Below are positions 1 through 64,000 of a DNA stretch of 64,000 bases, one piece after another; position 1 is the first letter of the stretch; every line of letters starts with the position of its first letter. The notes beneath the pieces are model-generated. The model ran no database searches. It was not told where the DNA came from and saw only the letters and a program-made list of their open reading frames with translations. The position numbers were made by a program, and so were the translations under genes. This stretch comes from Halorubrum sp. PV6 (GTDB taxonomy: Archaea > Halobacteriota > Halobacteria > Halobacteriales > Haloferacaceae). Location of the stretch: contig NZ_CP030065.1 of NCBI RefSeq assembly GCF_003990725.2, forward strand, positions 124,001-188,000, given 5' to 3'.

Positions 1-2446
1 GTTGGTTGAATATCCCTCGAAGAGCTGATGTCTTTCCCCCATATTCGAATGTCAGAATCGCGAACCGGTATCTATCATCGATAGCCTCGAAGATGCCCTT
101 GTTCTCGAACCCGATGAGATTCTCCACATCCGTGTGATCCAGCAGATGCATTCGGAGATCTTTCCCCATTACTCCCCCAAAAATAGTACCGGGAAGGAGC
201 AGACTCACCTTCACGCCGTCTCTGGAGAGTCTGAAGACCCGCTCAAGAAAAAGAGCCGAAAGTTCGTTCTTTGTCGGCATCGTTCGACCGCCCACCACGG
301 GAGATTGGAGCTTGTAGACATCTCCCTGCGTGAAGAAGTCTGCCTGAGTTTCCATCGATTCCTTGTAGTCCTCCCATGCCCACGCAACTTCAGGGCTTGA
401 GAGGAGGTTCTCCATCACACCGTCTTTCTCCTCCGACGGATAGGTACGGAACTGCTCATCGTAGCGGATGAAGAAGTCGTCGCGGTTCGCGTAGAGCATG
501 TCCCATGGTGGGTTCCCAATGAACACGTCGAATCCTCCTCTCTCAAAAACATCAGCGAACTCCAATGGCCAGTGGAAGGGGGACCACTCTCGGATCTCCT
601 TGATCGTAATGTCGTCAAAGCCAGCATCTTGGAATTCTCTCTGGAGGATTTCATCAAATTTGTCTCGGTGTTCCTCTATCCTGCCTTCTGCCTCTTTCCG
701 CCATTTTTGTGCCCCAACGCTGGTCTCTGCTTCCTTGTGTTTCTTGATAGCCTCTTTCACGTCCTCGAAGCGAGTTTTAATCTCCCAAGAGTCGAGGTCG
801 CTATCTCCGTCTTCGTTGCTCTCAATGCCTGTATCAAGTTGACCAATTAGGCTGTTGCCCTGCCGCACGTTGAAGTCGATGTTAGGGAGTGGCTCCACCT
901 CGTTGGGCTCGTCTTCGATGTCGGCGACCATCGAGAGCCAGAGACGAAGTTTACAGATTTCGACCGCACCCTCGTCGATATCGACCCCGTATAGATTGTT
1001 TAGGATGACCGTTCGCTTCGCGTACAGCGATGCGCCGCCTTGCCCTTCGTTGATTGAGTCCAATTCGTCGCGAGTGCGAGACTCCAACTCCCAGCCTTTC
1101 TCCTCCGCTTCGAGCTGCTGGAAGTACTCAATACACTGGAGATAGATGTCCACCAGCACGTCCTGCGCGGCGAGCAGGAACGCGCCACTCCCGACCGCGG
1201 GGTCGAGGACGTGCGCCTCCTTCAAGATGTCGTGGTATAGCGTTTCTACGTGCTTCGTCTCCACGCTCTCGGTGGCCGCCTGCTGGGTCATCGTCCCGCC
1301 ATCCGCAACCGCTGTCCCGCTTTCGGCAACCTTGACTTCGGAGAAGCCAAACACGTTATCGATCTCGTCGTACTCGGTGTCGATGGTGTCGTTTAGCTGG
1401 TCGAGAAGGTATGGATGAATCGTCCGGCGGGACATGAAACCGGTGATCTCCTCAGGCGTATAGTACGCACCCATCTCCTTCTGATTAACCGTCTGCTCGA
1501 AGATGTGACCGAGTATGGCCGGCGAGAGGTTCTTTGGGTCGACTATGTCGAGTCGCTCGTCCACGTTCCAGTTCCACCCCGATAGGAATTCTAAAATATC
1601 GTTGAGGAGTTCATTCGTCTCCTCAGCGGACGCTCCGACCTTTGCGTCTGGGAACTCCTCCTCGACAGGGTCTTTTGCGAACAACCCGCCGTTCAGGTAC
1701 GGGAGGCTCCCGAATTCGGGATTTTGCTTGTCCTCTGCTAGGTAATCGAAGAACAGTGGCCGGTAGAATTTCTCGTACCGGTCCTCACCGTCGTTGACGA
1801 CGTTGCCGGGCTGCTCGTGGAGGTAGTTCGGATTCCGGTCTAGCAGCCGCTTTTCCTGAATGAAATACAGGAAGATCATCCGGTCGAGGATAACCTGAAT
1901 GTATCGCCGTTTCGCGTCGCCGCGATCGTCGGGGATCCCAGACACTTCTTGAACGAGGTTCGTCCGGAGTTCTTCGAACTCCTCGTAGAACTCCTCAACG
2001 ACCTGTTGGGTGTCGTACAGGGTGTCGTAGATCGCAGCAGAAGACCCGTACTCGATAGAATTGAGCTTCTTCAGAACGGTGTTCTTTTCGCCGCTGTCGC
2101 TCGTGAACTGCGCTTTGGTAAACGAAATCTTCTGGTGCTTGATGCGTCCGTGCTGCTGACCTTCCCAGCTTCGCATCCGCGTGAGGAAGGTGAACTCCTC
2201 GAAGTCGTTCGTGGCGACGAGGTTCGTGTGTCGGGAGCGGTTGTCCGGCTTGAAGTCCGTCGCCGTTTCACTAGGGCCCGCATTGACGAGTACGACGAAC
2301 TCGTCATCGTCGAGCTGAAGAACAAACTGGTTGTTTTCTCCGAGGTCAGGTTGCGGTTTCAGACCACGTTTTGCGAAGGAGTCGGCGATATCTTGGAGGG
2401 ACTCCCAGCCCGCGATATCCTTCGCAGTGATCTGCTGGACAGACAT
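1..2446 (-). CDS. Eco57I-family N6-adenine DNA methyltransferase (restriction or PglX-like), partial
   Basis: The frame is open from an ATG at 2446 to the left edge, giving about 815 residues with the C-terminus missing. Methyltransferase motif I (DPAVGSGAFL, near residue 415) and motif IV (GNPPWD, near residue 645) are both present, so it should transfer methyl groups from AdoMet to adenine. The long helical N-terminal region contains FLYFIQEKRLL, typical of type IIG enzymes and of BREX PglX or DISARM methylases. I see no PD-(D/E)XK motif in the visible part. Which system it serves depends on genes beyond the edge. A HEPN-like gene lies upstream on the same strand. Confidence 0.85.
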   Translation of the reverse strand, partial: MSVQQITAKDIAGWESLQDIADSFAKRGLKPQPDLGENNQFVLQLDDDEFVVLVNAGPSETATDFKPDNRSRHTNLVATNDFEEFTFLTRMRSWEGQQHGRIKHQKISFTKAQFTSDSGEKNTVLKKLNSIEYGSSAAIYDTLYDTQQVVEEFYEEFEELRTNLVQEVSGIPDDRGDAKRRYIQVILDRMIFLYFIQEKRLLDRNPNYLHEQPGNVVNDGEDRYEKFYRPLFFDYLAEDKQNPEFGSLPYLNGGLFAKDPVEEEFPDAKVGASAEETNELLNDILEFLSGWNWNVDERLDIVDPKNLSPAILGHIFEQTVNQKEMGAYYTPEEITGFMSRRTIHPYLLDQLNDTIDTEYDEIDNVFGFSEVKVAESGTAVADGGTMTQQAATESVETKHVETLYHDILKEAHVLDPAVGSGAFLLAAQDVLVDIYLQCIEYFQQLEAEEKGWELESRTRDELDSINEGQGGASLYAKRTVILNNLYGVDIDEGAVEICKLRLWLSMVADIEDEPNEVEPLPNIDFNVRQGNSLIGQLDTGIESNEDGDSDLDSWEIKTRFEDVKEAIKKHKEAETSVGAQKWRKEAEGRIEEHRDKFDEILQREFQDAGFDDITIKEIREWSPFHWPLEFADVFERGGFDVFIGNPPWDMLYANRDDFFIRYDEQFRTYPSEEKDGVMENLLSSPEVAWAWEDYKESMETQADFFTQGDVYKLQSPVVGGRTMPTKNELSALFLERVFRLSRDGVKVSLLLPGTIFGGVMGKDLRMHLLDHTDVENLIGFENKGIFEAIDDRYRFAILTFEYGGKTSALRGIFNQ

Positions 2447-2646
2447 GGCTATTGAAAATTCACTAACTCTTATCAATGTAGGGGAAGCGCAGGAAGGAGC
2501 CGCCTTGTGAGAAAGGGTGCTGTCGGCAAAAGCCGGAATACAGCACCAGTAGTTGCGTCATCCTTGCTTTTTGAGAGCTAACTAGTGATTAACCCGGCAA
2601 CGCTCTGGAGCCACTTCTAAATCAGAGTTCTAATACGATATCTGGT

Positions 2647-3180
2647 TTACTGGAAGGCGTTACGTTCGACTTTTTGCTCAATGTCCTCAAGCTTGTTCTT
2701 AGCCTTCTTTGCCCTCTTCACATCAGAAATTATGTTGTTGATATTTTCAAACTCTTGATGACGGTCCGTATGCGCTAATTCGTTTCGTCGTTTTCTCAGA
2801 CGAGACAACTCACCCTTTAATCCCTCATCAATCATACCCAAGTAGAACAACATGTCTTCTTTGTGCTTTTGAGTGAATGATTCGGAAAGGAACTCGTAGG
2901 ATCCTTTTCTCTTCCTGCCATGATCAAACACCTCAGCGCTGAGTATTAATGTGCTAAGCGTCTCGGTTTCGGCAACTATGCTAATATAGAAAGATAACAA
3001 ATTATTAGCATCCTGTTCTGGGAGTTTATACACCTCTTTTTTAGGGATCTCACCAAGATTCTCTACATTCTCCCAGTCTTCAACCTCAACAGTCCCATCT
3101 TCTTTATAGTCCTGAAGACTCTCTAAAAGTTGCTCATACTGAGAGTCTGTTCTCGGATTTCTATTTCGTTCCTGAGTCAT
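2647..3180 (-). CDS. HEPN-like hypothetical protein
   Basis: I do not recognise the family. I chose the ATG at 3180 because the upstream extension (to 3279) is short and poorly coding. The roughly 177-residue product is mostly helical and charged. Near the C-terminus it has RKRRNELAH, which matches the R-x4-6-H pattern of HEPN RNases and is followed by a basic coiled segment. The gene is visibly more AT-rich than its neighbours, suggesting recent transfer. It lies just upstream of the methyltransferase on the same strand, so it may belong to a defence locus. RNase activity is inference; it could be a structural HEPN fold without catalysis. Confidence 0.6.
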   Translation of the reverse strand: MTQERNRNPRTDSQYEQLLESLQDYKEDGTVEVEDWENVENLGEIPKKEVYKLPEQDANNLLSFYISIVAETETLSTLILSAEVFDHGRKRKGSYEFLSESFTQKHKEDMLFYLGMIDEGLKGELSRLRKRRNELAHTDRHQEFENINNIISDVKRAKKAKNKLEDIEQKVERNAFQ

Positions 3181-3267
3181 ATCTACTACTTCTAAGATGC
3201 GTATGTAGTCCTTCAATAGGCCGTACTTATCAATCCGGTTGACTGTAAATTCTATTCTACAGTTTAG

Positions 3268-3588
3268 ATAGCGGGTCACTCAGAGATAGGTTCTGCCCAG
3301 ATTAGTTGCCTAATCCCCGGCACTATTAACAAGGCGGGCGGCTTCACGAACTTCCGCGAGACGGCGACGAAGACGAACTCGCTGATCGACCGGCTGAAAG
3401 CGATCGAGGTGTCCGACGTCGACGATGTGGCCGACGACTTGGAGAACTACCTGGAGACGAAGGAGCGCGCCGAGGAGCTCGACGCGAAGATCGAGCAGAC
3501 GGACGCGCTGATCGATGAGATCGTGTATGAACTGTACGTGCTGACCGACGAGGAGATCGAGATCGTTGAGGAGGCTGTAAGAGAATAG
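3268..3588 (+). pseudogene. remnant of a type IIG/PglX-like methylase C-terminus (copy a)
   Basis: The frame is open after a stop at 3265 and ends with TAG at 3586, without a credible start. It encodes KAGGFTNFRETATKTNSL, then a coiled segment, then ELYVLTDEEIEIVEEAV, the usual helical end of haloarchaeal Eco57I-type methylases. Nearly identical but differently deleted copies occur at 5958-6155 and 6673-6798. It is on the opposite strand to the intact methyltransferase, so it is not that gene's 3' end. It is best read as a stranded specificity or C-terminal module. Confidence 0.65.
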
Positions 3589-3695
3589 ATTTCGAAAGGA
3601 CTCGCTCTATCGCGGTGGCCCTAGAGCCTCAAAATGAGTGCTCTGTTGAATAGCGGTGTTGACCGAGGGGGTCAAAATTTGAGGCGACTTGTTAG

Positions 3696-4635
3696 GGCCG
3701 TGTTGAATCGCTGTAAGGCGTAGAGATTCACTGTTTGACGAAGCGTTTGATGTTATAGACGACACACATCAGCGCGATCTCGCGGAACTCACGAAACCAT
3801 GACCGCGCTCGCACGGCGAAGCCGAGCGAGCGCTTCACAGCCGAGTTCACAGTTTCGGTCATAGAGCGCTGATTGTAGCGATTATCGTCGATTCTGGCGT
3901 TGTGTGCGTGGTCGTACGGTGCGAAGATGCGGTGCTTGATCAGCGGTCTGATCCCGAGATCGCGTAATCCTTCGCGGAGCGATTGCTTGTCGTAGCCTTT
4001 ATCGGCCGCGAGAGACCGCAGATCGCCCGCATTCCGGCGGGCGATCTGCTCAGCAAGATCGGCGTCACTTCCCTCCCGGTTCGTTGAGCAGTGAACGTCA
4101 AGGACGGCTTGAGACGCTGTATCGACGAGTTTCGTGACTTTGAGCTTCTGAACGCGGTAGCTGATTCGCTGGCAGTAGTGGCGGCTGGCTGGTGAGCGGT
4201 CGTAGAACGTGGCGTCGATCGCGGCGTGTTCAGAGAGATCGTGCAGCTGCGCCGACTGGCGCAGCAGCACTCGACAGACGTTCATGCTGATCCGGTCGAA
4301 CGCCTTACACAACGTGGACGGCGCAGGGAGATCGGCCGCGTTGAGGCCGATCTCCCCGGTTATTTGTGGCATCTCTTTGAGCAGGTCGATCGTCATGCGG
4401 TACGATGAATCGAGGTAAATCCGCAGACAATGGAGGGAAACGAGTGCATAGTCGGCGAATCCGCCGCCACCTTCCGGTGCGGCGGATTCGCCTCCATCGC
4501 CAGTAACTCTTTGAGCAACCGGCACAACTTCCCCGATGAAGCGGGAGATCTGCGTCATGAACAACCGCATTCTCCCGCTTCAACTCCTTTGATTTAGCGG
4601 CCTACCTCGCTGCTGTATGGCGATTCAACACAGCC
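3696..4635 (-). mobile_element. IS5-family insertion sequence (ISH1-like subgroup), 940 bp, complete
   Basis: Terminal inverted repeats start GGCCGTGTTGAATCGC on the left and GGCTGTGTTGAATCGC on the right (read inward). The 8-bp duplication CTTGTTAG flanks it at 3688-3695 and 4636-4643. An 8-bp duplication is the habit of the ISH1 subgroup of IS5. It carries one transposase gene and sits inside a MITE. The uninterrupted MITE sequence is recovered when the IS and one duplication are removed. Confidence 0.88.
3728..4570 (-). CDS. IS5-family DDE transposase
   Basis: This 280-residue transposase cuts and rejoins the ends of the 940-bp element around it. It has the haloarchaeal IS5 pattern: a helical N-terminal DNA-binding region with MTIDLLKEMPQI, the first catalytic Asp in AIDATFYDRS, the second in AADKGYDKQ, and the Glu-containing segment near SMTETVNSAVKRS. 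Length is normal and no frameshift is seen, so it is probably active. The 5' end could be a few codons shorter, at the MTQISRF methionine. Fragments of a close relative lie at 61487-61695 in both orientations. Confidence 0.93.
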   Translation of the reverse strand: MRLFMTQISRFIGEVVPVAQRVTGDGGESAAPEGGGGFADYALVSLHCLRIYLDSSYRMTIDLLKEMPQITGEIGLNAADLPAPSTLCKAFDRISMNVCRVLLRQSAQLHDLSEHAAIDATFYDRSPASRHYCQRISYRVQKLKVTKLVDTASQAVLDVHCSTNREGSDADLAEQIARRNAGDLRSLAADKGYDKQSLREGLRDLGIRPLIKHRIFAPYDHAHNARIDDNRYNQRSMTETVNSAVKRSLGFAVRARSWFREFREIALMCVVYNIKRFVKQ

Positions 4636-4727
4636 CTTGTTAGCGGTTGACGCTAGTGGTCTCAAGATCAGCATCGTCTCACCATGGCTCAGAGGTCGCT
4701 ATTCAACAGAACAAAAATGAGAAGTTT

Positions 4728-5369
4728 CTATCCTTGTTTTGATTCGACTGACTTTCCGATATCTTCAGCACTAAACGCGCTCACGAAGTTGTAGCAGCGA
4801 CGCCGCAATTCCGATCGATCACGACGTGGAGATTTGTCCACTGCCTGCTCGCGAGCGACATCACGGATAACCTTTCGAAGAGAACAATGGTCACTGAACG
4901 TCGGCTGGTCCCCCTCTGAAGCCGTGTACTTGATCCATGTCCACCCGTCAGAAGCGATTCCGACGAGAGGCCGGTCTTCAGCTTGATCAAGGTAACTGAT
5001 CGACTCTGATTTAGCCTTCTTGATTCCGTTCGGAGCCTTGAGTTCGCCTATTACAGTAACGTTGACGTTAGTAATCGTAAAATCGGGAGTGTCGTCACCG
5101 AGTCCGTCGAATCCCTTCGGTTGTGGCCGATATTGGTAGCCGAGAGCATCAGCAACATCACGAATGAGGTGTTCTTCTATAAACCTTTCTGGCCCCTGAC
5201 GTATCAATTCTCCTTTGAGAGCGACTGAACTGTAGAGGACTTCGTTAGCGTGTTCTCTCGGGACACGTCGATCGAACTCGGTGGCAAATCTCTCGATCGA
5301 CCGTATCACACGCTGAGCACGTGGATCGTTCTGTGGTCTGTCAAAATCAGACTGGTCCATTAGTTTCAC
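4728..5369 (-). CDS. orphan PD-(D/E)XK nuclease-like domain, possible truncated type IIG enzyme
   Basis: The 213-residue product resembles the N-terminal nuclease domain of restriction-methylation fusion enzymes. The core reads TPDFTI, about a dozen residues, then GELKAPN, which fits the D-x(n)-E-x-K catalytic pattern of the PD-(D/E)XK fold. A segment like LVGIASDGWTWIKY follows, as in type I and type IIG nuclease domains. The methylase part expected downstream is absent, and a MITE target duplication lies 6 bp past the stop. It may be a decayed fragment or a stand-alone nuclease; I favour a fragment because methylase C-terminal scraps surround it. Confidence 0.6.
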   Translation of the reverse strand: MKLMDQSDFDRPQNDPRAQRVIRSIERFATEFDRRVPREHANEVLYSSVALKGELIRQGPERFIEEHLIRDVADALGYQYRPQPKGFDGLGDDTPDFTITNVNVTVIGELKAPNGIKKAKSESISYLDQAEDRPLVGIASDGWTWIKYTASEGDQPTFSDHCSLRKVIRDVAREQAVDKSPRRDRSELRRRCYNFVSAFSAEDIGKSVESKQG

Positions 5370-5472
5370 TACTTCAGTCGTCCTACTTCATCCTTCTCTG
5401 TAGCAATTCGCACCACCGATCCCCTATCTACAGTAAAACAACAAGTGCCCGCTAACAAATATTTGTGAAAGC

Positions 5473-5946
5473 ATGAGTACAATAGGTACCATCTTCGGCC
5501 CGGTGGTCGGTGCGCTTATTAGCGGTCTCATTGGTGTTGCCATAGTCGAATCTCGGAATTACCGCGATGAAGTTGCAGAGGTCAAAGGATGGTACGATCA
5601 GGTAATTCGTCTCGCAGACCAAGTTGAGCGGGAAACACCGGATTCCTATTTGCCGGAGATCTGCGGACACGACAAGGCGCGTGGCACTCGTGAGCAGAAG
5701 AACGATATGTCGGCAGCGTACGGAAAAATTGGGGATCGATTGCGAGATCATATACACCGTGCTCCGCCCGATATCACTGAATCCGTTTTAGGTTCAGCAA
5801 GTGAGACAGCACGATACTGCCAGATAGTCGACCGTGAGGATCTTCGATCAGGTGATTTTATTCCGATGGTAGCGAACGCCGTGGAGAGCGCCGATAAGCT
5901 CCAAGAAGCGGCTCAAGCCGCTAAAGAGGACGCGGGTCTGTTCTAA
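5473..5946 (+). CDS. hypothetical protein with one N-terminal membrane helix
   Basis: I do not recognise this 157-residue protein. Residues about 5-27 (GTIFGPVVGALISGLIGVAI) form a glycine-rich membrane helix. The rest is soluble, acidic and helical, with two cysteines and no catalytic motif I can name. It is probably anchored at the membrane with its bulk in the cytoplasm. It lies between the orphan nuclease domain and a methylase remnant and may be cargo of the same decayed island. Confidence 0.55.
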   Translation: MSTIGTIFGPVVGALISGLIGVAIVESRNYRDEVAEVKGWYDQVIRLADQVERETPDSYLPEICGHDKARGTREQKNDMSAAYGKIGDRLRDHIHRAPPDITESVLGSASETARYCQIVDREDLRSGDFIPMVANAVESADKLQEAAQAAKEDAGLF

Positions 5947-5957
5947 CGGCTCTCTTC

Positions 5958-6155
5958 GTGCCGGTCACTATCGACAAGGCGGGCGGCTTTGTGAACTTCC
6001 GCGAGACGGCGACGAAGACGAACTCGCTGATCGACCGGCTGAAGGCGATCGAACTGCCCGACGTTGACGACGTGGTCGACGACCTAGAGAACTACCTGAA
6101 GACGATGGTGCGCATCAAAGAGATCGAGATCGTCGAGCAGGCGGTCGACGAGTAA
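5958..6155 (+). pseudogene. remnant of a methylase C-terminus (copy b, internal deletion)
   Basis: It starts with PVTIDKAGGFVNFRETATKT and closely matches copy a at 3268-3588, then jumps in frame from the coiled segment to the terminal EIEIVEQAV. Roughly 80 bp in the middle are missing. The missing piece is what remains at 6673-6798. No promoter or function is evident. Confidence 0.6.
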
Positions 6156-6254
6156 CCTCAGGGAACGCTAAGCGCCCCGCTGATCTGCCTTCCAGTTTCA
6201 GTTTCGCTCCGGGTCTGGCGTACTGACTTCACACGGGCTCACGTGAGTCGGCGT

Positions 6255-6623
6255 ATGTCGAAGACAGACAGCACGAACGAAGAGTCGCTGGAGGAACTCG
6301 TGCGCAACCCCGACGGTACGATTCCGGACCCGGTCGGCTTTGAGCCGTCCGAGAGAGTCACGATCGAGACGCGGTACGTCGAGAAGACGATGAACGCGCT
6401 TGAATTCCCGCTCACTTACATCTACTGTCTGTACGAAACGGACTGGCCCGTCGAGATGAATCCCGACCTGGGCGTGAGTGAGTTAGTCATCACGAGCCAC
6501 GGGACGTGGGAGGAACACCGGTTTCGCGTGGCGATGCCCGACGTGGTGACTGACGAGTTCTACGACCGACTGGAGATGTACGAAAAAGTGAGTTCGGAGC
6601 AGCTCGACGTTGAGCGGGAGTGA
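6255..6623 (+). CDS. hypothetical acidic protein
   Basis: I do not recognise this roughly 122-residue soluble protein. I prefer the ATG at 6255; a GTG at 6243 would add four residues. It contains YIYCLYETDWPVEMNPDLG followed by a segment with alternating hydrophobics, suggesting a small alpha/beta fold. There are no membrane helices or metal-binding clusters. It sits between methylase remnants b and c, as if inserted into, or captured with, a broken copy of that gene. Confidence 0.5.
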   Translation: MSKTDSTNEESLEELVRNPDGTIPDPVGFEPSERVTIETRYVEKTMNALEFPLTYIYCLYETDWPVEMNPDLGVSELVITSHGTWEEHRFRVAMPDVVTDEFYDRLEMYEKVSSEQLDVERE

Positions 6624-6672
6624 CTGGGGAGAGTGGTCTGAGTCATAGCTATCAGTCGCATTTTGTACTAAG

Positions 6673-6798
6673 GGAGCGCGCCGAGGAACTCGACGCGAAG
6701 ATCGAGCAGACGGACGCACTGATCGACGAGACCGTGTGTTGTACTGGCTGACCGACGAGGAGATCGAGATCGTCGAGGAGGCAGTCACCAGTCATTAG
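6673..6798 (+). pseudogene. remnant of a methylase C-terminus (copy c, frameshifted)
   Basis: It begins where the deletion in copy b begins (ERAEELDAKIEQTDAL) and runs to the terminal TDEEIEIVEEAV and a TAG at 6796. A short deletion near 6735 breaks the frame relative to copy a. It is a scrap with no start codon. Confidence 0.6.
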
Positions 6799-6887
6799 TC
6801 GCCTGTAGCTGGGAGCGCCTCTATGACGGGAATATACACATTCAGGGCCTCTATATGCTCTTAACAGGCTGTATTGCCGGAAGGCAA

Positions 6888-6920
6888 CCTTAATTTGACA
6901 GACGGTGGAACATATGTTCC
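6888..6920 (+). promoter_or_regulatory. TATA-like element and perfect palindrome before the PIN module
   Basis: CCTTAATTT at 6888-6896 lies about 28 bp before the ATG at 6921, the spacing expected for a leaderless haloarchaeal transcript. The 14-bp perfect palindrome GGAACATATGTTCC at 6907-6920 directly abuts the start codon and would cover the transcription start. It is a good candidate operator for autoregulation. Confidence 0.55.
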
Positions 6921-7979
6921 ATGGCGGAGCTCACCGAGCGTGAAAAAGAGATACTCAGCGACGCTTTGGACGGTGTCGCTTTGGCCCTTCTACGCATCGG
7001 TGATGTTGATCGGGAGTCTCTCTCGAAGTTCACAGAAACGAAGCTTGAGAAGTTCATTTATTATGGGCTGAAGGACCAAGGCGAGCTACCGGAGGTTACG
7101 CACAGCTGGTACCTCGCTGGGGCGAAGACAGACGATGTTGATGATATAATCGGCGTCGATCAGTTACAGGCGTCGTTTGACCGTCTTAGCGGACCGACAA
7201 ATAAAGATCAGAGCAAATTCGCAGATACACAGCCTGAAATCCACGTCAGTGACCACATTAGAGACTACGCTGAATTTTACGAGAATGATCTCGATATAGA
7301 GGAGCTGCGGTACCAGCGTGGTGGCCAGTTCTTGCTTGAGTTCTACGAAGAGGAAGCGGTTGGTGACTACAAGGATCTGTATTTGGCTTGCCAGAACCTT
7401 CGCAACGAATTGACTCAGCAGAAAGGGCGACTCTGGGATATCATCGAAAATCGGAATCACGGGCACACTCTCGCGGACTTCGGTCAAAATGCCGATGTCA
7501 TGGGTCCAGATCGGTATGAAGAGATTGCGGACCTTGTCTCAGAATTACACTTGGAGATGAGCAAAGACGACGATCTTCGAGAGCTCCTACCCCAATTTAG
7601 ACAGTTCACGGATCTCCTCGAAGACGCGTGTCTCGCGCTCGGAAAAATGGAAGTTGAACGGATAGACGAATCACATCTCCAGATGATTAATCGGTTCAAT
7701 AAGTTCTTTTACCACCAAGCTTGGAAGCTTCCTGCTCTCGTAATCTCTTCAAAAACTGCGACAGGACCGCGACGTGATGATCTGAGGGTTAAACACCTCC
7801 AGAAACTCTCTGAAAAGGAATCAGAGTATGAGCGAAAGCTAGAACAACTGAGGACTGCGGCTGCAGATGCGACACTGATTCCGACGGAACGGGACTACCC
7901 GTCAGTCAATTCAGATACCGAGTCAGTTGATGAGTTCGTTCGAGCATACCTCGAAGAAGAGAACTTAGCGAAAGAATGA
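6921..7979 (+). CDS. partner protein of a PIN-domain module, unknown family
   Basis: This 352-residue soluble, acidic, largely helical protein is not a family I can name with certainty. The N-terminal part contains TKLEKFIYYGLKDQGELP then THSWYLAGAKT, weakly recalling the K-L-x-K-L-x-Y-Y segment of SocA/Panacea-type antitoxin domains. The middle and C-terminal parts are long helices, including a probable coiled coil around residues 300-330. The start ATG directly follows a perfect palindrome, and the 3' end overlaps the PIN gene by 4 bp (ATGA), so the two are coupled. I infer an antitoxin or sensor role for a PIN RNase. Confidence 0.6.
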   Translation: MAELTEREKEILSDALDGVALALLRIGDVDRESLSKFTETKLEKFIYYGLKDQGELPEVTHSWYLAGAKTDDVDDIIGVDQLQASFDRLSGPTNKDQSKFADTQPEIHVSDHIRDYAEFYENDLDIEELRYQRGGQFLLEFYEEEAVGDYKDLYLACQNLRNELTQQKGRLWDIIENRNHGHTLADFGQNADVMGPDRYEEIADLVSELHLEMSKDDDLRELLPQFRQFTDLLEDACLALGKMEVERIDESHLQMINRFNKFFYHQAWKLPALVISSKTATGPRRDDLRVKHLQKLSEKESEYERKLEQLRTAAADATLIPTERDYPSVNSDTESVDEFVRAYLEEENLAKE

Positions 7980-8632
7980 GCTCGGAACCCTCAGAAACTA
8001 AGGAGGAGGTGTTCTGTGACACGTGCGTCCTCATATCGTATATTCTGGACCAGCAAAACGAAGGAGCGAGGAAACTGCTTCTGGAGTCTGAGTTTGAGAA
8101 GGCGATCAGCGAGAAGGTCGAGGAAGAGTTTCAGCGAGTTCCGGATCGGAAAGACGATATCTACTACGATTTTATACAGGTGATCACGTCTGATGAGGAT
8201 AATATTGGCGAGCAGAAAGCCAACGAACGGGACTATCTAAGACATAATGACGTTGGCTTCTTCAATCAGCTTCGGAACGATATTCAGCAGGGAGAGTCAC
8301 AAAAGGAGAAGATGCGGATCCTCCGAGAGAAGCAGAAAGTGGCTGATCGAAGATACGGTAGAGTTCAGGAAATTGTTGGAGAGCCGTACCCGCGAAACGA
8401 CGATATCGGGCTGTTACTCGGTATTGGTCAGGAGGTACCCAATGAGGATGACTGTCAGGTGGTCTGTGACGCTGTTAGCTGGAATCTGAATGGGGGAAGT
8501 GGAAAGTTTGCGACGCTGGATAAGAAGGATCTCCTGAGTAACGAGCGTGTCATCAACGAAGCTATCGAGGAAAAGAAGGGCTCTGAAGGAACTTTAAAGA
8601 TCTCGCTACCGAAAGCGTACGTTGCGACCTAA
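7976..8632 (+). CDS. PIN-domain-like ribonuclease
   Basis: The 218-residue product starts its fold with VFCDTCVLISYIL, the first conserved acidic position of PIN domains. Later it has NEDDCQVVCDAVSWN and FATLDKKDL, matching the second and third acidic clusters and the last strand. PIN RNases use these acidic residues to hold Mg2+ or Mn2+ and cut RNA. It is longer than VapC toxins (about 130 residues), with a charged helical insert around residues 60-130. It is translationally coupled to the 352-residue gene before it and ends at the base next to the convergent rhomboid gene. Confidence 0.72.
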   Translation: MSSEPSETKEEVFCDTCVLISYILDQQNEGARKLLLESEFEKAISEKVEEEFQRVPDRKDDIYYDFIQVITSDEDNIGEQKANERDYLRHNDVGFFNQLRNDIQQGESQKEKMRILREKQKVADRRYGRVQEIVGEPYPRNDDIGLLLGIGQEVPNEDDCQVVCDAVSWNLNGGSGKFATLDKKDLLSNERVINEAIEEKKGSEGTLKISLPKAYVAT

Positions 8633-9262
8633 TTATCTCCTACCCAGACCTATTGCTAGGAACCCATAAGCCAAACCGAGCACATACCCTACAGAATGAG
8701 TCACTTTCGCACTCGGAAGCCCAGAGACAAGATCAAGATACCCCAGCATTGCGAGAGGGATTGCTGCTGTCACGCCAAGAGCCACCAACCCGAATGTACC
8801 GAGTCCATTCTCGGTAGCACGAACCTCCTGTAACACTATACCGAGGAGAGCTGGAGGGAATGCGTACACCGCACCACTGAAACCCAAGGTACCAGCCGAA
8901 CCGGTTGTCGCGACTGAGTAGACTATCTGTAGATACGTCGGTAGGTAAGCAGCCAACAAAATGAATCCAAGAAACGCTTTGTTGGAGAGTCGATCTTCCA
9001 TCGGCCAGCCGATCAGCAACAATAGCCCTATGTTTGATAGGTAGTGTCTGAAATTCCCATGGGAGACGGGTCCTAGCAGTAGTCCCGGTGATACTCCGCC
9101 AGAGGCAACGAATAGATATTCGAATAGACTAGACGAGTGTGCTAATACCTGTATTTCAACGAGTAACACACCGCCCATTAGAATTGCGAGGAGGGGTGTC
9201 ACCGGATTGTGGCGGAGATAATCTAAGACTCCAAAATCTGGAACAGAGCTAGAAAAAGTCAC
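8633..9262 (-). CDS. rhomboid-family intramembrane serine protease
   Basis: This 209-residue protein has about six membrane helices. It shows the rhomboid signature: HGNFRHYLSN in the second helix region, the catalytic serine in GFSGAVYAF (Ser129) and the histidine in THSVGYVLG (His189). Rhomboids cut single-pass membrane proteins inside or near the bilayer. The substrate is not evident here. It lies 62 bp downstream of the pentapeptide-repeat channel gene on the same strand and could be co-transcribed with it. Length is normal for a minimal six-helix rhomboid. Confidence 0.85.
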   Translation of the reverse strand: MTFSSSVPDFGVLDYLRHNPVTPLLAILMGGVLLVEIQVLAHSSSLFEYLFVASGGVSPGLLLGPVSHGNFRHYLSNIGLLLLIGWPMEDRLSNKAFLGFILLAAYLPTYLQIVYSVATTGSAGTLGFSGAVYAFPPALLGIVLQEVRATENGLGTFGLVALGVTAAIPLAMLGYLDLVSGLPSAKVTHSVGYVLGLAYGFLAIGLGRR

Positions 9263-9324
9263 TTGATGTCTATCTGCTCAAAAATGTCGACTAATCTTAA
9301 ATTCTTGGTCACGATCTGAGACTG

Positions 9325-11100
9325 TCACCGCAGCGCCCGCCGTCCAAACACAGCCACGAGCAACGCGATCAGAATCCCACCGATAAGGGACTGTACGCTA
9401 GCGAGCAGTTGCGTCGTCGTCGTGGTCGGCTCGATGCCGCCGTAGCCGAGCGTCGAGAAAGTGACGGCGCTGAAGTAGATGTAACCGATTAGGTCGGGCG
9501 TCTCACCGCCGATCACGATCCCACCGACGACCGAATAGATCGCTGCGAAGACGGCGACGACCACGATCGAGGTACCGACGACGCGGGCAGGGCTCTCACC
9601 GTAGAGCATCACCCACCGATACGTGGAGTGCTTGAACCACTCCCAGTACGAGACCGTCACGAAGGCTCGCTTTCGGCGGGAGTGCTGCTCTCTCACGTAG
9701 GGCTGCGCGACATCGCGTGGGCGGCTGTTCTCGCGCTGGAGGCGCTGTCGGATGCGATATACGCTGGTCGCTTTTTTCAGTCGATCGCCGACTTCTCGCC
9801 GATCCTCCGTGCCGAGGTTGCGGTGGCGACGGAATCGTCTGATGGCCTGTCGGACCTTCGCTATGGATTCTGTGGGCGGGCTCGCGTCGGCGCTGTGATA
9901 GCGTGACTGAAGGATCTGACCGCTTCGCACCGCGAGAGCGAACTTGTCTCGGAGTGATGTTGGGATAGTCGACTCTCCGTCGAGGAGGTGCCACGGGTCG
10001 CATGGGTCGGCCTCCCGCTCGTACACGGTCTGATCACTGAAGACAGTCTGATCGTTGATCGACATCCCCTGAGGCTTTGTATCGTAAAATCGTGTGCCTG
10101 TGAGATTGGTACCGTCGAATTGGCTATCTTTCAGAGATGCTCCTTCCAAGTTTGCTCCGAGAAGATCGGCGTCGGTGAAGTTCGTGCGGATAGCGGTTGC
10201 GTCTTTGAGCGATGTCCAACGCAAAGTGGCATCTGTAAGATCGGAATCGGTGAGTTCGGTATTCTTGAGGTTGGCGTCGGTGAGATCAGTAACACGGAGA
10301 TCGGCGTCGGTAAGATCGGCGCTTTGGAGATCGGCATCGGTAAGATCAGCATCTGCGAGGTGGGCGTTCGAGAGGTTGATTTGATAAAGGTTAGCGCCGG
10401 TAAGATTAGCACCCTCGAGGTTGAGGCTGGTGAAGTCGGTCCCGAAGAGGTCGGCATCGGTGAGATTAGTATTCACGAAGTTAGCGCCGGTAAGGTTGGC
10501 ACCACAGAGATCGGCGTCGGTGAGGTCAGCCAATGCAAAGTTAGCACCGGTAAGATCGGCACTGAGGAGGCTGGAATCGGTGAGGTCAGCTTCAAGGAGG
10601 TTGGCGTCGGTGAGATCAGCATCGAAGAAGTTGGCGTCAGTGAGGTCAGCACCGAGGAGGTTGGTGCCGGTGAGGTTGGCCCTGGAGAGAACAGCATTGG
10701 TGAAGTCGGTACGCCCAAGGACGGCGTCAGTGAAATTGGCCTTGGAGAGGTTGGCATCGGCGAAATCTGCATTGTAGAGGATAGTTTCAGAGAGATCTGC
10801 ATCTCGAAGGTAATATTCTTCTAATGCAAAACTAGGATCAAATTCGATTCCTGTCAACACTGCTCCGTCAAGTAATTCGCCCCCCGGTTGTGTTTGCTCT
10901 CGGATCTCGGCGTCGACCAAAGATTGTCGCAACGCTTCTACAGCCTTTTCACCCACCTCGTCCGGATCGGCGTGCCAAACACACAGATCTGAGTCTTGGT
11001 AGGTATCACGCCAGCAGCAACTCTGATGATTCAGTTGATCGCCCGCTCCGTAATCCTCTCCCCACGTGTACCCGCACTTCCCTTCTGGAACCTCGTTCAT
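9325..11100 (-). CDS. pentapeptide-repeat protein fused to a two-helix ion-channel domain
   Basis: The N-terminus is Cys-rich (CGYTWG, SCCWRD, CVWHADPDE), as often precedes haloarchaeal pentapeptide repeats. Residues about 85-340 are tandem A(D/N)LxX pentapeptides that fold as a right-handed quadrilateral beta helix. After a basic linker the last about 85 residues hold two membrane helices around TFSTLGYGGI, close to the K+-channel filter TVGYGD but with Gly in place of Asp. I chose the ATG at 11100 (MNEVPEGK), 2 bp after the stop of the upstream winged-helix gene; an in-frame ATG at 11121 is possible. Selective K+ conduction is inference. Confidence 0.85.
   Translation of the reverse strand: MNEVPEGKCGYTWGEDYGAGDQLNHQSCCWRDTYQDSDLCVWHADPDEVGEKAVEALRQSLVDAEIREQTQPGGELLDGAVLTGIEFDPSFALEEYYLRDADLSETILYNADFADANLSKANFTDAVLGRTDFTNAVLSRANLTGTNLLGADLTDANFFDADLTDANLLEADLTDSSLLSADLTGANFALADLTDADLCGANLTGANFVNTNLTDADLFGTDFTSLNLEGANLTGANLYQINLSNAHLADADLTDADLQSADLTDADLRVTDLTDANLKNTELTDSDLTDATLRWTSLKDATAIRTNFTDADLLGANLEGASLKDSQFDGTNLTGTRFYDTKPQGMSINDQTVFSDQTVYEREADPCDPWHLLDGESTIPTSLRDKFALAVRSGQILQSRYHSADASPPTESIAKVRQAIRRFRRHRNLGTEDRREVGDRLKKATSVYRIRQRLQRENSRPRDVAQPYVREQHSRRKRAFVTVSYWEWFKHSTYRWVMLYGESPARVVGTSIVVVAVFAAIYSVVGGIVIGGETPDLIGYIYFSAVTFSTLGYGGIEPTTTTTQLLASVQSLIGGILIALLVAVFGRRALR
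10130..10860 (-). repeat. tandem 15-bp coding repeats of the pentapeptide domain
   Basis: The DNA shows a strong 15-bp periodicity (plus strand near GGTNNGTGAGATCGGC) over about 730 bp. It encodes the A(D/N)LxX units of the gene above. The periodicity explains several long open frames on the other strand, which are not genes. Confidence 0.85.
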
Positions 11101-11102
11101 CA

Positions 11103-11426
11103 CTACCCGAACCCGGCCCACCAGCCGGGACGCGTCGCGTGCGGCGGCCGAAGCGCGGGAAGCGGGCGGATGAGCTTGGCGTCGACATAGCCGGCGAGAT
11201 AGCCAACGCCACGTGTCGTGATCGACCAGTGATCGTCGAGGTCGCCGCGATCATCGTTAGCGACCCAACCAGCCTTCGCGAGGACGTTGAGGCGAGTACG
11301 AACGAGACGACCGCCGAGGTGGAGATCGTGAGCGATCTGCCACCACGACGAGGGATCTTCTCGGCTGTGATACTCAAGGATTTTCTCGTCCTCCTGCACC
11401 ATCCAGTTTGCCGATTTTTTGTACAT
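11103..11426 (-). CDS. PhiH1-repressor-like winged-helix DNA-binding protein
   Basis: The 107-residue protein begins KKSANWMVQEDEKILEYH and continues with a winged-helix core (WQIAHDLHLGGRLVRTRLN, then HWSITTRGVGYLAGYVDA). This matches the small haloarchaeal regulators related to the phage PhiH1 repressor. It lies directly downstream of a paralogue at 11435-11731 and 2 bp before the pentapeptide-channel gene, so the three are probably one transcript. The GARP-rich tail after residue 88 is low complexity. It probably binds DNA near the divergent promoter at 11.7-11.95 kb. Confidence 0.8.
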   Translation of the reverse strand: MYKKSANWMVQEDEKILEYHSREDPSSWWQIAHDLHLGGRLVRTRLNVLAKAGWVANDDRGDLDDHWSITTRGVGYLAGYVDAKLIRPLPALRPPHATRPGWWAGFG

Positions 11427-11434
11427 AAGTCAAG

Positions 11435-11731
11435 TTAGACATGCGCATTTTCGTCGCCGTTCTCGGCCTCGGATCCCTCCTCAATCGACTTAGCATCGAG
11501 TTCACCTTCGAGATACGATTCCCCAGCTGGTGTGATCGAGTATACCCCGTTTCCGAGTTCTTGGACTAACCCGTGGTCCTTCATCCGATTCAGACGCTTG
11601 GAAACGCCCGATTTACCGATATCGACATATTCGTGCTTAGACAGCGGAGTTGGTGAGGTAGGGCCTTCGGCACTCATAATCTCCAAAATTCGATCGTCCC
11701 AGATGGTCATCCAATCTGCGCTCTTCCTCAT
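11435..11731 (-). CDS. PhiH1-repressor-like winged-helix regulator
   Basis: I chose the ATG at 11731 (MRKSADWMTIWDDRILEI), the typical start of this family; an upstream ATG at 11770 would add 13 unlike residues. The 98-residue product has a winged helix with recognition segment IGKSGVSKRLNRMKDHGLV and the wing GVYSITPAGESYL. The C-terminus is acidic. The gene is divergent from the nine-gene operon starting at 11952, and the spacer contains two adjacent perfect palindromes, so it is the likely repressor or switch of that operon. Confidence 0.82.
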   Translation of the reverse strand: MRKSADWMTIWDDRILEIMSAEGPTSPTPLSKHEYVDIGKSGVSKRLNRMKDHGLVQELGNGVYSITPAGESYLEGELDAKSIEEGSEAENGDENAHV

Positions 11732-11913
11732 AGACACGAAGTTTCCGCGAAGAAACTTTGTTCCCTGCATAAATGCTGGAAAGACATATCAGGTCTTTCT
11801 AGACCCGTCGTCAACTTTAAGACACGTCGTTTCTTTGTGTGGACTACGGAGCCCGAGTGACGAACCCTCGGCTAGTGAGAAAATGTAGGATCCCGGTCGC
11901 GGTGTCATCAGCA

Positions 11914-11950
11914 CCCGACCGGGTCGGGTTCTGTGCTGAAACCACAGAAC
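11914..11950. promoter_or_regulatory. two abutting palindromes in a divergent promoter region
   Basis: CCCGACC-G-GGTCGGG (11914-11928) is a perfect 7-bp-arm palindrome. It is followed without a gap by GTTCTGTG-CTGAAAC-CACAGAAC (11928-11950), a perfect 8-bp-arm inverted repeat. The second ends two bases before the ATG at 11952. They lie between a PhiH1-repressor-like gene and a long operon and are plausible operator sites. The second could alternatively act as an RNA hairpin. Confidence 0.55.
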
Positions 11951-11951
11951 C

Positions 11952-12146
11952 ATGCCAACGATGGCAACTGCGGGGCTTAAGCCCTGCGCGACGACCGAGG
12001 AATCGATCGAAAACACCGGCAGCTGCGAGTTGTGCGAAGCGTCCGCGGACGGCTATGACGCGGCGTACGGCGGCGCGCTCTGCAGAGAGTGTGTTGACGC
12101 GTTCGGCGCGCTCCAGAGCGATCTGCGGGAGGTGCGCGATGTGTAA
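11952..12146 (+). CDS. small zinc-ribbon protein, first gene of the overlapping operon
   Basis: The 64-residue peptide contains CELC and, 16 residues later, CREC, a four-cysteine zinc ribbon. Similar small CxxC proteins are common in haloarchaeal plasmids and proviruses. The ATG at 11952 follows the palindrome by one base; an ATG at 11961 (MATAGLK) is an alternative. The stop overlaps the next start by 8 bp (ATGTGTAA). It is probably nucleic-acid binding or a protein adaptor; the exact role is unknown. Confidence 0.72.
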   Translation: MPTMATAGLKPCATTEESIENTGSCELCEASADGYDAAYGGALCRECVDAFGALQSDLREVRDV

Positions 12147-12462
12147 CCCGGTGGGGAGTGAGACGCCCGAAGCCGATGAGACGGTCGCTGTCGCCACCCT
12201 CACCGCTTTCCAGCGGGACCTCCTCCGCACACTCGCAAAAACCGACGAACAGAGCGGGCTCTCACTGAAAACGGATCTTACCACCTACTACGGTGAAGCG
12301 ATTAACCACAGTCGGCTGTACCAAAACCTCGACGAGCTCGTCGCACACGGACTCATCAACAAACGCCAGCGCGACGGCCGCACCAACAGCTACAGCCTGA
12401 CTGACGCAGCACAGACAGCGCTCACAAAGCGCGACGCGTGGATCCGAGGTGAGACCGCGTGA
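12139..12462 (+). CDS. PadR-like winged-helix regulator
   Basis: The 107-residue protein contains AFQRDLLRTLAK, YYGEAINHSRLYQNLDELV and KRQRDGRTNSYSLTDAAQ, the pattern of PadR-type winged-helix proteins. The start ATG lies within the end of the zinc-ribbon gene (8-bp overlap). The open frame extends upstream to 11839, but that part is the shadow of other sequence. It is a second regulator of the operon besides the divergent PhiH1-like proteins. The stop overlaps the next GTG start by 4 bp. Confidence 0.82.
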   Translation: MCNPVGSETPEADETVAVATLTAFQRDLLRTLAKTDEQSGLSLKTDLTTYYGEAINHSRLYQNLDELVAHGLINKRQRDGRTNSYSLTDAAQTALTKRDAWIRGETA

Positions 12463-12563
12463 ACTTTACCCGTCCACACATCCGGTTTGACGCCCGCGAA
12501 CGCCTTACCGGCGACTACGACGATATCACCGTCCAGCAGGCAGTGGAGGCCTACACACAATGA
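12459..12563 (+). CDS. 34-residue peptide of the overlapping operon
   Basis: A GTG at 12459 overlaps the previous stop (GTGA), and a TGA at 12561 overlaps the next ATG (ATGA). The peptide reads MNFTRPHIRFDARERLTGDY and continues acidic to VEAYTQ. It has no motif I recognise. The support is positional: it fills the gap between two overlapping genes with coupled start and stop on both sides and haloarchaeal codon usage. Confidence 0.55.
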   Translation: MNFTRPHIRFDARERLTGDYDDITVQQAVEAYTQ

Positions 12564-12685
12564 CGAAGCTGTGGCGCTGCCGTCAGTGTGACCGGCTCGT
12601 TAATCGGTTTGTCAACGGCTGGATCTGCCCTCAGTGTGGCTGGTACTGTGGCCGGTCTCTCGCACACGTGAACAAGGGACCATGA
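12560..12685 (+). CDS. 41-residue zinc-ribbon peptide
   Basis: It starts at an ATGA overlap and ends at another. The sequence has CRQC and CPQC about 16 residues apart, followed by a further Cys in WYCGRS, so it is a compact zinc ribbon much like a rubredoxin-type knuckle. Such mini zinc fingers are common in haloarchaeal genomes and easily missed by gene callers. It probably binds nucleic acid or a partner from the same operon. Confidence 0.65.
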   Translation: MTKLWRCRQCDRLVNRFVNGWICPQCGWYCGRSLAHVNKGP

Positions 12686-13185
12686 GTCGGGAGCAACACA
12701 CCAACACCGGCTCGACGCCGCCAGTCCATCCTGCAAGCGAGGTCACCACGCGTCTCGATCAGCTGTCGCTTGCGTCCACGTCGGGTGCGTGTCAACACTG
12801 CGGGTGCTCGTTCACCGAGGGCGACGACGTCGTCGCGTACGTCCACAAGCCAGCCGAACAACACACCCACGAAGTTGGCCATTGCGTCTGCGCGCACAAC
12901 GAACACCGCCAGCAGGAGGTGTTCACGCTCGGCGTCCACGAACTGCTGGTCGCCGGGCGCATCGGAATCGCCTCCGACGCTGCGACCCAATCCACCTGGC
13001 CGATTCTCGTCGACCCGGTCCCACTCGGTGTGAGCGCACCAGCGACGACGACGATCCGCTGGCTGCCACCGGAGACGCCACTCGCCGAGCAGGTCGTCCC
13101 GAATGCGACCCACCGGCAGCGACGGCGCGACGCTCGGGCGCAGGTGACCGTCGGTGACTCACCGATGACGGAGGGAGATGACTAA
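12682..13185 (+). CDS. hypothetical protein with Cys/His cluster
   Basis: I chose the ATG at 12682, which overlaps the previous stop; the frame is open upstream to 12634. The 167-residue product has CQHCGCSF near residue 37 and, after about 22 residues, HEVGHCVCAHNEH, a Cys/His-rich zinc-binding arrangement. The rest is a beta-rich region ending in a basic stretch (ATHRQRRRDAR). I do not recognise a named family. It ends by a one-base overlap with the next ATG (TAATG). Confidence 0.68.
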   Translation: MSREQHTNTGSTPPVHPASEVTTRLDQLSLASTSGACQHCGCSFTEGDDVVAYVHKPAEQHTHEVGHCVCAHNEHRQQEVFTLGVHELLVAGRIGIASDAATQSTWPILVDPVPLGVSAPATTTIRWLPPETPLAEQVVPNATHRQRRRDARAQVTVGDSPMTEGDD

Positions 13186-13526
13186 TGTGGTCGTCGTCCC
13201 GCACCGAACCACCGCAACCGAAGAGGTCCGGTCACCAACCAACGCGCCCATCCACACAGCCAGCAGCCGATCCGGACATCACTCTCGCGACGATCGCACA
13301 CCTTCGGCGGGCGCTCACCGCGAGCACCGCCAGTGACGCGGCCGGCGTGACGGCGGCGCTGTTCCGAGCGACCCGGACTGTCGACGAGACACACCATCCA
13401 GACATCGCGGCCGCACTCCGGATCGCCCGCAGTGTCGATCCTGTCTCGCGAACGGTCCGCCAGTATATCCGAGAGCTGCTCCGGCGGCTCGTCGCGATGG
13501 TCAACTGCTGGGAGCCGCACAAGTGA
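13185..13526 (+). CDS. hypothetical helical protein
   Basis: The 113-residue product has a disordered N-terminus rich in Ser, Pro and Thr, then a helical region (ITLATIAHLRRALTAS, DPVSRTVRQYIRELLRRL). I see no enzymatic motif. It is coupled to both neighbours by one-base overlaps (TAATG before, TGATG after). Its position directly before the 979-residue protein suggests a small accessory subunit of that protein, which is inference only. Confidence 0.62.
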   Translation: MWSSSRTEPPQPKRSGHQPTRPSTQPAADPDITLATIAHLRRALTASTASDAAGVTAALFRATRTVDETHHPDIAAALRIARSVDPVSRTVRQYIRELLRRLVAMVNCWEPHK

Positions 13527-16465
13527 TGCCAGCAGACGAGCAGGCCCGCCGCGGGCACGCACAGCCCGCCGGCCAAGGCCACAAGCGCGGCGTCCATCTT
13601 GTGGGTCCAACCACACAGTATGATGCCGCCGGCAGCCACTGTGGAAGCGTCTCGCCGCGGCTGACCGAGTGGATACCCGAACTCCTCGACCAGCTTCGTG
13701 AGGCGACCACAGAAACAGTCCGAACCCAGACACCCCACAGCGACCCGTGGCGGGCGAGTACGTCACTCCTCGATACCACCCTTCCGGAGTGGACCTCCCT
13801 CGAGAACACGTGGGACGATGCGACCGCCGAGGCCGTCGCGTACACGCAGGCGATTACCGAGTTGGCGCTCGTCGACGGCGACACCGAGTCGTCATATCAC
13901 ACACAACGCCACAACGAATTACGCGACACCGTTCATACAGTCGGCACCGGGCGCGGCGCGGTCAACGCCGGGCTTGGCGCGCTCGCTAAGGGACCAGTCG
14001 CGCTCCACCGCGAATTCGACGCGACTCCCCGAGCGATTACCCTCGCACTCGATGGGGCGGCGTGGACCGATCTCACCGACCGCCGAACTGGCGTCCGCGC
14101 ACTCGCGGCCATCGCCGTGCTCGCAGCCGGGTTCGACGTTCGCGTTGTCGTCTCCCCGGCGCTCAAACGCCACCTCACCCGGCGGTACCCACAGTGGTGT
14201 GAAATCCACCTCGATCTTACGCAGAGCCGGGATCGGTCCCACCCGCATCCCCACCGCGTTCAGTCTCACGAGCCGACCACCGACGAGTGCCACCCCGCTT
14301 GGGAAGCGCTCGATGGGCTCGAACGCACACCGAAGAAACGACGTCTCCTCACCAATCTCGACGCCACAACCGGGCGAACCTACCAAGATCTCGAACATGA
14401 TCATGCGATCGACATTGAGGCAGGGACGGTCAGCCGGTACGTCCTTGATCTCGAGACGCGTGGGCTCGTCGACGTCGACCGTCGAGGCACCCACCACAGC
14501 GTCACCCTCTCTGAACGCGGTCAGACGGCCGTGGCTGGGTATCTCGACGCTGCCGGCGACCTCGTCCACCCCGAACAACGCCGACTGACTGACGATCTTA
14601 CTGCGACCACTCACGAGTCTACAGGTACAGTGTCGCCCCGCCCGGAGGGCTCCACAGGTGACACCCCACCCTCACTCGAAGAGTGGCTGGCGGCGACGGG
14701 TGACCCCGACGCCGACGGGGAGTTCGTCCAGTGGCTCAGGGGGCCCGACACCGTCGATGAAACCCACCTCCACCAGCGGTTTCGGACCCCTGCCCAAGAC
14801 GATAGCGTCACACTCGTTGATGACACCCCAACGCCGTTCGATGACGGCCGGGTTGGGTATCTGAGCCACACCTCCGGCGAGGCGCAGGTCGTTCTCCAGT
14901 GGGGTGGGCCCTTAGCCACTCTGGGACGTCTCGCGGCTGTCTTACTCAGCGATAAGGCGCTCTCGAAGATCTTGACGCCGTCGCGGTTCGGCCGCGCATT
15001 CGAGGCAATCCATCGCGGTGATCTCGAACAAGACGCCCCACGAGTGCTGTGTCGGGGCCACCAAGTTGGCTGGTACAGCGAGGACGAGCACACGTATGCG
15101 GCGTGGCGTGACCGCATCACGACTGTTCGTGATACACTGCTCGCTAAGATCGGCGAACACACGAGCAGTACCAATAGTGCCGCCCGAAGCAAACTCTTCG
15201 AAGACCTCCACGGGTTAGTCGCCTCGGCCACTCACCTGTACCACGCAATCGGCGTCGATCTAACGACCACAATACGGTTCCCGGACACCGCGGCGCTCGC
15301 GCGAAACTCGACGCAACGCCGGCAGCTCTGTACGTTCCTCGCGAAGACGGTGCCCAAACAATCGGTGTATGGCGTTCACTCGGGCTACCGCATGTTGTTC
15401 GAAGAGCGCCCACCCAAACTGCGGCGGCGGCTTCCCTACGACGTCGAGCCCGACGCGACGATGGATCTGACGATGTCGTGGGTGCTTGCGGGCCCGACGA
15501 TCACCGACCTCCGCGATGCGATCCACGAGGCGCTCACCGCAGAGCTCACCGCCGTCCGAGAGGCGATCGCGGAGGGCACCGAAACCGCCCCCACGCTCTC
15601 GGTGCCGGTCGTCGACGGGACGACCTACCCCGCCATCCGGCGGGTGATCGACGAGATTGCGATGACCCACGACACCCAGTGGACACCCCGCGAGCGACAG
15701 CGGCTCGTGCGGCTGTGTCTGCGCTCGTTCGGCCCGGCGGACACCACTCGCCGTGCATGTCCGTACGATGTCGTGGTGAGCCTGCTACGCGCGCTGAACG
15801 AGTCTCACGCTCCGACCGTGGCTGCGGTTGAACGCGCGGCGGCGACGCTCTCTGTCGCACGGTTCCGCCCCGATCTCGTGCCAACGGCGACGGCGTTGTA
15901 TGCGACCTTGCTTCGAGCCGACGAGCCGCTTGGTCGCTCAGCGTTACTCGAGCGGGCCGATATTGCGGCCAGTAGCTATGATCGCCGGATTGGCACTGTC
16001 CAAGCGCTTGACCGGGTACAGGCCGTTCACGTGGATGGCCACCGACGCTGGCTCACCACTGACGAGCCCAACCACCCGTCACCACAGCCGTCGCCGTACC
16101 TCGGTCACCCCCCTTCTTTGCTCCCGCTGTTGACGCACCGCTCACGAACACGTTCAGTCGGTTTCGCCACCAACCAGTGGGTGCCACTCCGAGTCGGCTG
16201 GCGACACCCACACCGAATCCTCACGTGGGGTCAACACGCCCCGACTGTCACTTGCCTTGACACCGCTCTTCCGGTGAACCAGTGGCGACTGCGCCGGGAG
16301 GACTGGACCGCAATCACCGACGCACCAACTCACCACAGCTACCACCCAGCCGCATTGCTTGAAACCACTACCCATGAACCACGCATGACACCACAATACT
16401 ACGCACCGACCGTATCGCTTCTTGACCAGCTACGCCCCCTCTCACCACGGGGTGCGTCCCAATGA
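13526..16465 (+). CDS. large multi-domain protein with internal winged helices (MarR-type annotation likely)
   Basis: The 979-residue protein is the centre of the operon. I chose the ATG at 13526, sharing one base with the previous stop; a GTG at 13523 adds one residue. Around residues 165-230 is an alpha/beta segment (ITLALDGAAWTDL, FDVRVVVSPALKRHL) that could be Rossmann-like. Residues about 265-345 form a winged helix (TVSRYVLDLETRGLVDV). A long helical middle follows, and residues about 790-840 form a second winged helix (LLERADIAASSYDRRIGTV). I found no Walker motifs. A plasmid replication initiator (RepH-like in size) or a DNA-organising protein are possible; neither is proven. Confidence 0.72.
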   Translation: MPADEQARRGHAQPAGQGHKRGVHLVGPTTQYDAAGSHCGSVSPRLTEWIPELLDQLREATTETVRTQTPHSDPWRASTSLLDTTLPEWTSLENTWDDATAEAVAYTQAITELALVDGDTESSYHTQRHNELRDTVHTVGTGRGAVNAGLGALAKGPVALHREFDATPRAITLALDGAAWTDLTDRRTGVRALAAIAVLAAGFDVRVVVSPALKRHLTRRYPQWCEIHLDLTQSRDRSHPHPHRVQSHEPTTDECHPAWEALDGLERTPKKRRLLTNLDATTGRTYQDLEHDHAIDIEAGTVSRYVLDLETRGLVDVDRRGTHHSVTLSERGQTAVAGYLDAAGDLVHPEQRRLTDDLTATTHESTGTVSPRPEGSTGDTPPSLEEWLAATGDPDADGEFVQWLRGPDTVDETHLHQRFRTPAQDDSVTLVDDTPTPFDDGRVGYLSHTSGEAQVVLQWGGPLATLGRLAAVLLSDKALSKILTPSRFGRAFEAIHRGDLEQDAPRVLCRGHQVGWYSEDEHTYAAWRDRITTVRDTLLAKIGEHTSSTNSAARSKLFEDLHGLVASATHLYHAIGVDLTTTIRFPDTAALARNSTQRRQLCTFLAKTVPKQSVYGVHSGYRMLFEERPPKLRRRLPYDVEPDATMDLTMSWVLAGPTITDLRDAIHEALTAELTAVREAIAEGTETAPTLSVPVVDGTTYPAIRRVIDEIAMTHDTQWTPRERQRLVRLCLRSFGPADTTRRACPYDVVVSLLRALNESHAPTVAAVERAAATLSVARFRPDLVPTATALYATLLRADEPLGRSALLERADIAASSYDRRIGTVQALDRVQAVHVDGHRRWLTTDEPNHPSPQPSPYLGHPPSLLPLLTHRSRTRSVGFATNQWVPLRVGWRHPHRILTWGQHAPTVTCLDTALPVNQWRLRREDWTAITDAPTHHSYHPAALLETTTHEPRMTPQYYAPTVSLLDQLRPLSPRGASQ

Positions 16466-16635
16466 GACACCCAGCAAGCGATCGAACAACCGCCGCCATC
16501 CGCGAGCGACCGCTCACCGACGAGGAGACACAAATCCGCGTCGCCCGCTGTGAAGAGGCCTCATCCCAACTCACGTGTAGCGTCGAACAGCGGAATCAGC
16601 GCCTGTGTCCCGCCCTGTACAAGAACAATGCGTAA
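16462..16635 (+). CDS. 57-residue peptide of the overlapping operon
   Basis: It begins at ATGA overlapping the stop of the large gene and ends by an 8-bp overlap with the rdfA start (ATGCGTAA). The peptide is charged, with three cysteines (VARCEEA, LTCSVE, RLCPAL) that do not form a standard ribbon. There is no recognisable family. The coupled start and stop are the main support. Confidence 0.55.
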   Translation: MRHPASDRTTAAIRERPLTDEETQIRVARCEEASSQLTCSVEQRNQRLCPALYKNNA

Positions 16636-17224
16636 CACTACAAGTACACGACCGAAGATAATTCGAGTAATCGACAAGTACGACCTCGACGGCATTGGCG
16701 ACCGAATGGTTACGGAATGGACAAAGCCCGAGAGTACCCGGCGCTCTTGTCGTGAACTCGCGGAATTCTTCAACATCCGTGTGCTCGATGCAGCACTCCG
16801 CGAAGCGGGTATTATTTGGGATCGATCACTTGTGGAGGAGTGTACCGAGATTGTCAAAGACAAGGACAAATCTCTGACAGGATTCGATCTCGATAGTAGG
16901 GGAGTAGACACCGACGAAGTCAGCGGCGACATGGTATCATATCAATCAATACATACATACCTAACAGAGCACCGTGGCACTGAGTACGAACGAGAGATCA
17001 ATGATATTCACTCGCGAGTAAAAAATTTACAGCAGATCGAGACAAGGACAGAAGCGATTGTCACTGGAATCATCGCACAATCTGTGACACACGACCAAGT
17101 ACACGGAATGGAGCCTGAAGTAGAGGTCACGATGGAATGTATCTGTAACACATGCGGGAGCAACACCGAGATGTCGGTGTATCTGCGAAACGGCGGCTGT
17201 CCTGCCTGTAGCCGGTCAGGCTAA
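16628..17224 (+). CDS. rdfA: RdfA family protein (rod-determining factor)
   Basis: The 198-residue product matches RdfA, known from Haloferax volcanii as required for rod cells and common in haloarchaeal mobile elements. Key parts are KIIRVIDKYDLDGIGDRMV, SCRELAEFFNIRVLDAAL, a middle with VSGDMVSYQSIHTYLTEHR, and helices to the C-terminus. This copy ends with a zinc ribbon (CNTC and CPAC). I chose the ATG at 16628, which overlaps the previous stop; the frame is open to 16550. It is the last gene of the operon, suggesting that the element may influence host cell shape or that RdfA relatives have another element function. Confidence 0.83.
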   Translation: MRNTTSTRPKIIRVIDKYDLDGIGDRMVTEWTKPESTRRSCRELAEFFNIRVLDAALREAGIIWDRSLVEECTEIVKDKDKSLTGFDLDSRGVDTDEVSGDMVSYQSIHTYLTEHRGTEYEREINDIHSRVKNLQQIETRTEAIVTGIIAQSVTHDQVHGMEPEVEVTMECICNTCGSNTEMSVYLRNGGCPACSRSG

Positions 17225-17277
17225 GCTGTCGACCGGCTGTTTCAGGGAGGAAGATGTGCGAAGAAACGGCTTTATTG

Positions 17278-17339
17278 GCTCTGTCGAAATTCTCAAAAAG
17301 TGATATATTCTGAGCCGGTCGCGGTCAATACAAGATCCC
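17278..17339 (+). repeat. IS5-type terminal fragment
   Basis: It begins GGCTCTGTCGAAATTCTCA and ends GCGGTCAATACAAG. It resembles 54076-54133 over about 60 bp, in the same orientation. The start is the terminal repeat of the IS5-type element whose transposase remnant lies at 28236-28376. No transposase is attached here. Confidence 0.6.
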
Positions 17340-17378
17340 GTCCCAACATCTAATACAATAAGCGTACAATTCTCGTAT

Positions 17379-17747
17379 ATGCCCGTCGATTTCGAAACAC
17401 ACGAACCCGGAAACCCACGCGTTGACCTGTCAGAGGGGACCAACGCGAGGCGGTTGTTGGAGTTCCTGTTGACGACACCGACCGTGGGGTACACGCCAGC
17501 GGAATTAGCAGAGGAAACAGAGATCCCACGTGGGAGTGTTGGACCGACAATGAACCGGCTCGAAGCTGCGGGCCTCGTTCGTCACAAGGAACCGTATTGG
17601 GCAGCCGCAGAAGACGACCGGATCGCAGCAGCGACGGCTGCCTTCATCGGGGTCGAAACAGCATCTTCTACATACAGTGATGATTGGTACGCTCAGAACG
17701 ACGGGTGGGCTGAGGAGTTGCCCGATCTGAGCGACGAAGAGTCATAG
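17379..17747 (+). CDS. winged-helix antitoxin (MarR-like)
   Basis: The 122-residue protein contains a winged helix: ARRLLEFLLTTPTVGYTPAELAEETEIPRGSVGPTMNRLEAAGLV in outline, with a recognition helix at residues about 50-65. The acidic C-terminal tail (VETASSTYSDDWY to DLSDEES) is the usual toxin-binding part in this family. It precedes a PemK/MazF-like toxin by 3 bp. It probably represses its own promoter and neutralises the toxin. An IS5-type end lies about 40 bp upstream. Confidence 0.82.
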   Translation: MPVDFETHEPGNPRVDLSEGTNARRLLEFLLTTPTVGYTPAELAEETEIPRGSVGPTMNRLEAAGLVRHKEPYWAAAEDDRIAAATAAFIGVETASSTYSDDWYAQNDGWAEELPDLSDEES

Positions 17748-17750
17748 CGA

Positions 17751-18080
17751 ATGGTGTTTTCGCAAGGCGCTATCGTCATCTCGGACGACCCGTTTGGAAA
17801 CAACCCAAAGCGCCCGTACCTGATCCTCTCGAACGATCACGTCCCCTTCCACGGCCAAGAGTACGTTGCGGCAGTGATCACGACGACAGCTCGGACTGAG
17901 GCCGTTGAACTCACCGCCAACAGGCTCGAACGGGGACGGCTCCCCCGGACATCCTACGTGTCTCCGTGGTCGGTCCTCACGCTCAAGGATTGGATGATCA
18001 CGAAGCAACCCGCAGAAGCGACTGACGCGACCGTCGATGAGGTGCGGCAAGAGTTGGATACATATCTACAGACCAGATGA
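17751..18080 (+). CDS. PemK/MazF-like mRNA interferase toxin
   Basis: The 109-residue product has the PemK-like barrel pattern: FSQGAIVISDDPFG at the N-terminus, KRPYLILSNDHVPF, VAAVITTT and TSYVSPWSVLTLKD. Toxins of this fold cleave mRNA. It begins 3 bp after the winged-helix antitoxin, in one transcript. The haloarchaeal version pairs with a winged-helix rather than an AbrB antitoxin. No truncation is seen. Confidence 0.82.
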   Translation: MVFSQGAIVISDDPFGNNPKRPYLILSNDHVPFHGQEYVAAVITTTARTEAVELTANRLERGRLPRTSYVSPWSVLTLKDWMITKQPAEATDATVDEVRQELDTYLQTR

Positions 18081-18116
18081 GTATCTCTTTTACTGGCCCT
18101 CCCGAAAGCACGGGTT

Positions 18117-18965
18117 ATGTCTTCGCCTGACGATAGCAAGCCCTCCCAAGTCGCGACCCGGGCGAAACAAACCGGGCAATCTCTGTACACGCGCGCATAC
18201 AATTCGCTGATCACGGGTGTCGCAATCATGATTCCCGTCATCGTGACGCTATATATTGTCAGCATCGCAATCGGATTCATTCGGAATGCGCTAGACCCGC
18301 TGATTAGGGTCCTAAGATGGGCTGGTGTCATCCAACGTATTGAATCGGGCGGATTTGTCCAGTTGCTCATCGAAATCGGGATCTACACCGACGTTGTGGC
18401 GTTCGTTTCCGAGCTCATCGCGATCGCGGTTCTTGTGCTTGTTATCGCTATCGTCGGGATTGTGGGGCGTAATCACTATGGTCAGCGGGTCGTGGATGTC
18501 TTCGATCTCATGTTGTCCTCAATCCCAGGCGTCGGAACAGTGTACAAGAGCTTTCGGCGGATGGGGGACGTAGTCCTTGACGAGCAGGACGACAAGTTTC
18601 AGGAGGTGAAGCTCGTCCAGTGTTTCGACGAGAACGTCTACGTACTCGGATTCAAGACCGGTGACGCTCCGGTAACGATTGAAGACTCAACCGATCACGA
18701 GGAGATGGTCTCGATGTTCCTGCCGTTAGCACCAAACCCAGTGACTGGCGGGCTGTTAACGTATATTCCTCAGTCGGACGTGTATGACATAGACATGACC
18801 ATTGAACAGGGGATTCAAAGTATTCTCACGAGCGGGGTTGCGACCGACAAAGGAGCCTCGGGGACCCTCAATATCGGTCTTGAAGACTTACAGAATTCAC
18901 AGCGATACCAAGATATTCGCAGCGCGGTGGTTACGACCGACTACGACGATGACGACATAGATTGA
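18117..18965 (+). CDS. DUF502 family membrane protein
   Basis: The 282-residue protein has the DUF502 pattern: a first membrane helix in SLITGVAIMIPVIVTLYIVS, a second in IAIAVLVLVIAIVGIVGRN, the conserved loop around MLSSIPGVGTVYKSFRRM, and a soluble beta-rich C-terminal half with FLPLAPNPVTGGLLTYIP. The function of DUF502 is not established; members are envelope proteins of bacteria and archaea. The C-terminus is very acidic. It follows the toxin-antitoxin pair by 36 bp but is probably independent of it. An IS200/IS605-type end starts at its stop codon. Confidence 0.88.
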   Translation: MSSPDDSKPSQVATRAKQTGQSLYTRAYNSLITGVAIMIPVIVTLYIVSIAIGFIRNALDPLIRVLRWAGVIQRIESGGFVQLLIEIGIYTDVVAFVSELIAIAVLVLVIAIVGIVGRNHYGQRVVDVFDLMLSSIPGVGTVYKSFRRMGDVVLDEQDDKFQEVKLVQCFDENVYVLGFKTGDAPVTIEDSTDHEEMVSMFLPLAPNPVTGGLLTYIPQSDVYDIDMTIEQGIQSILTSGVATDKGASGTLNIGLEDLQNSQRYQDIRSAVVTTDYDDDDID

Positions 18966-19020
18966 CATCCTCCTCCGCGTGAACGCGGAGAAACCCCGAG
19001 CGGTGGGAGTTTCAGGTTCG
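18963..19020 (+). repeat. orphan IS200/IS605-type end with hairpin
   Basis: TTGACATCCTCCTCCGCG is followed by the perfect hairpin CTCCGCG-TGAA-CGCGGAG (18973-18990). The same motif, in either orientation, marks the ends of TnpB elements elsewhere in the window. No TnpB is attached. The 286-bp spacer up to 19251 holds nothing else I can identify. Confidence 0.6.
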
Positions 19021-19251
19021 CAACCATGTTTCTGCCACTTACCGGGAACTCATCTAACCCAGCCATCGTGAACAGCGGCTGACTGGCGGTGCCAAACCGT
19101 CGTTACACCTATCCTCCACATCCAAATTAAACTGTGCTGTGCGCTAGCTGATCTGGAGTAGATGTCTCCTGTGAGTGTCTTCTCTCCTAAGACAAATTGC
19201 GTTCGACAGTTACACCAGAACCGTATTCACTCTATAAGAAGAACTATAGCT

Positions 19252-19881
19252 ATGAAATCTGAATCTGACTCCCATTTGATATCGCGTCGACAGGTCGTTC
19301 ATACAGTCGGCTTGGGAGCCGTAATTGGAACGGCTGGCTGCGCTGGGGGATCCCCTGAATCAAGCCCTGAACCGGTGGATTTGTCGGGCCAAAAGACTGA
19401 TTACCAAGGTGGGATGGTCATTGGAGACCATGGAGGCCCTAATGGGCAGGTGTTCTACGCCAATACAGAACCCGAGCCCAGACAGGGGCCCGTCCAAGGC
19501 TCCGAAGGAACTGAGAACCTTGCTTGGTTTCACACGCTCGCACATGGCCTCTTCCCGTACCATCTTAACCTGGTAGCTGACGGCGCGGAAGCGACGGCGG
19601 TCTACGTCACGGACTACTCCCGTGTCGATTGGGAGATCTCTGAAGATACTGAGCGAAAGAAGATGCCAGCACCGACCGCCCCCGAGACATTTGCCGATGC
19701 GACGGGCTTCACATACGTCATCGAATCGGATGTCATGGGTGGAATGGGGCCAGATCTCATGCCGTTCTCGGAACCCAGCGAAGCTGAATCGTTCGCTGAT
19801 AATTACGGCGGACGGACGATCGGGTACGACGACATCGGTCGGTCACTCGTTGATGGAATCCAGATGACTGGGATGAACTAA
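19252..19881 (+). CDS. NosL-like Tat lipoprotein
   Basis: I chose the ATG at 19252; the frame is open to 19162 but only this start gives a proper signal. The N-terminus has twin arginines (SRRQVVHTVG) and a lipobox TAGC, so it is exported folded by Tat and lipid-anchored outside the cell. The body matches NosL, a copper-binding accessory protein of nitrous oxide reductase: Met-rich segments (GGMVIGDHGGP, MGGMGPDLMPF), AVYVTDYSRVDW, and ADNYGGRTIGYDDI. No nos genes are nearby, so a broader copper or metal-handling role is possible. Confidence 0.72.
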   Translation: MKSESDSHLISRRQVVHTVGLGAVIGTAGCAGGSPESSPEPVDLSGQKTDYQGGMVIGDHGGPNGQVFYANTEPEPRQGPVQGSEGTENLAWFHTLAHGLFPYHLNLVADGAEATAVYVTDYSRVDWEISEDTERKKMPAPTAPETFADATGFTYVIESDVMGGMGPDLMPFSEPSEAESFADNYGGRTIGYDDIGRSLVDGIQMTGMN

Positions 19882-19904
19882 TTGACCCTTCTCATAGTGG
19901 AGGT

Positions 19905-19945
19905 GACATCCTCGCCCGCCGTGAACGGCGGGGCTTCCACCGCAG
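19905..19945 (-). repeat. right end (hairpin) of the TnpB element
   Basis: The perfect hairpin CCCGCCG-TGAA-CGGCGGG (19915-19932) is preceded by GTGACATCCTCG on the plus strand. It lies about 35 bp beyond the stop of tnpB at 19978, on its 3' side. In TnpB elements the right end encodes the omega RNA that guides the nuclease, so this hairpin is probably the omega RNA scaffold. Confidence 0.65.
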
Positions 19946-19977
19946 GTGGAATACCAGTAAGATACTGGATTGAGGTT

Positions 19978-21297
19978 TCAAGACGTGTTCGCGTCACCGG
20001 TCTCTGGCCTCGCCCCTGCTCCCACTACTGGTGAGCTAGACGAACCCTTGTCATCGGAAGCCCGCTTCTCAGACGGGAGTCCCTCGCTCGGTGACGTGTC
20101 TTCGTGGGCCTGCCACTGGCCCCCGCTCTGTGGCGAGTCATCGCCTACCGTTTTCCAAGGCAGGCTCTCTCCCCACGGATTCAGCCGGTTGGCTATGTTC
20201 GCTGCTGCGTTCAGATCTGCTTGGTACTCCAACACCCAGCACGCCTCATTCGTACACTTGAATGTGCCTTGATGCGGTCGATAACCAACGTGTTGACACG
20301 CGTGGCACGTCTTCGACGTGTGGTGCGGATGCACGCATTCCACAGGAATACCGCGTTCCGCTGCCTTATCCTCAATACGTGACTGTATCTGGGAGAACAG
20401 CCACTTGCCGAGGCGTCGATTCCAGTATTCTCCGATATCCTCGTTGGTGATCCCGTCAAGGTATTCGAGAGCGATGACCGGGTTTTCAAACTGAGAGGCG
20501 TATTCGACGGCCCGATGTGAGGCTTTCTCTACTTCGTCTTCGATGGCGTCTTGCCACCGCCCCCACACGAGATCGTCCAAGAGTTTTGAGGCGTACCGTG
20601 GTTTCAAGCGGTCTTCGGCAGAGGCTTGTTTCTGTCGAAGGTGTCGGACACGACCACCATCAACGAACAACGGATCAACAGGCGTGTCGCCTCGGAGGGC
20701 ACAGCCCACCAAGAGTTTGGATTCTCCCACGTCGAACCCGACAGGGGTCACGTCGTCACTGTCATACGAACACGAGTGGTCTGATTCCACTTCGTAGTTC
20801 GCGGTGACATGCAACACCCATCTGTCACCATCGAGTTGTAAGCGGATTTCACCCGCCCACACACTGTCATCTTCGTCATCAATCAACGAGTGCCACCACT
20901 CTTCTTGCTCGGGATTCAGTTGGAGTGGTATCCAGAAGTTCGTTCCGTGACCGGGAAGTGGGACTTCCCAGCAGATTTCGTGATGGCGATCGTCGTCGTG
21001 GTCAAAAACGGCTGCAGTGTTGGCGTAACGGATGGGGTGGTCGTCTGCGAGTTGCTTCGCATCGTACGTATCCTCGTCGAGGAGGTTTGGTACGTACTTT
21101 TTGAGTGCGTTTTTCGAGTGCCAGTTGAGGTCTTCACCAGTGACGATCTCGTTGACGGCAGTCATCGTGTCGCACTCACCGTTGAAGCTGCGACGGAGCA
21201 ACGATTCGTATCGATCGTGTTCCCCGTGGAGCTTGCGCTGCTTGTGCTGAGTGGGTGGGGCAAGATACGCTTCGAGCGTCTTGCACTCCTCACTCAT
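19978..21297 (-). CDS. tnpB: TnpB RNA-guided nuclease of an IS200/IS605-type element
   Basis: The 439-residue protein carries the split RuvC site: Asp in VGFDVGESKLLVG, Glu in VIALEYLDGIT and Asp in YQADLNAAANIANR. Between the last two is a zinc ribbon, CHAC and later CTNEAC. TnpB cuts DNA guided by an omega RNA from the element's right end and promotes retention of the transposon. No TnpA is present, so this element depends on another transposase. The start overlaps the stop of a 45-residue gene. The C-terminal tail is acidic and disordered, ending in PETGDANTS. Confidence 0.92.
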   Translation of the reverse strand: MSEECKTLEAYLAPPTQHKQRKLHGEHDRYESLLRRSFNGECDTMTAVNEIVTGEDLNWHSKNALKKYVPNLLDEDTYDAKQLADDHPIRYANTAAVFDHDDDRHHEICWEVPLPGHGTNFWIPLQLNPEQEEWWHSLIDDEDDSVWAGEIRLQLDGDRWVLHVTANYEVESDHSCSYDSDDVTPVGFDVGESKLLVGCALRGDTPVDPLFVDGGRVRHLRQKQASAEDRLKPRYASKLLDDLVWGRWQDAIEDEVEKASHRAVEYASQFENPVIALEYLDGITNEDIGEYWNRRLGKWLFSQIQSRIEDKAAERGIPVECVHPHHTSKTCHACQHVGYRPHQGTFKCTNEACWVLEYQADLNAAANIANRLNPWGESLPWKTVGDDSPQSGGQWQAHEDTSPSEGLPSEKRASDDKGSSSSPVVGAGARPETGDANTS

Positions 21298-21431
21298 TCT
21301 TCGGCAGTGTCGAGTCCTTGTTCGACGAGTTCGGCGTATGCGTAGTCCATTCGCAGGCCGTTCTCACGGGAGTATTCTTTCACCCGTTCGTGGAGGTCGC
21401 TTCCACGTTCAATGGCTATATCAACTCGCAT
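21294..21431 (-). CDS. 45-residue helical protein coupled to tnpB
   Basis: Translation from the ATG at 21431 gives MRVDIAIERGSDLHERVKEY and ends YAELVEQGLDTAEE. It looks like a short ribbon-helix-helix DNA-binding protein: one strand (RVDIAIE) then two helices. Its TGA overlaps the tnpB ATG (ATGA). Haloarchaeal TnpB genes are often preceded by a small gene of this kind. It may repress the element's promoter. The gene is too short for most gene callers. Confidence 0.65.
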   Translation of the reverse strand: MRVDIAIERGSDLHERVKEYSRENGLRMDYAYAELVEQGLDTAEE

Positions 21432-21503
21432 CCAATATTCTGTACGTTTTCTCGTATCTAAAAAATTTGTGTTGGCGTGGGGTATTCAGAGAGTTGTCGC
21501 GCG

Positions 21504-21630
21504 TGCTGTGTTGAATAGCGGTAGTTGGTTGGGCGGGCCGAACCTGAATCCCCTCGTTCGTAGATAAGTCGCGTTGTTCCATAACCGGGATCGCTCTAAC
21601 CCCTTTCAGAGGTCGCTATTCAACAGAGCA
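21504..21630. mobile_element. 127-bp MITE, diverged subfamily
   Basis: The ends TGCTGTGTTGAATAGCG and, inverted, TGCTCTGTTGAATAGCG define a 127-bp element flanked by the 8-bp duplication GTCGCGCG (21496-21503 and 21631-21638). The ends agree with copies at 3639, 24017 and 54355, but the interior differs. It lies in the 5' flank of the tnpB element and has no coding capacity. Confidence 0.85.
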
Positions 21631-21654
21631 GTCGCGCGGGGTTTGCGTAGTGGG

Positions 21655-21705
21655 GCGACGCGATTCACGCCCGCCGTAAACGGCGGGATTCTCTCGCTAA
21701 TTATA
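21655..21705 (-). repeat. IS200/IS605-type end with hairpin
   Basis: CCCGCCGTAAACGGCGGG forms a perfect hairpin, followed by ATTCTCTCGC. The reverse complement resembles the end at 50521-50562. It probably marks the other boundary of the tnpB element or an older insertion. Between here and 21805 I see no gene. Confidence 0.5.
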
Positions 21706-21804
21706 GATAGTGAGAGTCACACCGGTTCTGGTCAACGAATCTGACACGGTCGATCAAGAGCTAGAAGCCTTTTGTCCGGCGAAATCGTAGCTATTACACA
21801 CGCG

Positions 21805-22290
21805 ATGGCAACCTCAGAAAACGAATCGAAAGACACGATGACCGTGTACCAAGAGCGGTTGGATGCACTCGACGCGACACTGGCATCAAAAATGGACCGT
21901 TGGAGTGTTCCAGCGTTGCGAGCCGCTGTCGGAGCAGTGTTCATCTGGTTCGGCGCACTCAAAGTACTCGGCGTCTCGCCGGCCGGCGACCTCGTCGCCT
22001 CAACGGTGTACGTTCTTCCGCCTGAGTTTTTCGTCCCGGTACTTGGCGTGTGGGAGGTGATCATCGGAATCTGTCTGCTCTACCCGCCGCTTACTCGTGT
22101 TGGATTGCTACTGTTGGCACTCCAGCTTCCGGGGACGTTCCTTCCGATGGTACTGCTCCCTGAAGTCGTCTACACCACGTTCCCGTACGGCTTAACGGTT
22201 GAGGGTCAGTATATCGTAAAGAACCTCGTAATCATCGCTGGCGCACTCGTTCTGGGAAGTACCGTCAGGGACGAATCTGTGTCGGTGTGA
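21805..22290 (+). CDS. DoxX-like membrane protein
   Basis: I prefer the ATG at 21805 (MATSENESK), which follows an implausible 11-residue extension from 21772. After an N-terminal helix (YQERLDALDATLASKMDRW) there are four membrane segments: ALRAAVGAVFIWFGALKVLG, PVLGVWEVIIGICLLY, VGLLLLALQLPGTFLPMVLL and YIVKNLVIIAGALVLG. This is the four-helix pattern of DoxX/DUF417 proteins, linked in various species to quinone-dependent or thiosulfate oxidation and membrane stress. The substrate is unknown here. No operon partner is evident. Confidence 0.75.
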   Translation: MATSENESKDTMTVYQERLDALDATLASKMDRWSVPALRAAVGAVFIWFGALKVLGVSPAGDLVASTVYVLPPEFFVPVLGVWEVIIGICLLYPPLTRVGLLLLALQLPGTFLPMVLLPEVVYTTFPYGLTVEGQYIVKNLVIIAGALVLGSTVRDESVSV

Positions 22291-22379
22291 ACCAGACACT
22301 TATCGGCTCGTGGTGTCGGATTCATCCTGATCCTAAAGGGTCAGGCATTCTGCTTGAATCTCTGTAATTACATGCTCGG

Positions 22380-22480
22380 GAGTCGGTCGGGGTGTGTGGT
22401 TGTGTCGTCCCATGTCGGTTTCCTCCCCGACCGACTCGCTCACTCCGTTCGCTCCTTGAGGTCGGGGGCTCCACCTCGAA
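22380..22480 (+). repeat. IS200/IS605-type end in a gene-free stretch
   Basis: CCCCGACCGACTCGCTCACT continues to CTTGAGGTCGGGG, a long hairpin like the TnpB element end at 30180-30235. The whole stretch 22291-22686 holds no gene I can support. Around 22520-22580 there is a further short repeat-like piece (ACCGGCTGTTTCAG) resembling 17232. Confidence 0.5.
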
Positions 22481-22686
22481 AATGCTGAAGTCGTGCGAAA
22501 CTGTCTGAAGAGTAGGTTTCAACAAAGCCATTATGATTCTCACCGACCGGCTGTTTCAGCTGAGAAATTGTCCAAAAACTAGAATCCCAACTGAGTCGAA
22601 GGGGCCGATAGTAATTCGTCTTGCAAGTCTATCAGAGGCGATAATTTCGTCAAAAAACAAATTACCCCTAGTAAACGTCTCCCGAT

Positions 22687-24006
22687 ATGGCCACGGCCAC
22701 AGACAACGACCAGCTTCAGCAGAGTGGTTCCGAATCTGGCGAAGATTTCTGGCGGCACTCGTTCGAGCAGTTCATCGCAGATCTCCCTGAACCAGCATTC
22801 GTCGTCGACGTCGATGGTGACATCACACAGTGGAACACCGCTACAGCCGATCTGCTTGGCCTCCCAGCACGCAAAGCTGTCGGGATGAACGCATACGACG
22901 TGTTTGGTACCGAGGGCAAAGACGAGACCCTCGCCGAAGAAGTCGTCCGCACTGGAACACCGATACGTGAAAACGAGTTCCGATCCGCCGAACGACCAGA
23001 TGGAACAAAAGCACATGCCCGCGCAATCGGGACCCCGATTCAGACACCAACCGGCAGGATCGTTGGTGCTGTCGAGTTGCTCTTCGACGTCACCACCGTC
23101 GTCGAACAGCGGGAGACGCTCGCCGACCTCCAAGAGGAACTCTCGGACAATGTCGAGACATCGATGGAGCAGTTGGGCGAGTCGACAACCGAAGTCGCGA
23201 ATCGCTCGAACGAGATCACCCAACTCGTCAATGAGCAAGCAACCGAGCTTGAGAGTACCCAAGGTGACATCTCCGGATTCAGCGCCACTGTCGAAGAGAT
23301 CGCCTCCAGCGCCGAGGAAGTCAGCAATCAAAGCGCGGAATCAAGAGCATTCGCTGAGGAGTCCGTCGACACCGCGACCGAGGTTATCAGTCAGGTAGAC
23401 GATACAGCCGAGAAGTCAGCCACCGTCGCAGGCAATGTTGCTGAGCTAAAAGACGAGATTGAGCAAGTTGAGGAACTTGTCGGCGTAATCAACGATATTG
23501 CCGAGCAGACAAATATGCTCGCGCTGAACGCCAACATCGAAGCGGCACGAAGCGATAATGATGGGTTTGCGGTCGTCGCCGACGAGGTGAAGAACCTCGC
23601 CAATCGCTCACAAGACCAAGCTGACGAGATCGAAGAAATCGTCGCGAGGATCAAAAGGAAGGCTGCTACGGCAACTACCGAAGTAAGAGCAGGAAACGAC
23701 GAGATCCAGTCTGCGAGAGATGACATTCAACTCCTTCTCGAGAACCAGAAGCAAATTCTGGCTGCGGTTGAACAAACCGAAAGCGGAATCAACGAGATTG
23801 CAGCCGCGACAGATGAGCAGGCGAGCGTGGCCGAAGAGATATCGAGTGCTGTCAATGAAGTCTCCGAACGGGCTACTGTCGTGAGCGAAGAAATCACAGA
23901 GATTGCGGACGAAAACGACAATCAGACAGAGATGGTTTCAGGGCTGACCCGGCAGGTCGAGCAGATTGATCATGAACTCGCGGAGGTCATGAACACGTCT
24001 GTGTGA
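22687..24006 (+). CDS. soluble methyl-accepting transducer with PAS sensor (Htr-type)
   Basis: The 439-residue protein has a PAS domain at residues about 22-140 (FIADLPEPAFVVDVDGDITQ) and no membrane helices, so it senses something inside the cell. The rest is a long coiled-coil signalling domain with the hairpin region around IAEQTNMLALNANIEAAR and GFAVVADEVKNLANRS. It should signal to CheA/CheW and control flagellar switching. Odd point: the tip linker between EAAR and GFAVV is four residues (SDND) where the family normally has six. Adaptation-helix Glu/Gln pairs are visible on both sides. Confidence 0.9.
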   Translation: MATATDNDQLQQSGSESGEDFWRHSFEQFIADLPEPAFVVDVDGDITQWNTATADLLGLPARKAVGMNAYDVFGTEGKDETLAEEVVRTGTPIRENEFRSAERPDGTKAHARAIGTPIQTPTGRIVGAVELLFDVTTVVEQRETLADLQEELSDNVETSMEQLGESTTEVANRSNEITQLVNEQATELESTQGDISGFSATVEEIASSAEEVSNQSAESRAFAEESVDTATEVISQVDDTAEKSATVAGNVAELKDEIEQVEELVGVINDIAEQTNMLALNANIEAARSDNDGFAVVADEVKNLANRSQDQADEIEEIVARIKRKAATATTEVRAGNDEIQSARDDIQLLLENQKQILAAVEQTESGINEIAAATDEQASVAEEISSAVNEVSERATVVSEEITEIADENDNQTEMVSGLTRQVEQIDHELAEVMNTSV

Positions 24007-24016
24007 GAGACTGTAT

Positions 24017-24143
24017 TGCTTTGTTGAATAGCGGTGTTGACCGAGGAAGTCAAAATTTGAGTCGGTTTGTCAGCGATTGACGCTAGTGGTCTCAAGGTCG
24101 GCATCGTCTCACCATGGCTCAGAGGTCGCTATTCAACAGAGCA
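24017..24143. mobile_element. 127-bp MITE without matching target duplication
   Basis: The ends TGCTTTGTTGAATAGCG and, inverted, TGCTCTGTTGAATAGCG bound 127 bp that closely match the copies at 3639 and 54355. The flanking octamers differ (GACTGTAT and TATTCTTC), so recombination or deletion has probably altered one flank. It begins 10 bp after the transducer stop codon. Confidence 0.82.
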
Positions 24144-24185
24144 TATTCTTCAGACATAATATCATGTGAAACTGCCGGTCGATGA
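24144..24185 (+). repeat. 42-bp direct repeat, copy 1
   Basis: Starting TATTCTTCAGACATAATATC, this 42-bp stretch matches 28066-28107 with one mismatch. It directly abuts the right end of the MITE. The second copy abuts a different IS end, which suggests the unit is itself the edge of a mobile element or a recombination scar. Confidence 0.6.
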
Positions 24186-24217
24186 GAGATGCGAATTGAA
24201 TGACCATGCCACCGATA

Positions 24218-24226
24218 TCTATATTA
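24218..24226 (+). promoter_or_regulatory. TATA-like element for the AbrB-MazF pair
   Basis: TCTATATTA lies about 28 bp before the ATG at 24250, as expected for a leaderless haloarchaeal transcript. A short repeat AGTATGAAAAAAGTATGAA follows between it and the start codon and could be where the antitoxin binds. Confidence 0.45.
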
Positions 24227-24249
24227 GTATGAAAAAAGTATGAACTGAT

Positions 24250-24519
24250 ATGACCGAACACAAACGGAAAGTCGGAGATCGGGGGCAGGTGACGATTCCG
24301 AAGGACCTTCGGGACCGTCGTGGCATCGAAGGCGGTGACGAAGTTGAATTCGTCGAAGTGAATGACGAGATCATAATTAAACCGCCGAGAGATGAGGAAC
24401 GGCTTGCTGAAGGATATCGAAAGAGAGCCGAGCGGTCTCGTGAGTTGGCTGAAGAAATGGAAGACGCATCCGCAGAAGCAACTGGGCATCTCGGTGACGC
24501 ACCCGACTGGAGCGAGTGA
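24250..24519 (+). CDS. AbrB/MazE-type antitoxin
   Basis: The 89-residue protein has the swapped-hairpin AbrB fold: KVGDRGQVTIPKDLRDRRGI followed by EGGDEVEFVEVNDEIIIKP. The C-terminal half is a charged helix likely to wrap around the toxin. It sits 15 bp upstream of a MazF-type toxin. It should bind its own promoter as a dimer. Length and motif are complete. Confidence 0.88.
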   Translation: MTEHKRKVGDRGQVTIPKDLRDRRGIEGGDEVEFVEVNDEIIIKPPRDEERLAEGYRKRAERSRELAEEMEDASAEATGHLGDAPDWSE

Positions 24520-24534
24520 ATTCTGGAGTCAACT

Positions 24535-24885
24535 GTGCAGGTACGCCGTGGCGACATTGTTATCGTTGAATTGAATCCCACGAAAGGGAGTGAGCAGCAA
24601 GGAAAGAGCCGGCCCTGTGTTGTCATCCAGAACGATGTTGGGAATCAGTACTCACCGACAACTATCATCGCTCCATTCACAACGCAGTACACATCTGGAG
24701 ACACGTACCCGTTCGAGGTGGAAGTACTGGCTTCGGATACTGCCCTCAGTCACGATTCAGTGGCAGACCTAAGTCAAATCCGGGTTATCGACATCGCCGG
24801 ACGTGTTAAGAAGAACATCGGATCCGTCCCGTCATCAGATGTGGCAAAAATCGACTCGGCAATCAAAGATAGCCTCGGCATCTGA
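24535..24885 (+). CDS. MazF-family endoribonuclease toxin
   Basis: The 116-residue protein starts at a GTG (MQVRRGDIVIVELNPTKG) and shows the complete MazF pattern: GKSRPCVVIQND in the second strand region, TTIIAPFTTQ and SVADLSQIRVIDI. MazF cuts single-stranded mRNA at short sequences and arrests translation. The antitoxin gene precedes it. No mutation of the conserved Arg or Thr-containing strands is seen, so it is probably active. Confidence 0.9.
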   Translation: MQVRRGDIVIVELNPTKGSEQQGKSRPCVVIQNDVGNQYSPTTIIAPFTTQYTSGDTYPFEVEVLASDTALSHDSVADLSQIRVIDIAGRVKKNIGSVPSSDVAKIDSAIKDSLGI

Positions 24886-24993
24886 GCGAAACGTTCCGTC
24901 AGTGTATAGTCTGCATTGACCACAAACGGGTCAGAATATATCACTTGCTAATTATTCAATAGAATCGGAGATTCATTACTAGATACTGGATTA

Positions 24994-25242
24994 CTACTGA
25001 TAGACAGTATCTCGTGTGTCGATCTCTAATACCCGCAGTTCGTCTTGTTGATCGTTCCAGTAGATAATCGCTCTACGCTTCCCAATGCGGAGAGAGTACT
25101 CATCACGGCCTTTGAGCGGTTTGAGGTGTCGGTCTGGGTTCTTTCCGGCTTCCTTGAGCTTTGAGCGGATCCGGTCCTCGATATCGTTCGGGAGATTCTC
25201 CAGTTTTTTCTCCACATCAGGATGCAACAGAACCGTCGCCAT
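24994..25242 (-). CDS. RelE/ParE-superfamily toxin
   Basis: The 82-residue protein has the RelE layout: two N-terminal helices (LHPDVEKKLENLPNDIEDRI), then KPLKGRDEYSLRIGKRRAIIYW and a final strand with LRVLEIDTRDTVY. Such toxins cut mRNA in the ribosome or inhibit gyrase. It follows the winged-helix gene at 25249 by 6 bp on the minus strand. It is full length. Confidence 0.87.
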   Translation of the reverse strand: MATVLLHPDVEKKLENLPNDIEDRIRSKLKEAGKNPDRHLKPLKGRDEYSLRIGKRRAIIYWNDQQDELRVLEIDTRDTVYQ

Positions 25243-25248
25243 GTAGAG

Positions 25249-25569
25249 TTACAGTTCCGACCAATCGTCCGATCCACGACGCGTTTCGATACACTCGGCA
25301 GTTTCGTCGGCTAGTTCGGGGGCGACCTCAGCCCACCAGCCAACTGCCCGTGCCCCGAGTTTCTTCCGACTCACGAGTCCCTTATCAGCCATCTCTTCAA
25401 GCCGATTTCTGACTCCTTCAGGTGTGATCTGCTTCCCGAACCGACGCAGGCCATCTGCAACCTCCGGAGCGGTGAGAACTGGATCGTCCTCATAGTCGAA
25501 TATCTTGAGAATATCCTGTTCAGTGACGGTTTTTTCGAACCGTCCTGCCTCGTCACGTCCTTGGCTCAT
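25249..25569 (-). CDS. winged-helix antitoxin paired with RelE
   Basis: The 106-residue product has a winged helix at residues about 20-75 (PEVADGLRRFGKQITPEGVRNRLEEM in outline) and an acidic C-terminal tail (ELADETAECIETRRGSDDW) suited to bind the toxin. It precedes RelE in the same transcript. Haloarchaea often pair RelE with such winged-helix antitoxins. The N-terminal DEAGRFEK segment is conserved in this family. Confidence 0.8.
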   Translation of the reverse strand: MSQGRDEAGRFEKTVTEQDILKIFDYEDDPVLTAPEVADGLRRFGKQITPEGVRNRLEEMADKGLVSRKKLGARAVGWWAEVAPELADETAECIETRRGSDDWSEL

Positions 25570-26013
25570 AGTTCATCATGGGATCGCGATCTACATAACC
25601 GTTTGGTACGTGCAAATCGGAATGCTGTCAGGGGATCGCTGACTCTGGCCTCTTTAGAATCCTCAGTACGTGATACGTCATGCCTCGGTTGTATTTAATA
25701 CGCCATCAGCAAAATTAAATTTGCATTCAGGACTGCTTTACCGGAGAAATGCGTAGAACTTCTTTAGGCAATGTTGACAAGTTATTCTTCTTAAACGAAC
25801 CAAGCCAGAATATATCGTCTTCTGAGGAGTTCAACAGAGCCCACTTTCTCATGATTTCAACAGAGCCGATACGGCGGCTTTGTTACGAGATATTTACACA
25901 GGTCACGGAGACCGTAGGAAGCGTTCTTAACTTGATTTGGTAAACCGGTTGAGACACCTATTTTCTCGCCGCAACGGGTTTATACGCATCCAACCGCTAG
26001 TAGAATTAGTACC
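25570..26013. other. gene-free stretch with IS5-type terminal repeats
   Basis: I see no supported gene here. GAGGAGTTCAACAGAGCC (near 25827) and CATGATTTCAACAGAGCCG (near 25851) are two close inverted copies of the IS5-type terminus GGCTCTGTTGAAATCCTCA. Part of the rest is AT-rich (25690-25730). A TATA-like site for the following kinase lies at 25978. Confidence 0.55.
25978..25985 (+). promoter_or_regulatory. TATA-like element of the LOV kinase gene
   Basis: GTTTATAC is centred about 32 bp before the GTG start at 26014, allowing a transcript with almost no leader. The TTTATA core matches the haloarchaeal consensus. No operator-like symmetry is seen. Confidence 0.45.
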
Positions 26014-27948
26014 GTGTCTCAATTTAATCCGAACCCTCACGGAGAGACGGGACTGTCGATTTCGATTGATAACGCTCCCGCCGAAAAAATTGTGAGTGAA
26101 CTCCAGATCGGCACGGATTATCTTGGGGTTTCGACTGGGTTCCTCACTCGCATTACTGACGGGACACAACGAATTGTTCAGTCAACCGGTGACCACCCGT
26201 TGCTCCAGCCGGGCGAGGAGTGTCCGCTTGAAGATGCGTACTGTCAGCGGACGGTAGAGATGGACGGAGTGTTATCCGTGCAAGACGCTGACGCCAGCGG
26301 TGAAATCGCCGACGTGGCTGTAGAGACATTCGGGTTAGAAACGTACATCGGCGCGAAGATCACCGTTGGTGGCGAGTTGTATGGAACGGTGTGTTTCGCC
26401 GATCGTGACGGGCGCACCGACCCATTCACCGAGTTAGAGGAGTTGTTCGTGGAACTGTTGGCTGAGCGTATTGGGAAGGCGTTGGAACGGGAGTCGTATG
26501 AGGTGGAGCTCGCTCAGCAGAATCGCCGGCTTGAGGCCGAAAAACAACGGTTCGAGGGGATCGCCGACGCGAGCACGGACATTATTTTTCGTATCGACTC
26601 ATCCGCAGAGTTCTCCTACGTGTCATCTGCCGTTGATCGGGTGCTCGGGTACGACCCGGCAGGGCTCGTCGGCACCTCGTTCCTGGAGGTGTTCGTGAGC
26701 ACAGACGTCGAGGAGTCACTTGAGTTGTACCAGCGCGTGCAAGGGGGTGAGGTGATCGAAGGCGTCGAACTAACACTTGAGACGGCGGGCGGAGAACCGC
26801 GTGTGTTCGAGGTCAACGCGCAGCCGTTCGACAACGGGATTGGCGGGGAAGCCGGAATCCAGGGGGTGGCGCGTGACGTGACGGAGCGGAAAGAACGTCG
26901 CCGCGAGCTTGAGGTGAAAAACCGGGCGATGGACGACGCAGAGGTTGGGATCGTGATCGCAGATGCGACACAAGACGATCTCCCGGTGACGTACGTAAAC
27001 GAGAAATTCTGTGAGTTGACCGGGTACGACCGTGAGGCGGTGATCGGGACGAACTGTCGGTTCCTCCAAGGTGCCGGGACAGACCCGGAGTCGGTCGCGG
27101 CGCTCCAAGAGGCGATCGCTGCTTCCGAGTCGGTGTCAGTTGAGATTCTGAACTATCGGGCGTCAGGTGTTGCGTTCTGGAACGAGGTGACGGTGACGCC
27201 CGTTGAGAACGCCGCTGGCGAGACAGTGCAGTTCATCGGATTTCAACAGGATATCACGGCTCGAAAGCGTCGTGAACAGCTGTTAGACGTGATGAACCGT
27301 GTACTGCGTCATAACCTTCGGAATAAAATGAACGTCGTACTCGGCGGCACGACTGGCACGACAGATGCTGAACAGGTGGTCGTGTCAGCGGCTGAGGACG
27401 TGATTTCGCTGGCAGACCGCGCACGGGAGCTCCACGCAGCTGCACAAGCGGACCGCAACCCCGAGCGGGTCGATATTGGCGACGCGTTTGATGATCTCCA
27501 ACAACAGTTCGCCGACGAGCATCCCGACGCGACTGTTGAGGGAGTTGTCGACACATCACGTGATGTGGTTGCTGGGAGTGAGGTTGCCGCGGCACTTTCA
27601 GAGGTGGTACGAAACGCGTTAGTTCATGATCCGACGGATGACACGGCAGTAACGCTCGCGGCGCATGATGATGGCGACGAAGTCACTGTGACGATCACTG
27701 ACGACGGCTCTGGGATCAATGAGATGGAGCGTGCCGTCGTTGAGTCAGGGACGGAGTCACCGCTCGAACACGGATCGGGGCTGGGGATGTGGTTCGTCAA
27801 CTGGGTCGTCACACGGTACGGTGGGGTCTTCCAGATCGCGTCTCGAGACGATGCAGACGGGACCGTCGCAACGATCCGTCTGCCGGCAGCTGGTGCTGAT
27901 GACGATGTACTGGCCGTCGCCAGACGCCCCACGACCCTCGGTTCATGA
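26014..27948 (+). CDS. GAF-PAS-LOV sensor histidine kinase
   Basis: The 644-residue soluble kinase starts at a GTG. Residues about 15-160 form a GAF domain, about 175-295 a PAS domain, and about 300-420 a second PAS of the LOV type with GTNCRFLQG. Cys348 is the photoactive flavin-binding cysteine position of blue-light LOV domains. A haloarchaeal H box (RVLRHNLRNKM, His433) follows, then the ATPase with NALVHD, DDGSGI and GSGLGMW. It should autophosphorylate in response to blue light or redox state. The partner regulator is not next to it. No membrane segments are seen. Confidence 0.88.
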   Translation: MSQFNPNPHGETGLSISIDNAPAEKIVSELQIGTDYLGVSTGFLTRITDGTQRIVQSTGDHPLLQPGEECPLEDAYCQRTVEMDGVLSVQDADASGEIADVAVETFGLETYIGAKITVGGELYGTVCFADRDGRTDPFTELEELFVELLAERIGKALERESYEVELAQQNRRLEAEKQRFEGIADASTDIIFRIDSSAEFSYVSSAVDRVLGYDPAGLVGTSFLEVFVSTDVEESLELYQRVQGGEVIEGVELTLETAGGEPRVFEVNAQPFDNGIGGEAGIQGVARDVTERKERRRELEVKNRAMDDAEVGIVIADATQDDLPVTYVNEKFCELTGYDREAVIGTNCRFLQGAGTDPESVAALQEAIAASESVSVEILNYRASGVAFWNEVTVTPVENAAGETVQFIGFQQDITARKRREQLLDVMNRVLRHNLRNKMNVVLGGTTGTTDAEQVVVSAAEDVISLADRARELHAAAQADRNPERVDIGDAFDDLQQQFADEHPDATVEGVVDTSRDVVAGSEVAAALSEVVRNALVHDPTDDTAVTLAAHDDGDEVTVTITDDGSGINEMERAVVESGTESPLEHGSGLGMWFVNWVVTRYGGVFQIASRDDADGTVATIRLPAAGADDDVLAVARRPTTLGS

Positions 27949-28021
27949 AACCTGCTGAATTGACCCAGTTGAACACGGATCTCTTCACAATATGTCCGTA
28001 ACGGCATACGAGATACAGAGT

Positions 28022-28107
28022 TTGACATCCTCCTCCGCGTGAACATAGAGGCCCTGTTGAAACCCTATTCTTCAGACATAATATCATGTGAAACAGCCGG
28101 TCGATGA
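28022..28107 (+). repeat. IS end plus 42-bp direct repeat, copy 2
   Basis: TTGACATCCTCCTCCGCG (28022-28039) is a truncated IS200/IS605-type end. It is followed by CCCTGTTGAAACC, an IS5-type terminus scrap, and then by the 42-bp repeat (28066-28107) also found at 24144-24185. The layering shows successive insertions. Confidence 0.55.
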
Positions 28108-28235
28108 AAATGTGTATTGAGTGTCGAGTATTCCACCGGATCAGAGAGGTATTTCAATAGTCGTACGGGATACACCGCGCGTCTCCGGCATGCCACTGTT
28201 GTCTCCACTACGAGTTACGACAGAGTCTTCGAAGT

Positions 28236-28376
28236 TCATTCCGACAAAGTAGCCCCTTGAAACCGTGTCTCTCGATCTATTGAGAATTTCGAGGAGTACC
28301 GAGAGACCGCCCGGCGTGCCAGATGGATCGCCTTCTTGGTAAACCGGAGAACCTGCGACTTCGGGAGTGACTTCAT
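28236..28376 (-). pseudogene. N-terminal remnant of a second IS5-type transposase
   Basis: The frame starts at the ATG at 28376 and encodes MKSLPKSQVLRFTKKAIHLA and RRAVSRYSSKFS, the usual start of a haloarchaeal IS5-type transposase. It then degenerates and stops after 46 residues. It identifies the family that owns the GGCTCTGTTGAAATCCTCA terminal repeats scattered through the window. A shorter scrap of the same start lies at 35264-35302. The rest of 27949-28433 has no gene. Confidence 0.75.
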
Positions 28377-28379
28377 CCT

Positions 28380-28460
28380 ATAGAATTACACGGCAAATAT
28401 GTAATTCTCTGAGGATTTTAACAGAGCCAAATATCAATATCTGAGGGGTTCAACAGAGCC
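28380..28460 (-). repeat. two adjacent IS5-type termini
   Basis: On the minus strand, GGCTCTGTTGAACCCCTCA (28440-28458) is followed shortly by GGCTCTGTTAAAATCCTCA (about 28404-28422) and the transposase remnant. The first terminus supplies the last codons and stop of the neighbouring kinase. Confidence 0.65.
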
Positions 28461-30113
28461 TGACGGTTCCTTCCGTGGGAGTGAGATGCTGACAACAGTC
28501 CCGGTCGCTTCCGTTTCGCTAAACTTCACACGACCGCCGAGGAGGTCGGTTCCCCATTTGATAATCCATAGTCCGAGCCCACTCCCATGGTGGAGCACAG
28601 ATTCGGTTCCTTCAGATAGTACCGATAGTTCGTGCTCGGGTATCCCCGGCCCGTTATCGCGGATTTCGATCTGTATCTGCTCGTCTACGCTGGCAACAAT
28701 CTCAACATGTGGACTGTCACTGTTGTTGTGTTCGGCAGCGTTTTCGATAGCGTTCGAAAGCACCGGACTAACGAGCACATCGACGGCTACATTCTGGTCA
28801 GGACACTGTAGCTCAAATGTAACGTCCGGAAAGCGTGATCTGACCTCCCTCAGTTGCTCCTCAAGGATTGTCTGCATCGACCTGACTTCAGGTTTTTCTC
28901 GAGCACGACTGAAAAGCTGGATCGCCTCACGACCCTTCTGTCCCAACTCATCGATTTGCAGTGCGCTTTGTTTTACCCGATCTGCTGCTTCCGTTGGTAG
29001 GCCCTCGCTGTACCCAAGTATCAGGTTTGTTTCTGTCTTGATGTTGTGACGAAGCACGCGATTGAGGACCTGCAGACGCTGTTCTTGCCGCAAGAACTCA
29101 GTCACGTCCTGTAACGTCACCATGCTCCCGGTGACTTGCCCTCCCTGTGTCGTAATCTCGACGGTTTTGATCTTGAAATTCCTCTTGCCTGACTCGGTTC
29201 GTATCGTTAGAAAGTCCTCAAACGACCCGGAATCTGGGAACGCCCCATACTTGGGGATCGCTTCGGGCGCAGACGACCCGAGCAGTTCGTCTCTTCGCAC
29301 ATTGAGCATCTCTAATGCTGGTTCGTTGACGTTAATTACGTTATCATTCAGATCAAGAACAACTATGCCCTCTTGGGCACCGTCGAATACGAGTCTCTGG
29401 GCACTATTGTTCGGTGCTGGGTTCGTTCGCAGCAAACTGTACCGTCGAATAGAGATCAAGTAGATGACGCCAGAAGCTGAAAATGCGATTGGTGTCGGAT
29501 CAATAGGGGTTTTGAGAACGCTTGTGAGGTAGCAAAAGTTTATCACCCAAGGGATAAGCAATGCTCCAATCAGTGTATATGCCTGATTCCGAAACGCAGT
29601 CATCTGGTTCAGAGCCAACCCGATCAACAGAGCGCTGCCCACGCCACCCAGTAAATACGTATAAGCGGCGACGACCCAATACCAGATGCCCCCGTTGTTG
29701 TTCTGGACGACGCTGAGATCTGGGGTTTGTACAATACTGATTTGGAGAAGATCTTGAGCCGGCCCGAGAATGGCCAAAATCACGGTCACCACCGGGACGA
29801 CTGCGAACACCGACACATATCTCCAGTTCAAAAAGCGATCGCGACCAGTGTATGATAACGCAAACAACATCCACCCGAGTGGGATTGCAACGACGCCGAT
29901 CCACATCATGTGCATCCAGAATAGCTTCGCTTCCACAGCGGGTGCTCGGAGTCGAAAGACGAGCATAAGCGACCAGAATACCTGCCCAGCAAGCAGCAGT
30001 ACGAGAGGTCTTGCCCCTGGAGTGTGTCCCTCCCTCCACGCTAAAATAGCCGAAGCTGAGCCAAGAACGACAGAGATGTGTAGCACAAACAGCAGAAAGG
30101 TAGTATTCGACAC
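28434..30113 (-). CDS. 7TM-PAS histidine kinase
   Basis: The 559-residue protein has seven N-terminal membrane helices of the HisKA_7TM type (residues about 1-225), a PAS domain (about 235-355; FDGAQEGIVVLDLNDNVINV), an H box LRHNIKTETNLILGYS, and an ATPase with NAIENAAEHN, DNGPGIP and GSGLGLWI. It is a membrane sensor that passes phosphate to an unseen regulator. The last residues, SGSVEPLRY, are encoded by an IS5-type terminal repeat, so the original C-terminus was altered by insertion. The ATPase core is complete, so activity may be preserved. Confidence 0.88.
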   Translation of the reverse strand: MSNTTFLLFVLHISVVLGSASAILAWREGHTPGARPLVLLLAGQVFWSLMLVFRLRAPAVEAKLFWMHMMWIGVVAIPLGWMLFALSYTGRDRFLNWRYVSVFAVVPVVTVILAILGPAQDLLQISIVQTPDLSVVQNNNGGIWYWVVAAYTYLLGGVGSALLIGLALNQMTAFRNQAYTLIGALLIPWVINFCYLTSVLKTPIDPTPIAFSASGVIYLISIRRYSLLRTNPAPNNSAQRLVFDGAQEGIVVLDLNDNVINVNEPALEMLNVRRDELLGSSAPEAIPKYGAFPDSGSFEDFLTIRTESGKRNFKIKTVEITTQGGQVTGSMVTLQDVTEFLRQEQRLQVLNRVLRHNIKTETNLILGYSEGLPTEAADRVKQSALQIDELGQKGREAIQLFSRAREKPEVRSMQTILEEQLREVRSRFPDVTFELQCPDQNVAVDVLVSPVLSNAIENAAEHNNSDSPHVEIVASVDEQIQIEIRDNGPGIPEHELSVLSEGTESVLHHGSGLGLWIIKWGTDLLGGRVKFSETEATGTVVSISLPRKEPSGSVEPLRY

Positions 30114-30179
30114 AATCTTACAAGGACATCTATGTATACGAACTTTATGTCTGAGAAATTTAATTTTCTGCGAGTGAAC

Positions 30180-30235
30180 TACCCCGACCTACTCACTCGC
30201 CGCTGGCGCGGCTCGTTCCTTGAGGTCGGGGCTTC
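30180..30235 (-). repeat. right end of the second TnpB element
   Basis: CCCCGACCT (30182) pairs with AGGTCGGGG (about 30222) over an internal GC-rich stem, overlapping the last codons and stop of tnpB. It is the probable omega RNA scaffold. A near copy lies at 22410-22475 without tnpB and a diverged one at 63487-63545. Confidence 0.62.
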
Positions 30236-31418
30236 CTGTTTCCACGACGCGCTTTGCAGGGACCGAATCGGTCCCCGTAGGGAGCGCAGTCTCCGCAGGC
30301 GTTGTTTCGGAGCGTCCCTCTCCTAACTGCTTGATTCCGCGAGAAAGAATATTCCATGCCGCGTTCCAGTCCCTATCGGCGGTGAAGCCACACGAGGGAC
30401 AGGAGTGTTCCCGGACCCACAACGGCTTGTCCGTCTTGACACCGCAGGCAGCGCATTCTTTGGTTGTCCCTGCTGGTTCTACCGATACGAAGAACGTGCC
30501 TTCACGTTCACACTTGTACTCCAGCATTCGCAGGAACGTACCCCACGCCGCCCCCGCACGGTTGCGTGAGTTACCCGGGAGTTCGACTAACCCTTTCGTG
30601 TTGAGGTCTTCCACAGCCACGAGGTCGTACTCACTCGCGTAGTAGTTCGACAGCTTGTGGAGAAAATCGCGACGTTTCCGTTTCAGATCGGCATGACGCC
30701 GAGCGACAGTCTTTCGCTGTTCTTCCCAGTTGTTTGACCCGTGGTCCTTCCGCGAGAGATCACGCTGGGCGCGTTCCAACCGTTTGCGATCGTCTGAAAC
30801 GTTGAGCGACCCGACAGCCGTGCCGTCGGTGTCGCTTGCGTAGTTGAGTATGCCTACGTCGATTCCGACTGTCTTTGTCAACTCGTCGGGTTTCTCAGGT
30901 GGATTGTCGGGTGTTTCCAGCTGGAGCGAGGCGTACCAGTTGCTGGTCGGCTCACGTTTGACGACGACACCTTTCACCTCGGCGTCGGTTGGAAGATCGC
31001 GATGGGCAACAATGGGCACGTCGCCGATCTTGTTGAGGTACAACCGATCTTGACCACTCGTTTTCTTGAGTTCGAAGCCAGATTGGTTATACTCGAAAGA
31101 GTGGTAGTACCCTTTGCCCTTCCATTTTAGTTGCCCGACCGTGTGCCCCTTCTCTTTCTTTTTCCTGAGATTAGAGCGGTCGGTGTAGAGCCGTCGGACG
31201 ACCATCTGAAGGACTTTCGAGTTGACATCCTGAAGCTCGGTCCACCATTCTTTGAGGTCGGGGAGACGGTTCTGTTCAGGGGTGTACGTCGGGTTCTCCA
31301 CACGGTTCATGCGGTGGAGAAAGTGATTACGGACTTGCCGACAGATATCCAACGTCCACGCTAGCCGCTCCTGCTGGCTGGGTGTGGGGTTGAGTCGGAA
31401 CCTGTAGGCGAAGTCCAT
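30189..31418 (-). CDS. tnpB: TnpB RNA-guided nuclease (IS1341-type element)
   Basis: The 409-residue protein begins FAYRFRLNPTPSQQERLAWT, the usual TnpB helix-turn-helix start. RuvC residues are Asp in VGIDVGILNYA, Glu in VAVEDLNTKG and Asp in TADRDWNAAWNI, with a zinc ribbon CAAC and CPSC between the last two. All are intact, so it is probably an active omega-RNA-guided nuclease. No tnpA is near. A DUF2080 gene precedes it by 6 bp. The C-terminus overlaps the element's terminal hairpin. Confidence 0.93.
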   Translation of the reverse strand: MDFAYRFRLNPTPSQQERLAWTLDICRQVRNHFLHRMNRVENPTYTPEQNRLPDLKEWWTELQDVNSKVLQMVVRRLYTDRSNLRKKKEKGHTVGQLKWKGKGYYHSFEYNQSGFELKKTSGQDRLYLNKIGDVPIVAHRDLPTDAEVKGVVVKREPTSNWYASLQLETPDNPPEKPDELTKTVGIDVGILNYASDTDGTAVGSLNVSDDRKRLERAQRDLSRKDHGSNNWEEQRKTVARRHADLKRKRRDFLHKLSNYYASEYDLVAVEDLNTKGLVELPGNSRNRAGAAWGTFLRMLEYKCEREGTFFVSVEPAGTTKECAACGVKTDKPLWVREHSCPSCGFTADRDWNAAWNILSRGIKQLGEGRSETTPAETALPTGTDSVPAKRVVETGSPDLKERAAPAASE

Positions 31419-31424
31419 GTTGCG

Positions 31425-31577
31425 TTACTCCTCTGGTTCGGCAGGCTCAGAGGTGCGGACTACTTTCACGTCTGCCCCGAGCCACCGCTTCGGGATGGTA
31501 ATATGAGCACCACCGCTTCCGAAGGGCTTCACCTCCCGGTCGAGAGCTTCTTGACCCTCAACTGTGAATGATGCCAT
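31425..31577 (-). CDS. DUF2080 family transposon-associated protein
   Basis: Translation from the ATG at 31577 gives 50 residues: a start like MASFTVEGQEALDREVKPFG and the core GSGGAHITIPKRWLGADVKV. This is the DUF2080 pattern, a small AbrB-like protein found beside archaeal TnpB genes. It probably binds DNA and controls the element. The stop lies 6 bp before the tnpB start. It is too short for most gene callers. Confidence 0.8.
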   Translation of the reverse strand: MASFTVEGQEALDREVKPFGSGGAHITIPKRWLGADVKVVRTSEPAEPEE

Positions 31578-31599
31578 GCTAATTTATATGCGAGACATA

Positions 31600-31740
31600 T
31601 AGGTAAATGCTTCGGCGCGTTGGCCTGCGGGCCGTCTGTATCGGAGGAATGAACAGGTGATGACGGCGCTGTATCCCCTCCCTACTCGCTCCCTTTGGTC
31701 GCTCCTTGAGGAAGGGGACTTAGCGCCTACAAACTGTTAA
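31600..31740 (+). repeat. IS200/IS605-type end fragment
   Basis: GACGGCGCTGTATCCCCTCC to CTTGAGGAAGGGG forms an end hairpin and is followed by CTTAGCGCCTAC. The same unit occurs at about 54745-54825. It is oriented opposite to the tnpB next to it, so it is an older, separate insertion. Confidence 0.55.
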
Positions 31741-31762
31741 TAAAAAAAGAGAGCGCCGTGGG

Positions 31763-32698
31763 TTACCCGAAGATAGCGATGAACAGTCCGCACGCCACGA
31801 ACACGTAGTTCATCTCACCGAGCAACTCTAGGCGACGGTAGTCATCACTACGCCCAATTCGACTATTAAGGAAAACCGCCAGCACTCGTCCAGCAAGAAG
31901 GACTAACGCAAAAAGTGCTGGGAGGAATCCGCTAAGAAACGCTCCAACGACGACGAGAATTGAGAGCATGTTGATGACATACAATAGATGCCGCGTCCGT
32001 TTGACGCCGACGACAGTCGGAAATGTTGAGACATTATTTTGCGCGTCATCTTCGATGTCGCGGACGTTCGGAATTTCAGTGTTGACAAAAATGTCGGCGA
32101 AGAAGTAAATCGCCAACACAATCGCAAGTGGCGTGATCGCGGCGTCAGCAAACACAATTGGCAGGAGTACCATTGCCGTCGCCCACGCTAGTGCCACAAG
32201 CGTAGAATTAAGCACAAAGATAGTCTTCAGGCGCTTGAGCGGCACAAGCGATCGTTCAGACAGATCCGCTACATACAAGATCCACGTTACGCCTGGCACG
32301 AGGGTGACCGCAAGCGCGAGTGGGCCACCAAGCGCCGAGAGAGTAATTGCAAGTCCGTATGCTCCAGCAGACGTGATCGAAAGCAGACGCCTGTGTCGCC
32401 CGATAAACGCACTTCGCTCGGACGTCGCTTGTGGGTCGTATCGCACATCGCTAATTCTGTCACCGACGTAGACACCGTAAGCGACCAATCCAACGACGAC
32501 GGGTGCTAAGGATGGCTCGAGTGACAGGATCACCATCGTGACAAGTGTTCCCGCGATTCCCATGCCCACAATATCGAGCTGGAGAAAAATACAGGCCTTT
32601 CGTATGCGATGCCACAGTTTGACTGATGGACGAAAACTGCTACCGGTTCCGGTAGATTGTCTACCGGAACTCGTCCGTTCTGGTTTTTTCTTTGACAT
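31763..32698 (-). CDS. UbiA-family prenyltransferase
   Basis: I chose the ATG at 32698 (MSKKKPERTSSGRQ); the upstream extension to 32764 is unlike coding sequence. The roughly 311-residue protein has about eight membrane helices and the two aspartate-rich motifs of UbiA enzymes: GDRISDVRYD and NVRDIEDDAQN. These bind the Mg-diphosphate of a prenyl donor. Family members transfer prenyl chains to quinone, heme or glycerol-phosphate acceptors, in archaea also in lipid and carotenoid (LyeJ-like) pathways. The acceptor here is not clear from context. Confidence 0.85.
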   Translation of the reverse strand: MSKKKPERTSSGRQSTGTGSSFRPSVKLWHRIRKACIFLQLDIVGMGIAGTLVTMVILSLEPSLAPVVVGLVAYGVYVGDRISDVRYDPQATSERSAFIGRHRRLLSITSAGAYGLAITLSALGGPLALAVTLVPGVTWILYVADLSERSLVPLKRLKTIFVLNSTLVALAWATAMVLLPIVFADAAITPLAIVLAIYFFADIFVNTEIPNVRDIEDDAQNNVSTFPTVVGVKRTRHLLYVINMLSILVVVGAFLSGFLPALFALVLLAGRVLAVFLNSRIGRSDDYRRLELLGEMNYVFVACGLFIAIFG

Positions 32699-33066
32699 TC
32701 TGTTGGGGACACCACAAGAAAACACGCTGTTGCTTCCTGGGTGCCAACTATAAATTACTTCCAACTGACAATAAAGATAGATAGAGACTTTTCAGCAGAT
32801 TAACAGGCTGTTTGCGGGTTTCTCAAATATTTGTTTTGCTGACATACTGCATGTGCTGTTCGTACCTCTCAGCGGTAGTTGATGAACACCCCAAACCAGC
32901 GGTGCGGGGCCGTAGGAATCTTCGCCCTTCAGGGCGGAGAGGATGTCACCAATTAGTGCTGAAGCGGAGAGAATACCTACGGCAGGCTTTGTTGAAATCC
33001 TCAGCGGTTGATAGTTTCACACCCCCAATTGCCCAGTACAGGTGACTCAGAAACCTATATCGGTCG
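32699..33066 (+). other. gene-free stretch with IS200/IS605 and IS5-type ends
   Basis: CGCCCTTCAGGGCG (32923-32936) followed by GAGGATGTCACC is an IS200/IS605-type end. GGCTTTGTTGAAATCCTCA (about 32984-33002) is an IS5-type terminus. An open frame across both (32812-33045) is composite and not a gene. The first 100 bp contain only the upstream region of the UbiA gene. Confidence 0.55.
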
Positions 33067-33324
33067 TCACCGATTCTCGTCGATCCACTCGCAGAACGCT
33101 TCGAAATTCTCCGCACCGGCGTCGTCAGCAATATCATGGAGCGTTCCGATGCTGATTGAGTCGTGGACCGGAACAGTCACCGTACGCGCATCCGTGTTCT
33201 CATGGCTTTCTGGTGGGTCCCATCGAAGAATCAGGTGATCCCCTGTGGTACGGACGTGCTGAAACCCACCAACGTTCACCAGCACTTTGTACACGTCTTC
33301 ACCCGAAAAGTCCCGCGTCACCAT
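33067..33324 (-). CDS. HicA-family toxin
   Basis: The 85-residue protein has the HicA double-stranded-RNA-binding-like fold: TRDFSGEDVYKVLVNVGGF, the catalytic histidine in RTTGDHLILRW, and TVTVPVHDSISIGTLHDIA. HicA cleaves mRNA. It lies 2 bp after the HicB-like gene in the same transcript. The domain is full length; a slight extension before VTVPVHD is usual in haloarchaea. Confidence 0.88.
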   Translation of the reverse strand: MVTRDFSGEDVYKVLVNVGGFQHVRTTGDHLILRWDPPESHENTDARTVTVPVHDSISIGTLHDIADDAGAENFEAFCEWIDENR

Positions 33325-33326
33325 TG

Positions 33327-33602
33327 CTACTGTAAGACATCGGGAAGCTCATCGCTCTGTGATTGAGCGACTTCAGGATCAACACCGAGGTCACGTATCT
33401 CCTCGTCGGTTGGAGGCCGCCCGCCATCGCCTTCTACCGCCTCAATGACGGCATCAAGATTGTCAAGTGCTACGTCCCGGCTTTTACCTTGAGCAGTCAC
33501 GCCGACACGGAGATCACGAGCCGTCCACTGGCCATCCGGGTTCTTCACTAAGCGGATTTCCCGTTCAGGAGGGTCCGAATTCCCAGAATCAGCTCGTGCC
33601 AT
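33327..33602 (-). CDS. HicB-like antitoxin
   Basis: I prefer the ATG at 33602 (MARADSGNSD); an upstream ATG at 33629 is less likely. The roughly 91-residue protein has the partial RNase-H-like HicB core: REIRLVKNPDGQWTARDLRV followed by GKSRDVALDNLDAVIEAVEG. The C-terminus is acidic. Gene order antitoxin then toxin with a 2-bp gap supports a HicAB module. Confidence 0.83.
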   Translation of the reverse strand: MARADSGNSDPPEREIRLVKNPDGQWTARDLRVGVTAQGKSRDVALDNLDAVIEAVEGDGGRPPTDEEIRDLGVDPEVAQSQSDELPDVLQ

Positions 33603-33785
33603 ACCTCCCGGTACTTCACCGAGACCCAAAACGCTTCGGGAGACCTAGCGTCTCACACAGACCATTGATGCTCGATACGCACCTTTCAGTGACCAGTTGT
33701 ACCAGACAAGAACCTATCTGAAGAAGAGGATTTCAACAGAGCCCTACGGCATGAACCGCAGAGCAAATTCGAACCGACGAAGCGC

Positions 33786-34193
33786 TTAGTCGCTCGTCCT
33801 GCTATACAGGTAAACCGACACGATCGCAAGGAACGCTTCCGCAATCTTCGTGATAGTGACAATTGGATTAATTGCCCCGTTCATGTAGAATGCTTCAATC
33901 CCCCACCCTCGGAACGGGAATAACGCAAGAATCGTCACCAAGGAGTATGCTGCAGCCGCAAGGAAAAGTGAGCGTCGCCAAAACCGGGTGAAATACAGTG
34001 CTGCTCCGCCGAGGAACCCTAGTCCGTTAAGCACGAAGAGGACCGCCAGCACAACGCTCATTTCAATCGCTCGTGTTGTCGCCACAAGATGGATGAGTCC
34101 CGTGATGAGGGCGAAAAGAACTGCCAGATACCCGATCGGTTCCGACGGCCACTGAAACATACTGTCTGACTTTGTTGTATGGTTTGTACCCAT
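33786..34193 (-). CDS. small four-helix membrane protein (DUF7475-like)
   Basis: The roughly 135-residue protein has four membrane helices (IGYLAVLFALITGLIHLVA, VVLAVLFVLNGLGFLGGAAL, LFLAAAAYSLVTILALFPF, IVTITKIAEAFLAIVSVYLY). A conserved His sits in the first helix. It resembles a family of haloarchaeal membrane proteins of unknown function. I chose the ATG at 34193; 34199 is equally possible. An IS5-type terminus (TTTCAACAGAGCCC near 33730) lies 40 bp past the stop. Confidence 0.7.
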   Translation of the reverse strand: MGTNHTTKSDSMFQWPSEPIGYLAVLFALITGLIHLVATTRAIEMSVVLAVLFVLNGLGFLGGAALYFTRFWRRSLFLAAAAYSLVTILALFPFRGWGIEAFYMNGAINPIVTITKIAEAFLAIVSVYLYSRTSD

Positions 34194-34369
34194 ACGCACA
34201 ATACTGACTGGATGTATAAAAGTAAACGTTGTAATGTAGAACTGTGGGAATTAGCTATTTTCTTCAACACGGGGATCCCGCCGTTTACCGCGAGGGGGAT
34301 GTCACCGAGATGGTTCACTCCGTGGAAACACTCCAATAGTTCATGTATGTTGAGCGGTAACATATCTGT

Positions 34370-34657
34370 ATGCGACTCCCAGAAACGCGTGATCTGTTCG
34401 CACGAGAGTTCGAGTTCCCCGTGTCACGCGAGACCGTTATTGAGCGGGTCGGCGAGACCGACCTCGAAGCCCCGACTGGACAGAATGAGACCATCGAAGA
34501 GGTCCTCTCCCGCTGTGAAACTGAGGATTTCAACTCGCCCGACAGCTTATACGGCTCACTAATGACGTTCGTCAGTGACGGCTTTATCGGCCGGAAGTAT
34601 TACGACGACCGCGGCGGGTTCACCGACCCCGAAGACATGGAGGAGGTGCAGTTCTAA
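34370..34657 (+). CDS. DUF5789-like protein
   Basis: The 95-residue acidic protein contains the pattern ETRDLFAREFEFPVSRETVIERVG, then IEEVLSRCETEDFNSPDSLY and IGRKYYDDRGG, matching haloarchaeal DUF5789 proteins. No function is established. The stop overlaps the ATG of the adenylate-kinase gene by one base (TAATG), so the two are coupled; the link may be nucleotide metabolism or simply operon structure. Confidence 0.75.
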   Translation: MRLPETRDLFAREFEFPVSRETVIERVGETDLEAPTGQNETIEEVLSRCETEDFNSPDSLYGSLMTFVSDGFIGRKYYDDRGGFTDPEDMEEVQF

Positions 34658-35226
34658 TGACGGTCACACTCATGTCCGGCGTCACTGGCGTCGGGCTCTC
34701 GAGCATCTGTCAACAGGTTCGTCGGCAGCTTGACGACGATTACCTGTTGCTCAATTTCGGGGACGTGATGCTCGAACAGGCGATGACACATAACATCACC
34801 GTAGACCGAGACGAGTTGTCAACACTGTCACACCGACAGACGCAGCGACTGCAGCGCCGAGCGGCCGAATACGTCGCCGACCAAGCCGAGACCAGTGACG
34901 TCATTCTCTCGACGCATCTTGCCGTCAAAACGGACGCTGGTTACATTCACGGACTGCCAGAGGGCGTCCTCCGTGATGTCGCTCCAGCGACGTTTGTCCT
35001 CGTCGAAGCGGCACCCGACACGATCGTTGAGCGCAGGGGCAACAGCGGCCGTGACACACCGCAAGCAACCGAGCGAGAGATCGAATTCGAACAGGACCTC
35101 AACCGGACGGCGGCGCTTGAGTACGCCCGTGAGCGGAACGCACCGATCCAGTTCGTTGAGAACGAAGGGAGCGTAACCGAGGCCGTTGAGCAAGTGGTTA
35201 ATACCCTCAACGCCGTATCCGAGTAG
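34657..35226 (+). CDS. adkA: archaeal adenylate kinase
   Basis: The 189-residue protein matches the AdkA family (ATP + AMP to 2 ADP). The P-loop is SGVTGVGLSSI; archaeal AdkA normally lacks the usual lysine here, so this is not a defect. Other family marks are LNFGDVMLEQA, STHLAVKTDAGYIHGLP and VLVEAAPDTIVERR. It is coupled to the DUF5789-like gene. A chromosomal copy is expected elsewhere, so this may be a second, divergent adenylate kinase. Confidence 0.85.
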   Translation: MTVTLMSGVTGVGLSSICQQVRRQLDDDYLLLNFGDVMLEQAMTHNITVDRDELSTLSHRQTQRLQRRAAEYVADQAETSDVILSTHLAVKTDAGYIHGLPEGVLRDVAPATFVLVEAAPDTIVERRGNSGRDTPQATEREIEFEQDLNRTAALEYARERNAPIQFVENEGSVTEAVEQVVNTLNAVSE

Positions 35227-35263
35227 CTGACGGAGGCACCGGTCGAAGCGCGACTGGATATCC

Positions 35264-35302
35264 AGTAAACCGGAGGATCTGCGACTTCGGAAGGGGCTTC
35301 AT
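35264..35302 (-). pseudogene. short scrap of an IS5-type transposase start
   Basis: The minus strand encodes MKPLPKSQILRFT and then diverges. It is homologous to the first 13 codons of the remnant at 28236-28376. There is no terminal repeat left beside it. Confidence 0.5.
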
Positions 35303-35384
35303 CTCGTCGAATTATCCGCTCGCAATTGGGAGTTGTCGTGGTTGACGCAGGAATGTTTACCACGATTCACCACTAACAAATTCC

Positions 35385-36128
35385 ATGGATTCACTCCCGG
35401 ATTTGAGTGGACGAACAGCCCTTGTGACCGGCAGTGCGAAACGGGTCGGTCGCGAACTGCTGCTGTCAATCGCCGAATGCGGCGCGGATGTCGCCGTGCA
35501 CTACAACGAAAGCGACGCGGCGGCGGCCGCCACGGCCGACGAGGTCCGCGACCGTGGTGGGGTTGCGATCACCGCTCAAGGCGATATCACCGATCCGGCG
35601 TCCGTGGATGAACTGTTCGAGACGATTGAGTCAGAGCTTGGGCCAGTGGACATACTCGTTAACAATGTTGGGGACTTCGACGCACGTCACTGGAGTGAGA
35701 TTGACTGGGAGTCGTGGCAGAACGTCATCGAAACAACATTCTATGGCACTGTACTGTGCTCTCGTCGAGCCGTTCCCGCGATGCGTGATCAAGAATGGGG
35801 GCGGATCGTCAACATCGGGTTTGCCGACAGCAACCGGATGCACGCTCACCCGGTGAACTTCCCGTACTTCGTCGCGAAGACTGGCGTCCTCATGTTCACG
35901 CGCATGCTGGCAACGGACACGCGCAACGACGGCGTCACTGTCAACGCCGTCTCTCCGTTCGCGGTCTCAAATACAGAGGCAGGCGTCGACGCGTTCCCGC
36001 GTGGGCGTCCTGCGTCGTTCGAGGATGTTGCTGCTCCGCTTCAGTTCTTCCTGAGCGACGCGGCCGACTACATCAGCGGGCAAAACGTCGCCGTCGACGG
36101 CGGACGGATGCCCGAGTTCGACGGCTGA
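35385..36128 (+). CDS. short-chain dehydrogenase/reductase
   Basis: The 247-residue protein is a classical SDR: TALVTGSAKRVG binds the dinucleotide, DILVNNVG follows the fourth strand, and YFVAK holds the catalytic Tyr and Lys. The AKRVG variant of the glycine motif resembles pteridine reductases and FolM-like enzymes, though 3-oxoacyl reductases are also possible. The catalytic serine position is in RIVNIGFADSNRM and may be the later serine. It is probably cytoplasmic and NADPH-dependent. The substrate is unknown. Confidence 0.85.
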   Translation: MDSLPDLSGRTALVTGSAKRVGRELLLSIAECGADVAVHYNESDAAAAATADEVRDRGGVAITAQGDITDPASVDELFETIESELGPVDILVNNVGDFDARHWSEIDWESWQNVIETTFYGTVLCSRRAVPAMRDQEWGRIVNIGFADSNRMHAHPVNFPYFVAKTGVLMFTRMLATDTRNDGVTVNAVSPFAVSNTEAGVDAFPRGRPASFEDVAAPLQFFLSDAADYISGQNVAVDGGRMPEFDG

Positions 36129-36190
36129 ACCGACCGGCGCGCCTCACGCCGCAAGCGAGACGCCCTCACCGGTGTAGCGAGCAAGTACGT

Positions 36191-36628
36191 ATGCCTGACA
36201 ACACGTCGGACGACTACTCGCGGACGATTCCTGTCGATCCGGTGATCCACATCGAAACGTTTGCGACCCACCAGACGCTGACGTGGAAAGCCGGTAGCCG
36301 GTCGCAGTTCGTCGAAGCGGTCCGTGTGCTCAACGCGGTGTCGCCGACGGCGTCAGTGGTTGTCGACGACACGGCCGTAGCCGGACGTCGAGATCGCTCG
36401 CTCGCGGATATCGATAGCGGGAATGACACCGTGACGTATCTTCGGATTGAGCCGGACGCCCCATGGACGGTCTCGTGGGAACAGCGAACACGACCGATCG
36501 TCTCCGTGAGCGGCGCACCACCAGAAACGCTGTGCCGCCGTATCCACCGCCGTACGACGGACTGTTCAGATTGGAGCGGCGAGGCGATCGCAACGCTGCA
36601 CAGACTGTTAAACGACGAGACTTCCTGA
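36191..36628 (+). CDS. hypothetical protein
   Basis: I chose the ATG at 36191 (MPDNTSDDYS); the frame is open far upstream only because it shadows the SDR gene. The 145-residue product is soluble with an alternating strand pattern (VIHIETFATHQTLTWKAG, VTYLRIEPDAPWTVSW) and a C-terminal helix. I recognise no family. It converges on uvsE, and the two overlap by 21 bp at their 3' ends. Confidence 0.62.
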   Translation: MPDNTSDDYSRTIPVDPVIHIETFATHQTLTWKAGSRSQFVEAVRVLNAVSPTASVVVDDTAVAGRRDRSLADIDSGNDTVTYLRIEPDAPWTVSWEQRTRPIVSVSGAPPETLCRRIHRRTTDCSDWSGEAIATLHRLLNDETS

Positions 36629-37549
36629 CGCCTCGTCTGCGGCACGGCCGTCTGACGCGTCGTCACGGAGTCGAAATACGGCTCGTTCCTTGCCGCCGGC
36701 TTCGATCATGACGTCGCTGTTCGCCGCCAGCCACGTCGGCAGATCCGCGACGAACTCGGCGTGCGCCTGCGGACGTGCGGTCGGATCGCGCAGACGCGCC
36801 GGCTCAGAGTAGTGCGTCATCGGCCGGACGTCTCCCCACGTCTCCGCCGCGAGTTCGAACGCCTCGCGGTACGTGTAGCCCCGGTCGGCGAACGAGTGAT
36901 GGTGGTAGTCGAATACTACCGGGACGCCGGTCGGCTCGCTGACCAGTTCCACGAGTTCCGGAACGCTCCACAGGCTTGCTTTATCGTCGTTCTCGACGGT
37001 CAGCCGCGCCCGTGCGGCGTCCGATAAGCTATCGGCGAACGCGCAGAAGCGCTCGGCGGTCGCCTCGATGTCGCCGTACGTCGCACCGATGTGAACCGTG
37101 ATCCCGTAGTACGGCGTGACCGGGAGCCCCAGTAGGTCGAACCAGTCGGCGTGGTACTCCAAAGCCGCCCGAGCGCGATCACGGGTGTCCGGCGAGTCGC
37201 TTGCCGGCTTACACCAGTAGTCGGGGTGAAACGTGAGTCGCATGCCCGCCTCCTCAATGAGCTCCCCGCAGCGACGCGCGAGACGGCGGACCTCCTCGTA
37301 CTCAGGTAGTTCGGAGAGCTCAAACTGCGAGTTCCACGGGATCAGTGACGACGTACAGCGGTAGGCCTGAATGTCGTGCTCGTGATTCCACGCGAGCAAC
37401 TCGTACAAATCACAGAGGTTCTGTTGCGCGAGCGTCGAGACGTACGACAGTCCGCGCTCTTCGAACGTCTGTCTCTGCATACCGCGCGTACACCGCACCG
37501 GAGAGTCGCGGTCGCGAAGCGTCCGGTTCAGTCCCGGATACCCAATCAT
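36608..37549 (-). CDS. uvsE: UV damage endonuclease UvsE/UvdE
   Basis: The 313-residue product is a TIM-barrel UV endonuclease that nicks 5' of pyrimidine dimers and other lesions. Family marks are IGYPGLNRTLR at the start, YRCTSSLIPWNSQF, MRLTFHPDYWCKP, VTVHIGATYGDIEAT in outline, LTVENDDKASLWSVPEL and VVFDYHHHSF, which supply the His/Glu/Asp metal ligands. I chose the ATG at 37549; the frame upstream to 37675 is unlikely. The C-terminus past MIEAGGKE is acidic. It acts with UvrABC and photolyase in sunlight-exposed halophiles. Confidence 0.9.
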   Translation of the reverse strand: MIGYPGLNRTLRDRDSPVRCTRGMQRQTFEERGLSYVSTLAQQNLCDLYELLAWNHEHDIQAYRCTSSLIPWNSQFELSELPEYEEVRRLARRCGELIEEAGMRLTFHPDYWCKPASDSPDTRDRARAALEYHADWFDLLGLPVTPYYGITVHIGATYGDIEATAERFCAFADSLSDAARARLTVENDDKASLWSVPELVELVSEPTGVPVVFDYHHHSFADRGYTYREAFELAAETWGDVRPMTHYSEPARLRDPTARPQAHAEFVADLPTWLAANSDVMIEAGGKERAVFRLRDDASDGRAADEASGSLVV

Positions 37550-37689
37550 TACGGTTTCTAACGACCGTATTCGTTTATGTTGTTCGAGTAATGTTAGATA
37601 TCCTACTTTCCTCGCTTTCTCCGGTTGCTCTCTGAGGGAAGACTCGCGCTTACAAAGTATTAAATTGCCGCTCACTTTATTAACTAGTA

Positions 37690-38082
37690 ATGTCTGAAAC
37701 AGACACCGAAAGCACAGAGAAACCGGCTTTCTTCGGCCGTTTACTGTTTGGGGCTGGCCTTGTAGCGCTTGCTGTGCGAAATCTCACGAACCTCGATGGG
37801 CGGATTGCATACGCCGATGCCAAGGGAGTGCCTGAGGCAGAGACGCTTGTGCCGGCAGGAAGTGGTCTTCTTCTCGGCGGCGGTCTGGGAATCAGCGTCT
37901 GGAAGGCTCCAAAACTTTCCGTGAGTGCTGTGGCTGCGTTTTTGATTGGTGTGACACCACTGATGCATGACTTCTGGGCTGTCGACGAGGAGGAGCGCGA
38001 TGGGGAACTTACAGCGTTTCTTCAAAATGTCACACTCCTTGGCGCAGCGCTCGCATTCTTCGGTCGTGCGAGAGAAGAGTGA
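37690..38082 (+). CDS. DoxX-like four-helix membrane protein
   Basis: The 130-residue protein has four membrane segments (LLFGAGLVALAVRNLT, LVPAGSGLLLGGGLGISVW, LSVSAVAAFLIGVTPLMHDF, FLQNVTLLGAALAFFG) and the HDFW motif often seen in the third helix of short DoxX proteins. The function is unknown, possibly quinone-linked redox stress. A tnpB-type end begins within a few bases of the stop. It differs from the DoxX-like protein at 21805 in lacking the long N-terminus. Confidence 0.72.
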   Translation: MSETDTESTEKPAFFGRLLFGAGLVALAVRNLTNLDGRIAYADAKGVPEAETLVPAGSGLLLGGGLGISVWKAPKLSVSAVAAFLIGVTPLMHDFWAVDEEERDGELTAFLQNVTLLGAALAFFGRAREE

Positions 38083-38190
38083 GCTACCTCACCTTACCCG
38101 CTCATCGCTGACGCGGTTCGCTTCTTGAGCGTGGGACTTCCTGTTTTCGCGACATGTATTGCAGATATCAAATCGGTACCCACGGAAGAT
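38080..38190 (-). pseudogene. remnant of a tnpB 3' end and element terminus
   Basis: The stretch aligns base by base with 63487-63600, the 3' end of another tnpB: GTGAGCTACCTCACC, the end hairpin, GGACTTCCTGTTTTCGCGAC and CAAATCGGTACCCACGG. Only the last codons and the terminus survive. The rest of 38083-38301 has nothing else. Confidence 0.6.
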
Positions 38191-38301
38191 GCGAGCGCGT
38201 ACCTAGCTGGATTTTGCTGCCTGACTTTTCTGTCGAGTCGAGTTCTTAACCAACGTCTCACCCTTGAGAGCAATTTTGTTGGTTAACTATCCCGCTCTCC
38301 G

Positions 38302-38568
38302 ATGTCGGTTGATCCCGTGCTCATGGTCGTAGTACGTCCGTGGCCGGTCTGTGACCACTCCGAGAAGCACCACTGGCCGTTTGCGCGTCGACAGTCTGTT
38401 GCCGCCTGCGCTCTTTCCCCAGACACGAATGGCCACGAACACCACACCGCAGCCGGTGACCTCGACGACGTCGAGTTCCCCGGAATGGAGGACCGGCTTG
38501 TCGAGTTCTGGGCGAGCGCGGACGAGTACTGGGACGCCGTCAGCGGCGATCCACCCCGGCCGCACTGA
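38302..38568 (+). pseudogene. truncated toxin gene, possibly TumE-like
   Basis: Only the part from about 38428 looks protein-coding: NGHEHHTAAGDLDDVEFPGM then LVEFWASADEYWDAVSG. Its His cluster and following strand resemble the C-terminal half of DUF6516/TumE proteins, which pair with HVO_A0114-like regulators such as the next gene. The N-terminal part is not recognisable and has probably been replaced by a transposon end. I consider the toxin inactive. Confidence 0.45.
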
Positions 38569-38600
38569 TCGAACACCACCCGACACACGATACCCCGACC

Positions 38601-39017
38601 ATGACCACACTCCACATCACCGTCGACAACCGAGAACAGCTCCGTCAGGACGCGCTCCAGTTCGTCCAAGATGTCGAGGCCGACAATCTCGACGATCAGG
38701 ATGGAACGGCAACGCTCCAGTTCGGCACCTACGACGACTTCGTCGACAGTCTCACGCCGCTGCGCCTCGAGCTCATTCGGGCGATCGCAGAAGAGGTGCC
38801 CGAGAGCATGCGCGAGGCAGCACGTCTCGTCGAGCGTGACGTGTCCGACGTCCACTCGGACCTGAAGCAGCTGGAAGTACTGGGCATCCTCACGCTCGAA
38901 GAGGGCGGGCCCAGCGGTGCGATTCAACCCGTCGTTCCGTTCGACCGCATCGAGGTCCACATCGACTACCCGCTCACCAATAGCGGAGACGCCAATGGTA
39001 CACCCGCGAGCGCGTAG
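38601..39017 (+). CDS. HVO_A0114-like winged-helix regulator
   Basis: The 138-residue protein shows the family pattern: TTLHITVDNREQLRQDAL, a beta region FGTYDDFVDSLTPLRLELI, and the helix-turn-helix PESMREAARLVERDVSDVHSDL in outline, ending in FDRIEVHIDYPL. Such proteins are antitoxins or autoregulators for TumE-like toxins. The upstream toxin appears truncated, so this may be an orphan antitoxin kept as a regulator. It is complete. Confidence 0.8.
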   Translation: MTTLHITVDNREQLRQDALQFVQDVEADNLDDQDGTATLQFGTYDDFVDSLTPLRLELIRAIAEEVPESMREAARLVERDVSDVHSDLKQLEVLGILTLEEGGPSGAIQPVVPFDRIEVHIDYPLTNSGDANGTPASA

Positions 39018-39084
39018 TCACCACCCACCGCTCTCGGAGTGTTGTTCCCGGCGACTCCAGCACACCGGAACTCATATATTGTAA

Positions 39085-39106
39085 GCGTTGTAAATATGTA
39101 CAACGC
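39085..39106. promoter_or_regulatory. inverted repeat upstream of an antitoxin-toxin pair
   Basis: GCGTTGTA-AATATG-TACAACGC is a perfect 8-bp-arm inverted repeat about 100 bp before the ATG at 39208, in an AT-rich patch. It could be an operator for the following pair or for the gene ending at 39017. Confidence 0.4.
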
Positions 39107-39207
39107 AGAGAATAGGTCACAGAATGAGAGGCGGAAGGGGCTGAGATCACACAGGGCCTCGAAACGTCCGCGGCTCAGCGGGTTAATCGCCTTCTGAGTC
39201 GGTCATC

Positions 39208-39405
39208 ATGTCGAACGCATCCAAAAGAATACCAGTAACCGAACAACGATGGGAAGAACTGAACGAACTCAAAGGCGCAGGGCAGACCTACGACGAACTG
39301 CTGAAAGACCTTATCCAAGAAAAAAACCGGAGTCAGCTCGCCGATCGAGTCCGATCGGTGCGCGAGGCCGACGAAGAGGAGCTGACTCCGCTCGATGAGC
39401 TATAA
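39208..39405 (+). CDS. VapB/RHH-like antitoxin
   Basis: The 65-residue protein starts with a short strand (KRIPVTEQRWEELNEL), a helix with GQTYDELLKDLIQE, and a charged C-terminal helix (LADRVRSVREADEEELTPLDEL). This is the layout of haloarchaeal antitoxins that bind RelE-type toxins. It overlaps the toxin start by 11 bp, so expression is tightly coupled. Confidence 0.78.
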   Translation: MSNASKRIPVTEQRWEELNELKGAGQTYDELLKDLIQEKNRSQLADRVRSVREADEEELTPLDEL

Positions 39406-39688
39406 TATTCTGCTGTCGGAGGAGGCCAAAAACTACTACCAGTCGCTCGAGGAAAAGAGCCAGCGGATCGTACGAGAAAACCTCGAAAAGCTCGATTCGG
39501 AGCCGTATCCAAAGCCGGGTGCTGGCACGGGTGACCGAGAGAAAGTTATCGTCGACGGCGAGGAGGTATACCGATTGCATATCGGGAGAACTCATACCGC
39601 GCTGTACGTGGTAAATCAGTCAGATGAGCAAGTCCGCGTTGTCGAACTGCTCACAATAGACGAGGCCCACGACCGGTACGGGTTCTAA
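39395..39688 (+). CDS. RelE/ParE-superfamily toxin
   Basis: The 97-residue protein has two N-terminal helices (LSEEAKNYYQSLEEKSQRIV), then a beta sheet with EEVYRLHIGRTHTALYVV and VRVVELLTIDEAHDRYGF. This is the RelE fold with the usual RxHIGR strand. It should cut mRNA. It overlaps its antitoxin by 11 bp. No truncation is seen. Confidence 0.87.
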   Translation: MSYNILLSEEAKNYYQSLEEKSQRIVRENLEKLDSEPYPKPGAGTGDREKVIVDGEEVYRLHIGRTHTALYVVNQSDEQVRVVELLTIDEAHDRYGF

Positions 39689-40240
39689 ACAAGACATAGA
39701 CGGTAGTTGCCGAACCTGACTGAGGCTCCTCATCCTGGGCTGTGTTGGTCGACAGATGGTCCAGATAGCTGAGGCGAAACAGGTTTCCTGTGCTTCGTCG
39801 ACCGGGTTGTTTCCAGAACTCGAATTCGGCGTGAAACCGTATAAAAAGTATACCAGAGAGGATTTCCAAGAGATCCTCTCTCGGATCGTTTTTGATTAGG
39901 AATTCATAAATACAGGTGAGAAAACGCTCCAATTCGATCGTGATGAGTACGTCGATATCACCGCTACAGCGCGTGAGCACGTCTGGTTCGTAACGAGTTT
40001 CGACGTAGACTCATCGACAGCGAAAGCATACGCCGCGGCGCATCCGTCTTTAGCTAATACTCGCGATAATACTATCTAGCCGTGATCTGTGGTCAAATTT
40101 CGCTCGTACACCTCGACAAAACGCCGAAAAAACCAATCTTAGCGTTTCTGATCGCCTGATTTCACGATGAACAGCGTCTCACCGACTGGAATTGTTCTTC
40201 CCAACGCCTCTAGTTATACTCTGAGGTTTGAATATTACTA
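39689..40240. other. gene-free stretch
   Basis: I cannot support a gene here. An open frame on the minus strand (39651-39980) overlaps the RelE gene and resembles nothing I know. The stretch is AT-richer than its surroundings and probably belongs to the same decayed insertion as the transposase tail at 40241-40441. Confidence 0.4.
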
Positions 40241-40441
40241 TCAGTCTTAGCTAAAGACGAATGCGCGGCGACGCTCCACCACCGCTGGTGGATCGAATCG
40301 TTATATCGACATCTCGGTGACTTCCTCCCGAAAACGTCGTCGCCGACGTTCTCGGTGCGACTGTTCTACTTTCTGTTCGCACTCTCGTTGTACAATCTGT
40401 GGGTGATAGCTAATGTGTTGGCTTCGATTGAAAAAAGATAG
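40241..40441 (+). pseudogene. C-terminal remnant of an ISH3-like transposase
   Basis: The frame reads LHHRWWIESLYRHLGDFLP, then VRLFYFLFALSLYNLWVIAN, ending at a TAG at 40439. A tryptophan-rich segment followed by RLFYFLFxLxLYNxW is the C-terminus of the ISH3-type haloarchaeal transposases. The N-terminal and catalytic parts are missing. Confidence 0.65.
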
Positions 40442-40525
40442 TTCCAACACGGCTGTCTTTACTCAGATATCGCGAACGAGAATTGGTCCAAACAATTGAT
40501 TAGAACACTCTATTTATATTAGATA

Positions 40526-43500
40526 ATGCGTCATATAGATAATCAGGTATCCGAGTCTATTCACGTGCTGTATGTAAATGACGATGCTGACTTTGCCGAG
40601 ATGGTTCAAACCAAACTCCTGAATATTTCATCAGTTTTTGAGTTTACAGCTGTCGACACTGCGGAGGCTGCTCTCAAAGAACTAGCCATTTCTTCTATCG
40701 ATTGTGTGGTCACCTCCTATTCACTACCAGATGGAACTGGAATTGATCTCTTGGAGCAGTTACGAGCCGAACGAGACGAACTGCCGAGCATCTTGTTTAC
40801 TGGTAGAGGCAATGAGCAAATCGCAAGCGAAGCCACGAAAGTTGGCGTCTCTGATTATATTCCGATCCATGCCGAGCAGAACAATTTCAAGTTGCTTGGC
40901 CGCCGCATACAGACCCTGACCGAGGCGGCTCGTAAAGAGGAAGTCGCCGAACAGATGTTTGACCGCTTTCGGCGGACACTTGAACGCGCAACTGACGCGA
41001 TTTACGCCGTCGATAGCGATTGGCGCATCGAGTATATGAACGAGAAAATGGCTGATCGAGTCGGCTGTAACTCGGACGCGGTCGTCGGAGAAATCATCTG
41101 GGAGGAGTTTCCGTCAATTGTTGGGACGGAACTTGAAAGTAAATATCGAACGGCGATGGAGACTGGTAGACCAGTATCATTCGAACAGCACCTGGGAGAG
41201 CCGTTTGGCTACTGGGTCGAAGTGCGAGCATTCCCAGATGACGGCGGCTTGACCGTCTTTTCACGTGAGGTTACTGCTGAGCGAGAGCGGAAACTGGATC
41301 TAGAGCGCAGTGATGCGATTCTGGAGAACATCCACGACATCGTGTTTATCCTCGACGAAACGGAACGCGTCGAGTTCGCGAATACGGCTACAAAGCGGTT
41401 ACTCGCAGGAGATCAATCGGCTCAGCTCACGGGAAAACAGTTCGAAACGGTTGTTGGTGACCGTGTTAGTGATTCCGGTGTAACGCGATTTGCTCAAGTA
41501 GTCGAATCGACGCTCGACGAGATCGAGAGCGATGGTGGGTCCACCGGGTTGTACGATTCAGACCTCCAACTCGATGTCGTGGTCGGGACCAGCGAGCGGA
41601 CATTCGACGTCCGGATAACTCCGTTCCAGAGTCAAAATGGCAAACAGGTGCTCGTTGTTGCTCGAGACGTGACCGAACAAAGCGAGGTAAAGCGGCAACT
41701 GGAACGAGAGCGGGACGCACTCCAGGAGCTTCAAGCGGTCATGGCAGAAAGCGATGTCTCGGCCAAGTCGCGCCTCCAGAATCTTCTTGAAGTTGGTTGT
41801 AAGACGCTCGGACTCGAAATCGGTATAGTCTCGCGGATCCAAGGCAGCGACTACACGGTCGAAGCAGCCCACGCACCGGAAGCCGATATCGAAGCTGGCG
41901 ATCAGTTTAATCTCGAATCGACGTACTGTGCGGAAGTCGTCGGCACGGATTCGGTCTGTTCGTTCGCTGACGCCGTTAGCGACGGGAAAGAGACGCATCC
42001 TGCCTACCGTGACTTCGAGTTAGAATCGTACATTGGCGTGCCACTCGTCGTTGATGACACGCGTTACGGGACAGTCAATTTCTCGAGTCCGACGACGCGA
42101 GTCGCGCCGTTCGGAGCACTTGAACAAACGTTTGTCGAACTAGTAGCACAACTCGTGAGTACCGAACTCTCGCGTCGTCGTGACCGTACCGAACTCGAAC
42201 GTCAGGAGTTCCTCTTCAACCGCGTTCAGGACATCGCGGATATCGGCATCTGGGAATTCATCCCATTGAGCGGCAAACTTAGTTGGTCTGGCGGGGTCCG
42301 CCAGATCCACGGTGTCGACGAGGACTACGAACCAACTCTCGACGACGCGATCGAGTTCTACCACTCCGACGACAGAGAGACGATTACCGCAGCGGTCGAC
42401 CAAGCAATCGAAGACGGAGAACCGTACGACCTCGACCTCCGTATCGTTCGGCCCAACGGCGATGTGCGTGACGTCCGGGCGTGGGGGGGATACGTTGAGA
42501 ACACAAAGCATGGTGATACAGCACTTCGGGGCGTTTTTCAGGATATCACGGAGCGAGAAGCGGAACGTCGACAGCACCGAGAACTTGCGGAGGAATACGA
42601 GGCGTTGCTCAAAACGTCCGGGGACGCAATATTTTTACTCGACGCGGATACTTCTGGTGAGAACCCGTCGTTTGAGTTTGCCCGAGTTAGCCCCGGATAC
42701 GAGACACAGACCGGACTTTCGACTGAAGAAGTCCGCGGCAAGACACCCCGAGAGGTGTTCGGCGAGGAGGAGGGTGCTGAACTCGAGAGCAATTACACTC
42801 GCTGCGTCGAACAAGGCACACCAATCTCGTATCGCGAGAAACTCGACGCCGGCGACGATGCTCGATTCTGGGAGACCAGCCTCGCACCGGTCGTCGTCGA
42901 TGGCAAGACCGTTCGAGTCGTGGGCATCGCTCGAAACGTCACCGAGCAGGTCAAGCGAGAGCGTGAACTCAAGGCGACGAATCAGCGGCTGGAGTCACTC
43001 ATTGAGGCCACGCCACTCACAGTCATGGAGATCAGCACCGATGGCAGCGTCATCCGCTGGAACGACGAGGCCGAGAATATGTTCGGCTGGTCGCGAGATG
43101 AAGTAGTTGGTGAATTCAACCCGATCGTGCCGGACGAGCAGCAAGAAGAGTTTGCCTCACACAAGCAGCGCGCCTTGAATGGCGAGCGGATTCGGGCGAA
43201 AGAGATACGGCGAGAGACGAAAGGCGGAGACGAACTGGACCTTCTCTTGTCGGTCGCGCCGGTTACAAGCCCTGACGGAGAGACTACGAGCATCCTCGCT
43301 GTCTTGGAGGACATCACCGAACAGAAGCGGCTGGAAGCTCGCCTCCGCTCGCTTCAGGACACCGCACAATCGCTTAGCGGCGCTGAATCGAGCGACGAGA
43401 TCGGGGCAATTGCTGTCGATGCCGCGGCCGAGATACTCGACCTCGATATCACCGGAATCTGGGAATACAACGAGCGAGAGAACGCGCTCGTTCCGATCAC

Positions 43501-44431
43501 GGAAACGGCCGCAGCACGAGACCTGTTTAGCGAGTCTCCCCGATTAACTCCTGGAGACAGCCTTGCGTGGAACGCGTTTGAGTCCGGAGAAACTCAAGTA
43601 TATGATGATGTCCAGGCTGAGGGGCAACCCTACAATCCAAACACAGAGATTCGGAGCGAGGTTCTCGTTCCACTGGGCGAGTATGGGGTCATATTGACGG
43701 GGTCAGTTTCCACGCAGGTCTATTCTGAGACGGACATCGACCTGTTCCGGATTCTTGGTGCGACTGTCGAGGCAGCACTCGCACGGGCGAGCAGAGAGGA
43801 AGAATTACATCGACAGAATGAGCGACTTGACCAGTTCGCGAGCGTCGTTGCCCACGACCTTCGGAACCCCCTCTCCGTCGCAAAGGGATTCCTCGATATC
43901 GCAGCGGAGACCGGGAAGGCAGAGCACTTTGAAAAAGTAGAATCCACACACGACCGAATTGAACGGCTCATCGAGGACCTCCTGACGCTGGCACGTGGGG
44001 AAACGACGGTCGAGGATACAGAAGAGATCGACCTCAAGAGTATTACGACGGAAGCGTGGGGATACGTCGACACCGGGGAGGCAACGCTTACACTTGTAGA
44101 TGGAATTCCGACAGTCACCGGGGATACAGGGCGGTTGACCCAACTCTTCGAGAATCTCTTCCGGAACGCAGTCGAGCACGGCGGGGCTGATGTCACGGTA
44201 ACTGTGGGTGGGCTAAACGGAGACGATGGATTCTACGTTGAGGATACCGGCACCGGGATTCCCCACGAGAAGCAGGATGAAGTGTTCGAGCATGGCGTCA
44301 CGTCCAGTGACGGAGGAACTGGGTTCGGGCTCTCCATCGTGGCCGATATTGCGAAGGCACACGGCTGGACGGTTTCGGTGACAGACGGAACCGATGGCGG
44401 GGCACGCTTTGAGTTCAAGCGGTCCAAATGA
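40526..44431 (+). CDS. large receiver-PAS-GAF sensor histidine kinase
   Basis: The 1301-residue soluble kinase has, in order: a receiver-like domain (about 12-125), two PAS domains (about 145-255 and 265-385), a GAF (about 405-560), three PAS domains (about 565-680, 690-815, 820-945), a second GAF (about 950-1085), the H box VVAHDLRNPLSVAKGF (His1110), and an ATPase with NLFRNAVEHG, EDTGTGIP and GTGFGLSIV. The receiver has Ser64 where the phosphate-accepting Asp belongs (VVTSYSLPDG), so it is probably a protein-interaction domain. It converges on the AddA-like gene with a 17-bp overlap. Confidence 0.9.
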   Translation: MRHIDNQVSESIHVLYVNDDADFAEMVQTKLLNISSVFEFTAVDTAEAALKELAISSIDCVVTSYSLPDGTGIDLLEQLRAERDELPSILFTGRGNEQIASEATKVGVSDYIPIHAEQNNFKLLGRRIQTLTEAARKEEVAEQMFDRFRRTLERATDAIYAVDSDWRIEYMNEKMADRVGCNSDAVVGEIIWEEFPSIVGTELESKYRTAMETGRPVSFEQHLGEPFGYWVEVRAFPDDGGLTVFSREVTAERERKLDLERSDAILENIHDIVFILDETERVEFANTATKRLLAGDQSAQLTGKQFETVVGDRVSDSGVTRFAQVVESTLDEIESDGGSTGLYDSDLQLDVVVGTSERTFDVRITPFQSQNGKQVLVVARDVTEQSEVKRQLERERDALQELQAVMAESDVSAKSRLQNLLEVGCKTLGLEIGIVSRIQGSDYTVEAAHAPEADIEAGDQFNLESTYCAEVVGTDSVCSFADAVSDGKETHPAYRDFELESYIGVPLVVDDTRYGTVNFSSPTTRVAPFGALEQTFVELVAQLVSTELSRRRDRTELERQEFLFNRVQDIADIGIWEFIPLSGKLSWSGGVRQIHGVDEDYEPTLDDAIEFYHSDDRETITAAVDQAIEDGEPYDLDLRIVRPNGDVRDVRAWGGYVENTKHGDTALRGVFQDITEREAERRQHRELAEEYEALLKTSGDAIFLLDADTSGENPSFEFARVSPGYETQTGLSTEEVRGKTPREVFGEEEGAELESNYTRCVEQGTPISYREKLDAGDDARFWETSLAPVVVDGKTVRVVGIARNVTEQVKRERELKATNQRLESLIEATPLTVMEISTDGSVIRWNDEAENMFGWSRDEVVGEFNPIVPDEQQEEFASHKQRALNGERIRAKEIRRETKGGDELDLLLSVAPVTSPDGETTSILAVLEDITEQKRLEARLRSLQDTAQSLSGAESSDEIGAIAVDAAAEILDLDITGIWEYNERENALVPITETAAARDLFSESPRLTPGDSLAWNAFESGETQVYDDVQAEGQPYNPNTEIRSEVLVPLGEYGVILTGSVSTQVYSETDIDLFRILGATVEAALARASREEELHRQNERLDQFASVVAHDLRNPLSVAKGFLDIAAETGKAEHFEKVESTHDRIERLIEDLLTLARGETTVEDTEEIDLKSITTEAWGYVDTGEATLTLVDGIPTVTGDTGRLTQLFENLFRNAVEHGGADVTVTVGGLNGDDGFYVEDTGTGIPHEKQDEVFEHGVTSSDGGTGFGLSIVADIAKAHGWTVSVTDGTDGGARFEFKRSK

Positions 44432-47400
44432 GGGTCCGAATCCGGCGTGCAAGAACCGCTGGCGGAAACTGTCCATGCACTGACTTTCGGACACACCCGA
44501 ACGTCTCGACACTGGTGTGAATTGTCGCTGCCGGGCCAAGCTCTTGGCGGAGGATGTGTTCGTAGGCGGCGATCTGGAGTTCGTACCGCGGTTTCGTTGC
44601 GTCGACATCGTCAGTCAGCGCAATTTTGAGATCGGCCAGCTGCCACTCCCCACCACCCATATCGATGAGGATATCGGCCTCACCATGGACTTCAACCTCA
44701 ACCTCTCCAGCAGTCACGAGTCCACTCAAATCGTGGTCGACATAGACAGCTTCTGCTGCTTGGATCTGGGCCCACAGGTCGGACGCGAGGAAGGCCGACA
44801 CGACCGAGTTGTGGAAGAAGCTGACGAGGCCACCACGTTCAGTATCTGGCAGCATCTCGATCGACTGCGGCGTTATCTGTTCCATCGCGTGCTGAAGCGC
44901 GCTTTGGACCGGCTTGCTCCACGCATCGATCTCGGTGTCTGGCACGTCCATCTCGATAAGGGTGAGTACTGCCTCGTGGAGGCAGGTTCCGACTGCCTCT
45001 GGTCCAAGTGTCTCGAACATGATTGGGAGGCTGTCGGCCACCGCCTCAGTGTCGGTGTGAATGGCCTCGTCGAGAAGGTGGGCACCCACGGTCCCGTCGA
45101 CATCTTCAGTCAGCGGATAGGCCGAACTCGGGTCGAGAAAACGTGGGACCCACGACGCCAACTGGTCGCGCCGAGGCGGGACGGCACTCGTCAGCGATCG
45201 CGGCGTGTCGGGCGTCACGCGCGTCGCACCGCCGTCGACGTCATTCACCCCGATCGTGAGCTCGCCGGCACTGGACGGCTCGTCGATCGCGTACGTGGCT
45301 GTCCGTCCGGGCGAAAACCCGAGTGTCTCATCCAGCGTATCGAGCCAGCGGTCACGCGGCTGGGCTGTGCCGGGCAGTCTCTTCGGAAGCGGGATGACGA
45401 GATGGTCACGCGCCCGAGAGAGCGCCACATACAGTAATCGCCATGCTTCCCCTCGCATATTGGCCGCCACAGACTGGAGATGCTCGGGCCCAAGCAGGTG
45501 CGGGGGCCCACCGGCAGCGTCGTCGAGCCAGTGCTCGCTCGCCCATCGCAACCCGACATCGCGTGATGCGACGCCTTGTCTCTCTCGACCGCCACCGCTT
45601 GGCGTGTAGAGGCCCCCATCGAATGGTGGCAGTGCGATATCGGGTGCTGTCTCGACGTTTGTCGGCGGGGCCAACGCCGCAACGTCACCCTGCGTGATGA
45701 ACCGCTGGGAGAACGGGCCTGTGTCCCAAAGCTTGAACCCCGGCGTTGCAAGCACAATCACGTCGTCTTGATCCCCTTTGAGCCGGTGGACCGTACTGAA
45801 GACGACGTCGGCATCGTCGGTCACACTCGGGATATCTGGTCCCTTGCGCGGGGCTGCCCGAAACGGCGCAAGCAGGTCACCGAGGTCGCTCGGTGGATAC
45901 TGACTGTCAGTTTCCCACTCTTCGACAGTGTTCGTGAGCGCGTCGAGCGCGGCCACCCGTTGTGCTGTCGGCAGCTCGGTGAACTGGTCGCCCGGGTCAG
46001 CTCGAAGTCCAAGCTGCTCGATGATGTCTTCGAGATACACCGATGCAGGAACGCGGTGAAACCGCCCCAGCTGATCGCGAAGATCGCGCAGGCCACAGAG
46101 AACGTCCCGCGTGTCGGCGTCGAGGTCGTCGGCTGCACAGATGGCGTCGAGGTCGTACCCAGCCCGCTCGAACCGGTCGTGAAACGGCGCAAAGTCGAAC
46201 GGCGAATCCGTCAACAACGCGCGTGTCTGGGCCCGATCGGTTGGCGCAGTGAGCCAGTCACAGACAGCAAGCACCGCCTTGACCACGGGACACGCAAAAA
46301 GCCGCGAACTCGCGTTTTGCACGGTCAAGCCCGCGGCCTCGAACGCGTCTTTGTACGCATCCATCCGCGTTCGCTTCCGAAAAACGACGGTTATCGACTG
46401 TGGCGACCCGGTCTCGTCAGTCAACGTCCCATCAGCGAGTCCCTGTGTGAGGTATGTCGCAAGGATGTTCGCCTCGCCAGCACGCCCGTCGGGGTTGACC
46501 CACTGTGCCGTGTCGGGTGCTGTCCCACCGGTGAACGCGGCGATGTGGATGCTCGGGTCGACGGTTGGATCCCGAGATGCGTCGAGGCCGGGGTACGTCG
46601 CCTCGAAGTCGCTGAGTCCACCCCGCGCCGGGTCCTCAAAGACGGGCCGCATGATCGTGTTGATGCCGGTGGCGATGTCTGGGGTCCCCCGGTAGGTCGT
46701 CGCGGCCGTCACCGTCGCATGGGTGTCCCAGTCGATCCCGAGATACTGTCCATTGCGACAGGCGCTCGTGAACAGCGACGGGTCGGCGTGTCGCCAGCCG
46801 TAGATGCTTTGGAGTGCATCTCCGCACGCGAGGACGCGCATTGAGGGGGCGACAAGCTGGGATAGCGCCGCGTGTTGGATGGTGGAGATATCCTGTGCTT
46901 CGTCGATGATCACGCTGTCGAGGCGCGCGTGGTACCGCTGACGAAGGGCTGTGTGCTGGTCGGTGGTCGGCCCGTCGCCATCGACTGGCCAGTCACGCTT
47001 GAACACACTGGTGATAAAGAAGGCGACATCGGTGTGAGAGACCACACCATACTCGCGGATCAGGGCTCGGTACTGCTCGCGATATGCCTCGAGGACCTCA
47101 CTAAACGCCGTCAGCGTCTTCTCCCACGCGTCGTAGAGCCGCTGGTCAGCAGCTACAAGGTCGTCCCACTCCGCTGCTGAGAGGGTTTCGTCGGTGTCGG
47201 CTGCGGCGTCGGCGTCGACGACATCCGCGATCGTCGCCACGATATCCGCACGGCTGGTGGTGCGTCCCTCAGGGTACACCGCCCCCTGTGTGGTGTGCAG
47301 TTTGCGTTCGAACGCTGCTGTCGAGAGCCGCTGATCGCGACAGTACTGAACGGCATCAGCAAGCATCTCCTCGGGAGTGGCTGACCAGCCATCATCCAGA

Positions 47401-47939
47401 TATGCCGCTTCCAGCTCGGCGATCGCATCCGCGTGGGACGGATCGCTCGCGACGGCGTCGTAACACGCTTTGTGCACCGTTTCCAGCAACGCCTCATTCC
47501 CAACTGTTGGCGTCTCCTCGAACCCGAGATCGGTGGCTAACTCGTCGAAGACATCACGCAACACGCTGTCGACAGTGCCGATAAACGGCGCGTGCCGGAC
47601 CCGCGTCACAAGATACGCGACATCTGTCTCGGTGAGTGACGCCGCTTCGGGTATCAACTCGTGGGTGACGATCTCCCGAATGTGCTCACAGACCGCCGGT
47701 CCGATTGCGGCCGCCTCGTCGGTGTTGAACGACATGACGGCCACGCTCTGGACGGGTGTCCGATCGCCGCTGGCGTACCGCCGAATGATGGTTTCCGCCG
47801 CAATTCGCTGGACCGTCATCGATTTGCCAGCGCCGGCGACACAGTTCATCGCGAACAGCCCCGACTCGGCGTCGACGAAGCGGTCCCTGATCGTTGCCTG
47901 TGCGTTCCGAAGCGTGCGTGGATCGTTGTTGTTACTCAT
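44415..47939 (-). CDS. AddA-like UvrD-family helicase with C-terminal RecB-type nuclease
   Basis: The 1174-residue protein starts at the ATG at 47939, overlapping the AddB-like stop by 8 bp. Walker A is CVAGAGKSMT (residues about 33-42), Walker B VIIDEAQDIS, later helicase motifs TVHRLKGDQDDVI and LLYVALSRARDHL. The C-terminus has GTCLHEAV, GEADILID, LADLKIAL and QIAAYEHIL, the RecB-family PD-(D/E)XK nuclease with DLK in place of the common DYK. It should unwind and degrade DNA ends for recombination repair, or destroy foreign DNA. It is the last gene of a three-gene operon. Confidence 0.87.
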   Translation of the reverse strand: MSNNNDPRTLRNAQATIRDRFVDAESGLFAMNCVAGAGKSMTVQRIAAETIIRRYASGDRTPVQSVAVMSFNTDEAAAIGPAVCEHIREIVTHELIPEAASLTETDVAYLVTRVRHAPFIGTVDSVLRDVFDELATDLGFEETPTVGNEALLETVHKACYDAVASDPSHADAIAELEAAYLDDGWSATPEEMLADAVQYCRDQRLSTAAFERKLHTTQGAVYPEGRTTSRADIVATIADVVDADAAADTDETLSAAEWDDLVAADQRLYDAWEKTLTAFSEVLEAYREQYRALIREYGVVSHTDVAFFITSVFKRDWPVDGDGPTTDQHTALRQRYHARLDSVIIDEAQDISTIQHAALSQLVAPSMRVLACGDALQSIYGWRHADPSLFTSACRNGQYLGIDWDTHATVTAATTYRGTPDIATGINTIMRPVFEDPARGGLSDFEATYPGLDASRDPTVDPSIHIAAFTGGTAPDTAQWVNPDGRAGEANILATYLTQGLADGTLTDETGSPQSITVVFRKRTRMDAYKDAFEAAGLTVQNASSRLFACPVVKAVLAVCDWLTAPTDRAQTRALLTDSPFDFAPFHDRFERAGYDLDAICAADDLDADTRDVLCGLRDLRDQLGRFHRVPASVYLEDIIEQLGLRADPGDQFTELPTAQRVAALDALTNTVEEWETDSQYPPSDLGDLLAPFRAAPRKGPDIPSVTDDADVVFSTVHRLKGDQDDVIVLATPGFKLWDTGPFSQRFITQGDVAALAPPTNVETAPDIALPPFDGGLYTPSGGGRERQGVASRDVGLRWASEHWLDDAAGGPPHLLGPEHLQSVAANMRGEAWRLLYVALSRARDHLVIPLPKRLPGTAQPRDRWLDTLDETLGFSPGRTATYAIDEPSSAGELTIGVNDVDGGATRVTPDTPRSLTSAVPPRRDQLASWVPRFLDPSSAYPLTEDVDGTVGAHLLDEAIHTDTEAVADSLPIMFETLGPEAVGTCLHEAVLTLIEMDVPDTEIDAWSKPVQSALQHAMEQITPQSIEMLPDTERGGLVSFFHNSVVSAFLASDLWAQIQAAEAVYVDHDLSGLVTAGEVEVEVHGEADILIDMGGGEWQLADLKIALTDDVDATKPRYELQIAAYEHILRQELGPAATIHTSVETFGCVRKSVHGQFPPAVLARRIRTLIWTA

Positions 47940-49194
47940 GAGCTGTCTCGCTGGGTGCTGTGTCAGACTCCCCACTCGGCGGGAGGAGCGCGGCAATCTC
48001 TGGGGGAAGCTGTGGTGTCGTGCTCACCAGTTGGGTGCGGGCCTGCCCGGAGACGGTCTCCATGTCTAGTGACGCAAGAAACGGCGAGGGGTGGATGTCG
48101 TCGCCGTCGGCGGTCTGTGTGTACCGCGTCACGATCACACCGCGCTCGGCGGCACGCATCGCGTCGGCGAAGTGATCGCGATCGCGGCCATCTCCCCACG
48201 CACTGCGCGGCGCAACAATGTCCGTCCCGCCGGCCCCGGAGAGCACGGCTTCCTGTAGCTCTGTGGGAACGACGCTGTCAGTCTGGGCCGGCCACTCGGC
48301 TGCCGTCGTGCCGACCGCGATAACGAATGGGACAGATAGCGCCCACACGTCGTTTGCCTCCATGATGTCGATAGCGCGGGCGTTCGAGTGTTCACGGCGG
48401 CCCGGGCGTTGTGTCGCCAGCAGCTCACACAGCTCCCGGACCGTTTCCCACGATCGGGAGACAGTCCCATCAGCAAGCCACTCGTCGTATTTGTGCGTCA
48501 CTTGCTCGACGAGCCGTGTGACCCTGACCGTTGCTCGCGCGGCCGTCTCCGTCGCCATGAGCGCCGGTGCGTCCGCCCGCTGGCGGGCGGGCACGCCCGT
48601 CTCCCGGTAGGCGTCGATCGCCGGTGTCAGAGCGGCTCCGACGGTGTCGGGTGTTGGTTCGGGCTCGGCATGGGACTGTAGCCAGTCACAATACGTTGTG
48701 AGTCGCTCGTCGGTGGCGTGTGTCTGTACCGTCTCGGCCCACTCGGCGATCGATCGACGCCCGGGGGGAAGGGCCTCGAGAAGCGAGTGGATCGTCGACT
48801 GTTCGAGTGGCCACCCGGCTGTATCCGTGAGTGGTGTCCACCGCTGCGCCAATGGTTCCAACAGCGTTGCAGCAGCGACGTCGCCGGCGCCAAAGAGCGT
48901 ACAAAGCGCCGTTATCAGCGCGTATGGTTCGGTTCGGGTCACACGCAACTGTGTCCAAAACACCGGCGTCACCCCATACTGGATCGCTGCCCGGGTCAGC
49001 GGCTGTTCGTACGGATCAAGATCGCGAGCCACGACGACGATATCACGGATGTCCACGCCACGATCGCGTATTTCGCGGAGCGTCGCCATCACGGCGCGCG
49101 CTTCCTCACGACGCGTCGGTGCAGCAAGTTCGACAACGGGACATAAGGGTGCCGGCAGCTCACCAGCGAGTGCTGTGCGCTGGGCGTGGGTCAC
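47932..49194 (-). CDS. AddB-like protein, C-terminal half
   Basis: The 420-residue protein starts at a GTG overlapping the previous stop (GTGA). It has the inactive-helicase pattern of AddB/RecC: RREEARAVMATLREIRDRGV, DIVVVARDLDPYEQPL, YGVTPVFW, and AIDIMEANDVWALSVPFVIA followed by a G-rich turn. The iron-sulfur nuclease domain that ends bacterial AddB is absent. Together with the 274-residue protein upstream it makes one AddB-like unit, and the AddA-like helicase follows. Nuclease activity is therefore expected only in the AddA-like partner. Confidence 0.75.
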   Translation of the reverse strand: MTHAQRTALAGELPAPLCPVVELAAPTRREEARAVMATLREIRDRGVDIRDIVVVARDLDPYEQPLTRAAIQYGVTPVFWTQLRVTRTEPYALITALCTLFGAGDVAAATLLEPLAQRWTPLTDTAGWPLEQSTIHSLLEALPPGRRSIAEWAETVQTHATDERLTTYCDWLQSHAEPEPTPDTVGAALTPAIDAYRETGVPARQRADAPALMATETAARATVRVTRLVEQVTHKYDEWLADGTVSRSWETVRELCELLATQRPGRREHSNARAIDIMEANDVWALSVPFVIAVGTTAAEWPAQTDSVVPTELQEAVLSGAGGTDIVAPRSAWGDGRDRDHFADAMRAAERGVIVTRYTQTADGDDIHPSPFLASLDMETVSGQARTQLVSTTPQLPPEIAALLPPSGESDTAPSETAHE

Positions 49195-50012
49195 AGGTTC
49201 ACCTCCTGTCCGGGACGCTCAATAGACAGGAGATCCGGCAGGCGCGTTGTGAGGTACTCACCGGTTCCGGGCCGGAGGTGGAGTTCGATATCTGCTGTCG
49301 TTGCCGTACAGAGACTGTGCAGGAAGTCAACATCTGGTGCTGGAATGTTACTCACACCGACAAACGAGATCCGCTCGATAGCGGGATAGCAATCGGTCCA
49401 CACCTCGCCATCCGTGTTGAGGCGGCGCGTCGCCCGTCTGAGGAATGCCGTCTTCGAGACCACTTTGTCAGTCTGGTTGCGCAACCACGTCTCGACGGCG
49501 AGGCCACCATCAACCAGTGTGGTCGCCTCGGCCGCGATCGGGGGTGCAAACTCGCCAGTGACATCGCGTAGCGCCGCAATCCGATCCGGATGGAAGTTCG
49601 TCATCGACTCGATCTCTGAGCGGATCTGTTCGAGTTGTTGGGGGCCGATGTCGTGCTGTGTGGAGAGTAGTGTTCGGAGTCCCGAAGGCTGGTCCAATTT
49701 TTCCGCCGGGAGCGACTGCAACAGCGCAAGCCGGTCGACGCGATCGAGGCTCGTCGGGATCGGATCTGTGGCGGCAAGCAGTTCTTCGGCGACCGTCTCC
49801 GGGTCGACGAAGTCAAACGCGTTCTGTGGCCGTGCACGCTCGCGCAGTCGCCGTTGCAAGTTCCGTCGGTGGAGTTCCGTCGGTGCCAACACGAGTTCTG
49901 TCGGCGTCGCTGTGCGGTCAGCACGGTCAAGGAGCCGTTCTTCCTCGCCGCAGTAGATCGAGATCTGCGAGGCAACATTATGATCAGTCGTGTGGAGGTG
50001 GGGTGTAGACAT
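49191..50012 (-). CDS. AddB-like protein, N-terminal half
   Basis: I chose the ATG at 50012 (MSTPHLHTTDHN); the frame continues upstream to 50081. The 274-residue product resembles the start of AddB/RecC: TELVLAPTELHRRNLQRRL, FVDPETVAEELLA, then helical segments and RISFVGVSNIPAPDVDFLHSL, ending ADIELHLRPG. There is no Walker A lysine, as in AddB-type inactive helicases. Its stop overlaps the next GTG start by 4 bp. The split falls between the two helicase-like halves and does not look like a frameshift, because both genes have proper coupled ends. Confidence 0.7.
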   Translation of the reverse strand: MSTPHLHTTDHNVASQISIYCGEEERLLDRADRTATPTELVLAPTELHRRNLQRRLRERARPQNAFDFVDPETVAEELLAATDPIPTSLDRVDRLALLQSLPAEKLDQPSGLRTLLSTQHDIGPQQLEQIRSEIESMTNFHPDRIAALRDVTGEFAPPIAAEATTLVDGGLAVETWLRNQTDKVVSKTAFLRRATRRLNTDGEVWTDCYPAIERISFVGVSNIPAPDVDFLHSLCTATTADIELHLRPGTGEYLTTRLPDLLSIERPGQEVNL

Positions 50013-50124
50013 CAGCGAGATCGGGATGTGGGGTACAGCAGGGTGCATATAAGTCTCTCGCCCCGGAGCGGAAGTGGACAAGCGGGTTGTCGGGGCGGTC
50101 TGCCGGCGTCGTGCGATTGGTGGC

Positions 50125-50433
50125 TCACGACGGGATCACTACTTCGAAGGCCTCAGTGAAGCGTGGACCCCGTATCAGTCCATTTGCTGTCTCGGTGATG
50201 ACGCCGGCCTCGTTGAGGTCGGCGATCGTCGTGTCGTGAGTGGCGGTGTCCGTGGACGCTGTCTCCACAGCGGTAGGGTTGCCCCGATCGAACGCGGCGA
50301 GGAACTCCGCCACCTGCTCGTGGCTCACGGGCTCGTCGAGCAGGGTGAGCAGTGCGAGAATCCGCCATGCATCCTGCTGGGCAACAAGCATGAACAGGTC
50401 TAGTTTGAACCGTGGAGGAGTTGAGTCGGTCAT
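50125..50433 (-). CDS. DUF7344-like winged-helix protein
   Basis: I chose the ATG at 50433 (MTDSTPPRFKLD). The upstream frame to 50580 runs through an IS200/IS605-type end and is not coding. The 102-residue product has AWRILALLTLLDEPVSHEQV, an acidic helix, and TIADLNEAGVITETANGLI, a winged helix typical of small haloarchaeal regulators. It lies 112 bp before the AddB-like operon on the same strand and may regulate it. Confidence 0.72.
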   Translation of the reverse strand: MTDSTPPRFKLDLFMLVAQQDAWRILALLTLLDEPVSHEQVAEFLAAFDRGNPTAVETASTDTATHDTTIADLNEAGVITETANGLIRGPRFTEAFEVVIPS

Positions 50434-50520
50434 GACTGGTCGCCCATTTTCCTCCTCACAAACGCTCCACTGGACGTCTGTCAGGGGTTCACGACCGAGG
50501 GTTTGCCAACTATCTTCTTT

Positions 50521-50562
50521 CAAGGCGAGAATCCCGCCGTTTACGGCGGGCGTGAAGCCGAC
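50521..50562 (-). repeat. orphan IS200/IS605-type end with hairpin
   Basis: CCCGCCGTTTACGGCGGG forms a perfect stem, preceded by GGCGAGAAT and followed by CGTGAAGCCGAC. It is the mirror of 21655-21705. No tnpB is near. Between 50434 and 50717 I see nothing else. Confidence 0.58.
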
Positions 50563-50717
50563 AACTACCTCACGTTCCACTGTCGGTTGCAGGCCGAATA
50601 CCTCACGACTACGAATCTTTATCAGAAATAATTACTTATAAAAAGGGAGAGTCTGTTAGCCGATCGATGTCAATAGAAATATATGCTTTCCTCTAGCATT
50701 TTAGGGTACAATCTGTC

Positions 50718-52955
50718 ATGAGTATGGCCTCCGTGACCATTCGTGTCCTCCACGTCGACGACGACCGTGACTTTGCAGATCTCACGGCGACACTTCTCAA
50801 ACGTGTGGATGACTGCTTCAGCGTCGACACCGCACCGAACGCAGATGCCGCTCTTGACAAACTTGCCGATAGCCAGTTTGACTGTGTCGTCTCTGATTAT
50901 GATATGCCCGGAGAAAACGGGCTAAACCTTCTCGGTGCTGTACGAGACCAGTATTCGGATCTGCCATTCATTTTGTTTACTGGAAAGGGGTCTGAAGAAG
51001 TCGCAAGTGAGGCAATTTCTGCTGGTGTTACTGATTATCTACAAAAAGAGCCCGGCACTGAGCAGTATACTGTCTTGGCGAATCGCATTCGGAATGTCGT
51101 TGATCGATCGCGGGCACAAGCTGAACAACAACGCCAACTTGATGCGATCGAAACAGCACGTGAAGGCATCAGTATACTCAACGAAAACCGCCGCTTTGTC
51201 TATGTAAACCAAGCATACGCCGATATTTATGGGTACAGTTCGGATGAACTCATCGGCAAGAGTTGGGAACTGTTGTATCGCGATGAAGATCGCGAAAAAA
51301 TTCGGACTAAAATCTTACCAACTGTTGAGTCTGAGGGGTACTGGAGTGGGGAAACAATCGGCCTTCGAGCCGATAGGGAGACGTTTATTGAAGATCATGC
51401 CCTTGCGTTGACCGACAGCGACGAACTCATCTGTACGGTCCGTGATGCGACTACCGAAACTGAACAGGAACAGGAACTCGAGGAAGCACAAGCTCGTCTC
51501 GAAGCGTTGTTCGAGTATTCCCCGGATATGATCACCATACACGATGCGGACGGCATTATCCGCGATGTGAACCGGCGATTCTGCGAAGAACTCGACTACA
51601 ATCAAGCAGAAATTATCGGAGAGGGTGTGTGGACGGTCGATCCATCTATCGATCAAGAAGATCTCCGTGCACAGTTAGCTGCTACAGAGACTGGTGAACG
51701 GTTCCGAGTTGGGACTGAATTCCAGCGGCAGGATGGATTGACAGTCCCCGTCGAAGTCCACGTTGTGCGGCTTGATTTGGCTGATAGCGATCGGTTCGTT
51801 GCGCTCTCGCGTGATATTACTAGTCAAAAAGAACGCGAGCAACGGTTGCAGGCCCTTCATGGGACGATGTATGAACTGCTGGCTGCAGAGTCTCGTGAGG
51901 AAATCGCCGAGATAGGCGTTGAAGCCGCCCGAGAGATCATTGGGTTAGATGCAAATGTTTGCAATCTCTATGATGCTGATCGAGATGTGTTAGTACCAGT
52001 GAGTAGCACGTCAGAAGTTGACGATCTTATTGGATCTCCGCCGACGTTTCCTCATGGAGATGGTATTGCATGGCGAGCTTTTGAACAGGGCGAGGCACAG
52101 GCAATCGACGATATCCGGACAGATCCTGACATATTCAACCCGGAAACACTAATCCGGAGTGAACTTCATCTCCCACTTGACGATCATGGAATTTTGATTG
52201 CGGGATCACCAACTGTGGCTGCGTTTGATGAGGAGGATCTCGTTCTTGGAAAGTTGCTTGCCAAAGGGATCGTAGTTGCGTTAGACACGTTCAAACAGAC
52301 GCAGCGGCTCCAAGAAAGAGAAGCGGAGTTGACACGGCAGAATGAACAGCTCGAGCAGTTTGCAAGTTTCGTCTCACATGATTTGAAAAATCCGCTGGCC
52401 GTTGCAGAAGGATACCTTGAACTTGCCCGGGAAGACTGCGAAAGCGATAGTCTCGACACTGTCGCTGAGGCTCATGGCCGGATGCGTACCTTGATCAACG
52501 ACATCCTCACACTGACGCGTGATATAGGTTCGAATGCGGATCGCTCGTCAGTATCGCTCAACAATCTCTGTACGGAGTGTTGGGATAACATCGAAACAAA
52601 GCGTGCAACACTGGATAACCACATTGCGAAGCCCATCCAAGCCGATCGAAGTCAACTCAAGCGACTCTTGATAAACCTCTTTCAGAACGCCGTTGAACAC
52701 GGTGGAGACGACGTAACCGTTACTGTTGGTGATCTTCCAGACGGGTTCTACGTGGAAGACGATGGCAGTGGTATTCCGGCTGACGAGCAGGCCGATGTCT
52801 TCGAATCCGGATACTCAACGACGACAGATGGGACCGGATTGGGGCTAGCAATCGTAAACGAAGTCGTTGAGTCCCACAACTGGAACATCCACGCCACCGA
52901 GGACTCCAGTGGTGGGGCCCGGTTTGAGATCACTGATGACCAGCTCGGCGGTTAA
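50718..52955 (+). CDS. receiver-PAS-PAS-GAF sensor histidine kinase
   Basis: The 745-residue soluble kinase has a receiver domain (about 5-122) with the phosphate-accepting Asp60 in VVSDYDMPGENG, two PAS domains (about 145-255, 260-380), a GAF (about 385-530), an H box FVSHDLKNPLAVAEGY (His554), and an ATPase with NLFQNAVEHGG, EDDGSGIP and GTGLGLAIV. It is a shorter relative of the kinase at 40526, and here the receiver is intact. An ATG at 50724 is an alternative start. Both kinases flank the AddAB-like operon. Confidence 0.9.
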   Translation: MSMASVTIRVLHVDDDRDFADLTATLLKRVDDCFSVDTAPNADAALDKLADSQFDCVVSDYDMPGENGLNLLGAVRDQYSDLPFILFTGKGSEEVASEAISAGVTDYLQKEPGTEQYTVLANRIRNVVDRSRAQAEQQRQLDAIETAREGISILNENRRFVYVNQAYADIYGYSSDELIGKSWELLYRDEDREKIRTKILPTVESEGYWSGETIGLRADRETFIEDHALALTDSDELICTVRDATTETEQEQELEEAQARLEALFEYSPDMITIHDADGIIRDVNRRFCEELDYNQAEIIGEGVWTVDPSIDQEDLRAQLAATETGERFRVGTEFQRQDGLTVPVEVHVVRLDLADSDRFVALSRDITSQKEREQRLQALHGTMYELLAAESREEIAEIGVEAAREIIGLDANVCNLYDADRDVLVPVSSTSEVDDLIGSPPTFPHGDGIAWRAFEQGEAQAIDDIRTDPDIFNPETLIRSELHLPLDDHGILIAGSPTVAAFDEEDLVLGKLLAKGIVVALDTFKQTQRLQEREAELTRQNEQLEQFASFVSHDLKNPLAVAEGYLELAREDCESDSLDTVAEAHGRMRTLINDILTLTRDIGSNADRSSVSLNNLCTECWDNIETKRATLDNHIAKPIQADRSQLKRLLINLFQNAVEHGGDDVTVTVGDLPDGFYVEDDGSGIPADEQADVFESGYSTTTDGTGLGLAIVNEVVESHNWNIHATEDSSGGARFEITDDQLGG

Positions 52956-53461
52956 CAGTTATTGGTAATGCGATTTCTTTATTCAGTCTGCGCCGCGAAT
53001 ATTTGTCGGGCGATTCATTGTCGTTCATGGATTGACTCACGAGTGTAATCCGTTCTTTTCCTCTGATACTGTCACCGACCACCAGTAGGTCGGTGCGAAT
53101 TCGCACGAAAACGTCGCGTTCGATGGCTTCAATCATGGCTTGGAAGTTGTTGGTAATCTGGTTTTATTCAGTCCGCACCGTGTGGGTGCCCCGGGTACGG
53201 ACCACGGGCATTGTCCGCGCACCCTCGGAGGTGCGTTTGTCCGGGGTCGTGCGCGATCCGGTCGAGCTCCTCCAAGGACCGGGTCATTCTTCCACCGGCC
53301 GAATCGCAATCTCGTCTTCATACCGCTCAACGACGACACTGTCGCCGATTTCGATCACAAGATCCTCGGCGAACTCCGCGAAGTCGTCTGCGACGACGAC
53401 TGAGGCGGATATTGAAGAAATCGCATAAAGACTAAAATATACCACCCGCGTACCACGCGGT
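52956..53461. other. gene-free stretch with a short internal repeat
   Basis: GTTATTGGTAATGCGATTTC followed by TTTATTCAGTCTGC (about 52960-52990) recurs as GTTGTTGGTAATCTGG then TTTTATTCAGTCCGC (about 53144-53174). On the minus strand 53284-53410 could encode a piece like FAEDLVIEIGDSVVVERYED, which recalls an AbrB C-terminus, but it has no start I trust. The promoter of the next pair is at 53433. Confidence 0.45.
53433..53461 (+). promoter_or_regulatory. TATA-like element and repeated operator before an RHH-RelE pair
   Basis: TAAAATATA (53433-53441) lies about 25 bp before the ATG at 53462, which fits a leaderless transcript. TACCACCCGCG and TACCACGCGG repeat directly between it and the start codon and would be suited to bind a ribbon-helix-helix antitoxin. 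Confidence 0.5.
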
Positions 53462-53734
53462 ATGAGCACTGACGCGGGAGAGAACGGCGATGGGGACATG
53501 GTCAAACTCAACGTGAAGGTGCCGAAGCGGCTTCTTGAAGAAATCGACGAGATGGCCGAGGAGTTGGAGTACACCAACCGCTCGGAGTTCATCCGTGAGG
53601 TACTGCGCGACACCACAGAGCCGATTCTGACGCCCGGCGCGCAGGAAAGCGTTTCAGAGGGCTACGCGGATGTCGCAGCGGGACGGACGATGTCCACGGA
53701 CGAGGCCCGAGAACGCCTCGGAATCGACGACTGA
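53462..53734 (+). CDS. ribbon-helix-helix antitoxin
   Basis: The 90-residue protein has the CopG/ParD pattern: VKLNVKVPKRLLEEIDEMAE then EYTNRSEFIREVLRDTTEP. The C-terminal part (ADVAAGRTMSTDEARERLGIDD) is the toxin-binding tail common to ParD and RelB antitoxins. It precedes a RelE-like toxin by 10 bp and probably represses its own promoter. Confidence 0.87.
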   Translation: MSTDAGENGDGDMVKLNVKVPKRLLEEIDEMAEELEYTNRSEFIREVLRDTTEPILTPGAQESVSEGYADVAAGRTMSTDEARERLGIDD

Positions 53735-53744
53735 GGGCTAAAGG

Positions 53745-54044
53745 GTGGCCCACGAAGTTGTTCTGACGGAGACGTTGGTCGAAACGTTGGAGCAGTTCGA
53801 AACGCAGGACGCAGAGCGGATCATCAACAAGTTGGAGGACATCGGCGACTTCCCGAACCACTTTCTTGATCGGCTGAAGAATCATCCTGGCTACAAGCTT
53901 CGTGTTGGTGACTTCCGTGTCCTGATCGACTGGGACAAGGACAACGAGGTGATATATGCCATCGACGCCTTCGAGCGGAAGAAAGAGTACCGTGAACTCG
54001 GGAAGTATCGAGAGGTGTGGGAATCGTGGCGAGATGATAAGTAG
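53745..54044 (+). CDS. RelE/ParE-superfamily toxin
   Basis: The 99-residue protein starts at a GTG (MAHEVVLTETLVETLEQF). It has the RelE layout: two helices, then FLDRLKNHPGYKLRVGDFRV and an extended strand IYAIDAFERKKEYREL. It shares the LRVGDFRVLIDW strand typical of this family. It lies 10 bp behind its antitoxin. An IS5-type terminus follows at 54076. Confidence 0.86.
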   Translation: MAHEVVLTETLVETLEQFETQDAERIINKLEDIGDFPNHFLDRLKNHPGYKLRVGDFRVLIDWDKDNEVIYAIDAFERKKEYRELGKYREVWESWRDDK

Positions 54045-54075
54045 GTGGTGACAAACTGTGGCAAAGGAGAAAGAC

Positions 54076-54133
54076 GGCTCTGTTGAAATCCTCAATAGAT
54101 GATACATTTTGACCCGATTGCGGTCAATACAGG
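54076..54133 (+). repeat. IS5-type terminal fragment
   Basis: It begins GGCTCTGTTGAAATCCTCA and ends GCGGTCAATACAGGG. It matches 17278-17339 closely in the same orientation. Both follow or precede toxin-antitoxin genes, but the association may be chance. Confidence 0.62.
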
Positions 54134-54354
54134 GAATTCACGTATTAATTGATTCAGGAGGTGTAGTTCGAAAACAGTAGTATGAATATTTTATCCCCAG
54201 CAATTATGTAGTAATCGTTAAATGAAATCAGTATGGCTGAATCGTCAATCAGGTCTCTTGAAGAATTCGTAGTAGGTTTCTATCTTTTCCTGCTTTGCGG
54301 AACCATTGTAGGTTTCGGGTTTCAGGGGACAGTTGGTTCAGTTCTCATCCTCAT

Positions 54355-54481
54355 TGCTCTGTTGAATAGCGACCTCTGAGTCATGGTGAGACGATGCCAA
54401 CCTTGAGACCACTAGCGTCAGCCGCTAACAAACCGACTCAAATTTTGCCCTCCTCGGTCAACACCGCTATTCAACAGAACA
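54355..54481. mobile_element. 127-bp MITE with 8-bp target duplication
   Basis: The ends TGCTCTGTTGAATAGCG and, inverted, TGTTCTGTTGAATAGCG bound 127 bp flanked by ATCCTCAT (54347-54354 and 54482-54489). The sequence is the reverse complement of the copies at 3639 and 24017. It is inserted in the reading frame of the gene above. Confidence 0.9.
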
Positions 54482-54744
54482 ATCCTCATCGGTCTTCTTT
54501 GGTTTACGGTGCTTGCGGCAGGCTGGGCCTCTCTCGTTGTGCTTACGACAAATGCGTACAGATACTTCCGTGACGAATCTCCCAGTTGGAAAGCAGTGAC
54601 GCTCGCCTTGTTGACATCCGTCTCTCTCGGTGTGGCCGTCTATTTATTCTTCGTCACTACACTTTATCGACTCTGGTTATCCGTTGGAGGGCTCGGATTT
54701 TTTTGCTCTCTTGGGCTTGTCATGGCAGTGTACGAACAGATGAT

Positions 54745-54835
54745 AACGGCGCTGTATCCCCGCCCTACTGCGCTACTCGGACTACGCCCTGCGTTGCTCG
54801 TTGAGGACGGGGGCTTAGCGCCTGCAGTCAGCTAA
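54745..54835 (+). repeat. IS200/IS605-type end fragment
   Basis: ACGGCGCTGTATCCCCGCC to CGTTGAGGACGGGGG forms an end hairpin followed by CTTAGCGCCTGCAG. It resembles 31660-31735. It supplies the 3' end of the interrupted membrane-protein frame. Confidence 0.55.
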
Positions 54836-54887
54836 ATCCGGGCCGCTCGGTGTCCTACGGTTTCCAGATTTTCTCGTGGATTTGTGC

Positions 54888-54935
54888 AAAATCGAGGAGA
54901 AAGCCTCGCACTTCAGCGCAGGGAGGATGTCAATC
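54888..54935 (+). repeat. IS200/IS605-type end at the rhomboid stop codon
   Basis: AAAATCGAGGAGAAAGCCTC continues to the imperfect stem CCTCGCACTTCAGCGCAGGG and GATGTCAA. A near copy is at 60154-60202. The rhomboid stop codon (54930-54932) lies at its edge, so the insertion occurred right at the gene end. Confidence 0.58.
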
Positions 54936-55811
54936 AGCGTCGAGTAGTAACAGCACCGCGATATAACTGCTCAGAAAGCCTAATGAATACCCAAGGAAGT
55001 GTGTATACACATTTACCAGCCCGGATGCTGATAGCGGGTCTGCTGGGAATGCCGTGATTAACGCGGCGGTAATAACGACAATTGACCAGATACCGAGTTC
55101 AAGAAACCCCGGTAGCGGTTCACGTAAGATTGAGCGATCGACCCCGGATCGCCGCAACGTCACACCGTATCCGATGACGGCAAGCAACGCCACGATCGTT
55201 AACGCGGCCGCGAGCCCCGGCCGGACGGCAGCAACTGCGAGTGGTATCACGATAACCAAACCTATGAAGAACAGCCCAGCGGCAATACTGCGCCGAGCGA
55301 CGCTGACGACAGGGAATCGGCGCCGGGTGTACTCGGCGAGTGCGACGGGGAGGTAGCCGACAAACGCGAGTGTCAGTCCCGACGCTCCGAGGGAAAGCGC
55401 TTCGCGGGGGAGAATAAGGTTCAACCCAGACAATACGAATGGGAACACAGCGAAAACGACGACGAAGACAGTGTAAAACAGCTGCCTGCGGCCGGCAAGC
55501 GCTGAGAGAAGATATACCGTCGGAACGACAACGAGATACGCCGTGAGGTTCCGAAGCAGGTGTACGGCATCGGCGTGGGCGAAGTTAGCAGTTAGCGCCG
55601 TCAGTACGTCCGGGTCGTTGTACGAGAATGCCAACTGCTGCCGCAGTTCCGGCGGGAGTAGCCCAACCCCGAGGAATAACGCTGCGGGGAGCAGGAATGC
55701 AACGATATCGATAGGCTGAACCACACGCCGTACCGCATCGGAAAACGACTCTTCTGTCGACGCCACAGATCCGTGTGTCGTGTTGACCCCCTCATCGGCT
55801 GCCGTCGTCAT
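54930..55811 (-). CDS. rhomboid-like intramembrane serine protease
   Basis: The 293-residue protein has an N-terminal cytoplasmic tail and about seven helices. Rhomboid marks are HADAVHLLRNLTAY, the catalytic serine in LGASGLTLAF (Ser144), and a histidine in VYTHFLGYSLGF (His271). Its ATG overlaps by one base the stop of the surface-protein gene upstream (TAATG), so the two are translationally coupled. That protein has a C-terminal membrane helix rich in glycine, a good rhomboid substrate shape. The C-terminus ends at an IS200/IS605-type end but appears complete. Confidence 0.82.
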   Translation of the reverse strand: MTTAADEGVNTTHGSVASTEESFSDAVRRVVQPIDIVAFLLPAALFLGVGLLPPELRQQLAFSYNDPDVLTALTANFAHADAVHLLRNLTAYLVVVPTVYLLSALAGRRQLFYTVFVVVFAVFPFVLSGLNLILPREALSLGASGLTLAFVGYLPVALAEYTRRRFPVVSVARRSIAAGLFFIGLVIVIPLAVAAVRPGLAAALTIVALLAVIGYGVTLRRSGVDRSILREPLPGFLELGIWSIVVITAALITAFPADPLSASGLVNVYTHFLGYSLGFLSSYIAVLLLLDAD

Positions 55812-56677
55812 TATTCTGATCCACCCATATTACTTGCTACGCCGCCAGCAGCTACTCGGATCCGATAGACGTAGCTGAAGGTGAGGATCGTCGCGATCCC
55901 GCCTACGGCACCTAGCGAGATGGGAGTGCCAAAGCCGGCGAGTTCGATCAGGTCACCGGGGTCGGCGCCGGCACCCAAATCGCCGTCGTCGCCCGCCACC
56001 GCGCCGTCATCGTCTCTCGTCCCGTCTTCGCCGTCTTCGCCGTTTCCGCTCTCTCCACCCGGCGTATCCCCATCCTCTTCGTCAAACTCTTCCTCGTCAG
56101 CGTCATCATCAGCGTCGGTGTCATCATCAACTGCGGCACCACTACCCTCACTAGCGCTACTCCCACCTCCACCGCCGCTGCCGCCACCGCCAACATTGCC
56201 ACCATTATTGTCCGCGTCATCGTCCGGGACATCAACTGTGAGCTCAATCGTGCTAGAGAACCCCTGCGCGCTTGTCGAGATGACCGCGCCGAACAGCACT
56301 GACTCGCCCGGCTGGAGTTCGACCGTCCCGTTGCCGAAGGTTTCGCCCGTGTCCATCCGTTCAAGCGTGACGCGGTCGTCGGTGCTTTCAACCCGGACCT
56401 CGGTCGCGTTGTCGCTGTCCTCGTAGCCAGCAAAGCCGATCACGAACAAGTCGTTTACCCGCGTCTGGCTGCCCGGTGGAAGGGTGTTGAACTGTAGTCG
56501 GACTCGGTCGGTGTCGTCGATCTGGACGTACTGCTCGCCGTTGTCGCTATCGGCAGCATCAAGATATACTTCGGAATCTGGCGCGACCTCGTCGCCGTCG
56601 GTGAAGGCCGCCGCGGTGGCGGTCGCGCCGCTGAACAGGACGAAGGCAGTGAGCACGATGACGACAGTGCGGTTCAT
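55811..56677 (-). CDS. secreted surface protein with C-terminal membrane anchor
   Basis: I chose the ATG at 56677 (MNRTVVIVLTAFVLFSG), which gives a clean signal peptide cut near ATAAAF. The about 288-residue protein then has a beta-rich domain (about 30-150) with LQPGESVLFGAVISTSA, like DUF1102 neighbours, a long Gly/Asp/Glu linker (about 150-240), and a final helix ISLGAVGGIATILTFSYVYR. It is exported and anchored in the membrane. It is coupled to the rhomboid gene downstream and lies 84 bp after a DUF1102 gene on the same strand. Confidence 0.8.
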   Translation of the reverse strand: MNRTVVIVLTAFVLFSGATATAAAFTDGDEVAPDSEVYLDAADSDNGEQYVQIDDTDRVRLQFNTLPPGSQTRVNDLFVIGFAGYEDSDNATEVRVESTDDRVTLERMDTGETFGNGTVELQPGESVLFGAVISTSAQGFSSTIELTVDVPDDDADNNGGNVGGGGSGGGGGSSASEGSGAAVDDDTDADDDADEEEFDEEDGDTPGGESGNGEDGEDGTRDDDGAVAGDDGDLGAGADPGDLIELAGFGTPISLGAVGGIATILTFSYVYRIRVAAGGVASNMGGSE

Positions 56678-56761
56678 TCGAATTGAGGTGGGTCGAGTGG
56701 TCGGCGCCAACCCTGATTATTTATCAGTTTTAATTTGTACTACGTGATGCGTAAGGGATGC

Positions 56762-57376
56762 CTACTCGTCGGCGTCCACAACGAATGTTACCTGATTAAT
56801 GTCGTCTAGGTCGTTACCGTTGCCATCACCACGAAGGTCAACCTCTATGTCAACAATTATCTTGTTGCCAGTGTTTAGCTGGGTTTCATTCTTAGTACTG
56901 CTATCGCTCGTACCCTCAGCGACAATAGTGCTCCCTCCAACGAGAAAATCGAGCACGTCTTGATCAAGGAAGTTCCCATCTTTATCCTTTGGTACAACAT
57001 AGATCGTCGCATCAAGACCGGAGTCATCGGTAGCGGGTCCTCCATTCTGATCGGTATTGTTCTTGATCTCAAGCGCGTCTTCAAATGTTGTTTTTGACTG
57101 CTCGTTGAGATCAGTCTGAGAGAATTCAATTACCTCGATACCATTATTGCTATCGTCGGTACCGGTACCCTCACTTGTCGTGCGTATGAGTCGGTTCGCG
57201 CCAACGGCATCCGCATTCCTTCGAAATATAATTTGTGCATTGCTGTCATTATTGACGTTGAGTTCGACAGCACGGTCGGCCTCTATCGAGGTGAACGCAC
57301 CCGATCCGAACGCGGCTCCGACGCTGATGCTTGCTGTGCCGAGTCCACCAAGCAGCACTCGTCGTTTCATTATCAC
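56762..57376 (-). CDS. DUF1102 secreted protein
   Basis: The 204-residue protein starts MIMKRRVLLGGLGTASISVG, with a signal like those handled by SipW-type peptidases (AFGSGAFTSIEADR follows the helix). The mature part is a beta-sandwich with ELNVNNDSNAQIIF and ends VTFVVDADE. DUF1102 is related in outline to TasA/camelysin fibre proteins. A start at 57370 (MKRR) is also possible. It diverges from a paralogue at 57546, and the shared spacer holds large inverted repeats. Confidence 0.82.
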   Translation of the reverse strand: MIMKRRVLLGGLGTASISVGAAFGSGAFTSIEADRAVELNVNNDSNAQIIFRRNADAVGANRLIRTTSEGTGTDDSNNGIEVIEFSQTDLNEQSKTTFEDALEIKNNTDQNGGPATDDSGLDATIYVVPKDKDGNFLDQDVLDFLVGGSTIVAEGTSDSSTKNETQLNTGNKIIVDIEVDLRGDGNGNDLDDINQVTFVVDADE

Positions 57377-57405
57377 TCTCTACTAGCCGGAGAGGTATAG
57401 TATTG

Positions 57406-57524
57406 CGCCGCGTTAAGCGGGCACTCCGCGCGATGGCTACCGCCCCAGTAGTGCTTGACGGTGGCCCACACGATCTAAATGTCGCATTTAGACCGCTAAC
57501 GCGGCGGATTACTAAGTGCCCGCT
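57406..57524. promoter_or_regulatory. nested inverted repeats in a divergent promoter
   Basis: TCTAAATG-TCG-CATTTAGA (57474-57492) is a perfect palindrome. Around it CGCCGCGTTAAGCGG (57406-57420) recurs inverted at 57493-57507 with one base lost, and AGCGGGCACT (57416-57425) recurs inverted at 57515-57524. The region lies between two divergent DUF1102 genes and could couple their expression through one regulator, perhaps the winged-helix protein at 58395. Confidence 0.55.
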
Positions 57525-57545
57525 ACACAATACTGAAGTGTAACA

Positions 57546-58217
57546 ATGAAGATTAACCGTCGAAGTGTACTGGGTGCAATCGGGCTGGTCGGCGTCGGAA
57601 CAGGTGCTGCGTTCGGGTCGGGAGCATTTAGTTCGACCACTGCCGAACGTGCGGTCGAAGTGAATGTGTTCGGTGCGGGTGTGAGCGATCCGGGGACAGA
57701 TGGCGTCGTATCGGGACTTAGTGAAGAAGAAGAAGATGACCTCGCAGATGATATTGCCGGAAACTTCGTTGACGTGTTGGTTGATGCTTCTTCCCCCACC
57801 GTTGATATTTACAACGCCGCTGGCAACACTTCGGTCTCTACAGATGGGACCGACGTGTTCCCGGAGAAATCAGGCACCTACACCAATATCAGTACTGACT
57901 ACGTGAGTCTTGTTGCTAATGATGTGACAATCGTGTTTGGGGATGAGGACGGACTTCCACCAAACTCAAATGTCAACTATACCGACTTCTTCGCGTTTGT
58001 GGGCAACGCTTCCAATGACTTTAACGTCACCTTTGGTGACACAAATGGCGGCAGTATTCTCAACAAGGTAGATGGTAAGACAGTTTCTAGTGGTGCTACA
58101 AAGACCGTAACCTCAGGTACCACCGGCAATTTCGTAGGTGCTAATGTCAAGACAGGAACTGCCGACAATAGTCGCGAGCAGTTGGATATCCGGATCGAAC
58201 AGTCAGATTCAAACTAA
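57546..58217 (+). CDS. DUF1102-like secreted protein
   Basis: The 223-residue protein begins MKINRRSVLGAIGLVGVGTG and continues AAFGSGAFSSTTAERAVEVN, the same signal and start of mature domain as the DUF1102 protein at 56762. The rest is Ser/Thr/Asn-rich beta structure (NVNYTDFFAFVGNASNDFNV) with an SGTTGNFVG repeat-like end. It should be exported and processed by the signal peptidase in the same locus and may assemble on the surface. It is a divergent paralogue. Confidence 0.8.
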   Translation: MKINRRSVLGAIGLVGVGTGAAFGSGAFSSTTAERAVEVNVFGAGVSDPGTDGVVSGLSEEEEDDLADDIAGNFVDVLVDASSPTVDIYNAAGNTSVSTDGTDVFPEKSGTYTNISTDYVSLVANDVTIVFGDEDGLPPNSNVNYTDFFAFVGNASNDFNVTFGDTNGGSILNKVDGKTVSSGATKTVTSGTTGNFVGANVKTGTADNSREQLDIRIEQSDSN

Positions 58218-58394
58218 TCTGAGCCGCTTTTTGTGGAGAAATATGCGAATTCGTCTGGAGATACAATACTTATCCTAAAGTATTTAACAATACAAATATC
58301 AAATAAAAAGAAATATGAAATCGGACGGTTTATGCTTTTGAATATAGTAAGTAAGCTATAATTATCTGAATGCCGTCGCAGTCTCAAACTACAT

Positions 58395-58955
58395 ATGGAC
58401 TATATGGAATATTCGAAGGCTGACACCTCTTCACTTTCGAGCGACGAGGTCCACGACCTGTTGAGCAACCCACGCCGTCGCCATACACTTCACATTATGA
58501 AACGCGACGACGGCACAGCGGAACTCTCGTCGATCGCCGAGCAAGTCGCAGCGTGGGAAAATGAGAAGCCACGTTCAGAGGTCACCTCTCAGGAGCGCCA
58601 CCTCGTCTACACCTCCATACAGCAGAACCACATCCCACGGCTAGAACGCGCAGGTGTCATCACCCACCAGCGGGGTGAGCTTGAGCTGACGGACGAGGCC
58701 GAGGAGCTCGATATCTACATGGACATCGTCCCACGGAGTTCGATCCCGTGGGGCGAGTACTACCTCGGGCTATCGGCGTTTTCACTTGCACTTGTCGCTG
58801 CCGTCTGGGTCGGCATCTTTCCGGCATCGGTCCCGGATTTGGCGTGGGCGGCGCTGATCGGCATTCTGTTCGCCGGTTCGGCTGCCTATCACGTCTACAA
58901 GAGCCGTGAAATGCTGCTCGGGGACAACGAGAAACCGCCGGAGTTCCGGTCATGA
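58395..58955 (+). CDS. DUF7344 winged-helix protein with two membrane helices
   Basis: The 186-residue protein has a winged helix (LSSDEVHDLLSNPRRRHTL, VYTSIQQNHIPRLERAGVI, ELELTDEAEEL) followed by two membrane helices (about 115-140 and 143-165). Such proteins are membrane-bound regulators common in haloarchaea. The stop overlaps the start of the beta-repeat gene by 4 bp (ATGA). It is the likely regulator of the surface locus. An alternative start is the ATG at 58404 (MEYSKA). Confidence 0.82.
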   Translation: MDYMEYSKADTSSLSSDEVHDLLSNPRRRHTLHIMKRDDGTAELSSIAEQVAAWENEKPRSEVTSQERHLVYTSIQQNHIPRLERAGVITHQRGELELTDEAEELDIYMDIVPRSSIPWGEYYLGLSAFSLALVAAVWVGIFPASVPDLAWAALIGILFAGSAAYHVYKSREMLLGDNEKPPEFRS

Positions 58956-60124
58956 GTGAGAAAAATTGGACTCGACGGGCCGCGCTCGGGCTGATCGGGG
59001 GTGGGGTAGGATTGTTCGCCACAGAGACGTCCGGATTCACGACAGTTGATACACCACGGAACGCCGAACTCGGAACAGCTCCGGACCCAGACGGACTCCT
59101 CGGAGTGACAAACACTGATCAGACCGTGACGGGTACGATGGACGAGGAAGTGACGCTGACCACCGTGACAAATCGTTTCGGGCTTGACTTCGACGACGTT
59201 TCGGTCACACTGGGGGAGGACGCCCCGGATTTTATCACCACCGTATCAGCCCCTGACTCACTTCCTGCGAATGAAGATGGCGGCGAAGCCGTGCGCGTAG
59301 AGTTCGTTGGTTGCCCTACGACGACAACCGAGCACGTAGATGTTGATTTTGTTGCGAGCGGTCCGGATTACAGCGTGGAGTTTTCGCGCACATTCACTGT
59401 CAAGTGCGTGGTCCCGGAACCTGCAAAATGCCCAGTTACCGTTGGCGATGGTGCGATAAACGGTGATGAGTTCGACGAAGGGAACCAGAAGGGGAACAGT
59501 GGGCAGGCAGTCATTAATAAAGGGAAGACAGACGGAGAGGTCGCCGGAGATATTACTATCGACAACCTTAATATAAAGATCAACAACGTCCGAGTCTCGG
59601 GGAACGTCACAGGCAAAAAAATCAGAATAAACCCAAACACCAGCATCGGGGGCAAGATTACGGCTTTCAACTCAGTTGTAATAAAAGAGAATTCTGTCGT
59701 TTGTGGTGCTAGTGACAAGGCAATCGACGCAGATGGAAGCGTTACGATCAGCGGGACGGTCAACGGAGATGTTCATGCAGGAGGAGATGTAACAATAAAT
59801 CCGAACGGCAAGGTCGAGGGTAATAGTGACAAGGCAATCGACGCGGATGGAAGCGTTACGATCCGCGGGACGGTCAACGGAGATGTTCATGCAGGAGGAG
59901 CTGTAACGATAAATCCGAACGGCAAGGTCGAGGGTAACGTTGATGCTGGAGGCTCCGTCACGGTTAACGGTAAAATCGTGGGCGACGTTACCCCGCAAGG
60001 TAGCGTCAGCGGCAATGAAGCGGTCACTGGCAACGACTCACAGGAGCAATCTATGGGGGAAGGAGAAGACGAGGAGGAAGGAGACGAGGAAGGAAACGAG
60101 GAAGCAGACGGGGAAGAAGACTAA
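58952..60124 (+). CDS. Tat-exported protein with bactofilin-like beta repeats
   Basis: The 390-residue protein has a twin-arginine signal (WTRRAALGLIGGGVG). Residues about 40-155 form a beta-sandwich (TGTMDEEVTLTTVTNRFGL). From about 165 to 355 are short beta repeats such as SVTISGTVNGDVHAGGDVTI and NPNGKVEGN, the right-handed beta solenoid pattern of bactofilins and polymer-forming proteins. Two 38-residue units are almost identical. The C-terminus is a very acidic tail. It could form surface filaments or a scaffold. It is coupled to the regulator gene before it. Confidence 0.82.
   Translation: MSEKNWTRRAALGLIGGGVGLFATETSGFTTVDTPRNAELGTAPDPDGLLGVTNTDQTVTGTMDEEVTLTTVTNRFGLDFDDVSVTLGEDAPDFITTVSAPDSLPANEDGGEAVRVEFVGCPTTTTEHVDVDFVASGPDYSVEFSRTFTVKCVVPEPAKCPVTVGDGAINGDEFDEGNQKGNSGQAVINKGKTDGEVAGDITIDNLNIKINNVRVSGNVTGKKIRINPNTSIGGKITAFNSVVIKENSVVCGASDKAIDADGSVTISGTVNGDVHAGGDVTINPNGKVEGNSDKAIDADGSVTIRGTVNGDVHAGGAVTINPNGKVEGNVDAGGSVTVNGKIVGDVTPQGSVSGNEAVTGNDSQEQSMGEGEDEEEGDEEGNEEADGEED
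59711..59938 (+). repeat. tandem duplication of a 114-bp coding unit
   Basis: The unit starting AGTGACAAGGCAATCGACGC at 59711 repeats from 59825 with only a few mismatches. It adds 38 residues (about two solenoid turns) in frame. The similarity of the DNA, not just the protein, points to a recent duplication. Confidence 0.8.
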
Positions 60125-60153
60125 TGTGATGTCGACGGGGCCGATAGCTTGTG

Positions 60154-60202
60154 TTACGGAGAATCGAGGAGAAAGCCTCGCGCTTCAGCGCGGGGAGGAT
60201 GT
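60154..60202 (+). repeat. IS200/IS605-type end, arm of a 32-bp inverted repeat
   Basis: The first 32 bp (60154-60185), starting TTACGGAGAATCGAGGAGAA, occur as an exact inverted copy at 61609-61640. The element end continues with CAGCGCGGGGAGGATGTCAA. The two copies flank the signal peptidase gene. Confidence 0.65.
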
Positions 60203-60280
60203 CAAGAGTTGTCGGATTCAACCCCGGAGTCAAGCCCCGGGGCATTCTCCTTGTATTCTGTAAAGCCAACAGCCTATTTT

Positions 60281-61429
60281 TCATTTCAACAGCCGTTTGA
60301 TCCGCATTCGGAGCGGAATATCCCGCGTCCGGCTCCGAACCCGCTTCGCCCCGAACCCGAAGACCGCACCGACAAGGGTGAGAACACTCCCGAGTACCAA
60401 CGCGTTGAACGCGCCCACCGCCACGAGCGGATGGATCTCGTGTAACGAAACGATCAGCGAGGGTGGCGCGACGAGGAAGTATCGGTGTTCCGAGATTGTC
60501 ACCACAGCCTGCTCTCCGGGGGGTGGCGCTATCACCTCAAGCGTCGCCGTCGCCGACTCGCCGTGGGGAATCGCCAACTCGTTGCTGTTCAACTCTCCAC
60601 CGGAGCGTCCCGTCTCCAACAAAACCAACATGGCGATCAGACCACTGTTCTCGGCAGTGAGTTCGGTTTCGACGATCTCTCCCGGTTCCGTACCTCCGGG
60701 CAGATCGTCGCCGTCAATCACAACCTGTTGGGTGCCCGTCGGCGCGAATAGCGCCGCGTTAGCGGGCACGAGGATCAGAAACGCCAGCGCGAGTGCGACC
60801 CAGCGACCGTCTATCCCCTGATCGCCAAACCGCGATCGGCTTCGCGTCCTGTCCCGTTCACGTCCGACCCGGAGGTCGTCGACGAACACAAATAATAAAA
60901 GGACCAGTCCAGTCGCGACAAACAGCCCACTTATCGTCCGTGAGTCGACGGGATCGATACCTAGAGCCCCCGCAACGGCTGTTTGGGCACTTTCGCCCGC
61001 GCCAGTAATCGCCTCGACGCCGGTACCGAACCCCGGAAGTCGAAGTACCTGACCGTTCACCTGCAACGCGGTGGCGACGACCCGGTCGTCGGTCACGGGC
61101 GGTTCATCGCTTTCCTGATCGCGAAACGGGTTGTTGTCTCCCCGTGTAATATACCCCCTCTCCGTGGCTTCGACGACTCGGTGCGTTGTGAGCCCGCCGC
61201 CCTGCAGTTCGACCGCATCAAAGACGATGACGTCTCCCGATTCAATATCGCCCGATACACTTGCCGGAACAGCAACGAATCCATCACCAGCTTCCAGCGT
61301 CGGTGACATACTCTCAGACGTGACATATCCCAATAAGACGGGTTGGCCAGTGAGTTGTCCGATGACAAGGGCAATAACAGCGAAAACTGCAAGAATAGCA
61401 AAAACATCTGCCGCAGTCCGCCGTAACAT
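60281..61429 (-). CDS. archaeal type I signal peptidase (SipW/Sec11-like)
   Basis: The 382-residue protein has a first membrane helix, the catalytic serine in VTSESMSPTLEAGD (Ser40), and histidine in LTTHRVVE (His83) where bacterial enzymes have lysine; this is the Ser/His type of archaea and the ER. Box E is ITRGDNNPFRD. An extra C-terminal half with three further membrane helices and a lumen-like beta domain (PTGTQQVVIDGDDLPGGTEP) distinguishes it from short Sec11 enzymes. It probably cuts the signals of the DUF1102 proteins nearby, as SipW does for TasA. Confidence 0.87.
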   Translation of the reverse strand: MLRRTAADVFAILAVFAVIALVIGQLTGQPVLLGYVTSESMSPTLEAGDGFVAVPASVSGDIESGDVIVFDAVELQGGGLTTHRVVEATERGYITRGDNNPFRDQESDEPPVTDDRVVATALQVNGQVLRLPGFGTGVEAITGAGESAQTAVAGALGIDPVDSRTISGLFVATGLVLLLFVFVDDLRVGRERDRTRSRSRFGDQGIDGRWVALALAFLILVPANAALFAPTGTQQVVIDGDDLPGGTEPGEIVETELTAENSGLIAMLVLLETGRSGGELNSNELAIPHGESATATLEVIAPPPGEQAVVTISEHRYFLVAPPSLIVSLHEIHPLVAVGAFNALVLGSVLTLVGAVFGFGAKRVRSRTRDIPLRMRIKRLLK

Positions 61430-61486
61430 AAGCTAGTTATCGGTGGTGCTTGTATTAAATTGCCGCTTGATCTCTTGGGTTTGATC

Positions 61487-61608
61487 GGTTGTGTTGAGTC
61501 GACATACGACAACGAGGCAGGCCGCTAAATCAAAGGAGTTGAAGCGGGAGAGTTCAGTTGTTCATGACCCAAATCTCCCGCTTCATCGGGGAAATTATCC
61601 CCGGGATA
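61487..61608 (+). pseudogene. 5' fragment of the ISH1-type element
   Basis: GGTTGTGTTGAGTCGACATA resembles the terminus of the IS at 3696-4635. It is followed by its leader (CCGCTAAATCAAAGGAGTTG) and the first transposase codons, ATGACCCAAATCTCCCGC. It breaks off into an IS200/IS605-type end at 61609. Confidence 0.72.
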
Positions 61609-61640
61609 AAGCGCGAGGCTTTCTCCTCGATTCTCCGTAA
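61609..61640 (-). repeat. second arm of the 32-bp inverted repeat
   Basis: It is an exact reverse complement of 60154-60185. It is wedged between two fragments of the ISH1-type transposase, showing that it was inserted or rearranged into that element. Confidence 0.68.
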
Positions 61641-61695
61641 AATCTGCTCAGCGAGGTCTGTGTCACTTTCTTTTTAGTTCGGGGAGTGAACGTGT
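61641..61695 (-). pseudogene. internal fragment of the ISH1-type transposase, opposite orientation
   Basis: ATCTGCTCAGCGAGGTCTGT and the following CACTTTC, then GTGAACGTG, align with 4044-4100 inside the transposase gene. Its orientation is opposite to the fragment at 61487. With its neighbour it forms an inverted mosaic. Between here and 61735 there is only AT-rich sequence. Confidence 0.6.
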
Positions 61696-61734
61696 ATCAA
61701 AAATTTTAATTTAAAACGGTATCAAATCCTGCTC

Positions 61735-63489
61735 GTGGCTACCACAAGTTACGGCTTGTTAGCGTTGGCACCGCCGCTTCTGGCAATCGTGTTGGCGATG
61801 ACGACACGGCAGGTGCTTGTGTCTCTATTCGCCGGCGTCTGGATCGGCGCGATGATCGTGGCGAACTGGAATCCAATCGCGGCGACAGCACTCACGATGG
61901 ACTGGCTCGTCGAAGTATTTCGGTCGCCATTCAATACGAAATTCATCATTCTCATAATGTTCATGGGCGCGGGTGCGGCGTTCATTCACCGCTCCGGTGG
62001 CATCCTGGCACTGGAGCGGTGGATCGGTGATCGTGTTAACAGCGCCCGAGAGTCGCAAATCCTCACGTGGCTCATCGGAGTCTTCATTTTCTTCAGTTCT
62101 TACACCAGCACGATCGTCACAGGCAACGCGACACGGGATCTCGCGCAGGAAAATCATTCCTCCCGGGAAATGCACGCCTACACGCTTGATTCGACGACAT
62201 CTCCCGTGGCGACCTTCGGGCCTGTGTCATCTTGGATCGGCTACCAAGTCTCGATGATTATCGTCGGGTTCGAGGCGGCTACGGTTACCGCCGCGGAACT
62301 CGGAATGACCCCCTTCGGATTGTTCCTCCAGAGTATTCCTTGGAACATTTACTGTTTCATGGCGTTCTTTATGGTCGGGTTCATCGCGATTACTCAGCGA
62401 TTCTTTGGTCCGATGCTTGACGCCGAGTGGCGGGCGCGTTCCACCGGTCGGACTATTCGGGAAGACGCAACACCATTGTCCGACGTCTCCCAAGACGTCG
62501 GCGAGCCGAGCGACAGAAACCCGACCCTCGTGAATTTCTTTGGCCCCATCTTTGTGTTGCTCGTCGTGAGTTTGGTCTCGATGTGGTGGCTGGGTGGTGG
62601 ACAAAATCCCGGCGTTAGTATCTCGAAGGCATTCCAAGAGACTGACGTGGCGCTCGGTCTTCTGTATGGGTCTTTCGCGTTCATGGTGTCCGGGTTTATC
62701 GGCTCACTCGGCTACCGGACAATGGACCTCGAAACGGCCAGCGATACCATCATCCAGGGATTCAAGACGATGAACATCGCCATCGCGATCATCGTGTTAG
62801 CGTGGTCGATCGGTTTAGCTGCCGAGAAGGTCGGCACCGCACAAGCAATTGTGGATATAATGGTCGGCAGCGGTGTTCCTGGGAGCTTCCTCCCCGTCAT
62901 AATCTTCCTCGCAGCAATGTTTGTCGCGTTCACGACTGGTACCTCTTGGGGCACCATGGCTATCCTCACCCCACTCGCAATCCCGCTTGGGTATGAACTG
63001 GTCGGTCCCTCTATCCTCCCCGTACTTGTCGGGGTGCTATTCGGCGGCGCTATCTATGGCGACCACAGTTCACCAATCAGCGACACGACAGTCATGTCTT
63101 CGATCTTCTCAGGCTCCGATCATATTGATCACGTTAACACCCAAGTCCCATTCGCAGGAACTGCGGCGGGGGTCACAGTGCTCGTCCTCGTGTTGTACGG
63201 GCTGGGTCTTCAGACGGCATACTTCGCACTGCCACTGGCGCTCGTTCTGACGGCAATCGCAGTGCTCGTTCTCAACAAGTTCGACGCTAGACGTAAGGGG
63301 CTCCCCGAGGTGATGCCTTCCGCTGACGCAATCGAGTCTGGCGACGTTGATGTTGACGCCGTTGAACGCGGTGAGGTCGATGGAAACAACGGGAGTCACG
63401 ACCATCTCACACTGATCCCGGTACTGGCGGTTGTCATCGTCGCCGCGTACCTCGCGCTCGTGGTCGCATTCGCGGCGGTAGGCACGTGA
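61735..63489 (+). CDS. NhaC-family Na+/H+ antiporter or related carrier
   Basis: The 584-residue protein starts at a GTG (MATTSYGLLALAPPLLAIV) and has about twelve membrane helices. The NhaC-family marks are LALAPPLLAIVLAMTTRQVL, LFAGVWIGAMI, TGTSWGTMAILTPLAIPLG, and FGGAIYGDHSSPISDTTVMS with the conserved Asp-His pair. It should exchange Na+ for H+ and keep cytoplasmic Na+ low. The loop with HSSREMHAYTLDSTTSPVA is typical. A charged insertion near the C-terminus (IESGDVDVDAVERGEVDG) is unusual. It stands alone. Confidence 0.88.
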   Translation: MATTSYGLLALAPPLLAIVLAMTTRQVLVSLFAGVWIGAMIVANWNPIAATALTMDWLVEVFRSPFNTKFIILIMFMGAGAAFIHRSGGILALERWIGDRVNSARESQILTWLIGVFIFFSSYTSTIVTGNATRDLAQENHSSREMHAYTLDSTTSPVATFGPVSSWIGYQVSMIIVGFEAATVTAAELGMTPFGLFLQSIPWNIYCFMAFFMVGFIAITQRFFGPMLDAEWRARSTGRTIREDATPLSDVSQDVGEPSDRNPTLVNFFGPIFVLLVVSLVSMWWLGGGQNPGVSISKAFQETDVALGLLYGSFAFMVSGFIGSLGYRTMDLETASDTIIQGFKTMNIAIAIIVLAWSIGLAAEKVGTAQAIVDIMVGSGVPGSFLPVIIFLAAMFVAFTTGTSWGTMAILTPLAIPLGYELVGPSILPVLVGVLFGGAIYGDHSSPISDTTVMSSIFSGSDHIDHVNTQVPFAGTAAGVTVLVLVLYGLGLQTAYFALPLALVLTAIAVLVLNKFDARRKGLPEVMPSADAIESGDVDVDAVERGEVDGNNGSHDHLTLIPVLAVVIVAAYLALVVAFAAVGT

Positions 63490-63950
63490 ACTACCCTACC
63501 CTACTCGCTCACGGCTGATGCCGTTCGCTCCCTGAGGGGAGGGCTTCCTGCTTCCACGACGCGCTTTGCAGACACCGAGTTGGTATCCACAGGGAGCGCA
63601 GTCTCCACAGGCGTTGATTCGGAGTGTCCCACTCCTACATCTTCGAGGCCGCGAGATAGGATGTTCCACGCCGCGTTCGCGTCCCTGTCCGTCTTAAGCC
63701 CGCAGGCGGGACAGGTGTGTTCACGGACCCACAACGGTTTGTCGGTCCAAACGCCGCACGACGCGCACTCCTTGGTCGTCCCTCTCGGATTTACGGCGAC
63801 AAAGTGCGTTCCTTCACGCTCGCACTTGTATTCGAGTAACGTGAGGAACGTTCGCCACGCGGAAGACGCCGTGTTACGGCTGTTCGACGGTGATTCGAGC
63901 ATCCCCTTCACGTTCAGGTCTTCGACCGCCACGAGGTCGTACTCCTGAGC
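63487..63950 (-). pseudogene. tnpB 3' part, cut by another transposon end
   Basis: The frame encodes the last about 150 residues of TnpB: YDLVAVEDLNVKGMLESP with the RuvC Glu, zinc ribbon CASC and CPAC, and KTDRDANAAWNI with the last Asp. It closely resembles the intact tnpB at 30189. The N-terminal two thirds are replaced at about 63950 by a hairpin end of a different element. The end hairpin of this element overlaps the 3' end of the antiporter gene. Confidence 0.8.
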
Positions 63951-64000
63951 TTGACTTCCTCCCACGACTGAAGTCGTGGGATTCCTCTGCTGGGATGTCT
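63951..64000 (-). repeat. IS200/IS605-type end interrupting tnpB, continues past the edge
   Basis: CCCACGACTGAAGTCGTGGG forms a perfect hairpin after TTGACTTCCT on the plus strand. This is a common right-end hairpin of haloarchaeal IS200/IS605 elements. The element body would lie beyond 64000. Confidence 0.68.

Follow-up and report, generated by a model that had tools for sequence, protein, structure and literature searches.

Locus organization and gene content

The DNA analysed here, referred to as the window, is a 64,000-nucleotide stretch (C2:124001-188000) of C2, a 300,774-bp Halorubrum-type contig of strain PV6 (main contig C1, 2.74 Mb; closest named relatives Halorubrum distributum and H. 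ezzemoulense). Nine open reading frames were confirmed at 11952-17224, and recomputation from the sequence reproduced the overlaps of starts and stops that a first-pass annotation had reported at all eight junctions (8, 4, 4, 4, 1, 1, 4 and 8 bp). The GC content of the operon is ~65%, as against ~54% for its contig, and CxxC-type cysteine pairs are encoded by genes 1, 4 and 5. Other elements singled out in that annotation were also recovered (Table 1), namely the PadR-like gene, the terminal RdfA gene (8e-45; 153.5 bits versus a cut-off of 27) and, at the front of the operon, minus-strand PhiH1-repressor-like genes together with two palindromes.

The operon is directly followed by a MarR-like gene and a PemK/MazF-like toxin gene (17379..18080, plus strand; PF12802 and PF02452), likely a plasmid maintenance pair. 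Upstream, positions 9325-11121 code for a 598-aa protein in which pentapeptide repeats are fused to an ion-channel domain; a relative is found in Haloarcula virus Harhisp1, beside its wHTH gene (locus L253), and also in locus L162. TnpB-like transposon proteins are encoded on the minus strand at 19978-21297 and 30189-31418.

Table 1. Features of the operon and of the region preceding it (positions in the window).
Feature	Position	Strand	Description
Second divergent small winged-helix (PhiH1-repressor-like) gene	11103..11426	-	107 aa; HTH profile match in homologous cassettes; no Pfam hit at 0.01
First divergent winged-helix (PhiH1-repressor-like) gene	11435..11770	-	111 aa; weak Pfam HVO_A0261_N / MarR_2 / HTH_20
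TATA-like box CTTTAAGA	11815..11822	+	~27 nt before leader 5' strand; read from sequence
Leader 5' strand TACGGAGCCC	11845..11854	+	Predicted to form helix P1 with the middle strand; RNAalifold consensus
Hairpin P1a (11853-11857 with 11867-11871)	11853..11871	+	Small 5' hairpin, alternative to P1; pair counts
Hairpin P2 (11892-11904 with 11912-11923)	11892..11923	+	First palindrome
Middle strand GGGTTCTGTG	11926..11935	+	Complementary to both the 5' and the 3' strand
3' strand CACAGAACC	11943..11951	+	Abuts AUG at 11952; predicted to form helix P3 with the middle strand, second palindrome (11927-11951)
Hairpin P4 (GCGGGGC-TTAA-GCCCTGC)	11970..11987	+	Inside start of gene 1; pair counts; coding also constrains
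Gene 1 (A)	11952..12146	+	64-aa CxxC protein; conserved after leader in 41/41 Halorubrum-type loci
Gene 2 (B)	12139..12462	+	PadR-like regulator, 107 aa; PF03551, 3e-10; in nearly all cassettes
Gene 3 (C)	12459..12563	+	GTG start, 34 aa; in six long-form RepH loci, weaker relatives before recombinases
Gene 4 (D)	12560..12685	+	41-aa four-cysteine zinc-ribbon-like protein (weak profile match); conserved across loci
Gene 5 (E)	12682..13185	+	167 aa with cysteine pairs; many loci have it immediately before RepH
Gene 6 (F)	13185..13526	+	113 aa; only in long-form loci
Gene 7	13526..16465	+	RepH plasmid replication protein, 979 aa; tblastn and structural match
Gene 8	16462..16635	+	57 aa; only in RdfA-bearing clade
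Gene 9	16628..17224	+	Divergent RdfA-family protein; apparently a clade-specific passenger; PF21811

Identity of the large protein

In tblastn searches against plasmids, the 979-aa product of gene 7 was 92% identical to RepH of H. ezzemoulense and 45% identical, over 86% of its length, to RepH of pNRC100/pNRC200, the RepH proteins of phiH1 and PhiCh1 being more distant relatives; its predicted structure also matched that of ChaoS9 RepH (E 1e-32). The protein is thereby identified, by homology, as RepH, the haloarchaeal plasmid replication protein, which mutagenesis has shown to be needed for the replication of pNRC100 (PMC1447603). An uncharacterised family was considered and rejected, the homology to annotated RepH extending over most of the protein. 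The initial proposal that the operon constitutes the core of a mobile replicon was borne out, with RepH as its large gene. Relatives of RepH were present in 80 of the 392 genomes sampled from the order and in 25 of 52 genomes of the genus. PV6 itself carries a second RepH copy and a RepH fragment on its main contig; the second copy (L038; G000:C1:1066000-1083000) has a short-form cassette, the fragment lies ~12 kb off, and together they are probably an integrated or decaying plasmid. Since C2 also has three Orc1/Cdc6 genes, it may possess initiators besides RepH.

The two winged helices expected in this protein are present in its predicted structure, at ~256-362 and 783-852, and in a Foldseek search with the whole of RepH the winged helix alone matched known structures well. 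When the C-terminal half was modelled separately, with high confidence (pLDDT 90.7), all Foldseek matches were weak (RuvB, E 0.004; Orc1/Cdc6, 0.07), RFC being likewise only weakly similar; within them, it is the lid-like and wHTH parts that align. Reading of the RepH sequence revealed no obvious P-loop, and we treat the weak AAA+ similarity of the C-terminal model as a lead only.

Conservation of gene order

Five other Halorubrum RepH loci share genes 1 to 7 with their order and overlaps, which brings the total to six with the window. A shorter version comprising genes 1, 2, 5 and 7 (RepH) is found in ~20 Halorubrum-type loci. This recurrence indicates that the arrangement is more than chance, and the upstream small genes constitute a conserved control region of the RepH operon. 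The synteny of small genes with the large protein, suggested earlier as a check for a single system, is present for the upstream small genes, but the front cassette is modular and also precedes recombinases. Across the 41 Halorubrum-type loci, the constant cassette consists of a divergent winged-helix gene, the leader described below and gene A, with gene B in nearly all; it is followed by RepH in ~25 loci, by a tyrosine recombinase in 11 and by a serine recombinase in one (L167).

A predicted two-state RNA leader

Alignment of the region upstream of gene 1 revealed ~150 nt of high conservation in which loops vary and stems are conserved, and positions 11845-11990 are predicted to form a conserved structured RNA leader. 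Distant homologues have an AT-rich box at a similar distance before it. The importance initially attributed to the divergent repressor-like genes and the palindromes was justified, the palindromes being parts of a larger conserved, predicted RNA fold. In this fold, the middle strand can pair with only one of two partners at a time, the 5' strand (P1) or the strand that adjoins the AUG (P3); P3 has 9/9 pairs in the window, and its gap to the AUG is zero in nearly all homologues. The computed energies of the two states in the window are nearly equal (-65.2 versus -68.1 kcal/mol, ~3 apart). In silico, the leader presents a trait of attenuators and riboswitches, namely two mutually exclusive conserved helices.

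None of the 4227 covariance models of Rfam matched 11400-12300 at E values up to 5, or any part of the window at gathering score, and a literature search for such a leader RNA retrieved nothing relevant. The leader represents a well-supported RNA family in the mobile elements of haloarchaea, one that apparently has not been described before. The PV6 genome contains three close copies, two preceding RepH genes and one (C1:1768296) preceding the same set of small genes with a tyrosine recombinase behind them. In another genome (G343), the 3' half of the leader and the start of gene A are tandemly duplicated at two loci (L162 and L163).

Distribution across haloarchaea and their mobile elements

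A first covariance model led to other genera, on whose loci a second model was built. The latter matched 44 of 315 genomes of the phylum, all from the same order, of which 57 members were listed, and with up to eight copies per genome, while no match was obtained in the sampled phylum members outside the order. The covariance model is blind to genes, and hence genomic context provides an independent test of its matches. Of the 19 additional loci retrieved solely with the RNA model, 18 had a divergent winged-helix gene just upstream, at the position of the gene at 11435..11770, where all 41 Halorubrum-type leader loci have a divergent HTH gene; in 16, a tyrosine recombinase lay 0.3-1.9 kb further downstream. 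The AUG behind the leader leads straight into the recombinase in Haloarcula. Some of the weaker matches had no recombinase in reach (L221, L223-L226, L234, L236 and L247). Three of these loci, L224, L225 and L226 (f17 family), harbour shorter relatives of the leader, with different strand sequences and the same three-strand logic; the ORF downstream in L226 has a SWIM-like CPCPHH...CKHM motif.

Across haloarchaea, recombinase operons of proviruses, viruses and plasmids are headed by this leader. It was identified in the known elements pHK2 (E 2e-19), SNJ2 (5e-15), HHPV4 (4e-7) and Harhisp1 (1.5e-5), and the first gene of SNJ2's int operon has its annotated start at the AUG that follows P3. Phages are reached by the covariance model only, blastn searches of them with the leader having produced no match. 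The exact pattern GGTTCTGTG-N-CACAGAACCATG did not occur in viral contigs, because other elements carry different sequences that maintain the same pairing.

Covariation and strand evidence

In the Halorubrum-type set, seven pairs displayed two-sided changes, amounting to 21 cells, a result obtained in 0 of 500 shuffles. In the diverse set (n = 44 sequences) such changes affected 30 of 32 pairs and 266 cells, compared with 22-44 cells in slid controls. Since the 44-sequence alignment had been fitted to the covariance model, we applied an independent partner-swap test, in which each 5' or 3' strand of 14 divergent representatives was paired with its own or with another representative's middle strand. 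Out of 20,000 random assignments, one did as well as the own partners for P1 and none did for P3. For P2, 4 of 12 pairs showed compensatory changes within the Halorubrum-type loci, a number that rose to 11 in the diverse set. In a few relatives P1 was weak by shuffling (L207, L213, L217 and L219), and P3 was missing or weak in L220 and L061.

The ratio of G-U to A-C intermediates favoured pairing on the plus strand for P1 (73:2) and P1a (37:2), but not for P2 (1:15 within Halorubrum, 9:9 in the diverse set) or P3 (2:22 in the diverse set). Given this mixed evidence, an antisense RNA may be involved, or part of the region may act at the DNA level.

Proposed function and alternative explanations

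We consider it reasonably probable that the operon serves RepH-type replication and copy control in a Halorubrum-type replicon and that a two-state leader at its head gates its expression. To judge from its position and from phiH1-type repressors, the divergent winged-helix repressor would control transcription at the TATA box, and a second, post-transcriptional gate would be added by the leader, which we infer to be a bistable switch. In the P1 state the AUG would be open, whereas in the P3 state it would be flanked by P3 and P4 and initiation would be poor. Some factor might set the balance between both states, for instance the first-made CxxC or PadR protein, an antisense RNA or a signal from the host, the outcome being conditional replication (through RepH) or integration and excision (through the integrase). 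A broader proposition, for which we put the chances at about even, is that such leaders form a haloarchaea-wide class of bistable cis-acting RNAs, not in Rfam, which head early operons of viruses, plasmids and integrated elements as a post-transcriptional gate of the decision between replication and integration, the cassette being swapped among RepH, tyrosine-recombinase and other operons.

Some of the same observations can be read differently. The leader might encode, or be targeted by, an antisense RNA that switches both states, as in counter-transcript control of plasmid copy number; we regard this as unlikely. Its architecture is that of the three-segment attenuators of rep leaders, the tip of P2 (G(G/C)UG-loop-CA(G/C)C) is under strong constraint, and in Halorubrum P2 tolerates changes that correspond to wobble pairs on the minus strand; however, no antisense promoter has been demonstrated, and the minus-strand preference derives from few events and is gone in the diverse set. 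Somewhat less probable still is a role at the DNA level, with the conserved region serving as a hairpin-bearing replication origin or as an attachment or operator site. It does contain several inverted repeats, lies upstream of repH, where pNRC100 has an origin-linked region (PMC1447603), and in P2 covaries through A-C rather than G-U intermediates. Yet the leader also precedes recombinase operons that lack RepH, its distance to the AUG is fixed, a TATA-like box is present, and complementarity persists as arm sequences change and loop lengths vary, unlike in a DNA operator with fixed spacing. The annotated attP of Harhisp1 is located after int and not at the leader, and a role of the leader as the SNJ2 origin was rejected because that origin, defined experimentally, maps downstream of orf19, whereas the leader stands before orf3 (PMC13107129).

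The remaining alternative takes all nine genes as one system, with RdfA as the functional end point that ties the mobile element to host cell shape. We hold this to be very improbable, even if the overlapping genes make a shared transcript likely in the RdfA-bearing clade. RdfA follows RepH in a single clade (3 of 52 genus genomes), genes 8 and 9 are confined to loci whose RepH is ~92% identical, and the megaplasmid of H. ezzemoulense Fb21 has an intact repH but an rdfA split in two, an annotated IS66 transposase lying between the parts (L098, 14941-17287). Moreover, RdfA-family proteins occur in 337 of 392 genomes irrespective of RepH, which is found in 80. Synteny led us to reject a nine-gene unit ending in RdfA, and the initial inclusion of RdfA and the 57-aa gene in a conserved unit was not upheld. 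The restriction of rdfA to one clade and its interruption in Fb21 argue for RdfA being a passenger rather than a core part, and we view it as a late, clade-specific acquisition at the end of the operon, outside the proposed mechanism. PV6 has three RdfA-family proteins, of which the operon copy is the most divergent. An SMC-like partner gene adjoins RdfA in 78% of cases (PMC10869688); the scanned neighbours of gene 9, the 57-aa gene and the MarR/MazF-like pair, gave no SMC hit.

How archaeal viruses and plasmids choose among quiescence, replication and integration has seen little study, and archaea have few known structured regulatory RNAs. If our preferred reading of a leader-gated operon is true, the two-state RNA would constitute a concrete, testable switch ahead of replication and integrase genes in the mobile elements of haloarchaea, as well as an RNA signature for spotting such elements in genomes. 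Besides that, the leader occurs in tractable elements with established genetics (SNJ2 and pHK2).

Comparison with known systems

The RepH region of the Halobacterium plasmids pNRC100/pHH1 resembles the PV6 operon in its RepH homologue, and the L region of phiH1 in having a divergent repressor (repR) before repH, with PadR and CxxC small genes nearby. In contrast, no small-gene operon is annotated upstream of repH in pNRC100, and the leader model finds nothing convincing in either element (best E in phiH1, 0.62). Halovirus ChaoS9, whose RepH is the fold match mentioned above, has small overlapping genes, including one for a zinc-finger protein, directly before repH (PMC6471424), but there repH is followed by a MarR gene and a CxxC gene, without RdfA. 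Given these small genes in ChaoS9 and the fact that RepH is a named family, the RepH operon as such is not new, contrary to the earlier suggestion of a unit undescribed as a system.

The int operon or lysogeny module of the Betapleolipovirus SNJ2 shares with the PV6 locus a divergent regulator, the leader RNA, accessory genes placed behind it and, as in the recombinase-bearing cassettes, an integrase. The operon and its helpers have been described, and the portions of these descriptions that we consulted contain no leader RNA (PMC8371274, PMC13107129). The SNJ2 module differs from that of PV6 in controlling an integrase and not RepH.

Assignment of the leader to any known RNA family is not supported by the sequence comparisons. 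In the rep-leader attenuators of bacterial plasmids (pT181 repC type), three segments engage in mutually exclusive pairing and the last one adjoins the start codon. They provide the nearest working analogy for the PV6 leader, which has the same three-segment logic with its last segment beside the start codon; unlike them, it is archaeal, unrelated in sequence and with no U-tract terminator seen, and an antisense RNA is only hypothetical here. The novelty of the locus is its leader RNA; the operon itself belongs to the known RepH replication type and ends in an RdfA tail confined to one clade.
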